A DNA stretch of 27,278 bases, from positions 1 through 27,278 of the IMG/VR virus record IMGVR_UViG_3300019776_000639; one strand, written 5' to 3'. The DNA is from a virus. Below the pieces are notes generated by a model. It made no database searches. It worked only from the letters and a program-made list of their open reading frames with translations, and was not told where the DNA came from. The position numbers and the translations under genes were made by a program. Positions 1 to 27,278 of the stretch are shown piece by piece. The stretch's first letter is position 1. Every line of letters starts with the position of its first letter.

Positions 1-1035
1 AGTCCCATCGTTCTCGGTCATGACGGGAAGATCTCGCGTGTAGGTCTTGATCGTGGTGATATCCGTCTGAGCCGTGGCCAGGTTGGTTGCCGAGGCGGCT
101 GTCTTGGCCGCGTCGTAAGCGCTGGTGAGGGTCATGGCGTCGCCTGGCACTGCCGGGGTGCCTGAGATGAGATCGGTCTTGGTCTTGATCGCCGCCACCT
201 CGGTATCGACGGCTGCCAGAATCGCGGCGATTTCGGTGTCCAGGTAGCCCGCAATGGTGGAGAGTTGGGTGTCCAGGTTGGCCGAGGCGAGGCCTAGCGC
301 CGTCCTCACTGCTGCCGCGTCCAGGGTAGAGAGGCCTGACTGAATCTCAGCCACGGCGCTGGAGGCCAAAGCAGAGGAGGTGAGTACGTCTGCGGCCATC
401 GAGTTGACGAGAGAAGGGACGTTGCCTGTGACATCGGAAGACGACAGTGTTGCCGCCACCTTGCCAGAGCCAGCGATAGAGAGTAGGTTGAAGTTTGCGG
501 GGAACGACTGAGAGAGGCTGTAGCCGGTTTTGTCCGAAACCGTCCCTGCCGTAACTGCCCCGCCTGCGGTAATAGCTAGGCTAGAAAAGTTCGTCGGCAG
601 GCTAAATGTAGCCATGCGAGAGGATATTGTAGCGTTTAAATTTGTCAGTCCGAAGTCTGTTGCACTCTGGTAGTTTACGGCGTCAAGCTCGATCTCCAGT
701 ATAGTCAGGAGCATATTCGCGGCCCCGTAAAGCCTCACGTACGCTCCCGTCGCACCCGAAGCGAGCACAGCGTTAGGCAAGTCCAGCTCGTACATTCCCT
801 GCCCATCAGAGAGGAATCCGCCGCTTGTCCATGTCCCCAGCGTCTTACCGCCACCCGAGCCAACGAGGGTTATAGCAGTCCAGCTAGACTGCCCCCGCCG
901 CCGATACTCAACGGTGAGGCCGCTGGTGGCGCTCGTAAGGCCCGTGAGGCCTGCGCCTGTACTGCTGCTGGTGTCGGCTATGAAAACTTCCACGCTGTAG
1001 GAGGTAGTTCCCGCCGTGATTTTTACCTTGCTCAT
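1..1035 (-). CDS. Phage tail/appendage protein, partial (C-terminus beyond the left edge)
   Basis: The frame is open from an ATG at 1035 to the window edge, giving 345 codons without a stop. A GGGAGG ribosome binding site lies about 9 nt upstream, and the ATG overlaps the TGA of the preceding gene (ATGA). Residues 1 to about 115 form a beta-rich domain that reads like a baseplate or appendage domain (TSYSVEVFIADTSSSTGAGL, then a YELDLPNAVL stretch). After that come Ala/Ser/Thr-rich segments with several short helical repeats (AEIQSGL, DTQLSTIAGYLD, DTEVAAIKTKTDLI) that look like a trimeric fibre stalk. The edge cuts the protein just after DLPVMTENDG, a sequence familiar from phage tail proteins of environmental genomes. 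Role as a tail fibre or appendage is inferred from composition and from its place at the end of the tail cluster. Confidence 0.75.
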   Translation of the reverse strand, partial: MSKVKITAGTTSYSVEVFIADTSSSTGAGLTGLTSATSGLTVEYRRRGQSSWTAITLVGSGGGKTLGTWTSGGFLSDGQGMYELDLPNAVLASGATGAYVRLYGAANMLLTILEIELDAVNYQSATDFGLTNLNATISSRMATFSLPTNFSSLAITAGGAVTAGTVSDKTGYSLSQSFPANFNLLSIAGSGKVAATLSSSDVTGNVPSLVNSMAADVLTSSALASSAVAEIQSGLSTLDAAAVRTALGLASANLDTQLSTIAGYLDTEIAAILAAVDTEVAAIKTKTDLISGTPAVPGDAMTLTSAYDAAKTAASATNLATAQTDITTIKTYTRDLPVMTENDGT

Positions 1036-1847
1036 CCGTTGATACCTCCCGACATAATTTGTTCATCCCGCAATCTGCCCCACCTGTACCACGACGCGGC
1101 AGAGGCCTTGCCCACCGAGAACAGAGTCGCCTGGGTGAATAGTTGCCCAGGGTTCCTGTGTATGCTAGTCTCCCAAGAATCCGAGAGGGGGCCATTGATA
1201 GCTATTACTGCCAGAGTCCAGTGGTTCGCGTTTCGAGTCATTACGCCCTGGTAGGTTCCAACCTCTATCGGGCTGCTCGAACTGTAGTTCGGCGTGGTCA
1301 GGGCCGTTGTGCCGGTTGCCACCACTGAACCATTGGCCCGAATCTGAATGGCCCCAGAACGGAAGCGGGTAGAGATAACCGTCAGCTTCCCCGCGTTACT
1401 GTTGAGGTTGAAGGTGCTTGCCAGAGTGAACAGACTCCCCGCCGTGTTGCCAATGGCCTGCACGTTTCCAGAAGAGGTAATGTTCATGCCCCAGCACACA
1501 AAGGGGTTTATATCTGTAGCCCCGAAATTTATAGAGGCCAGATTGCTGTTGTTGTCCGGCGTGCCTTTTGGAATCCCAATCCAGATGAGGGTGAGCGGAA
1601 ACGAGAGCCTTAGATACCCCGGCGCGGTGGCTCGAACTCCTCGGCTGGTTGTGCCTGTTGTGCCCACGCAGTTCGTGGCCAGCCCGAACGGGGACGGTAC
1701 GGTGGTTGCGGAGTTGATGGGGAGCAGCCTCAAGTCGCTGGCAAGGTCAATCATCCCCGCCTTGTCCGGCACGAAGCACGCGACAATCCGCCCTGCTAGT
1801 GGGTGCCGTCTGTTGAGCAGGGGGCGCACTGGAACTACCGGGCGCAA
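1032..1847 (-). CDS. LamG/concanavalin A-like tail protein
   Basis: This is a 271-residue protein. A TTG at 1847 was chosen as start because it lies 10 nt after a GGAGG and begins 2 nt after the preceding stop. A longer frame with an ATG at 1949 exists but would overlap the upstream gene by about 100 nt without benefit. Near the N-terminus, NRRHPLAGRIVACFVPDKAG resembles the opening of phage LamG-type proteins (N-x-x-HPLA-x-G-L-V). The rest is beta-rich and Asn/Thr/Ser-rich (AGKLTVISTRF, IQIRANGSVVATG, SSPIEVGTYQGV, WTLAVIAINGPLSD), as expected of a jelly-roll lectin fold. The likely role is glycan binding at the tail or capsid surface. Overlap with the next gene suggests coupled translation. 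Fold call is moderate; exact function is inferred. Confidence 0.7.
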   Translation of the reverse strand: MRPVVPVRPLLNRRHPLAGRIVACFVPDKAGMIDLASDLRLLPINSATTVPSPFGLATNCVGTTGTTSRGVRATAPGYLRLSFPLTLIWIGIPKGTPDNNSNLASINFGATDINPFVCWGMNITSSGNVQAIGNTAGSLFTLASTFNLNSNAGKLTVISTRFRSGAIQIRANGSVVATGTTALTTPNYSSSSPIEVGTYQGVMTRNANHWTLAVIAINGPLSDSWETSIHRNPGQLFTQATLFSVGKASAASWYRWGRLRDEQIMSGGING

Positions 1848-1849
1848 AG

Positions 1850-2317
1850 CTACTGCACCTCCGAGTAGTAATACTGATAAGAGGCCGCGAAATTGCCTGC
1901 CGTGGAGTTCGAGGTCTGCCCGCTCTGGTTGCGCAGCGCGATACCCCACGTCCCGCCAAGTGGCCCAAGCGCGGCGGTGTCGAACACTCCATAAAGAGCC
2001 TTGTTCGTTCCGTTGGTCAGGACTACTATCGTCCCAAGCAAGGGGGCATTTTCAATTGTCAGGGACGTATTGGTAGCGCCTGCCCCGTCGTCAGCTATTG
2101 TGCCATTGGAGCGGAGCAAGAATACCTCTATGACGCTCCCTGCTGTCGGTGCGCTCGCACCCGTTGTGAATTTGATAAACACTAGGGCTGCGGGATAGTT
2201 ACTGCTGTTGGATACCAGTGTGGACTGCTGGCCTGCTGTGGTTGAGTTAGCAAGGTTATTAAGCGTGATGGTAAAGTCAGCAGACGCAACCATCTTAGTT
2301 AGAATTGCGTTAGGCAT
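1850..2317 (-). CDS. Hypothetical phage structural protein, beta-rich
   Basis: This 155-residue protein starts at an ATG that overlaps the preceding stop (TAATG). It is small, acidic and beta-rich, without Cys or a membrane segment. Its pattern (SSNYPAALVFIKFTTGASAP, then VIEVFLLRSNGTIADDGAG, ENAPLLGTIVV, YGVFDTAALGPLGGTWGIAL) resembles a family of uncharacterised virion proteins that I recall from phage and metagenome sequences. It sits between a helical tail protein and the LamG-like protein, so it is probably part of the tail or a surface decoration. No catalytic motif is visible. Confidence 0.7.
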   Translation of the reverse strand: MPNAILTKMVASADFTITLNNLANSTTAGQQSTLVSNSSNYPAALVFIKFTTGASAPTAGSVIEVFLLRSNGTIADDGAGATNTSLTIENAPLLGTIVVLTNGTNKALYGVFDTAALGPLGGTWGIALRNQSGQTSNSTAGNFAASYQYYYSEVQ

Positions 2318-2781
2318 TATGCGCCCCCTTCCAGCGCGATGGAGACACTCGCGGCGGTCACCGAGCCGAATTTCTCCCTCTCGGCTACGCTGTAGATGTA
2401 CTGCTCGCCTAGTGCTCCGAGGGCATCGTCCTGCTCCTGCGTCATGATTCCTGCGGCGACAAACGCAGCCCTCATGCCGAGTGTGGAGGGGGCATCAAGG
2501 CGAAGTTTGGGAAACCGGCTAGAGGCGAGGAGCTTGGTGAAACTGAGGCACGCAGCGCGGAGCTGTGTGGGCGCTTCCGCGTTCTGGGCCGTCAGCTCTG
2601 CCGCCGCCGCAATACCATCCCCGATGGCAAATACCTCTAGGTCGTCGCGAGAGATATAGAAACCATTGGGGAACCGTGGCTCGTTGATGGCCTGCGCGAT
2701 CCCCTCATGACTACCCTCGGCCACCATAGCGGCTAGGCCGAGGTCGTCCGGGTCTGTGTTGATGTACTGAAGTAGTGTCAT
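2317..2781 (-). CDS. Hypothetical helical tail-module protein
   Basis: This 154-residue protein is mostly helical. It opens with MTLLQYINTDPDDLGLAAMV and closes with MTQEQDDALGALGEQYIYSVAEREKFGSV followed by a short beta tail. The C-terminal E-R-E-x-F-G-x-x-V-T-x-A-x-V motif recurs in small phage proteins next to tail genes (they often read SRAEELFG-x-x-V-T). It begins 4 nt after the TAA of the preceding gene and its own stop overlaps the next ATG, so it is translated as part of the tail operon. Function is unknown; an assembly or virion role is inferred from position only. Confidence 0.7.
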   Translation of the reverse strand: MTLLQYINTDPDDLGLAAMVAEGSHEGIAQAINEPRFPNGFYISRDDLEVFAIGDGIAAAAELTAQNAEAPTQLRAACLSFTKLLASSRFPKLRLDAPSTLGMRAAFVAAGIMTQEQDDALGALGEQYIYSVAEREKFGSVTAASVSIALEGGA

Positions 2782-2784
2782 CTG

Positions 2785-3531
2785 TTAAAACTCGTTTCTT
2801 AGCCAAAGGCGGTTGTTCTCGTGCCAGCGGGGGGCCGTGCTTCCGCACGAGTCTGGATCGCTGGAGTAGCTGCACGAGGAAGAATCATCGTCGGTGTACA
2901 CGCAGTCGGCGGAGGAGTCGCCCCCGCCGCTGCCCCCGTCGCCACCACTTCCCCCTGATCCAGAACAGGCGACGGAGGTATCGGTCGCCGTGAACCTGAG
3001 GTCGGTGAGAAGAATCGTGGCCGTGTGGGTCGTGCCGCTCTGGGTAATGCTCCAGATCTCGCCGCTGAAGGCGACGACGGCCCGTAGGTCGCAGGAGAGA
3101 ACCGCGTCCCAAGTTGTCGAGCCCGTGAGCTCGATGTAGTTTGAATCTCCCAGCGAGACCGGGATGGTTGGGCAGGTCAGCGACCCCGAGTAAACCTCTA
3201 CCCATGCGCCCGAAAGGTAGGCCTCGATCGTGATGCTTGCTTCAGAGCTGGCGATGAACGTCGAGGAGCAGGGAGTTCCGCCAGCCCCCGAGAGGGCCTC
3301 GGTCAGGCGCAAGGCCCAAGACGCCCCCGTGACCGAATGAATCGTCCCGAGACGATTTTGCGCCGTGAGGTAGGCCGTAGGGCTTAGATAGCCACACGTC
3401 CCCGAGGAGGAGACTGAGGCGGCCCCTGTCTCGCCCGTGGACGTGTTACCTACGGACCCATCGCTCAGGCGGGTCGTGACCGCCATCAAGGCCCACGCGG
3501 GGCGATCCGAGGCGGCGAAGCGCGTCTCCAC
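2785..3531 (-). CDS. Cys-rich structural protein with Gly/Ser linker and Asp/Ser/Cys-rich tail
   Basis: This 248-residue protein uses a GTG start that overlaps the TAG of the preceding gene (TAGTG). The first 195 or so residues are a beta-rich domain (TIEAYLSGAWVEVYSGSLTC, HTATILLTDLRFTATDTS). A Gly/Ser linker (SGSGGSGGDGGSGGGDSS) then leads to a short acidic tail rich in Cys and Ser (CVYTDDDSSSCSYSSDPDSC). The Cys residues are concentrated enough to allow a disulphide-stapled tip. No known family was recognised. Position after the adaptor-like pair suggests a tail or head-tail junction component. Confidence 0.7.
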   Translation of the reverse strand: METRFAASDRPAWALMAVTTRLSDGSVGNTSTGETGAASVSSSGTCGYLSPTAYLTAQNRLGTIHSVTGASWALRLTEALSGAGGTPCSSTFIASSEASITIEAYLSGAWVEVYSGSLTCPTIPVSLGDSNYIELTGSTTWDAVLSCDLRAVVAFSGEIWSITQSGTTHTATILLTDLRFTATDTSVACSGSGGSGGDGGSGGGDSSADCVYTDDDSSSCSYSSDPDSCGSTAPRWHENNRLWLRNEF

Positions 3532-4256
3532 TAGCGTCGCCTTGCCTGAATCTCAGGCATACGCAGATGCGTGCGAAGCTCTTCACTCACACCTGCCCGG
3601 TAGCGGTCGCGCAGCGGGACGTAGCGAGCGATAAGGTGATCCAGACGCCCAAAGATACTCGGGTCATCGAATGCCTTTTGCGCCAGGAGAATCGCCGCCG
3701 CCAGAGGGAGCACGCGCCGAATGAGGTCATCGGGCATGAAGTCGATTGAGTTCGTCGTGCCGCCCGTGCCATCGCCGATAGGGACCGGAAGGCACACGCC
3801 GTACAGGCTCGCCGCGGTATTGTTGGAGGGGGCAGGGTGGACTCCGACGAAAGAGGGCTCTTCGTAGTAGTAGACCGGGGTGCCGCTGGCGACGAACTCA
3901 TAGCCCGGAATGCTTGCCTTGAGCTCAGCCAGCCCGATCCTGTCCAGGGCCACAAGCGTGCTTCCCATCGCCATGGCGCGAAGGCCGAAGAGTCGGCCCT
4001 GCCCCGAGGGGTAGGTGAACGCGCCCCAGCCCTTGGTCTTTGCGCCCGAGGGCCAGGTGTAGGTCGCGGACCCCATGAGAGGGTAGGCGGTCTCAACCCA
4101 CTCGTTTTGGGCCTGGGTCAGGTAGTCGTAGAGGGTCGCCTGCGTGGTGACATCCTCGCTTCCCGTGCCGGAGCCTACGCTGCCTAGTGTCGAGTTGGAG
4201 GCCTCGTTGAGCTCGCGCAGGGTGCTTGTCGAGAGCTCTGATACAGCGACTGCCAT
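3531..4256 (-). CDS. Candidate head-tail adaptor-like protein (second of a pair)
   Basis: This 241-residue protein starts at an ATG overlapping the preceding stop (TAATG). Its middle holds a YxYxxxPSFVGVHPAPS stretch that introduces a beta region. A helical C-terminal half (MPDDLIRRVLPLAAAILLAQKAFDDPSIFGRLD, quoted here only by its key residues D-D-L, LPLAAAILL and DDPS) ends in a basic tail. The layout of a helical N-terminus with a W-x-x-x-A-x-P segment, a mid beta region that discusses surface coordinates (P-x-P), and a C-terminal helical bundle resembles the preceding 233-residue protein and tail-tube or adaptor proteins of podoviruses. Adaptor role is inferred from layout and position. 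Confidence 0.65.
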   Translation of the reverse strand: MAVAVSELSTSTLRELNEASNSTLGSVGSGTGSEDVTTQATLYDYLTQAQNEWVETAYPLMGSATYTWPSGAKTKGWGAFTYPSGQGRLFGLRAMAMGSTLVALDRIGLAELKASIPGYEFVASGTPVYYYEEPSFVGVHPAPSNNTAASLYGVCLPVPIGDGTGGTTNSIDFMPDDLIRRVLPLAAAILLAQKAFDDPSIFGRLDHLIARYVPLRDRYRAGVSEELRTHLRMPEIQARRR

Positions 4257-4957
4257 TATCCCCTCCAGAGGCTACGAGGAGCCTTGCCTAGCGCTTGCCA
4301 GTGTTTGGCCGTGTCGCTCTCCACAATCCCGATGAGCCGGGTGGATTCGCGATCGAGGTCGCCGATGATGGGCGCGATGGCCGGATTCTTGACTCGCAGC
4401 GCCTTGGCAAAGTACCATTTTGCTCTCTCGATGGCCGCCGTGATGGCATACGAGGGGAGAGGGCACACGTCAGAGCGGGCCGGGGCAATGTCCGCGCCCG
4501 TGATCGCGTCGTGGTTCCATATCTCGCCCGGCTTCCAGTAGCCCTCAAAGCGAATCGCCCCCGCGCGGCTGACACTTGGGGTAGGCCAGACGGTCACGCG
4601 GTTGGGGCCGGTGACCACGAGGACCTGAGCGTTGTCGCTTGTGGGGTGGTTGCGCCAGTAAGGGTATCCCTTGTCCATCTCGTGGCTCGTGCGCACGGGC
4701 AGGTTTCCGTACCAGTCGCCCGCCGCGTTTTTCCACGAGACCGCCGTGACTCGCCTCAGGCCCGTGGGGCAGTACGAGGCCTGCTCGGCCACAATCGAAA
4801 GGAGTCGGCCCTTGTGCAGGCAGTCCGTGCGCTCGGCGATCTCATCCACCGCCCGCCAGACCGCCCGGCGCTTGGCTATGGGGTCGCGGCTGGCGGCATC
4901 CCCGAGGTGCGAGGACATCTCGGCCCCAACCTCATCTTCCATCTCGCCTCTGGTCAT
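4256..4957 (-). CDS. Candidate head-tail adaptor-like protein (first of a pair)
   Basis: This 233-residue protein has an AAGGA ribosome binding site 5 nt before the ATG. The N-terminus is helical and acidic, with AVWRAVDEIAERTDCL resembling the N-terminal helices of adaptor proteins. A central beta region contains VLVVTGPNRVTVWPTPS, with the V-x-V-x-P-x-P pattern seen in phage proteins of the gp6/adaptor type. The C-terminal half is helical (LPSYAITAAIERAKWYFAKA, then DRESTRLIGIV). Its stop overlaps the start of the next gene, which has the same general layout. Such proteins usually bridge portal and tail in short-tailed phages. The assignment is by architecture, not by a diagnostic motif. 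Confidence 0.65.
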   Translation of the reverse strand: MTRGEMEDEVGAEMSSHLGDAASRDPIAKRRAVWRAVDEIAERTDCLHKGRLLSIVAEQASYCPTGLRRVTAVSWKNAAGDWYGNLPVRTSHEMDKGYPYWRNHPTSDNAQVLVVTGPNRVTVWPTPSVSRAGAIRFEGYWKPGEIWNHDAITGADIAPARSDVCPLPSYAITAAIERAKWYFAKALRVKNPAIAPIIGDLDRESTRLIGIVESDTAKHWQALGKAPRSLWRG

Positions 4958-4965
4958 GGTAGTCC

Positions 4966-5217
4966 TTAGTAGAGCGCCACGATATCAGTGGCAGTTGTGG
5001 CAGCAGTGACCCGCGCGGTGCGCACGGGGAGGGTCGAGCCCGAGGGGACGTTCTTAAAAGTAACGACGGTGCTGGATGAGTCAAGACAGACGACATCGCC
5101 GCCTGTGCCAACATAGAGAGCGGCGCACTCGCCACCAGGGAGATCGGTGCCTGCGGGAGTGACGGATGCAAAAGTACGGGCGGTTCGCCCGGTATTGACT
5201 GTGAGGTTGTTGGCCAT
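4966..5217 (-). CDS. Spike base protein, RCAP_Rcc01079-like
   Basis: This 83-residue protein closely fits the small spike base family found in gene transfer agents and phages. The signature is an N-terminal ATP-x-D-L-like region (VTPAGTDLPGGECAALYVGT), then GGDVVCLD, FKNVPSGSTLPVRTARV and the C-terminal TATDIVALY. In known systems the protein forms a beta-rich base for a head or tail spike. Here it is encoded 1 nt after the stop of the 786-residue SGNH spike protein, which supports a partnership. AGGATTC, which includes the end of the upstream gene, acts as ribosome binding site. Confidence 0.7.
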   Translation of the reverse strand: MANNLTVNTGRTARTFASVTPAGTDLPGGECAALYVGTGGDVVCLDSSSTVVTFKNVPSGSTLPVRTARVTAATTATDIVALY

Positions 5218-5218
5218 T

Positions 5219-7579
5219 TTAGAATCCTATTCCGAGGTAGTTGCCGATACCGCTTGAGGTCCGGCCAGAGACAGAAGGGTTGCTTGTTCCAGGGACGTTA
5301 TTGGGACGGAAGCGCAAGAAGCTGAGGCTAAACACTCCAGACATCGCATCGTGCCCCAATGGGTTGGGGTGGATCGAGTCCGAGTCATTGGCGCTGATCC
5401 AGGTGTTATTGTCCTGGGCAGTCTCCACCGCGCTGGCAAGATCGAGGTATCCAATGCACCCGGCAATTGTCCTGTAGTCGGTCCGCACTTTTGCATTGAA
5501 CTGAGCCCGCTCGGTCGTCATCTGCCCGATGGTCATGGCCCCCTGTATCCAGCTCGCGCCCACGGGGGTCAGGGTTGTCATCAGGTAGGGGATATTAAGC
5601 TGGATGACCAGTGCGGCGACATCGGATCGCTTCGTCCACAAGACCGCATCCATGTCTGAGTAGGTTGGCCCCGTCGCCTGAGCTGAGTCGCGGAGGCTGT
5701 TGACCCCGTACTCGTCGCAGAGGTGGGTGACTTTGCGCTTGTTGGCACCGCTGTCTCCCGAGGTTGTGCCAAATAGGTAGGTAAAGATTGCCGTTCCTAG
5801 GGCGTTGATGAAGCCCGTCGCCACGCTTCCCGATTGCCCGAAGATGACATAGGGCAGGCTTGCCGCGCAGTAGCGACCATTCCAGCCTCGCGCAGCATAA
5901 GGGTCAAGCGTACCAGGAACCTTCTCGCCGTAGTCGTTGCTCTGGACGTTGATACTGTCCCCGATCCACGCCATGGCGGTCTTCTCGCCCGTGTAGGTTG
6001 GATGGCACTTGCCGACCAGGGCCGCGGGCTGGTAGCCCCGGAAGGCATAACCGCCCAGCCCTAGCGTAGTTTCGGTGGTGGCAAACGCTCCATGAGCAAA
6101 ACCACCGCCCAGGAGGCAGTCCGTGGAGACCGTTCCCGTCCCGCCCGAGAGAACGCCGTCGTAGTCCTCCAGGCCCGTCGCACTCTCGCGGCAGTAACCG
6201 AAGGTTGTGAACGGGAGATTGACTGACCCCGAGCTGGGCTTGACGTGCGAGACACTCCAGACCACCGCACCAGGCCGGAGGGCAAGAAGCCCATCGGATT
6301 CTTGCACAGCGTTGGCCGCAATCGTCGCGGTCGCTGAGCCCGTATTGAAGGTGACCGGGTAGCGGACTTGTGGCTCTCCAGGGTTCTGAACCCAGACCGC
6401 CGCCCCGTTGACTACGAGGCTAGAGGCGGTGCCGTCCGAGTAGCCTAGGTACGCCAGCTTCCAGCCATCCGCCGCGCCGTAAGGGAACTCGTGCCGCGTG
6501 AGAGTGGCGACTTCCTTGCCCGTGCTCGCCGTCGTGCTGGCGCTAGTGCGAGCAAAGCCACGAGTGCCAATGACCTGCACACCTTCTGAACTTGCGCCCG
6601 TGGCAGTGGTTGAGCCGTTGGTAAGGCCAAAATTGCTGAACGTCGCCAGCGCGTTGGGGGTTTCCGCCGAGTCCTTGATGTCTCCGACTGCCGCGTTGTA
6701 GGAGACGCGGGCCTCGCTGGTGGGAGGCAAAACCGCAGCTAGGGCGAAGGCGATCTTCTCCCCGTAGACGCCGGATATCCGGGCGTCTTTGACCGTGGCC
6801 GACAACCAGGACCCCGTGCCAGCCACGACGCGGTACTCAAATGTAAAGCCGGTCAGGTTGTTGGGCGTCGCGCTGGTCAGGGGCAGGGTGGCATCGCTCG
6901 CGGTGATTGAGGCGACATTGCCCGACAGGTGAATCTGGCCCGAGGCAATGACTGGCGCGGTCGTGTCGGCGATCCACTCGTAGACACGGATCTCGCGAAT
7001 CTCCCAGCCAGAAGGGACAAAGCTAGGCTCGCCGTACCATCCATAAGCCCCTACTCCCTGGAGTCCTGCCGTAGTGTCGCCCGTGACCGAGGAAGTTGCC
7101 AAGGTCGCGCCGGTCGTGGTGTTGAGCAGGGTGGCTGTGATGCTCGTGCTAGTGCCGTCGCCATTGAACTCGGCGCGGAGCGTGTGGAGGTCTCCCACAG
7201 TAACTGAAAGGCTAGCGTCGGTTCCTAGTCCAGTCCCATGGTTAGCGCGGATTCCAAACTGAGCATTAGTCAGCAGGAGCGAGTAGGCCGCGTAGGTGTC
7301 GCCACTGACAAGGGTTCCTGTTTGGCGAAACGCCGGTTGGTAGCGAAAGCCCGAGGCCCAGGGGCCAAAGTCCCACTCGACCCGATGACGACGCGCCGTG
7401 AGGGCCTTGCGGGCGTAGGTCTTGAAGCTCCCAGGGGAGTCAGGGACCGCAGTCCCGGAGCCAGAGCGCTTCCACCAAGTATCGCTGGTTACGCCGTCCT
7501 GACTGAACCCGTCAAAGCTGGCCCCGCGACTTGTGGCTGTTCCTGCGAATGTGATTGTCTCTAGTAGCTGGTAAGGCAT
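5219..7579 (-). CDS. Tail spike/fibre with C-terminal SGNH (GDSL) hydrolase domain
   Basis: This is a 786-residue protein. Residues 1 to about 205 are a beta-rich lectin-like region. Around 207-320 an Ig-like or SwmB-like domain follows (DTTAPVIASGQIHLSG). The C-terminal part is a GDSL/SGNH hydrolase: IGDSI places the nucleophile at Ser542, DEYGVNSL is a plausible block with the oxyanion Asn, and DSIHPNPLGH gives Asp734 and His737 as the D-x-x-H catalytic pair. Such domains deacetylate or de-esterify surface polysaccharides in known phage spikes. The start codon follows directly on the endolysin stop (TAAATG). The next gene encodes a spike base protein, so this is likely the receptor-binding enzyme of the virion. 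Substrate is not predictable. Confidence 0.8.
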   Translation of the reverse strand: MPYQLLETITFAGTATSRGASFDGFSQDGVTSDTWWKRSGSGTAVPDSPGSFKTYARKALTARRHRVEWDFGPWASGFRYQPAFRQTGTLVSGDTYAAYSLLLTNAQFGIRANHGTGLGTDASLSVTVGDLHTLRAEFNGDGTSTSITATLLNTTTGATLATSSVTGDTTAGLQGVGAYGWYGEPSFVPSGWEIREIRVYEWIADTTAPVIASGQIHLSGNVASITASDATLPLTSATPNNLTGFTFEYRVVAGTGSWLSATVKDARISGVYGEKIAFALAAVLPPTSEARVSYNAAVGDIKDSAETPNALATFSNFGLTNGSTTATGASSEGVQVIGTRGFARTSASTTASTGKEVATLTRHEFPYGAADGWKLAYLGYSDGTASSLVVNGAAVWVQNPGEPQVRYPVTFNTGSATATIAANAVQESDGLLALRPGAVVWSVSHVKPSSGSVNLPFTTFGYCRESATGLEDYDGVLSGGTGTVSTDCLLGGGFAHGAFATTETTLGLGGYAFRGYQPAALVGKCHPTYTGEKTAMAWIGDSINVQSNDYGEKVPGTLDPYAARGWNGRYCAASLPYVIFGQSGSVATGFINALGTAIFTYLFGTTSGDSGANKRKVTHLCDEYGVNSLRDSAQATGPTYSDMDAVLWTKRSDVAALVIQLNIPYLMTTLTPVGASWIQGAMTIGQMTTERAQFNAKVRTDYRTIAGCIGYLDLASAVETAQDNNTWISANDSDSIHPNPLGHDAMSGVFSLSFLRFRPNNVPGTSNPSVSGRTSSGIGNYLGIGF

Positions 7580-8431
7580 TTACGACTCTCCCGCCAACTT
7601 CGGCGCGGGGCCGATAGTGACCATCTTCTCGCCCGCGCTGACGACGCACCCAAGCGCCTCGGCGATCTCTCGCACAGGAGCCCAGGCAGTTGCGCGACCG
7701 TTGTTGTCGGTGATCAGGTAGGTGCCAGAGAGCCCGCGACCGTTGACCGTGGCGACCTGGTGCGTCTCGATCCAGCCCACACGCTCGACCGTGTTCTCCA
7801 GGCTCATCCCGAGGATTGCGGCCACGAGCTGGCGCACGGGAGCACAGGGCCGACCGCCATGCATCTGCACTTTGGGGAACTCGCCATGGGGGCTGATCCA
7901 GACGCGGTAGGCAGGCGTCTCCACGGGCCTAGCCTCTGGCGGTCCCTCGGGCAGGTGCATTTCCTCGGTCCAGCGCACGTACACGAGGTTGCTGGTCGTC
8001 CGACGGCGCTGGCACACGCGGTAGCCCTCACGCGAGCCGTCGTTGTTGGTGTTACCCTCCCAGGTGAGTACCTGCCCGTTGGCCAGTCCCTGGACCACAA
8101 TGCCGGTATGGATCGCGTCAGTCTCCGACTTCAAGACCAGGAAGATGTCACCAGGCTGCGGGTCGGTGCGCTTGAGGCATCCTCGACGACGAGCCCAAGT
8201 CAGGAGCGCGTCGCAGTCGGCGGTGTGTGGCACGGGCCAGGCTTTGCCTAGCGCCTCGATCCCCCATGTAGCGACGGCGGCAGCGCACCACGGGTAGCCT
8301 CCGCCCAGGCCCGTGTTGCGGAGCATGGCCTCTACGCGCTTGCCGCGGTTGGAGCCCTTGGGGCTTTCCTGCGTATCTTTGTCCTCGGCGCACTGCGCAA
8401 GGAGAGCGGCGATTGCTTCTTGTGCTGTCAC
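7580..8431 (-). CDS. CHAP-domain endolysin with two stalk-like repeats
   Basis: This 283-residue protein starts at a GTG with AGGGAGG 5 nt upstream; GTG was preferred over an ATG 456 nt further upstream because that would overlap the whole neighbouring gene. Residues 1-155 form a CHAP/NlpC-like peptidase: YPWCAAAVATWG gives Cys49, PQPGDIFL is the usual segment before the second strand, DAIHTGIVV gives His108 and WEGNTNNDG gives the third polar residue near Glu125/Asn127. Residues 174-231 and 233-275 are two copies of a stalk domain like that at the N-terminus of copper amine oxidases, each with an APVR-x-L/I helix motif (CAPVRQLVAAILG, WAPVREIAEALG). The CHAP domain would cut peptidoglycan peptides or amides. 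The stalk repeats may bind the wall. It closes the lysis cluster. Confidence 0.82.
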   Translation of the reverse strand: MTAQEAIAALLAQCAEDKDTQESPKGSNRGKRVEAMLRNTGLGGGYPWCAAAVATWGIEALGKAWPVPHTADCDALLTWARRRGCLKRTDPQPGDIFLVLKSETDAIHTGIVVQGLANGQVLTWEGNTNNDGSREGYRVCQRRRTTSNLVYVRWTEEMHLPEGPPEARPVETPAYRVWISPHGEFPKVQMHGGRPCAPVRQLVAAILGMSLENTVERVGWIETHQVATVNGRGLSGTYLITDNNGRATAWAPVREIAEALGCVVSAGEKMVTIGPAPKLAGES

Positions 8432-8535
8432 TGAACCCTCCCTGAAATCAAGGCAAGCCCAATCACCAGCGCGAAGAAGGTAGCCGGGATAGCCATGGCG
8501 ACGATGGCGGCGGAGCGAGTGCGAAAGCGTTGCAT
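8428..8535 (-). CDS. 35-residue membrane peptide in the lysis cluster
   Basis: A 35-residue frame starts at an ATG that overlaps the TGA of the preceding gene (TGATG), and its own TGA overlaps the GTG start of the endolysin (GTGA). The peptide has a basic N-terminus (MQRFRTRS) and one predicted membrane segment (AAIVAMAIPATFFALVIGLA), followed by LISGRVQ. The exact fit between two genes and the hydrophobic core argue for a real gene. It could be a small holin, a holin regulator or a spanin part; the sequence does not tell which. Confidence 0.6.
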   Translation of the reverse strand: MQRFRTRSAAIVAMAIPATFFALVIGLALISGRVQ

Positions 8536-8948
8536 CAGAATCTGATCCCTCTCTTGAGGACTCGGCCCAACTCTTTGGCGATATTACCCGCGAGCTCAGG
8601 AGCGGCGGCGGCCAGTGTCGGCGGCATGACGCCCGTGATGACCTTCTCAACGACATCGACATGCGCGTCATCAGCCGGACCGGTCGCATCGACGCCGGGG
8701 GGTAGAGAAGTTCCATCGGGGGCCGTAGCGGGCTCGACGGGGGCGGAGGCGGACTTATCCTTGGGAATGCGCAGGTAGGCCCACGCCACGCCAGCGCCAA
8801 GGCCAAGGGCTTTAAGCACGGCGTTTTGGTCGATCTTGCCCCCGCCTTGGACGGTAAGCTGAAGGTCGCCAATAATGGTGACCGCAACGGAGAGAGTCAG
8901 TTCAACCCAGCGAACTCCAGCGAAGTACTTGAGGTACAGGGCGTTCAT
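8535..8948 (-). CDS. Holin-like membrane protein
   Basis: This 137-residue protein overlaps both neighbours by start and stop codons. Two hydrophobic stretches occur near residues 8-30 (VRWVELTLSVAVTIIGDLQL) and 42-58 (AVLKALGLGAGVAWAYL). A Pro/Ala/Asp-rich linker and a helical, basic C-terminus (GNIAKELGRVLKRGIRF) follow. Two membrane segments, a charged tail and position before the endolysin fit a holin or accessory lysis protein. No specific holin family was recognised. Confidence 0.6.
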   Translation of the reverse strand: MNALYLKYFAGVRWVELTLSVAVTIIGDLQLTVQGGGKIDQNAVLKALGLGAGVAWAYLRIPKDKSASAPVEPATAPDGTSLPPGVDATGPADDAHVDVVEKVITGVMPPTLAAAAPELAGNIAKELGRVLKRGIRF

Positions 8949-9157
8949 GCCGACTTCCTTTCGGTGCCCGTGCGCTCGACGGGCCGCGTGTTGGCGGGCC
9001 TGCTCTGAGGCAGGCGCGGAGCAGGCACGGGGCGGATCGCGTGAGGCCAGAGACCGACGACAAGAACGAAGGTGCTTATCGGCATGATCACGGGCGTGCG
9101 CTGCCAGATAGCGACGATAAAGCCCGCCACAGCGAGCAGGCAGAGAAAATATCTCAT
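8945..9157 (-). CDS. Small two-segment membrane protein
   Basis: This 70-residue protein has hydrophobic stretches at residues 3-18 (YFLCLLAVAGFIVAIW) and 24-41 (IMPISTFVLVVGLWPHA). A Pro/Arg-rich soluble tail follows. Its stop overlaps the next ATG (ATGA), and its own start overlaps the preceding stop. A lysis role is inferred from topology and neighbours. It could equally be a superinfection or membrane accessory protein. Confidence 0.6.
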   Translation of the reverse strand: MRYFLCLLAVAGFIVAIWQRTPVIMPISTFVLVVGLWPHAIRPVPAPRLPQSRPANTRPVERTGTERKSA

Positions 9158-9669
9158 GGGTTTTCCTCGCCCGAGGTAGGGGCAGAACTTGTTGATGGGT
9201 GGCCCAAGAGCTTGGTCGGGAGAAGCTCTTGGGCCATGAGACCAGCGGAGAGCTTCTTAATGATCGCCATAGCCACGGTGCCTGCCGCGAAGGTCACTGC
9301 CCACTCATAACGATAGTCGCCGGTCGTGTAGGGAGCGAGGCGATTCACCGAGGCCACGCAGAGCCACCCTGCCACGGGCGCGGGGATCACAGAGCGCAGG
9401 AAGATCAGCCCCGCGTTTCGCCGGTATCGCGCCTCTTGGCTGGGCCGCTTGATGACCGAGTTGGAGTAGTAGGCGACGGCGATAGAGAGAGCTCCGAGAA
9501 TGGCGATCAGTGCGTGAGCGATGGCAATAGCGGGAGCGGGGGGCATGGTCATCCTCACGGGGTCAGAGAGCGAAGCACCTAGCGGGGGAGCACTTTGCCC
9601 ACTGTCGCCAGAGAGCTGCTGCATAAGCCACCGGCACGCCGCTTGGCAGGGGTAGCGCTTGGGATCCAT
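9154..9669 (-). CDS. Multi-spanning membrane protein, holin candidate
   Basis: This 171-residue protein starts at an ATG overlapping the preceding TAA. An alternative internal start at Met40 or Met42 would leave a more typical short N-terminus. Three hydrophobic segments lie at about residues 45-68, 86-107 and 121-138, with basic residues between the first two (KRPSQEARYRR). A soluble, Ser/Thr/Pro-rich tail follows. The three-segment layout is that of a class I holin, but no family match was recognised. A perfect 13-bp inverted repeat lies in the codons for the C-terminal tail. Confidence 0.6.
   Translation of the reverse strand: MDPKRYPCQAACRWLMQQLSGDSGQSAPPLGASLSDPVRMTMPPAPAIAIAHALIAILGALSIAVAYYSNSVIKRPSQEARYRRNAGLIFLRSVIPAPVAGWLCVASVNRLAPYTTGDYRYEWAVTFAAGTVAMAIIKKLSAGLMAQELLPTKLLGHPSTSSAPTSGEENP
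9201..9235. repeat. Perfect 13-bp inverted repeat inside a coding region
   Basis: GGCCCAAGAGCTT at 9201-9213 and its exact complement at 9223-9235 flank a 9-nt loop. The repeat lies inside the gene for the membrane protein at 9154-9669. The arm core GCCCAAGAG occurs again in the hairpin at 26091-26120. No U-tract follows on either strand, so a terminator is unlikely. Confidence 0.6.
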
Positions 9670-10007
9670 TACGGCCCGACTCCCGCGGAGGAGTTCGTCG
9701 CCCAGTACAACGGCTCGCAGAAAATGCTAAACCACCACTCTTCAAACCACTGGTCGATGGGCTTGTCGGGAATCGTCGGCCCGCTGAAGTTGCCGATCTG
9801 CACGCGAATCCAGTTCACGAGGTCGGCGGTCTGGTTGCCAATCCAGTCCCCAATGACGGCGATACCGATGAGGGTTTCCCAGGCACGCTGCTCGCGCTGG
9901 AGCGGGGTGATCGTAAGCCAGTCCGAGGCGGAGATGGTCGTGGTAAGGGCGGGAGTGACAGCCTCACGAAACGCAAGCGCGGTGACGGGGGCGGATGGCT
10001 GTGGCAT
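9669..10007 (-). CDS. Hypothetical protein at the head of the lysis/tail operon
   Basis: The chosen ATG at 10007 gives 112 residues and has a weak AAAGG about 8 nt upstream. A GTG at 10052 would add 15 residues but has no visible binding site. The protein has a hydrophilic N-terminus, an Ile-rich stretch (TLIGIAVIGDWIGNQTADLV) and an aromatic C-terminal region (DQWFEEWWFSIFCEPLYWAT) that could lie on a membrane. It is the first gene after a strong terminator-like hairpin. No family was recognised. Confidence 0.55.
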   Translation of the reverse strand: MPQPSAPVTALAFREAVTPALTTTISASDWLTITPLQREQRAWETLIGIAVIGDWIGNQTADLVNWIRVQIGNFSGPTIPDKPIDQWFEEWWFSIFCEPLYWATNSSAGVGP

Positions 10008-10162
10008 GGGCTTGGCCTTTGGGGTATGTTGCTCTTGCCTCGCGTGTATCACGAGGACGATGGCCGGTGGAGAGGCTCCGCTAGGGAGCAGACGGGAGGA
10101 GCAGCGGTAACTGCTTTTGTCCTCTTTCCACTGGCCTGGGGTTTGTTTTCATAAGCACAAAT

Positions 10163-10194
10163 CCCCCTTCCCCCCGTTATCCGGGGGAAGGGGG
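10163..10194. terminator. Terminator-like hairpin after the capsid cement gene
   Basis: CCCCC-TT-CCCCC at 10163-10174 pairs with GGGGG-AA-GGGGG at 10183-10194 to form a 12-bp stem with an 8-nt loop. It lies 10 nt after the stop of the minus-strand gene ending at 10205. The U-tract on the minus strand is weak (ATTTGTG). It probably ends or weakens head-gene transcription before the lysis/tail genes. The remaining gap, 10008-10162, shows no clear promoter; a 22-codon frame at about 10151 is not supported. Confidence 0.7.
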
Positions 10195-10204
10195 TTCCTT
10201 GTTT

Positions 10205-10588
10205 CTACGGCACGTCGCCGGTCACGAAGCCGACCCAAGCGTCGATGTTGGCGTCCAGGGTTCCGGTGAGGTCCAGGGTGCACTTCACGTAGCCGAGGCG
10301 GGTCGAGATGCGAGCGATTTCCTCAAAGTCAGACCCTGTTGCGGCGACCGCAATGGTATAGGTCTTCTCAAAAAGAATCGCGTTTGCCGTCGAGCCGTCG
10401 GCACTATCTTGGATCGTGACCTTGACGGTAGCAGCACTACCGGAGGCAGAACCACCCAGAAGGCGGACCATGACCGGGAGCCCGTCAAAGGGAATCGGTT
10501 TGCCGTTGAGGGCAATCCATCCACCGTTTGCGTCGGCGGAGAAGGCAGAGGCGCTGTAGAGTACATCGCCAGAAAGAGCGGATCGCAT
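10205..10588 (-). CDS. Capsid cement/decoration protein candidate (Bbp16-like)
   Basis: This 127-residue protein begins MRSALSGDVLYSASAFSADA and has AAAGGA upstream of its ATG. It is beta-rich with alternating hydrophobic residues (VMVRLLGG, AATVKVTIQDSADGSTA, YVKCTLDLTGTLDANIDAWV). The order of a paired-strand N-terminus, a V-x-IQDS-x-DG segment, a central FEKTYTIAV strand and a closing RLGYVKCTLDL-T strand matches small cement proteins of the Bbp16 type. It is encoded directly after the major capsid gene, where cement proteins are often found. The match is by pattern, not by a catalytic motif. Confidence 0.6.
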   Translation of the reverse strand: MRSALSGDVLYSASAFSADANGGWIALNGKPIPFDGLPVMVRLLGGSASGSAATVKVTIQDSADGSTANAILFEKTYTIAVAATGSDFEEIARISTRLGYVKCTLDLTGTLDANIDAWVGFVTGDVP

Positions 10589-10618
10589 AGGATTGTTTCC
10601 TTTGTTTGCGGAAGAAGG

Positions 10619-10641
10619 GAGGCCGGGAGACTCCCGGCCTC
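10619..10641. terminator. GC-rich inverted repeat between capsid and cement genes
   Basis: GAGGCCGGGAG (10619-10629) and CTCCCGGCCTC (10631-10641) are exact complements around one base, so the RNA forms a stem of about 9 bp with a short loop. It sits 7 nt after the major capsid stop on the minus strand. A pyrimidine-rich CCTTCTTCC stretch follows, not a clean U-tract. It may act as a partial terminator or an mRNA-end stabiliser that keeps capsid output above that of the cement protein. Confidence 0.5.
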
Positions 10642-10648
10642 GGGGACG

Positions 10649-11683
10649 CTAGGCCGCGCGGAGGTTGCGGATCTGCACGAGGGAGCGGGTGGACTCCTGG
10701 ATCAGGCCGTAGCCGTTGAGGAAGGCTGATTGGTAGGTAGTGCGGTTCTCCATGAGTACCGGGTCTTCCAGGTCGGGCTCTTTGAACTGCTCGATCTCAA
10801 AGGACCCCTTGCCGTAGGCCACGCCGAAGATGGAGGTGAAGTTGCTACCCGTGATGACCTCGCCGCTCGCCGCCTCGGTGTTGGGGATGACGTAGGTCTG
10901 GGTGCCACCCGAGGTAGGCACGTTGCGGGCGCAGCGCTTGATCTTCGCGCCTCGGTAGGTGAGGATCTTGCGGCCCAGCGCGTCGGTGTCGTTCCCAAAG
11001 AGCGAGTTGTTGGTAATGACGAAGGCATTCTCCAGAACAGACCATACGTTCTCGTTGGCGTAGAACACCACGCCCTCGCCGTCCTCGCGGTCCATGATCT
11101 CCAGAGCGTTGCTAAGGTAGACAAGGATTTGGAAAATCCCTTCCTTGGTCGCCACGGAAGGCCGGATGTCGAGCCCGCTCGCGTTGATGTTGCACTCAGA
11201 GGGGATCTTGTAGACAGAGCGACCGGCAGTGCCTAGGCGGGTGCGAATGCCGTTGAAGCACTTGCGGGCCTTGGTGTCGGTCGTGTCGAGGCGGTTGTTG
11301 TTGAAGAACCGGTAGTCCATATCCATCGCGTGGGCAGCCAGAGCCGCCTTACCTTGCTTGGACATGAGAGTCTGGAGACCACCGCCCTCTTTGGACTCAG
11401 CCAAGATGCGGGGCACCTTGATCTTGAAGCCCTTGAGGTACTTCTGCTCAGACCAGGGCTCAGGGTTGTTGATGATGTCCGGGAGGGACTCCTCAAGGTC
11501 TACCCAGTCGGGGGTCTGCACCAGGTCGATGATGCGGGTCCCTTTGGTCGAGAGCGTGTTGTTGGTCTCCACGTCGCCATCCTGGAGGACGGAGCGCGAG
11601 CGGATGAAGCTGTAGGCGATAATGCGGTTTTTAACGGGGTTTTCCTCGTTGGCCACAAAATCCACATAGTTCATGATTGCCAT
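10649..11683 (-). CDS. Major capsid protein (HK97-fold, BPP-1 Bbp17-like)
   Basis: This 344-residue protein follows the scaffold gene and precedes the cement candidate, which is the usual place of the major capsid gene. AAAAGGA lies about 11 nt before the ATG at 11683; a second ATG three codons later is possible. An early TPDWVDLEESLPDIINN segment is followed by KYLKGFKIKVPRIL, the start of the coat core, then a helical DMDYRFFNNN segment and a domain with VVFYANENVWSVLENA. The C-terminal part contains FGVAYGKGSFEIEQFKEPDL, typical of coat proteins that end in a beta-rich A-domain. The fold call rests on this order and on context. A hairpin terminator precedes it and another follows it. Confidence 0.78.
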   Translation of the reverse strand: MAIMNYVDFVANEENPVKNRIIAYSFIRSRSVLQDGDVETNNTLSTKGTRIIDLVQTPDWVDLEESLPDIINNPEPWSEQKYLKGFKIKVPRILAESKEGGGLQTLMSKQGKAALAAHAMDMDYRFFNNNRLDTTDTKARKCFNGIRTRLGTAGRSVYKIPSECNINASGLDIRPSVATKEGIFQILVYLSNALEIMDREDGEGVVFYANENVWSVLENAFVITNNSLFGNDTDALGRKILTYRGAKIKRCARNVPTSGGTQTYVIPNTEAASGEVITGSNFTSIFGVAYGKGSFEIEQFKEPDLEDPVLMENRTTYQSAFLNGYGLIQESTRSLVQIRNLRAA

Positions 11684-11759
11684 GAGTAGGGTGTCCTTTT
11701 GGCGCGGGTGCGCCGGGTCAGTCGCCTACAAGGGCCACGCGGGGCGGAGACCAAAAACA

Positions 11760-11797
11760 AAGAGGCCTCCCTCCCCGCGTGGGGGAAGTGGCCTCTT
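11760..11797 (-). terminator. Intrinsic terminator between scaffold and capsid genes
   Basis: On the minus strand AAGAGGCC (complement of 11790-11797) pairs with GGCCTCTT (complement of 11760-11767), and the inner CCCC/GGGG tract extends the stem. TGTTTTTGG follows directly, giving a U-tract on the minus strand. It lies 17 nt after the scaffold stop. A full terminator here means that capsid mRNA needs read-through or its own promoter; no clear promoter was seen in the 76 nt before the capsid start. Confidence 0.7.
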
Positions 11798-11814
11798 GTG
11801 GTTGTGTCTTTGGA

Positions 11815-12951
11815 CTAGCGCCGGGTTGTGGAACCCTCTTTGGCGAAGAGATTCTCGTTTTTCAGGGCACTGAGCGAAAGGCCGGACTTTGGCGTTGCGG
11901 GTGCTCCGCCTCCGCCTCGTGTGCTCAGGGGTGGGGGAGCGGCCTCCCCCTTCTTCAGCCGGGTGAGCGCGGTGGTCTGCCCGTGCTGGAAGGCCTTCTT
12001 CTGAACGGCCTTGATTCCGTCCTCGAAAGCCTTGGCGTAGTCGGCAAACGGGCCGATGTTCTCCGCGCCGTAGGCCAGGCTTGCCGCCCGGTGGGTATCG
12101 ACGAGGAAGTCAGCGAACCGGTAGCCATCGGGGCCGATCTCCACCGCCATGGTCGGGTTTGCCGCTGTCAGCGCAGTGCTGACCTCGGTGTATCCGCGCT
12201 CCATAGCCGACATTGCCTCTTGCTGGCGCAGGACCTGGGCACGAGACTCCTCCAGCCGCTGGTTTACCTGTGCGTCCCACCGTAGAAGGTCCGCCTCGGT
12301 CTTGGCATCGACAAGGGCCTCTCGGTCTTCGTCGTCCAGGTGGCTGAACTGCTCCTCGTAGGCTTCCCGTTGGGCGGCCTCGTAGCTGGCCCTGTCTGCC
12401 GCAAGCTGGGCTTCCTGGTCGGCAAGCGCTTGGACCTGGGCCTCTTGGGTCTGCTTTGCGGTGAGCTCGGCTATCTGCGCCTGAAGCGCCTCTAGCTGGG
12501 CCTGAACTGCGGCAGGAACCTCGGGCGCAGGCTCGGTGGCAGGCTCTGGAGTCGCCACGGGTGCGGCTGCTCCAAGAAGCTCCTCCACGCTCATCCCCAG
12601 GTCCTTAGCGATCTGAGCAAGCTCAGGGTCGGCAGGGTTTAGGGGCGTGGCGTCGGTGGCGTCGATCTCGGGGTCAGGCGTCTCGTCCTCAAGCGGGACG
12701 ATATCCCTCCCAAGGTACTTGGCAAAGGGAGATTCCTCGCCGACATTGACGGCATCCGGCGCGAAATCCCGGTCGGCCTCGTGTGGGAGAAGGTCGTCGT
12801 TCTTGGACTTGATCGCCGAGAGGTCGAAGGGTTCGTTGCCAATGATGGCATCGACATCGACCGTAGGCTGGCCTGTTGGGGCCTCAGGGGTCATGTCTAG
12901 CTCTTCGGTCTCGGTGGTCTCGGCGGGGGCCTGTGCTGCTCGTGCTGCCAT
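11815..12951 (-). CDS. Capsid scaffolding protein
   Basis: This 378-residue protein is acidic, contains no Cys and is very rich in Ala, Glu and Gln. The N-terminal third is disordered and Pro/Asp-rich. Residues about 145-245 form a long coiled coil (AAVQAQLEALQAQIAELTAK, AQVQALADQEAQLAADRASY). A more ordered region (DGYRFADFLVDTHRAASLAYG) and a basic tail with LKKGE and AKEGSTTRR follow, like the coat-binding end of P22-type scaffolds. It lies between the portal and capsid genes. GAGG is 8 nt before the ATG. An 11-bp inverted repeat sits just upstream of that site. Confidence 0.8.
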   Translation of the reverse strand: MAARAAQAPAETTETEELDMTPEAPTGQPTVDVDAIIGNEPFDLSAIKSKNDDLLPHEADRDFAPDAVNVGEESPFAKYLGRDIVPLEDETPDPEIDATDATPLNPADPELAQIAKDLGMSVEELLGAAAPVATPEPATEPAPEVPAAVQAQLEALQAQIAELTAKQTQEAQVQALADQEAQLAADRASYEAAQREAYEEQFSHLDDEDREALVDAKTEADLLRWDAQVNQRLEESRAQVLRQQEAMSAMERGYTEVSTALTAANPTMAVEIGPDGYRFADFLVDTHRAASLAYGAENIGPFADYAKAFEDGIKAVQKKAFQHGQTTALTRLKKGEAAPPPLSTRGGGGAPATPKSGLSLSALKNENLFAKEGSTTRR

Positions 12952-12963
12952 AGTGTTTTCCTC

Positions 12964-13032
12964 TAGTCCACGAGGCTCGTGGACTACTGCCGCCAGTGTG
13001 AGCTGGTGGCGTTACCCAGCCTGAGGCCGGGT
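12964..13032. repeat. Three tandem hairpins in the portal-scaffold gap
   Basis: The 115-bp gap holds three inverted repeats. The first, TAGTCCACGAG-G-CTCGTGGACTA at 12964-12986, is perfect and lies right before the scaffold ribosome binding site. The second, GCCGCCAG (12989-12996) with CTGGTGGC (13003-13010), forms 8 bp with one G-U pair. The third, TACCC-A-GCCT with AGGC-C-GGGTA, lies at 13013-13032 with a single-base centre and one mismatch. None has a U-tract. They may be processing sites, stabilisers or protein-binding sites. Confidence 0.65.
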
Positions 13033-13066
13033 AGTTGGATGTGCGCAATTAGCGCGGGTCGGAAGG

Positions 13067-15166
13067 CTACCCTTTGGGAGTCTTCGTAGCGTTGGGGGCG
13101 GGAGTTGCGGCGGCGCGGGCGGCATTGCCCTGCATCCGTAGCATCTCCATCGCCAAAGCGGTCTTTGTCTTGCGCTCATCAGAAGCCGCGTCGGCCTCCA
13201 TCTTGAGCGCATGCGCGTGCTCGGCAAGATTCGCGCGGTCCTCGGGCGAGTCGGAGGCAGGCTTCTGGCTCTGCGCCTCGGCAAGGGCCTGCTGGAGCTG
13301 CTCGATCTGCCCCTGAAGCTGGGCGACAATCCCGGCCTTCTCCTCTTGCTGGCCGAGAGACTCCAGAACCCGGTGCGAGTCGCTCTCGTCGGTGAGCTCC
13401 CAGTAGAGGCGTAGCGCCTCGGGGCTTCCCGGAGGGCCATAGAGACCGGCCTGGTAGTTGGCGGTGCGCTCGCTCTTCTTTCCGGCCTCACTCCGGGGGA
13501 GACCAGATCCAGGCACTAGGTAGATGTCCACCATCCCGCCATCGGCCAGTGCCTCCAGACTCAGGGCTTGGGCGGCAGGGGCGCGGTCCATTGCAGATCC
13601 GCGCGGGTTGCCCTTGCGGTCCATCCCGATCATGAGCTCCAGCGGGGACTTGTCGGCGTACTCGCTGATCACGCCGCGCATGAAATCGACTTCACACTGC
13701 TCCAGGCTCGTGATAAAGGGCTTGAACTGGGTCGAGGCCTCGCGGACCATCATGTCGATCGCGACGCCCGCGGTCACTCCAGGGGGCACATCGCCGTTGA
13801 GAACGTCCACGATCCCGCTAAACTTCTCCATGAAGTCGATCGCCATGGTCAGCATCGTGAAGTGGTCGGGGGAAATGGGCGGGAGGTTGCTTGGGGTGGG
13901 CGGGGCTGATCCGGGGTTGTAGTAGATTTTGATGAGGTCGCGCAGCTCCTCAAAGGCGTCGGCCCCGATCTCGCTGAGGCGCTGGACGTAGATGACGCGC
14001 TTGTCCTTGTCGAGCCGGGCCTTGATGCGCGAGAGCTCCTCGTTGATAATGCTCTGCGCCTCGATGAGGTGCTCCACGCAGCTCTGGGCATAGGGTGAAT
14101 CGTCGAGGGGAAGGTAGGCCATCTCTGCCAGCGGCCAGTGCTCTTTGTCCGCCCACGGCCACGGCACGGGAGGCTTGACCAGTGTTTGGCCCGCCACGAC
14201 GGCGTACACGCCCGAGGGGTGCTTGGGGTTGGGCTTCTCCAGGTACTCCAGGGTCAGGGCCGCGTTAGGTCGGCTCTTGCGGTTTCCCAAGTAGCTAAGC
14301 GTTCCGCCCGCCAAGACTCCCGCGTTGTCCTCGTCGCCGCGCAGCTGGGAGCCATTGCCCTCTAGCACGGTGTCCGGCTGGACAGCGTAGGCGTCTTTGC
14401 CATAGGTCTGGTGCAGAACGACAAGCGGCTTGATGCGGGCGATAATGCACCACGTTGCATCGTCTTTGCTCTGGGCGGAGGGGTCCCAGTACACGTAGCG
14501 ACCAGGGAGGTGCTGGACATCGAGCCCGCCAACGGGCGCTTTCACGGCCCGGATAAAGTTCCCGTCAATGTCGTACTCGGGGACGAGGGCCTCTTTGTCC
14601 TTGTTCCACATCCAGTAGCGGTAGCTGGAGGTCTGGACCAGCGCGGAGCGGGCTTGACGGGAGCGGAAGTCGTTGATTCCTAGCTTGCGGTACTCATCGG
14701 CGGCGATAGCCTCGGCGATCTGGCACGCCTCGCGGTCGAGGGGAGTGTCTGCTACGGGAACTGGGTAGGCCTCGGGCTCGCTCTGGGTTGCCATTGCCTC
14801 CATCTTGGTCATGAGGCGGGTGATATGGTTGAACGTGACGCAGCGCTTGATATCGTCGAGCTCGCGGTCATCGACCAGGCCCTTGACATCGTTGATCATG
14901 AGCCACTGCTCGCCCTCGTCGAAGCGCTTGCACTGCTCCCAGAGGTACGCCCGCTGGCGACGGTGGGCCGCGCTCGCCTTGTAGCAGGTGCGGATATGCT
15001 CCACCATCCGGCGCTTGGCCTCGTTTGGCAGCTCTGGCGGCGTGGCGAGGTCGGCGGGGAGGATCTCGGCCTTCGGGTCCTTCTTGTCGAGAACCTCCGG
15101 GGCCTTAGGCATGCCTGTCCTGGCACGGGTCACAAAGTCGCGTGCACGGGTCAGGGGGCTAGGCAT
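13067..15166 (-). CDS. Portal protein (P22-like)
   Basis: This 699-residue protein has the length and order of P22-type portals. An N-terminal wing region includes FDEGEQWLMINDVKGLVDDR, then CVTFNHITRLMTKMEAMATQ, matching the usual Q-W ... P-x-L-T-x-N-x-I motif near the start of the family. A central part contains YVYWDPSAQSKDDATWCIIA and the clip/stem region. DYAMEKFSGIVDVLNGD-like residues (FMEKFSGIVDVLNGDVPPGV) mark the crown, and the C-terminal helix (KAGIVAQLQGQIEQLQQALA) is coiled-coil and Gln-rich. It forms the dodecameric portal through which DNA is packaged. The ATG lies after a stop of the Zn-ribbon gene with GTAAAGCCCC before it; no strong binding site is visible. Confidence 0.85.
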   Translation of the reverse strand: MPSPLTRARDFVTRARTGMPKAPEVLDKKDPKAEILPADLATPPELPNEAKRRMVEHIRTCYKASAAHRRQRAYLWEQCKRFDEGEQWLMINDVKGLVDDRELDDIKRCVTFNHITRLMTKMEAMATQSEPEAYPVPVADTPLDREACQIAEAIAADEYRKLGINDFRSRQARSALVQTSSYRYWMWNKDKEALVPEYDIDGNFIRAVKAPVGGLDVQHLPGRYVYWDPSAQSKDDATWCIIARIKPLVVLHQTYGKDAYAVQPDTVLEGNGSQLRGDEDNAGVLAGGTLSYLGNRKSRPNAALTLEYLEKPNPKHPSGVYAVVAGQTLVKPPVPWPWADKEHWPLAEMAYLPLDDSPYAQSCVEHLIEAQSIINEELSRIKARLDKDKRVIYVQRLSEIGADAFEELRDLIKIYYNPGSAPPTPSNLPPISPDHFTMLTMAIDFMEKFSGIVDVLNGDVPPGVTAGVAIDMMVREASTQFKPFITSLEQCEVDFMRGVISEYADKSPLELMIGMDRKGNPRGSAMDRAPAAQALSLEALADGGMVDIYLVPGSGLPRSEAGKKSERTANYQAGLYGPPGSPEALRLYWELTDESDSHRVLESLGQQEEKAGIVAQLQGQIEQLQQALAEAQSQKPASDSPEDRANLAEHAHALKMEADAASDERKTKTALAMEMLRMQGNAARAAATPAPNATKTPKG

Positions 15167-15172
15167 GGGGCT

Positions 15173-15334
15173 TTACTTTTTCTGGAACATGGGGGCGGAG
15201 GCGAGATTTTTGACGGTGGGCGGGGTTTTACCATCTACCGACGGGGGCATTTTGCTTCCGCACACAGCGCATTCTTTCTTGGCGGTGTCCCATTCATCGG
15301 TTCCGCCGCACTTAGCACACTTGGGGACTTTCAT
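15173..15334 (-). CDS. 53-residue zinc-ribbon protein sharing a C-terminal tail with its neighbour
   Basis: This short gene has an ATG at 15334 and a TAA at 15173. The N-terminal half has two CxxC knuckles (KCAKC with Cys6 and Cys9, then CAVC with Cys22 and Cys25), a classical four-Cys zinc ribbon. The C-terminal half is basic and Pro-rich and ends in LASAPMFQKK. The neighbour upstream ends in LSSTPMFQKK. The last 24 nt of the two genes, from CCATGTT to AAAGCC, differ at two silent positions. Start choice follows from the tight fit between the neighbour stop and the portal start. Function is unknown. Confidence 0.75.
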   Translation of the reverse strand: MKVPKCAKCGGTDEWDTAKKECAVCGSKMPPSVDGKTPPTVKNLASAPMFQKK

Positions 15335-15338
15335 GGCT

Positions 15339-15794
15339 TTACTTCTTCTGAAACATGGGGGTCGAGGATAGTTTCTTCGTCGCCATCTTCTTGGCCTGGT
15401 CGGCCTTCATCGCGTCGGCGGTCGAGACCGGGGTGGCAGGAGTGTCACGCATTGAGGCATCGTAGCCTGTGGGCTTGCCAGCCTTGCGAAGGTCTTTCTC
15501 CTTCACTTTGTCGTACTCCGCCTCCATGGTCTTCTGGTAGCGCGGGACCTCATCGCCCATGGCCCTTTTGCCCAGCCAAGGGAAAATGTTCTCGGTCAGC
15601 TTGCCAAGAGGCTTGTTTCCCACATGCCCGACTCCTGCCTTGGCGTCCTTGAGAAGCTCGTAGCTCTCGCCGTCGCGATAGTTGGCGAGGCTATGGCCAG
15701 TCTCACGGGCCGATCCGTCGAGAACCTGCTGGCGCGGGCTCACCACCGGGGCGGCCTTCATCTGCTTGACGGTCATCTTCTTCGAGTCTGGCAT
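15339..15794 (-). CDS. Hypothetical basic helical protein with shared PMFQKK tail
   Basis: The ATG at 15794 gives 151 residues and has GAGG 8 nt upstream, overlapping the end of the previous gene. An in-frame upstream ATG at 15860 would extend 22 residues back into that gene and has no binding site. The protein is rich in Lys (MKAAPVVSPRQQVLD, DKVKEKDLRKAGKPTGYD) and has an aromatic patch (ENIFPWLGKRAMG). It ends in KKLSSTPMFQKK, nearly the same tail as the zinc-ribbon protein that follows. It lies between the portal gene and the Acb2-like gene. No known family was recognised. Confidence 0.65.
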   Translation of the reverse strand: MPDSKKMTVKQMKAAPVVSPRQQVLDGSARETGHSLANYRDGESYELLKDAKAGVGHVGNKPLGKLTENIFPWLGKRAMGDEVPRYQKTMEAEYDKVKEKDLRKAGKPTGYDASMRDTPATPVSTADAMKADQAKKMATKKLSSTPMFQKK

Positions 15795-15796
15795 AA

Positions 15797-16432
15797 CTAA
15801 GCCTCGTGCTTTCCTTCGACGCCTCGCGTCTGTCGCTCCACTGTCCGCGCATTGAGCCACACAGCCGCCTCGTGGATACAGGCCAGCGCCTTGCCATTCT
15901 GCTCGCAGGCGAACGGCCCAGCCTGAAACGCGGTCAGGCGGTCGGCCACAATCGAGAGGAGGGTGGAGTCGCTGATACCGTTGATTCCCGACGGCGTGAG
16001 GGCGATATAGCCCGTCTCAGGGTCCAGGGCCGCGCTTGCGTCGTAGACCTCGCCGTTCTGGAACTTGACCTCGTTGGTCGCCAGAATCGCGCCGTTGTTG
16101 TCGTAGACCAGCGTGCGGTACGTGCTCGCAGCGCCACCGGGGCCGAAATCGCTGGCATAGGTACGAGAGGCCAGCGCCACAGGCTGGAGGCCCAGCTCGG
16201 TGATCAGGCGATTGGTGTAGGAGATCGGGGCGGGCTCATCTTCCACAATCAGAATGGCCTTAGGCGCGGCGAACTCCTCGCCCTCGCTGACGGCGACATG
16301 CGCCACGGCCTCAACCTCGGGGGCAGGCTCAACCACGACGGGAACCGGGTGCTCGGGGTCGAGAGTCTCGACGACAGGGACGACGGCCTCGGTCTCAGCC
16401 ACAGGGCGGGGAGATTCGGTTTTCTTTGCCAT
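15797..16432 (-). CDS. Protein with Acb2/Tad1-like hairpin C-terminus
   Basis: This 211-residue protein has an acidic, Pro/Val/Glu-rich N-terminus (1-55) that is probably disordered. Residues 60-145 are beta-rich with VKFQNGEVYD. The last 60 residues (149-211) match a common phage pattern: GINGISDSTLLSIVADRL, FQAGPFACEQNGKAL, EAAVWLNARTVERQTR and GVEGKHEA. In many phage proteins annotated as Acb2/Tad1-type hairpin members, the motif reads FQ-x-GPFAC-x-x-N-x-x-AL ... EEA-x-x-WL-x-x-RT-x-R-x-x-GVEGTH. Acb2 and Tad1 sponge signalling nucleotides of CBASS and Thoeris defence. Whether this larger protein does so is unknown. It sits inside the head operon. Confidence 0.6.
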   Translation of the reverse strand: MAKKTESPRPVAETEAVVPVVETLDPEHPVPVVVEPAPEVEAVAHVAVSEGEEFAAPKAILIVEDEPAPISYTNRLITELGLQPVALASRTYASDFGPGGAASTYRTLVYDNNGAILATNEVKFQNGEVYDASAALDPETGYIALTPSGINGISDSTLLSIVADRLTAFQAGPFACEQNGKALACIHEAAVWLNARTVERQTRGVEGKHEA

Positions 16433-16437
16433 AGTGT

Positions 16438-16659
16438 TTACTTTGCCCGTCTAAGCCGGGGCGGGGTGGGGGTCGGGTCGTGCGCCTCAAGAATCTCAGT
16501 CATCTCGTCCTCGTCCATCTCCAGGGTCTCGATGTCTCTGGGTGCACGCCGCCAAAAAGGTGCCGCCCACCGGATCGAGTCCAGCGAGCGGCGGGAGGAG
16601 GTGATTAGAGATCCTAGGGCCAGGCCTGCGAGGAAGGCCAGAGCGAGGGGGAGGAGCAT
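16438..16659 (-). CDS. Small single-pass membrane protein
   Basis: This 73-residue protein starts with a membrane segment (MLLPLALAFLAGLALGSLIT), then a basic patch (SSRRSLDSIRWAAPFWRRAP) and an acidic helix (DIETLEMDEDEMTEILEAHD). The tail is Pro/Arg-rich. It starts 3 nt after the stop of the preceding gene. It could be a membrane-anchored accessory of the head module. No family was recognised. Confidence 0.55.
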   Translation of the reverse strand: MLLPLALAFLAGLALGSLITSSRRSLDSIRWAAPFWRRAPRDIETLEMDEDEMTEILEAHDPTPTPPRLRRAK

Positions 16660-16662
16660 GGG

Positions 16663-16965
16663 TTAGTGCGACCAAAAAGACGCAATCGTTGCGGCAGCCA
16701 TCGAATCCTCAGGGCTGCTTGTTGCGGGTACGACCACCACGTCCGGCCCGTTGTAGCTCGTCGAGGCCCGAGGATAGAACTCCTCCAACTCGGCGCGACT
16801 CCTGACGACGGTGTTCACGACACCCTCGGTGCCGAAGTCCACGCCAATTACGTGCTCAACCATCTCCCCGGTCGGGCTGGCGGGCGGCGTCGCCTCGCTC
16901 CGCTTGGGCAGGATCGCAACGAAGAGGCCGGTCAGGGCGAGGCCTAGGAAGTTCTTTCGGTTCAT
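16663..16965 (-). CDS. Hypothetical protein with signal-peptide-like N-terminus
   Basis: The ATG at 16965 gives 100 residues; a TTG at 16980 would add five. The N-terminus, MNRKNFLGLALTGLFVAI, then LPKRSEATPPA, looks like a signal peptide with a basic n-region, a hydrophobic core and a possible cleavage site after the SEA. The rest is a small soluble domain (VEHVIGVDFGTEGVVNTVV, ELEEFYPRASTSYNGPDVVV). The leader GGAAAACACCACC before the start resembles that of two other head genes (AAACACTATGGCA). Export, if real, would be odd in a packaging operon. No family was recognised. Confidence 0.55.
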   Translation of the reverse strand: MNRKNFLGLALTGLFVAILPKRSEATPPASPTGEMVEHVIGVDFGTEGVVNTVVRSRAELEEFYPRASTSYNGPDVVVVPATSSPEDSMAAATIASFWSH

Positions 16966-16987
16966 GGTGGTGTTTTCCAAGAGTTTT

Positions 16988-17048
16988 CAGGGGAGTAGGT
17001 GATTCTGCTCCCCTGGTCGTGCCCCAAGGCCAAAGGCTCCGTCGGGGC
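16988..17048. repeat. Two inverted repeats in the gap after the 17058-17399 gene
   Basis: CAGGGGAG (16988-16995) and CTCCCCTG (17008-17015) form one 8-bp stem with a 12-nt loop. GCCCC (17021-17025) and GGGGC (17044-17048) form the base of a second, branched hairpin. Both lie downstream of the minus-strand gene at 17058-17399. A stretch AAAACTCTT follows the first stem on the minus strand, but no U-tract, so termination is doubtful. Confidence 0.5.
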
Positions 17049-17057
17049 TTGAGTTCG

Positions 17058-17399
17058 TCAGGCTTTAGGAATCCAAGTCCAGCACCCGTAGGCAGGGACC
17101 TCGGAATATCGGACAGAGCCTAGCGTGCGGCCTTTGACTTGCCCCCCGAAGATGGGCACTAAGTCCTCAGCCTGATTCATCTCGTCCACTTCCAGGCGAA
17201 TGTTGCAGAGGGGAGTGGGGTTGGGCACACCGGGTTGTCCCCATGCGTTCACGATGAGCGCGGGAATGAATCCCTGCCCTGCGGTTCGCAGTCCCTTGTC
17301 CTTCTGCTCTCTCGTCGGCCAATAAGCGACAATACGCCCAGCGGTCACGCCTGCAACATGCTCCCCAGTCAGTTGGGGATTCTCAGATAACTCGGTCAT
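17058..17399 (-). CDS. Hypothetical phage protein
   Basis: This 113-residue protein starts at an ATG with GGAGG about 11 nt upstream. GRIVAYWPTREQKDKGLRTA, then ALIVNAWG and a C-terminal GSVRYSEVPAYGCWTWIP, resemble a common small phage family of mostly beta fold that ends in a G-x-W-x-W motif. Its function in that family is not known to me. It lies between the large terminase and the signal-peptide-like protein. Confidence 0.65.
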   Translation of the reverse strand: MTELSENPQLTGEHVAGVTAGRIVAYWPTREQKDKGLRTAGQGFIPALIVNAWGQPGVPNPTPLCNIRLEVDEMNQAEDLVPIFGGQVKGRTLGSVRYSEVPAYGCWTWIPKA

Positions 17400-17486
17400 G
17401 CTCTTTCGAGCCTCCTGCGCCGTGGGTTTTCACGACGCCACAGAGGGGAAGTCCCCTCCGCGCACTCTGCACGCTGACAGAGAGCG

Positions 17487-19643
17487 TTACTTCTTCTTGC
17501 CCGTGAGCATCTTCATCAGCTCCGGGTTGACCTTCTCGGGGTCGATGGGGGCCTCGCCTTGGATGGCAAGACCCTCGTTGAGCTCGGCGATCAGCTTCGC
17601 CCCCTCGGCCTTGCGGGCTGGCGCAGGTCGCAACAGCAAGAGATAGCACAGAGCGAGAGCGGCCTCGGTGGGCGAGTTGGCGGCAGGTTGTCCCGGCTCC
17701 AGTTTGTCCGGCTCGATGAGGAGCAGGGTGCAGGAGGTGACTGGACACGCACTTCGGTCAATCGTCAGGCTCCGCGCTCCCGAGGCCTCCAGCCGCTCGC
17801 GCAGCTCAGACCACTCGCTGGACCCATCGCCGTCCGCTGGCACGAGAGCAAGGCCAGCCCGAAGGAAAGCGTTGGAGGGAGACTCTCCCACGAGACCGCC
17901 GCCCTGGGTCGGGATGTCGGCAAACATCTCCGCGTTGGCCACGATGGGCACGGGGCCTGCAATGTCCTCGCCACGCTTGGCCTTGATGAGCGCCTTGATC
18001 GCGCTTGCCATCTCCTCGACGCTCGCGCCGGAACGGATGACCTCACCCTCGACGTGAAGCGCTCCGCTCGGGTCCGCCACGGCCAGGACAAAGGCAGAAG
18101 CGCCAGACGCAGACCACTTGAGGCCACCATAGCGGGGCCACCAGGCTTCTGTCTTGATGTCGATGGGCTGCATGGGCCGGTTCTTCCAGTGGCGACGCGG
18201 GTCGAAGGGTAGGAAACGCCGAGAGACGCCCGTCAGAGCCGCAAGGCCCACGCTCAGATAGCCCAGCGCGTCAACCAAGTGGTACTTGGCCTTGTCCTTG
18301 ATACGCTCTGTGACCTCGCCCAGAGCATCAAGCTCGCGGGAGTAGTCCAGGATCTGGTCGATCAGGCCCTTGCCCCCGCTGGACGTGTTGCCCCGCAGGA
18401 CATCGAAGATAAAGAGGCGGGCCGTCTTCATCGTCGCGAACACTCGGTCAATGCGCACTTCAACGTCCCTCTCGGTGGGAGGATAGACCGGCAGGCCTGC
18501 CCAGAGGTAGCCCGCTCTCCATCCGTCCTCGCTCGGTGCGCCACCTACGGCGAACCTCACAGGGCTGGAGACCGCGCTGGTGATCCGCTCGACGTGCTCG
18601 CTGGCGTGGCGTCCGCTGCCCACATAGGCGACGTGCAGGATAACGCGACCTGTCGGGAATCCCTCTAGGTCCTCCTCGATCGCGCCGACGACTGCCGCGG
18701 TGTTGGTCGTGCCAAAGTCCACGCCCACAGCCTGAAGCCACCAGGACGGGATTTTATAGGGCGCGACGCGGTGACCCTTGTCCTTCCAGTCCCGATCCCG
18801 GAAGCAGGAGAATATCTGACCGGCTGGACGGGAGAGGATACCGCGGTAGAAGAGATTGAAGCGCCAGGCGGGCATCGAGCGACGCGCCCTCTCAAACTCA
18901 GCCTCGCTGAAGGCCGGGTTAGCGGTAGAGTCGAAGTTCACCAGGCACACGTCCCGGTCTCCCTCGCGCTCTCGTGGCGTCCCGATCCGGCTTGCGGGCA
19001 CGACAACCCGCTCCCGAATCCAGCCAAAGGCCGTGTAGGGGGTCGTGCCTCCCACAATCCAGCCACCAATCAGCGAGAGGCGACGGTCCAGGGCCTCCAT
19101 CGCCTCAGCGGTGAACGTGTCCTGCCCGAACTCATCGAGAATCGCCCCACGCGCCGTAGCTGATTCCAGCCCGCCCTTGGAGCTCGCAGCCCGAAGGATG
19201 ACGCGGCCCCACATGGGATCGTCCATGCGCCTCGCCCAGAACTTGCCTGTGGCGGGGTCGCGCAGCTCGATGACCTTGGAGCTCGGCCAATACCGCCCGA
19301 TCTTCAGCGCGTCCTCGAAGACCTCGCGCATCGCGGGCAGAAACTTCAGCCGGAACAGGTCAAAGGTCGAAGTGACGGCGAGGAAGTCGTTTAGCCCGCC
19401 CTTAGGGTCGCAGGTCTGGAGGATGTTCCTCGCGCCGATCCAGGGCAAGAAGCTCGTCTTACCGCTCTGGGCTCCTGCGAGGATGTAGGTGTAGCGGGCC
19501 GTCGAGACCCACGCATCGACTTGGCCGGTGTGCAGACTCAGCTCTACGCTACCGTCCGCGACCCTCCAGAGCCGTGGAACCTCGACCGCGCCCCGCAGGG
19601 TAGGGCCGAAGCGCTCCGCCTCACGAAGGACTATCTGGGACAT
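17487..19643 (-). CDS. Terminase large subunit with an extra degenerate nuclease-like domain
   Basis: This 718-residue protein is the packaging motor and nuclease. The ATPase half has Walker A GAQSGKTS (57-64), Walker B AILDEFG (Asp170, Glu171) and a C-motif near WIVGGTTP (195-202). The RNase H-like nuclease domain spans about 300-470, with Asp309 (VGVDFGTTN), Asp414 (FIFDV) and Asp458 (HLVDALGYL). A further 230 residues then repeat the nuclease layout: WWPRYGGLKWS (501-511) aligns with WWLQAVGVDFG (301-311), LTIDR gives Asp629 and SPTEAALALCYLLLL gives Glu660, but the first acid is Lys509. Usual terminases have 450-550 residues. No strong binding site precedes the ATG; a stop lies in frame 9 nt upstream of it. 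Confidence 0.87.
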   Translation of the reverse strand: MSQIVLREAERFGPTLRGAVEVPRLWRVADGSVELSLHTGQVDAWVSTARYTYILAGAQSGKTSFLPWIGARNILQTCDPKGGLNDFLAVTSTFDLFRLKFLPAMREVFEDALKIGRYWPSSKVIELRDPATGKFWARRMDDPMWGRVILRAASSKGGLESATARGAILDEFGQDTFTAEAMEALDRRLSLIGGWIVGGTTPYTAFGWIRERVVVPASRIGTPREREGDRDVCLVNFDSTANPAFSEAEFERARRSMPAWRFNLFYRGILSRPAGQIFSCFRDRDWKDKGHRVAPYKIPSWWLQAVGVDFGTTNTAAVVGAIEEDLEGFPTGRVILHVAYVGSGRHASEHVERITSAVSSPVRFAVGGAPSEDGWRAGYLWAGLPVYPPTERDVEVRIDRVFATMKTARLFIFDVLRGNTSSGGKGLIDQILDYSRELDALGEVTERIKDKAKYHLVDALGYLSVGLAALTGVSRRFLPFDPRRHWKNRPMQPIDIKTEAWWPRYGGLKWSASGASAFVLAVADPSGALHVEGEVIRSGASVEEMASAIKALIKAKRGEDIAGPVPIVANAEMFADIPTQGGGLVGESPSNAFLRAGLALVPADGDGSSEWSELRERLEASGARSLTIDRSACPVTSCTLLLIEPDKLEPGQPAANSPTEAALALCYLLLLRPAPARKAEGAKLIAELNEGLAIQGEAPIDPEKVNPELMKMLTGKKK

Positions 19644-19669
19644 CGGGAATCACAGAGGCGGGTCATTCC

Positions 19670-19825
19670 CTACCGATCAAAGGGTAATCCGCGACTGCAT
19701 CCGAATCCCTTGTCGTTACTCACGCGCCACACACCGCAGTTGCCAGCATCTCGGATGTTGTTGCGAGGAGGCGCGGGGGGAGTAGGTCGCGAGGCACGAG
19801 GCTTTTTGTTGGACTTTGCTTTCAT
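19670..19825 (-). CDS. 51-residue basic protein between the terminase genes
   Basis: The frame from an ATG at 19825 to a TAG at 19670 fits between the candidate small terminase and the large terminase. The N-terminus is basic and Pro-rich (MKAKSNKKPRASRPTPPAPP), and the C-terminal part has two Cys (NCGVWRVSNDKGFGCSRGLP). No clear binding site is visible. It may be a small DNA- or RNA-binding accessory of packaging. Coding status is plausible because it fills the gap almost exactly. Confidence 0.45.
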   Translation of the reverse strand: MKAKSNKKPRASRPTPPAPPRNNIRDAGNCGVWRVSNDKGFGCSRGLPFDR

Positions 19826-19835
19826 GGGTAGTGTC

Positions 19836-20621
19836 TTACTCGCCTTCTGGCATCACAGGCGGCTCGGGGTCGGTGCCCTCGTCCTCGTCGTCATCCTCCA
19901 CGGCCTCACGCGCCCTCTCAGGGGCAGGTAGCTGGGAGACAACCACGGCGGGGAAGGTCGGGGGCTCGTAGTTCTCGCCGCCTTGCTTGCGTAGTGCCTC
20001 CAGCTCGGCGCGAAGGCGCTCGACTTCTAGCTCTAGCTTCTGGACGCTCAGGTCGCGTATCTCGGCTTGTTGGCCGTGCCGCTCGTCCACGCGGGTCCGG
20101 TCGCGCTCCTCGCGGAGGTTGCGCCTCAGGGCAGCGTCGGCCTTCTCCTGGTCGGAGAGGACGCCGCGCCAGTTCTCCAGGATAGTGCCGTCGGTTTTGT
20201 AGATATCAACCGTGTCGTAGTCCACTTCGCTGGTGCGAATGGTCTTCTTATCGCTCAGGACAATCAGCCCGCTCTCGCCACCAGGGACAAAACCCGCGTA
20301 TTCGTCAGCCCTCTCCTTGACCGTGATCTTGACCCGGTTGAGGATCTCCTGCCGCTCGGCTGTCCTTGCCGCTATGCGGGCTATGCGGTGCTTTGACTCC
20401 TCCGCCTTGCGCTCACGAAGGCCCGTCTGGACAGGCTCGGAGTTGAGGATTCGATAAAGGGCGTGCTCAATGGGGGGCTCTATGCCATTGTCTAGGCACT
20501 GGGCATAGACCTCCATGACCGAGAGGCCCTCGATAAGCCACTCCTCGATACGGGCCTTCTCCCAGGCTTTTAAGGCTCCGCCTCGATGCGCTGCCCGGCG
20601 GCCAGGCAAGCGGGTTGGCAT
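19836..20621 (-). CDS. Candidate terminase small subunit
   Basis: This 261-residue protein precedes the large terminase, as small subunits usually do. AAGGA lies 9 nt before the ATG. Residues about 20-60 contain a helix-turn-helix-like segment (RIEEWLIEGLSVMEVYAQCL, then EHALYRILNS) that would bind the packaging site. A charged central region (KHRIARIAARTAERQEILNR, KITVKERADEY) follows, then a coiled coil (LSVQKLELEVERLRAELEAL) that would serve oligomerisation. The C-terminus is acidic (EDDDEDEGTDPE), possibly for contact with the large subunit. It is larger than typical small subunits and shows no diagnostic motif, so the call rests on layout and position. Confidence 0.65.
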   Translation of the reverse strand: MPTRLPGRRAAHRGGALKAWEKARIEEWLIEGLSVMEVYAQCLDNGIEPPIEHALYRILNSEPVQTGLRERKAEESKHRIARIAARTAERQEILNRVKITVKERADEYAGFVPGGESGLIVLSDKKTIRTSEVDYDTVDIYKTDGTILENWRGVLSDQEKADAALRRNLREERDRTRVDERHGQQAEIRDLSVQKLELEVERLRAELEALRKQGGENYEPPTFPAVVVSQLPAPERAREAVEDDDEDEGTDPEPPVMPEGE

Positions 20622-20666
20622 GGGCGAATTCCTTGGACGTGGCTTTTACGTGGCTAAAACGCGAAA

Positions 20667-20788
20667 AGGCCACCCTCTACCACACGGGGAGTGCTCATTG
20701 TGCGGTTGAGTCTCTGGCGGTGGGAGGGTGGCCTGAAGCCTCGCTTGCGGGCGAGGCTACTCTACGATGTCGCGGACACGATTGTCCG
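20667..20788 (-). ncRNA. Structured leader of the packaging/head operon
   Basis: Transcribed leftward from the promoter-like site at 20797-20825, this leader has three successive hairpins. CGGACA and TGTCCG (20773-20788) pair around a 4-nt loop. AGCCTCGC (20737-20744) pairs with GCGAGGCT (20751-20758) around 6 nt. AGGCCACCCTC (20667-20677) pairs with GAGGGTGGCCT (20724-20734), enclosing a smaller hairpin. The last stem is followed on the minus strand by TTTTCGCGTTTT, as in an intrinsic terminator. The layout is that of an attenuator or antitermination leader ahead of the late genes. Coordinates cover the hairpins only. Confidence 0.55.
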
Positions 20789-20796
20789 ATGGGGCA

Positions 20797-20825
20797 ATTG
20801 TAGCGCAGGAGTCTGAATTGCGCAA
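20797..20825 (-). promoter_or_regulatory. Candidate sigma-70-like promoter for packaging/head genes
   Basis: On the minus strand TTGCGC (20820-20825) and TACAAT (20797-20802) are separated by exactly 17 nt. The -10 box matches consensus at five of six positions; the -35 matches at three. It lies between the last early-region gene and the candidate small terminase, where a late promoter is expected. TTGCGCAA at its left is a palindrome that could be an operator. Confidence 0.45.
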
Positions 20826-20838
20826 ATTGGCTCGATAC

Positions 20839-21249
20839 CTAGAGCCTCACAAACCTACCATCTAGGAACTCGCAGGCGGGGCGCGTCCACGTCGCGCCCT
20901 TCTCCACGTCTCGGTAAACCACCACAGGCGTTTCGCTAGATTCTTCCGAGGCCATGCAGATCACCATGTAGCGCCCACCCGTCTTGACATGCTGATACAT
21001 CTCCCCAGGCAAAGGAAAGACTGGCACTCCATCAGCCCGAGAGAGATACTCCCACTCTCCCCACCGCTCTTGGGCAACTCCCGTTCCGTGACGAGAGCCC
21101 TCGTAGTTGGCGTAGAAGAACATTCTCGTATCACCGATCTCACAGACGCCCGATATCTTCCGACGAAGCCGCACGGGCCGCGCGGCCTTGGGATGAGGCG
21201 GCCCCAAGAGAACATCACCCGGCTCTGGAGTCCTATCTTTTGCAGTCAT
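20839..21249 (-). CDS. DUF1653-domain protein
   Basis: This 136-residue protein has GGAGGAGAAG before its ATG. The C-terminal half fits DUF1653: MYQHVKTGGRYMVICMASEE, then TPVVVYRDVEKGATWTRPAC and EFLDGRFVRL. The N-terminal half has its own RLRRKISGVCEIGDTRMFFY and WGEWEYLSRADGVPVFPL, and is likely a second small beta domain that extends the usual 60-70-residue family. DUF1653 proteins are common in phages and bacteria; their function is unknown. It is the last gene of the early operon before the late promoter. Confidence 0.75.
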   Translation of the reverse strand: MTAKDRTPEPGDVLLGPPHPKAARPVRLRRKISGVCEIGDTRMFFYANYEGSRHGTGVAQERWGEWEYLSRADGVPVFPLPGEMYQHVKTGGRYMVICMASEESSETPVVVYRDVEKGATWTRPACEFLDGRFVRL

Positions 21250-21251
21250 CT

Positions 21252-21767
21252 CTACTTCTCCTCCCTCGTAAAAACCCGCACCCCATGACTCGCCGCCAGA
21301 GCTGCCGCCCGCGCCTTGCCATCCATCTCGCGCTCAGCCATCTTCACAAAGGCCGGATACTTCTCGGCGTAGTACTCAGCCCCTCCAGCTCGCCGATTAT
21401 CGACATCACACTCCCGCGCCACGATAGGCCGAAGTCCCTCCCAGCGGTCTTCTTCCTCCGTTCCCTCTGGCATCGCCGTCCCATCCGGGGCAACAAGAGC
21501 GCGGCGAGCTGGCGCAGCCGAAACGCCCACGACATCGGGCTTATCGCTCTCCTCGGGCTTGACGTACCCCGTCGGAGTTCCGTCCGGGTTCGCCCCCGTC
21601 CACTCCAGCCCCAGCGACTTCTCCACAGCCTTGGGCAGGGGAGTCTCCACAGGCACCACACTCCCGCGAGGCGCACCCCACGAGAGCGTTGCCCGTGTCG
21701 GGACATTGGCCGCCTCGTGGGCAGCCTGACGCCCGACGATATATCGGTCTTGGTCTAGCTTTGTCAT
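21252..21767 (-). CDS. Hypothetical early-operon protein
   Basis: This 171-residue protein starts at an ATG that overlaps the preceding stop. The N-terminus is helical (MTKLDQDRYIVGRQAAHEAA). A Pro/Gly/Asp-rich middle suggests disorder. The C-terminal 60 residues are helical and charged (RPIVARECDVDNRRAGGAEY, KYPAFVKMAEREMDGKARAA). No family was recognised. It lies between two small genes of the early operon. Confidence 0.6.
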   Translation of the reverse strand: MTKLDQDRYIVGRQAAHEAANVPTRATLSWGAPRGSVVPVETPLPKAVEKSLGLEWTGANPDGTPTGYVKPEESDKPDVVGVSAAPARRALVAPDGTAMPEGTEEEDRWEGLRPIVARECDVDNRRAGGAEYYAEKYPAFVKMAEREMDGKARAAALAASHGVRVFTREEK

Positions 21768-21970
21768 CGGTCTCCTCCTGCCTGCTCTTTCTCCCGCTTG
21801 GCCGCACTAATCTGCACCTGAAGCCAAGTCATTTCGCTTACCCAGGCATCGGGGACTTCTTCACCCGCCGCCGAGTAGCGATTGATAGCCGCGCTCACTG
21901 CCTCCATGCGATTGATAAGCCAAACGTGTTTGGTTAGCACGCCGATTGGCTTTGGTTTGTAGTCGCTCAC
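21764..21970 (-). CDS. Small helical hypothetical protein
   Basis: This 68-residue protein overlaps both neighbours by start and stop codons (ATGA). It is mostly helical with aromatic and basic residues (KHVWLINRMEAVSAAINRYS, DAWVSEMTWLQVQISAAKRE). No DNA-binding or catalytic motif is visible. Coupling suggests coexpression with the DUF3310 protein before it. Confidence 0.6.
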   Translation of the reverse strand: MSDYKPKPIGVLTKHVWLINRMEAVSAAINRYSAAGEEVPDAWVSEMTWLQVQISAAKREKEQAGGDR

Positions 21971-22695
21971 GGCCTTCCCCCCATCGGCATCCCCTCGTAG
22001 CCGTCCTCAGCCCCGTTGACGACATCCATCGCCACTTTCTCCCATCCGCCCTCGGCCTTATCCAGCCTCTCCAGAAACCAGTCCACATTCGCCGCCATAA
22101 TCTCGCGCCTCGCCTCAATCGGCAGGGTCATGAGAAGCCGTCGCCACTCCAGGGATGGCATGGACAGCAAGCACCCGGTCCAGACTGCCAAGACGGCAGG
22201 ACGCTGGTGAGGGTCAGTGACGAAGGCCAAGGATACGTCCCCGAGTTCCTTTTTTAGGTCCTCGGCTTTACGATTCTGGGCAAGAAATATCCCCGACGAC
22301 TTAATCCACTCGTTTTCGATATTAGCCCCCTCTGGCGTCCCCGGACGGGTCGAAGGTCGCGGCGGGGGCGTATCGCCAATATTCAACCGGTTTTTGCCAC
22401 CTTCTCCGGCCTCTTCCGCCTCCTGGCTGTTCTGCTTCTGGGCAATATCTCCGCCGCCCTCGCGAATTTTGGCGATCTCCATGCCCAAAAACGTGTGGGC
22501 TTTCTGGATATCCTCAATCGCGCTCACCCCCGGCTTCTTGCCAGCCCGAGCCATATAGGCCAGCGCCGTCCCCACTCGAAACGAGAGGCTCCATGCGTCG
22601 ATCACGTTCACCGGCTCATAGACTCCGCCCGGCCCGTAGTAGGCTGGGCGAATCTCCGAAACTCCGCCAAGACTCACTTCTTCAACTTCAGGCAC
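21967..22695 (-). CDS. DUF3310-domain protein with C-terminal extension
   Basis: A GTG at 22695 with AAGGAGG 6 nt upstream gives 242 residues; a longer frame would overlap the preceding gene. Residues about 18-78 match DUF3310: PAYYGPGGVYEPVNVIDAWS, then FRVGTALAYMARAGKKPGVS and EDIQKAHTFLGMEIAK. This family is often annotated as a nucleotide-kinase-like or SaV-like phage protein of unknown function. After a low-complexity linker (residues 79-130) a second helical region appears (RKAEDLKKELGDVSLAFVTD, MTLPIEARREIMAANVDWFL). The extension is not part of the standard domain. It overlaps the 68-residue gene at its 3' end. Confidence 0.75.
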   Translation of the reverse strand: MPEVEEVSLGGVSEIRPAYYGPGGVYEPVNVIDAWSLSFRVGTALAYMARAGKKPGVSAIEDIQKAHTFLGMEIAKIREGGGDIAQKQNSQEAEEAGEGGKNRLNIGDTPPPRPSTRPGTPEGANIENEWIKSSGIFLAQNRKAEDLKKELGDVSLAFVTDPHQRPAVLAVWTGCLLSMPSLEWRRLLMTLPIEARREIMAANVDWFLERLDKAEGGWEKVAMDVVNGAEDGYEGMPMGGRP

Positions 22696-22927
22696 CCTGC
22701 ACCTCCTTGGGGAAGAGAATCCCCAGCACATCGACCTCAATCGCGGTGGGCATCAGCCCCTCATCGACCAAGGGAAGCCCTTCGCCCTCCAGGACCATGA
22801 CCAGCGACTGACGCGCCGGGCTATACTCGATCCCCGTGAGGCGAATCGTTTCTGGGATTCCCAAAAGCCGCGAGACTTGCGACTGCGTAAGGGCGACGAT
22901 CGCCGCCGCCCGCTTGTTTCTTGACAT
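22688..22927 (-). CDS. Hypothetical small protein
   Basis: The ATG at 22927 gives 79 residues, with GGGAGG 5 nt upstream and overlap with the preceding stop (TGATG). A longer frame begins in the exonuclease gene and is less likely. The N-terminal helix contains LTQSQVSRLLGIPETIRLTG, and a beta segment follows (GIEYSPARQSLVMVLEGEGL). It could be a small regulator, but no helix-turn-helix is clear. It is coupled to the exonuclease gene. Confidence 0.6.
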   Translation of the reverse strand: MSRNKRAAAIVALTQSQVSRLLGIPETIRLTGIEYSPARQSLVMVLEGEGLPLVDEGLMPTAIEVDVLGILFPKEVQGA

Positions 22928-23577
22928 CAAATCCTCCCTCCAGCGCTCACGAGCTTGGCGAGCACTCTCGCACAAAGTTTTGCATCCACCAGCGCCCCGT
23001 GTCCGCCTTGCCGCGACTCTCGGCTAATCCCGAAGTGATGGCACAGCGCATCGAGGCTGAACCCCGGCTTGATATCGCCCCCGTCGCCCTTGGGCCGCTC
23101 CATGCAGCGCAGGGCCACAGCGTTCTGGGCCTCGTAGCGGGTGCAGGCCCAAGTCGAGTCCCTTCCACAGATCTCCGTGAACTCCCGCAAAGGCCGCGGG
23201 CTTAGCCTTCGGATTGCTGCCCCGAGGTGGTTTCGGTCGAACTCGGCATTGTGCGCCCAGATAGGCCACTCGCCGCTGATGAAGTTCGCCTCATCGAGCC
23301 AGCCACGAAGACGGCAGAGTGCTTCCGCCTCTCTCAGTCGCCCCTTGCCCTCCATGACCTCTTCACGAGTCAGGCCCTGGACCTTCAGCGCGGCATCTTC
23401 CAGCCGTAGCGAGGGATCGGGCCGGATTGCAACCTCAAACTCGCGGATCTTCTCGTCGCCCTCCAGCGGCAAGAGGCGATTGCCCTCCAGGCGAAGCGCG
23501 AGAGCTCCGATCGAGGTCAGTGCGGTGCCCTCGTGGGAGAGGCCTCCGGTCTCGGTGTCGATGATGATGATGTTCAT
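22927..23577 (-). CDS. DnaQ-like 3'-5' exonuclease
   Basis: The ATG at 23577 overlaps the preceding TGA (ATGA) and gives 216 residues; this trims an improbable upstream extension. The protein is a DEDD exonuclease: MNIIIIDTETGG has Asp7 and Glu9 (Exo I), WAHNAEFDRNHL has Asp114 (Exo II), and GGHGALVDAKLCARV has His193 and Asp198 (Exo III, DEDDh type). FSLDALCHHFGI precedes Exo III as usual in DNA polymerase III epsilon homologues. It probably trims or proofreads DNA during phage replication or recombination. No phage polymerase is encoded in the window, so it may work with the host polymerase. Confidence 0.85.
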   Translation of the reverse strand: MNIIIIDTETGGLSHEGTALTSIGALALRLEGNRLLPLEGDEKIREFEVAIRPDPSLRLEDAALKVQGLTREEVMEGKGRLREAEALCRLRGWLDEANFISGEWPIWAHNAEFDRNHLGAAIRRLSPRPLREFTEICGRDSTWACTRYEAQNAVALRCMERPKGDGGDIKPGFSLDALCHHFGISRESRQGGHGALVDAKLCARVLAKLVSAGGRI

Positions 23578-23960
23578 TCTGCTCCTTGCTCCTCGGCTTC
23601 TTGTTCCGGGAAAGCCATCCGGTAAATTCCCATGAGGTAGGTGATCCAGGCGTACATGTCCTGATCCACCAGAGGAGACCGCCCCGCGTAGCGCATCAGG
23701 TAGGCCGAGCAGTTGCAGTGCCAAGCCTCATTCGAGTCTGCCCCGTGGCGCTCCCACGCCTCAACGCAAGCCCTGGCTATTGCCTCGCTCATGGGGTGCG
23801 TCCAGTCCGTATTAGCCCCCTCGCGGATAAAGCGCTCCTCGGCCTTGAGCATCCCGCCAAGAATGGCGTACTCGGCAAAGATGCGCTTGGCATCGTCGAG
23901 CTCCTGCATGACCGGGAACTCCAGCAAGAGGGGAGTCAGTGCCCCTGGGTTAGTGACCAT
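23574..23960 (-). CDS. Hypothetical protein between helicase and exonuclease
   Basis: The ATG at 23960, with GGAGG 6 nt upstream, lies inside the last codons of the helicase gene and gives 128 residues. The protein is helical with Cys near the centre (WHCNCSAYLMRYAGRSPLVD) and an aromatic C-terminal helix (DMYAWITYLMGIYRMAFPEQ). The acidic end, EQEAEEQGAE, is typical of small phage proteins. Function is unknown; context suggests DNA replication or its regulation. Confidence 0.65.
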   Translation of the reverse strand: MVTNPGALTPLLLEFPVMQELDDAKRIFAEYAILGGMLKAEERFIREGANTDWTHPMSEAIARACVEAWERHGADSNEAWHCNCSAYLMRYAGRSPLVDQDMYAWITYLMGIYRMAFPEQEAEEQGAE

Positions 23961-25281
23961 CGGTATCCTCCATGTCTTCAAAGCGGGTGTAGGGGCCAAA
24001 GTAGGCGACCTTGGCAGTAGCGGGTTCTCCGTCGCGGCACTTGAGCACGATCCACTCGGCGGGCTCTCCTCCGGTCTGGGGCTGGGATTCTTGGGGTTGG
24101 TAGTAGCACGGGCGATAAAGCCCGGTCACCACGTCGGCGGCTTCCTCTATCCCGCCTGACTCCTTGAGGTCCGAGAGCATCGGGCGCTTGTTCTCGCGCC
24201 CTTCCACCCCTCGGCTGATCTGCGCCAGTGCGACAATGGGCACATCGAGCTGCTTGGCGGCGGCCTTGAGCCCGTTGGCGATCAGGGATATCTCCTCGGC
24301 GCGGGTCCCGGCCTTGCGCTGGCTGTCGGGCCGCATGATCCCGATGTAGTCCACAAAGACCATATCCAGCCCGCCGAGGTCCGTGCGAATGCGTCGGCAT
24401 CGAGAAACGATCTGAGGCAAAGACAGCGCCGTGGTATCGTCGATCACGAGCTTGTACTGCGAAATTGCGCGCCCGACCTCGGGCAGAATCCGCGACTCTT
24501 CCGGGGTCAGGTGCCCACTGCGAATGTTGCGAAGCGATATCCCGCCCTCGCCCGCCAGCAAGCGCTCGATCATGCGCTTCTTGGGCATCTCCAGCGAGAA
24601 GAACGCCACGCGAAGCCCTTGGCGACACGCAGCGGCAGCAATCGAGACAGCGGCGGCAGTCTTACCCATCGCAGGACGCCCGGCGAACACGTAGAGGTTT
24701 CCGCGCTCCATGCCCTGGGTGAGGTAGTCCCAGCCCGAGATTCCGCTGGAGATTCCAGGCAGGCCCGTGCGGCGAGATCGCTCCTCCATGTCAGCGAGAA
24801 CCTCGTCCAAGAGCGAGGCGGCCAGGCAGTAGCCATCGCCCCCACGCTGGGCAATGGTCGAGTCCAAGAGAATGCTCTCGGACCGCGCCACAATCTCGTC
24901 CAGTGGCTTCTCTAGGTCTGCGGCTTGCTGGATAATCTCCTGCGCGGCGGAGTTAAGTCGGCGGCGAGTCGAGTGCTCCAGGATCACCCTAGCCTGACTC
25001 ACCACGTTGCCACGCCCCACGCTCGCCTTGATCAGGTCGTGCAGGTAGAGAATCGCCGGGTCATCATTGCCGGTCTCGCGCAGCATCTCAGAGCGCACCG
25101 TCACTAGGTCGATTCCCTCGCCACGCTCCGAGACCGCCACGATGGCCCGGTAAATGCGCTGGTGCTCCAGCCGGTAAAGATCACTCGGCGTGAGAATCGG
25201 CAGGACCTGCTCCGCGGACCACGACGAAAGAAGCATCGAGCCCAGCACGCTCTGCTCGGCAGAAATGTCATGCGGTAGCAT
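23950..25281 (-). CDS. dnaB: Replicative DNA helicase, DnaB family
   Basis: The ATG at 25281 lies inside the last codons of the initiator gene, with GGAGG 5 nt upstream, and gives 443 residues. The N-terminal domain (MLPHDISAEQSVLGSMLLSS, ... YRLEHQRIYRAIVAV) is typical of DnaB. The RecA-like domain has Walker A GRPAMGKT (201-208), MVFVDYIGIM with Asp311 (Walker B), ALAQISR with Gln354 and GRENKRPMLSDLKESGGIEE, the segment with the arginine finger. Helicase unwinding follows loading at the origin, probably by the adjacent initiator. This is a near full-length DnaB (bacterial ones have about 450-470 residues). Confidence 0.93.
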   Translation of the reverse strand: MLPHDISAEQSVLGSMLLSSWSAEQVLPILTPSDLYRLEHQRIYRAIVAVSERGEGIDLVTVRSEMLRETGNDDPAILYLHDLIKASVGRGNVVSQARVILEHSTRRRLNSAAQEIIQQAADLEKPLDEIVARSESILLDSTIAQRGGDGYCLAASLLDEVLADMEERSRRTGLPGISSGISGWDYLTQGMERGNLYVFAGRPAMGKTAAAVSIAAAACRQGLRVAFFSLEMPKKRMIERLLAGEGGISLRNIRSGHLTPEESRILPEVGRAISQYKLVIDDTTALSLPQIVSRCRRIRTDLGGLDMVFVDYIGIMRPDSQRKAGTRAEEISLIANGLKAAAKQLDVPIVALAQISRGVEGRENKRPMLSDLKESGGIEEAADVVTGLYRPCYYQPQESQPQTGGEPAEWIVLKCRDGEPATAKVAYFGPYTRFEDMEDTDGH

Positions 25282-26068
25282 CAGCGCCTCCAATCGGCTC
25301 CGCAAGAGCGCGAGCACGACGGGCTCGCAAGTCGTGAAGGCTAGGGATGGACGGCACAGCCTCTGGTGCCTGCATCTTGGGAATCGGAGCCTGGGGCGCT
25401 TTCTCGCCCTTCTTCCAGCCGCGAAGGATCTCGATGGCGTAGCTAGACAGTGCGACGTGGTTGGGGAATGCTCTGCCTGCCAGTGCTAGGCGAAGGTGCG
25501 CCTCCCACCAGTCAGGGCAGCTCTCTTGCAGGAAGTTCTGGACGTGAAGCGGTAGCGGGTCGTTCTCAGCGAAAGCCTTTCCTGTGGTCGTGGTCGTCTG
25601 GGCTTCTTGCTCCACGGGGGTAAGGGGGATAATCTCTCTTTCTTTCTCTCTTTCTTTCTCTCTGTCGTTACGTTGCGTTACATCTGCGTTACGTTGCGTT
25701 ACACTGGCTTCGGGTTGCGTTTCTTCCTGCTTCTTGGCGTTACGGTAGCGTTGCACTCGCTCCTTAGAATCGTCCTCACGCTTGGGCTGGCGCTTATCCC
25801 AGTTGGAAAGCCTGCCGTCCGCAATGACTCCACGCTCAGAGAGGGCTGTCAGGATGGCCTGTACCTCTTCATCCTCAACACCCATGAAAGCGGCGGCGAC
25901 CTCAATGTCAAAACCCTGCACGCTTCCCCGGTCTTGGTGCTGGCTGGCGTAGTCCAGGAGCATCCAGAACGTCGAGATCACCAGCGCCGGGGACACTTTG
26001 GCCTTGCGTGCTACGACCAGCCATTTAGGGTCAGAAGGAGCTCCGTGGTGGGAGCGAAACCAGTCCAT
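25268..26068 (-). CDS. Replication initiator/helicase-loader-like protein (lambda O-like role)
   Basis: This 266-residue protein starts with MDWFRSHHGAPSDPKWLVVA, followed by KVSPALVISTFWMLLDYASQ and a winged-helix-like segment (FDIEVAAAFMGVEDEEVQAI, LTALSERGVIADGRL), as in phage replication proteins that load DnaB. A low-complexity charged linker (RDREKEREKERE-like, residues about 125-150) contains VTQRN twice. A second domain (PDWWEAHLRLALAGRAFPNH, then HVALSSYAIEILRGWKKGEK) follows. The DNA for the linker carries repeats that look like an origin. Its helicase neighbour is translationally coupled. Role as initiator is inferred from order and domain layout. Confidence 0.7.
   Translation of the reverse strand: MDWFRSHHGAPSDPKWLVVARKAKVSPALVISTFWMLLDYASQHQDRGSVQGFDIEVAAAFMGVEDEEVQAILTALSERGVIADGRLSNWDKRQPKREDDSKERVQRYRNAKKQEETQPEASVTQRNADVTQRNDREKEREKEREIIPLTPVEQEAQTTTTTGKAFAENDPLPLHVQNFLQESCPDWWEAHLRLALAGRAFPNHVALSSYAIEILRGWKKGEKAPQAPIPKMQAPEAVPSIPSLHDLRARRARALAEPIGGADATA
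25633..25663. repeat. 31-bp perfect mirror polypyrimidine/polypurine tract
   Basis: The plus strand carries 31 consecutive pyrimidines. Read backwards the tract is identical to itself about a central C at 25648. Such mirror repeats can fold into intramolecular triplex (H-DNA). It encodes the Arg/Glu/Lys-rich linker of the initiator and lies 3 bp from the iteron-like repeats at 25666. Confidence 0.85.
25666..25755. repeat. Iteron-like direct repeats, candidate replication origin
   Basis: CGTTACGTTGCGTTACA occurs at 25666-25682 and again at 25687-25703, a 21-bp period with a 4-bp spacer. A diverged third copy (CGTTACGGTAGCGTTGCA) lies at 25738-25755. They sit inside the initiator gene next to the mirror tract, much as lambda has its origin within gene O. 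The repeats also encode the VTQRN peptide twice, so coding duplication is an alternative explanation. Confidence 0.55.
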
Positions 26069-26217
26069 TAGGAAAACCTCAAAAAGTCAACCGCCCAAGA
26101 GGTAGCAGGCTCTTGGGCGGCGGGTCGCTGCCCCTTGCGGGACAGGCCATCTTGTGCCGAGAGCCCTGCTACAAGCTCGTTGGCAACGGTCGAAAACGCA
26201 GGCTCCCCAGAGTGCAA
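26068..26217 (-). CDS. Possible 49-residue protein upstream of the initiator (uncertain)
   Basis: A minus-strand frame ends in TAATG with the initiator start, which is the coupling seen in true genes here. With the TTG at 26217 it gives 49 residues (SGEPAFSTVANELVAGLSAQ, then PAAQEPATSWAVDFLRFS). The TTG directly follows GGAAAG, too close for a normal binding site. The hairpin at 26091-26120 lies within the frame, and GC at third positions is not decisive. It may be a leader instead of a gene. Confidence 0.3.
   Translation of the reverse strand: MHSGEPAFSTVANELVAGLSAQDGLSRKGQRPAAQEPATSWAVDFLRFS
26091..26120 (-). terminator. Strong hairpin with U-tract before the initiator gene
   Basis: CCGCCCAAGAG (26091-26101) and CTCTTGGGCGG (26110-26120) pair perfectly over 11 bp around an 8-nt loop. 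On the minus strand TTGACTTTTTGAGG follows, so the RNA has a U-run. It lies 22 bp before the initiator ATG and about 130 nt after the TATAAT box, where an attenuator is plausible. It could also end transcripts entering from the right. Confidence 0.6.
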
Positions 26218-26248
26218 CTTTCCGGTTGGGGGCGTGTCGTTTGTTCTA

Positions 26249-26292
26249 TGTGTATTATACGTCATGTGTGTATCGTGTACCACTTGTGTATT
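26249..26292. promoter_or_regulatory. Operator-like array: three direct repeats at an 18-bp period
   Basis: TGTGTATT (26249-26256), TGTGTATC (26267-26274) and TGTGTATT (26285-26292) are spaced by exactly 18 bp, so they could lie on nearly the same face of the helix. They lie between the plus-strand ribbon-helix-helix gene and the minus-strand replication genes. The first copy overlaps a minus-strand TATAAT. They are the obvious binding sites for the nearby regulator. Confidence 0.6.
26254..26259 (-). promoter_or_regulatory. -10 box facing the replication operon
   Basis: On the minus strand this hexamer reads TATAAT, a perfect -10 consensus in otherwise GC-rich DNA. No good -35 occurs at 15-19 bp, so it may need an activator. 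It overlaps the first operator-like repeat, so bound regulator would block it. Confidence 0.45.
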
Positions 26293-26329
26293 GACAGCCC
26301 TGTCTGTCATGGCGCACACTGGAGCGGCT

Positions 26330-26506
26330 ATGGAAAGTAAAGAAGAGTTGGTAAGAATCGTGTTCGTGGCAAAGCCCGAGCACCGAAAGCTCCTGCGGCA
26401 AGTCGCTGCCAATCGAGAGAAAGATATGCGGGACCTGCTCGTCGAGGCGATTCTCCGCATGGCCCGCGAAGACGGGTTCCTCAAGGACGGCGAGGATATA
26501 GCCTGA
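26330..26506 (+). CDS. Ribbon-helix-helix (Arc/CopG-like) regulator
   Basis: This 58-residue protein is the only well-supported plus-strand gene. The ATG at 26330 has GGAG 5 nt upstream; an earlier ATG at 26309 lacks a binding site. The sequence fits a ribbon-helix-helix fold: a basic beta strand (VRIVFVAKPEHRKLLRQVAA), then REKDMRDLLVEAILRMARED as the second helix pair. Such proteins bind operators as dimers of dimers. The three direct repeats just upstream are likely targets, giving autorepression and control of the divergent replication genes. A TTGACA at 26291 has no matching -10. The gene ends 10 bp from the converging resolvase stop. Confidence 0.72.
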   Translation: MESKEELVRIVFVAKPEHRKLLRQVAANREKDMRDLLVEAILRMAREDGFLKDGEDIA

Positions 26507-26516
26507 AACCTGAGCC

Positions 26517-27101
26517 TCAAAACTTCCCCCCTCTCCGCCCAACAAGCCTCGGGGCCAACTTTGCCGCCTCCTCGCGCTTCCAAGCACCCCATGCGGCGAC
26601 CCCAACAGCCAGCGCATCGGCAATAGCATCATCGTCGTCTGACAAAGGTCTTAGCCCATGCGCCTCCCAGTCGCCCGCGAACTCTCGGCGAGCCCAGCGC
26701 ACGACCTCAACCTTAGAATCCGCGCTCCTCAGCTTCATCCCGCCCCACACAGCCTTAGCCGTCGGGACGTAAATCCCCCAGATTCTCCCCGAGAACGTCC
26801 CTGGAATCGTCAAATACGCCCCCACGCTCTGGGAGCCCGCATCGCTTGCGGCTTGCCCTCGCCCCGTGTGGATCTCGTAGGCCACGCCGTCTAATGGCGG
26901 CTGATTCTCCAGCCACCCGGCCAGCGTTTCACGAATGTAGGCAATCCGCTGAAAGCGCTGCTCAACCGCCGATCCACGAAGGGCCTTGCCCCTCGGGGCC
27001 GTAATACACTCAGCCGCCAGAACCTCCAGGCGAGTAGGGTGGAGGCGGCCAATAACCGCCCCCGTCTTGTCCGTCGAAGGGTCCAGGATTAGGATTGTCA
27101 T
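26517..27101 (-). CDS. RuvC-like Holliday junction resolvase
   Basis: The ATG at 27101 gives 194 residues, has GGAG about 10 nt upstream and overlaps the stop of the methyltransferase gene (ATGA). The RNase H-like fold of RuvC is visible: MTILILDPSTDKTG has Asp7, DGVAYEIHTGRGQ has Glu76 and SDDDDAIADALAVG has the acidic cluster 155-158 and Asp162. Length is near that of RuvC (about 170-190). It would cut Holliday or replication-fork junctions, perhaps to debranch DNA before packaging. The spacing of the last acids differs by one residue from the typical D-x-x-D. Confidence 0.78.
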   Translation of the reverse strand: MTILILDPSTDKTGAVIGRLHPTRLEVLAAECITAPRGKALRGSAVEQRFQRIAYIRETLAGWLENQPPLDGVAYEIHTGRGQAASDAGSQSVGAYLTIPGTFSGRIWGIYVPTAKAVWGGMKLRSADSKVEVVRWARREFAGDWEAHGLRPLSDDDDAIADALAVGVAAWGAWKREEAAKLAPRLVGRRGGKF

Positions 27102-27278
27102 GACGCCCACACTCCAATCTGTTGGGCGAGCTGTCGCCCGATAAACTCGGTATAGGCAGGCGGGATGGCCTGAGAAAGTCCCTTCATCGGCATCCAGTCA
27201 ATCCCCATCGCTTCCTGTGCAGCCCGCACGTCGAAGGTCTCCCGCTCCTCGTTTCGCACTACATTCTGCTGCGCGGTC
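27098..27278 (-). CDS. DNA cytosine methyltransferase, C-terminal fragment (gene runs off the right edge)
   Basis: About 60 codons of a minus-strand gene enter from the right edge and end in TGA at 27098-27100, overlapping the resolvase ATG. The end reads RETFDVRAAQEAMGIDWMPM, then KGLSQAIPPAYTEFIGRQLA and QQIGVWAS. The stretch MGIDWM ... L-S-x-AIPPAYTE-x-IGRQL is typical of the C-terminus of phage-encoded C5 methyltransferases. Catalytic motifs lie outside the window. It probably protects phage DNA from restriction or marks it. Confidence 0.75.
   Translation of the reverse strand, partial: TAQQNVVRNEERETFDVRAAQEAMGIDWMPMKGLSQAIPPAYTEFIGRQLAQQIGVWAS

Follow-up and report, generated by a model that had tools for sequence, protein, structure and literature searches.

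A probable lambda-style replication origin inside the initiator gene of a phage outside the lambda O family

An element in the inter-domain linker of a phage replication initiator gene (25633-25754 within the open reading frame (ORF) 25268-26068) is, with a probability of about 0.88, a replication origin embedded in that gene, a function that we infer from the sequence. It is best read as a lambda-style intragenic iteron origin belonging to a non-lambda initiator family. What we observed directly is the anatomy of the element, its conservation as DNA, the placement of its repeats relative to the adjoining tract and a local dip in duplex stability. A search of the open-access literature found no description of the origin of this initiator family.

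Genomic setting of the element

We analysed a linear virus record of 27,278 bp (IMGVR_UViG_3300019776_000639, positions 1 to 27,278), referred to here as the window. The original prediction had placed an origin-like cluster inside a replication initiator gene next to DnaB, and both genes are recognized as such, the first by PHROG initiator families and the following ORF as DnaB (table 1). Relatives of the initiator retrieved by tblastn carry the labels replication protein O, replisome organizer or primosomal protein I, while the lambda O family was absent from the Pfam and PHROG matches of the window protein and of 17 aligned relatives. A DnaB gene was recognizable nearby in only 17 of the 97 relatives having enough flank, which counts against the origin reading.

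The AlphaFold model of the N-terminal domain (mean pLDDT 92.8) is helical, with predicted helix-turn-helix (HTH) helices at residues 55-62 and 66-78 and a short wing. Viral fold matches of this domain include primosomal and replisome-organiser proteins. Because PDB sequence and fold searches matched only weakly (mostly HTH regulators, none below E=0.1), the winged-helix label is a prediction from the model and these weak matches. No GC-skew turn was seen at 25.6 kb in the window, and since the record is a linear fragment, GC skew is uninformative as evidence for an origin.

Two other ORFs of the window gave matches below the cut-off. A 58-aa ORF (26330-26506, plus strand) weakly resembles ribbon-helix-helix proteins (Antitox_RHH, E 0.007) and is preceded by repeated TGTGTAT-like words at about 26248-26291 (region 26230-26506), which are possibly its operators. 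Among the head genes, a 378-aa ORF (11815-12951) has a weak match to the MerR DNA-binding domain (E 8e-4), probably by chance.

Table 1. Features of the candidate origin and its surroundings in the window, with iterons in coding-strand order.
Feature	Position	Strand	Remarks
DnaB-type replicative helicase, next gene downstream	23950..25317	-	Pfam DnaB_C E 6.5e-77; PHROG 19 E 4e-104
Replication initiator gene, 266 aa	25268..26068	-	PHROG 21423, 3729, 9474 (replication initiation protein), E 2e-11 to 2e-6
N-terminal helix-turn-helix / winged-helix domain, about residues 1-115, presumed iteron binder	25724..26068	-	predicted, AlphaFold model
Iteron-like unit GCAACGCTAC, diverged	25745..25754	-	in phase with other units
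Iteron-like unit GTAACGCCAA	25734..25743	-	11 bp from preceding unit
Iteron-like unit GAAACGCAAC	25714..25723	-	20 bp from preceding unit; third diverged copy of the original prediction
Iteron GTAACGCAAC	25693..25702	-	21 bp from preceding unit
Iteron GTAACGCAGA	25683..25692	-	10 bp from preceding unit
Iteron GTAACGCAAC, second occurrence	25672..25681	-	11 bp from preceding unit
Last iteron GTAACGACAG	25662..25671	-	10 bp from preceding unit; overlaps tract start
Purine tract AGAGAGAAAGAAAGAGAGAAAGAAAGAGAGA, presumed unwinding element	25633..25663	-	2.6 copies of a 12-bp A/G unit; perfect mirror
CCCCC-TTA-CCCCC motif after tract	25616..25628	-	in some relatives followed by a G-run able to pair with the motif

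Helically phased iterons next to the tract

The repeats had been described as two exact 17-bp copies with a 21-bp period and a third, diverged copy. These positions hold (CGTTACGTTGCGTTACA at 25666-25682 and 25687-25703, diverged copy from 25714), and in no dinucleotide shuffle of the window was the 16-mer matched twice; the gap to the tract is two bases, however, and not three. The underlying unit is also shorter than described. The 17-bp repeat resolves into four contiguous units of 10/11 bp, and three further helically phased units extend the array to 25754, giving seven iterons in the window with the 10-bp coding-strand consensus GTNACGCNNT. Units with the coding-strand core GTAACG have their first bases at 25702, 25692, 25681 and 25671, and the diverged units at 25754, 25743 and 25723, so that spacing in the 5'-3' order of the coding strand is 11, 20, 21, 10, 11 and 10 bp. 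A single helical phase is common to all of them over 83 bp (vector length 0.97 at 10.25 bp and 0.96 at 10.5 bp). The tract starts directly after the last iteron core.

A low-stability purine tract

Viewed from the opposite strand, the tract is a perfect 31-bp homopyrimidine mirror (TCTCTCTTTCTTTCTCTCTTTCTTTCTCTCT, 25633-25663), as originally predicted. Its length is far above chance: a 31-bp homopurine mirror was reached in 0/5000 synonymous resamplings of the ORF (maximum 17) and in 0/5000 permutations of its own codons (maximum 27). No other purine or pyrimidine run in the window comes near it in length (31 versus 14), and the 36-bp minimum of duplex stability of the whole 27-kb window coincides with it.

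The original prediction had suggested that a triplex-prone tract may here take the place of lambda's AT-rich melting element. Supercoiling would in that case drive the mirror into intramolecular H-DNA, and the origin would open through this extrusion instead of by plain melting. A perfect 31-bp homopurine mirror adjoining the iterons is what such a mechanism calls for, and the homopurine mirrors of relatives are somewhat longer than in synonymous shuffles (median 10 versus 6.6). The mirror is not conserved, however. It reaches at least 20 bp in just 7 of 105 relatives, which rules out a triplex as a conserved or general property, and 31 bp in the window only; T or C interrupts the purine run in most relatives (AGATACAGATAC), and in two relatives the tract words are inverted. 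The perfect symmetry of the window tract is most likely a by-product of its two-letter, 12-bp tandem repeat. Pyrimidine-type triplexes with many C residues moreover require acidic pH. A triplex origin is highly improbable, and as a mechanism of general reach it finds no support here. In this one phage a triplex role is conceivable, though nothing beyond the sequence points to it.

No hairpin or palindrome beyond the tract in the window was stronger than in synonymous shuffles. Hairpins after the tract are enriched in a subset of relatives, with z below -2 in 22/104 against 10/100 for a downstream control. Perfect DNA hairpins above synonymous-shuffle stability lie 20-60 nt after the tract in L003, L004, L038, L054, L055, L069, L133 and others. 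Many post-tract hairpins of relatives carry the loop CTAACG, and they resemble the palindrome beyond the A+T-rich region of lambda.

Conservation of the iteron-tract plan

Searches of viral contigs and bacterial genomes, supplemented by a few named phages, yielded 112 non-redundant genes with the motif W-x-[K/R]RQPK, about 107 of which show the plan of iterons followed by a tract. Aligned on the first AGA of the tract, 105 genes fall into register at once, with an array of xxNACGCxxx units and then words of the AGATAC-, AGATAA-, AGAGG- or AGAGAA-type. The plan occurs, among other named phages, in Escherichia phage Evi, Pseudomonas phage P7869 and Aeromonas phage pAEv1818. Both iterons and tract are absent from Microcystis phage Mwe-JY25. 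The seven genes missed by automatic tract placement were judged by eye. Two of them (L037 and L104) fit the plan. In three others (L005, L046 and L048) the coding strand bears a pyrimidine tract, in L082 the iterons are present but no clear tract follows, and in L049 both parts are missing. Strict strand polarity is therefore not universal, and these exceptions weigh against the origin reading. In L048 (TCTGTATCTGTATCT) and L005 the pyrimidine tract contains the reverse complement of common tract words on the coding strand, which shows that tract and iterons can stand in opposite orientations.

Over its first 30 bp, the tract of relatives is about 53% A and 84% purine, with a GC content of about 0.37 versus about 0.61 for the genes. 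The least stable 36 bp of the ORF coincides with the tract in 100 of 105 genes, and the distance from the last core to the first AGA is 6-8 nt in 79 of 102.

Short direct repeats are arrayed in partition and repressor sites as well, and the element might accordingly be a DNA-binding site of another role, such as an autoregulatory operator or a partition site inside the gene. A low-stability tract at near-constant distance from the array argues against this, being a feature of origins that an operator or centromere would not need. The order of the parts also equals that of lambda ori, for which origin function is proven (PMC5043065, PMC7466680). We therefore regard a role other than replication as very unlikely.

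Several further observations were made among the relatives. The N-terminal domains of L013, L042, L045, L070, L074, L092 and L105 carry extra VTQCNA/VTQCDA-type peptides in loops, which are iteron-like as DNA. The initiator frame is apparently shifted in L039 and cut short in L173 (Escherichia phage 204576), possibly through sequencing errors, and the origin-like DNA is intact in both. Mutual information between the iteron core and initiator residues gave a signal dominated by relatedness.

Selection on the DNA of the linker

The linker is charged and of low complexity, and tandem units of 12 and 21 bp can arise by slippage. On these grounds the repeats could be a feature of the protein only, a disordered linker that grew by slippage and has no role as DNA. 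We compared the relatives with shuffles that keep each protein and the own codons of each gene. In the iteron zone, self-similarity exceeded that of the synonymous shuffles at lag 10 (z=23) and lag 20 (z=19), both of which change the frame. In the tract the excess was found at lag 5 (z=28), lag 10 (z=30), lag 12 (z=19) and lag 3 (z=12.5), with no dominance of a trinucleotide periodicity of the kind known from the DnaA-trio. In control regions of the same ORFs the excess was small at lags 5 and 10 and moderate at in-frame lags, in line with codon clustering.

Because the iterons are spaced 10-11 bp apart, their copies are out of frame, and one DNA word is read as different peptides. Cores stand in more than one frame in 102/102 genes, a count that partly follows from the method because core chains allowed spacings of 9-12 and 20-21 only; the lag spectra are free of this limit. 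Across relatives, all three reading frames are used for the word AGAGAAGAG. For pairs of copies 10 bp apart whose first copy is in frame 0, the variable core base is the silent third base of a Val codon in copy 1 and the first base of an Asn, Asp or His codon in copy 2. Of 68 such pairs, 66 had the same base at the silent position of copy 1 and at the amino-acid-determining position of the out-of-frame copy 2, against 24.6 expected and at most 40 in permutations; GTA accompanied Asn in 31 pairs, GTC His in 19, GTG Asp in 16 and GTG Asn in two. The pairs stem from related genes and are not fully independent, though each of the three bases recurs in many genes.

Codon usage in the tract, delimited for this purpose from the iterons alone, departs strongly from the rest of the same genes. 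Arg is encoded by AGA in 92% of cases versus 5% elsewhere, Asp by GAT in 95 versus 39%, Thr by ACA in 82 versus 16%, Gly by GGA in 81 versus 18% and Ile by ATA in 67 versus 10%. The codon deviation and the covariation of silent with amino-acid-changing sites rule out a repeat of the protein only, and the out-of-frame spacing, the reading of one word in three frames and the inversion of tract words in two relatives also speak against it; this explanation is extremely improbable. DNA-level selection on the element is directly evident. The original prediction had named, as a result that would refute it, relatives whose repeats differ at silent positions while the peptide is kept; the relatives do not behave in this way, and the Val pairs, the lag excess and the AGA usage point the opposite way.

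Other N-terminal domains with other repeats

Two genes (L006 and L007) are related to the window protein in the C-terminal half only, and their N-terminal domains belong to another family. By eye, a (TTCACC)n tract stands in their linkers after other 10-bp repeats (GAATCCCCAA; CGCAATCGCA). Across L006, L007 and L151-L168, which have an unrelated N-terminal domain, by-eye reading found 10-bp repeats together with tandem words of the types (TTCACC)n, GGGAA/GGAAG and (AATCCAAG)n. In lambdoid O genes the N-terminal domain is known to travel with its own binding sites, and our reading by eye fits such behaviour here.

It is conceivable, though we hold it only tentatively and with more doubt than belief, that several unrelated N-terminal initiator families each pair, in the linker, a 10-bp iteron with a short tandem tract word of their own, AGANN(N) in the present family and TTCACC, GGGAA/GGAAG or AATCCAAG in others, where a handful of loci were read by eye. 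The word would then be a sequence-specific site for single-strand capture that moves together with the initiator domain, as the phage counterpart to the DnaA-trio. The inverted tract words of L005 and L048 would need explaining under such pairing.

A proposed mechanism and its implications

Returning to the intragenic iteron origin, we propose by analogy with lambda and iteron plasmids how iteron binding, tract melting and helicase loading may proceed. The N-terminal helix-turn-helix domain of the initiator would bind the directly repeated 10-bp iterons once every helical turn, on one face of the DNA, and the array would therefore be head-to-tail and directional. It would stop a few bases short of the strand-asymmetric, low-stability tract, which would melt under negative supercoiling and stay held open. 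The C-terminal half of the initiator may then help to bring the phage DnaB helicase onto the exposed strand.

On this basis a precise origin can be predicted for more than 100 phages and prophages from DNA alone. The arrangement also suggests a rule for finding other origins, namely short out-of-frame repeats followed by a low-complexity linker of rare codons. That the silent base of one repeat copy predicts the amino acid in the next is a clear example of how selection on DNA can write the sequence of a protein. What an unwinding tract requires, whether base composition, strand asymmetry or a specific word, becomes testable.

Comparison with known origins

Like the DnaA-trio of bacterial oriC, the element has short tandem words in its unwinding region next to the duplex sites of the initiator; its tract words are of 5-6 nt rather than 3, have another sequence and involve no DnaA. 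The iterons of theta plasmids are longer, about 20 bp, and normally lie outside the rep gene, whereas the window array lies inside the coding frame. Direct-repeat iterons in helical phase, with an unwinding region next to them, are common to the window element and the iteron origins of theta plasmids such as RK2, R6K, P1 and F (PMC5043065).

The closest likeness is to lambda ori and its Stx-phage relatives. Lambda ori, too, separates the two halves of the initiator gene that contains it (PMC5043065, PMC7466680) and has iterons followed by a purine-asymmetric, low-GC tract on the same strand and in the same order and orientation. The lambda sequence, as we read it, shows within gene O four annotated iterons followed by ACACAAAAGACACTATTACAAAAGAAAAAAGAAAAGATTATT and then by an inverted repeat. 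The likeness to this origin had been part of the original prediction and is borne out, with an iteron array inside the initiator gene and the tract where lambda has its melting element. The contrast that it drew with lambda's melting element is weaker than stated, because the lambda A+T-rich region has an extreme purine asymmetry, with nearly all purines on one strand, in the account of that region given in PMC5043065. This 40-bp region is reported in the literature to open on O binding, and PMC7466680 describes binding of O to its single strands. The window initiator belongs to another sequence family. Lambda iterons are inverted repeats of 18-19 bp that bind dimers, whereas the window units are 10 bp long (G-T-N-A-C-G-C-N-N-T) and have no dyad symmetry; lambda uses protein P, whereas the window phage encodes DnaB next door; and lambda has a palindrome after the tract, which the window lacks and a subset of relatives possesses. 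Because order and orientation are the same while the initiator family differs, the iterons are shorter and non-palindromic and the window has no palindrome, the element would be a variant of the lambda-type origin. To the extent that anatomy is a guide, it works like lambda ori, outside the lambda O family.
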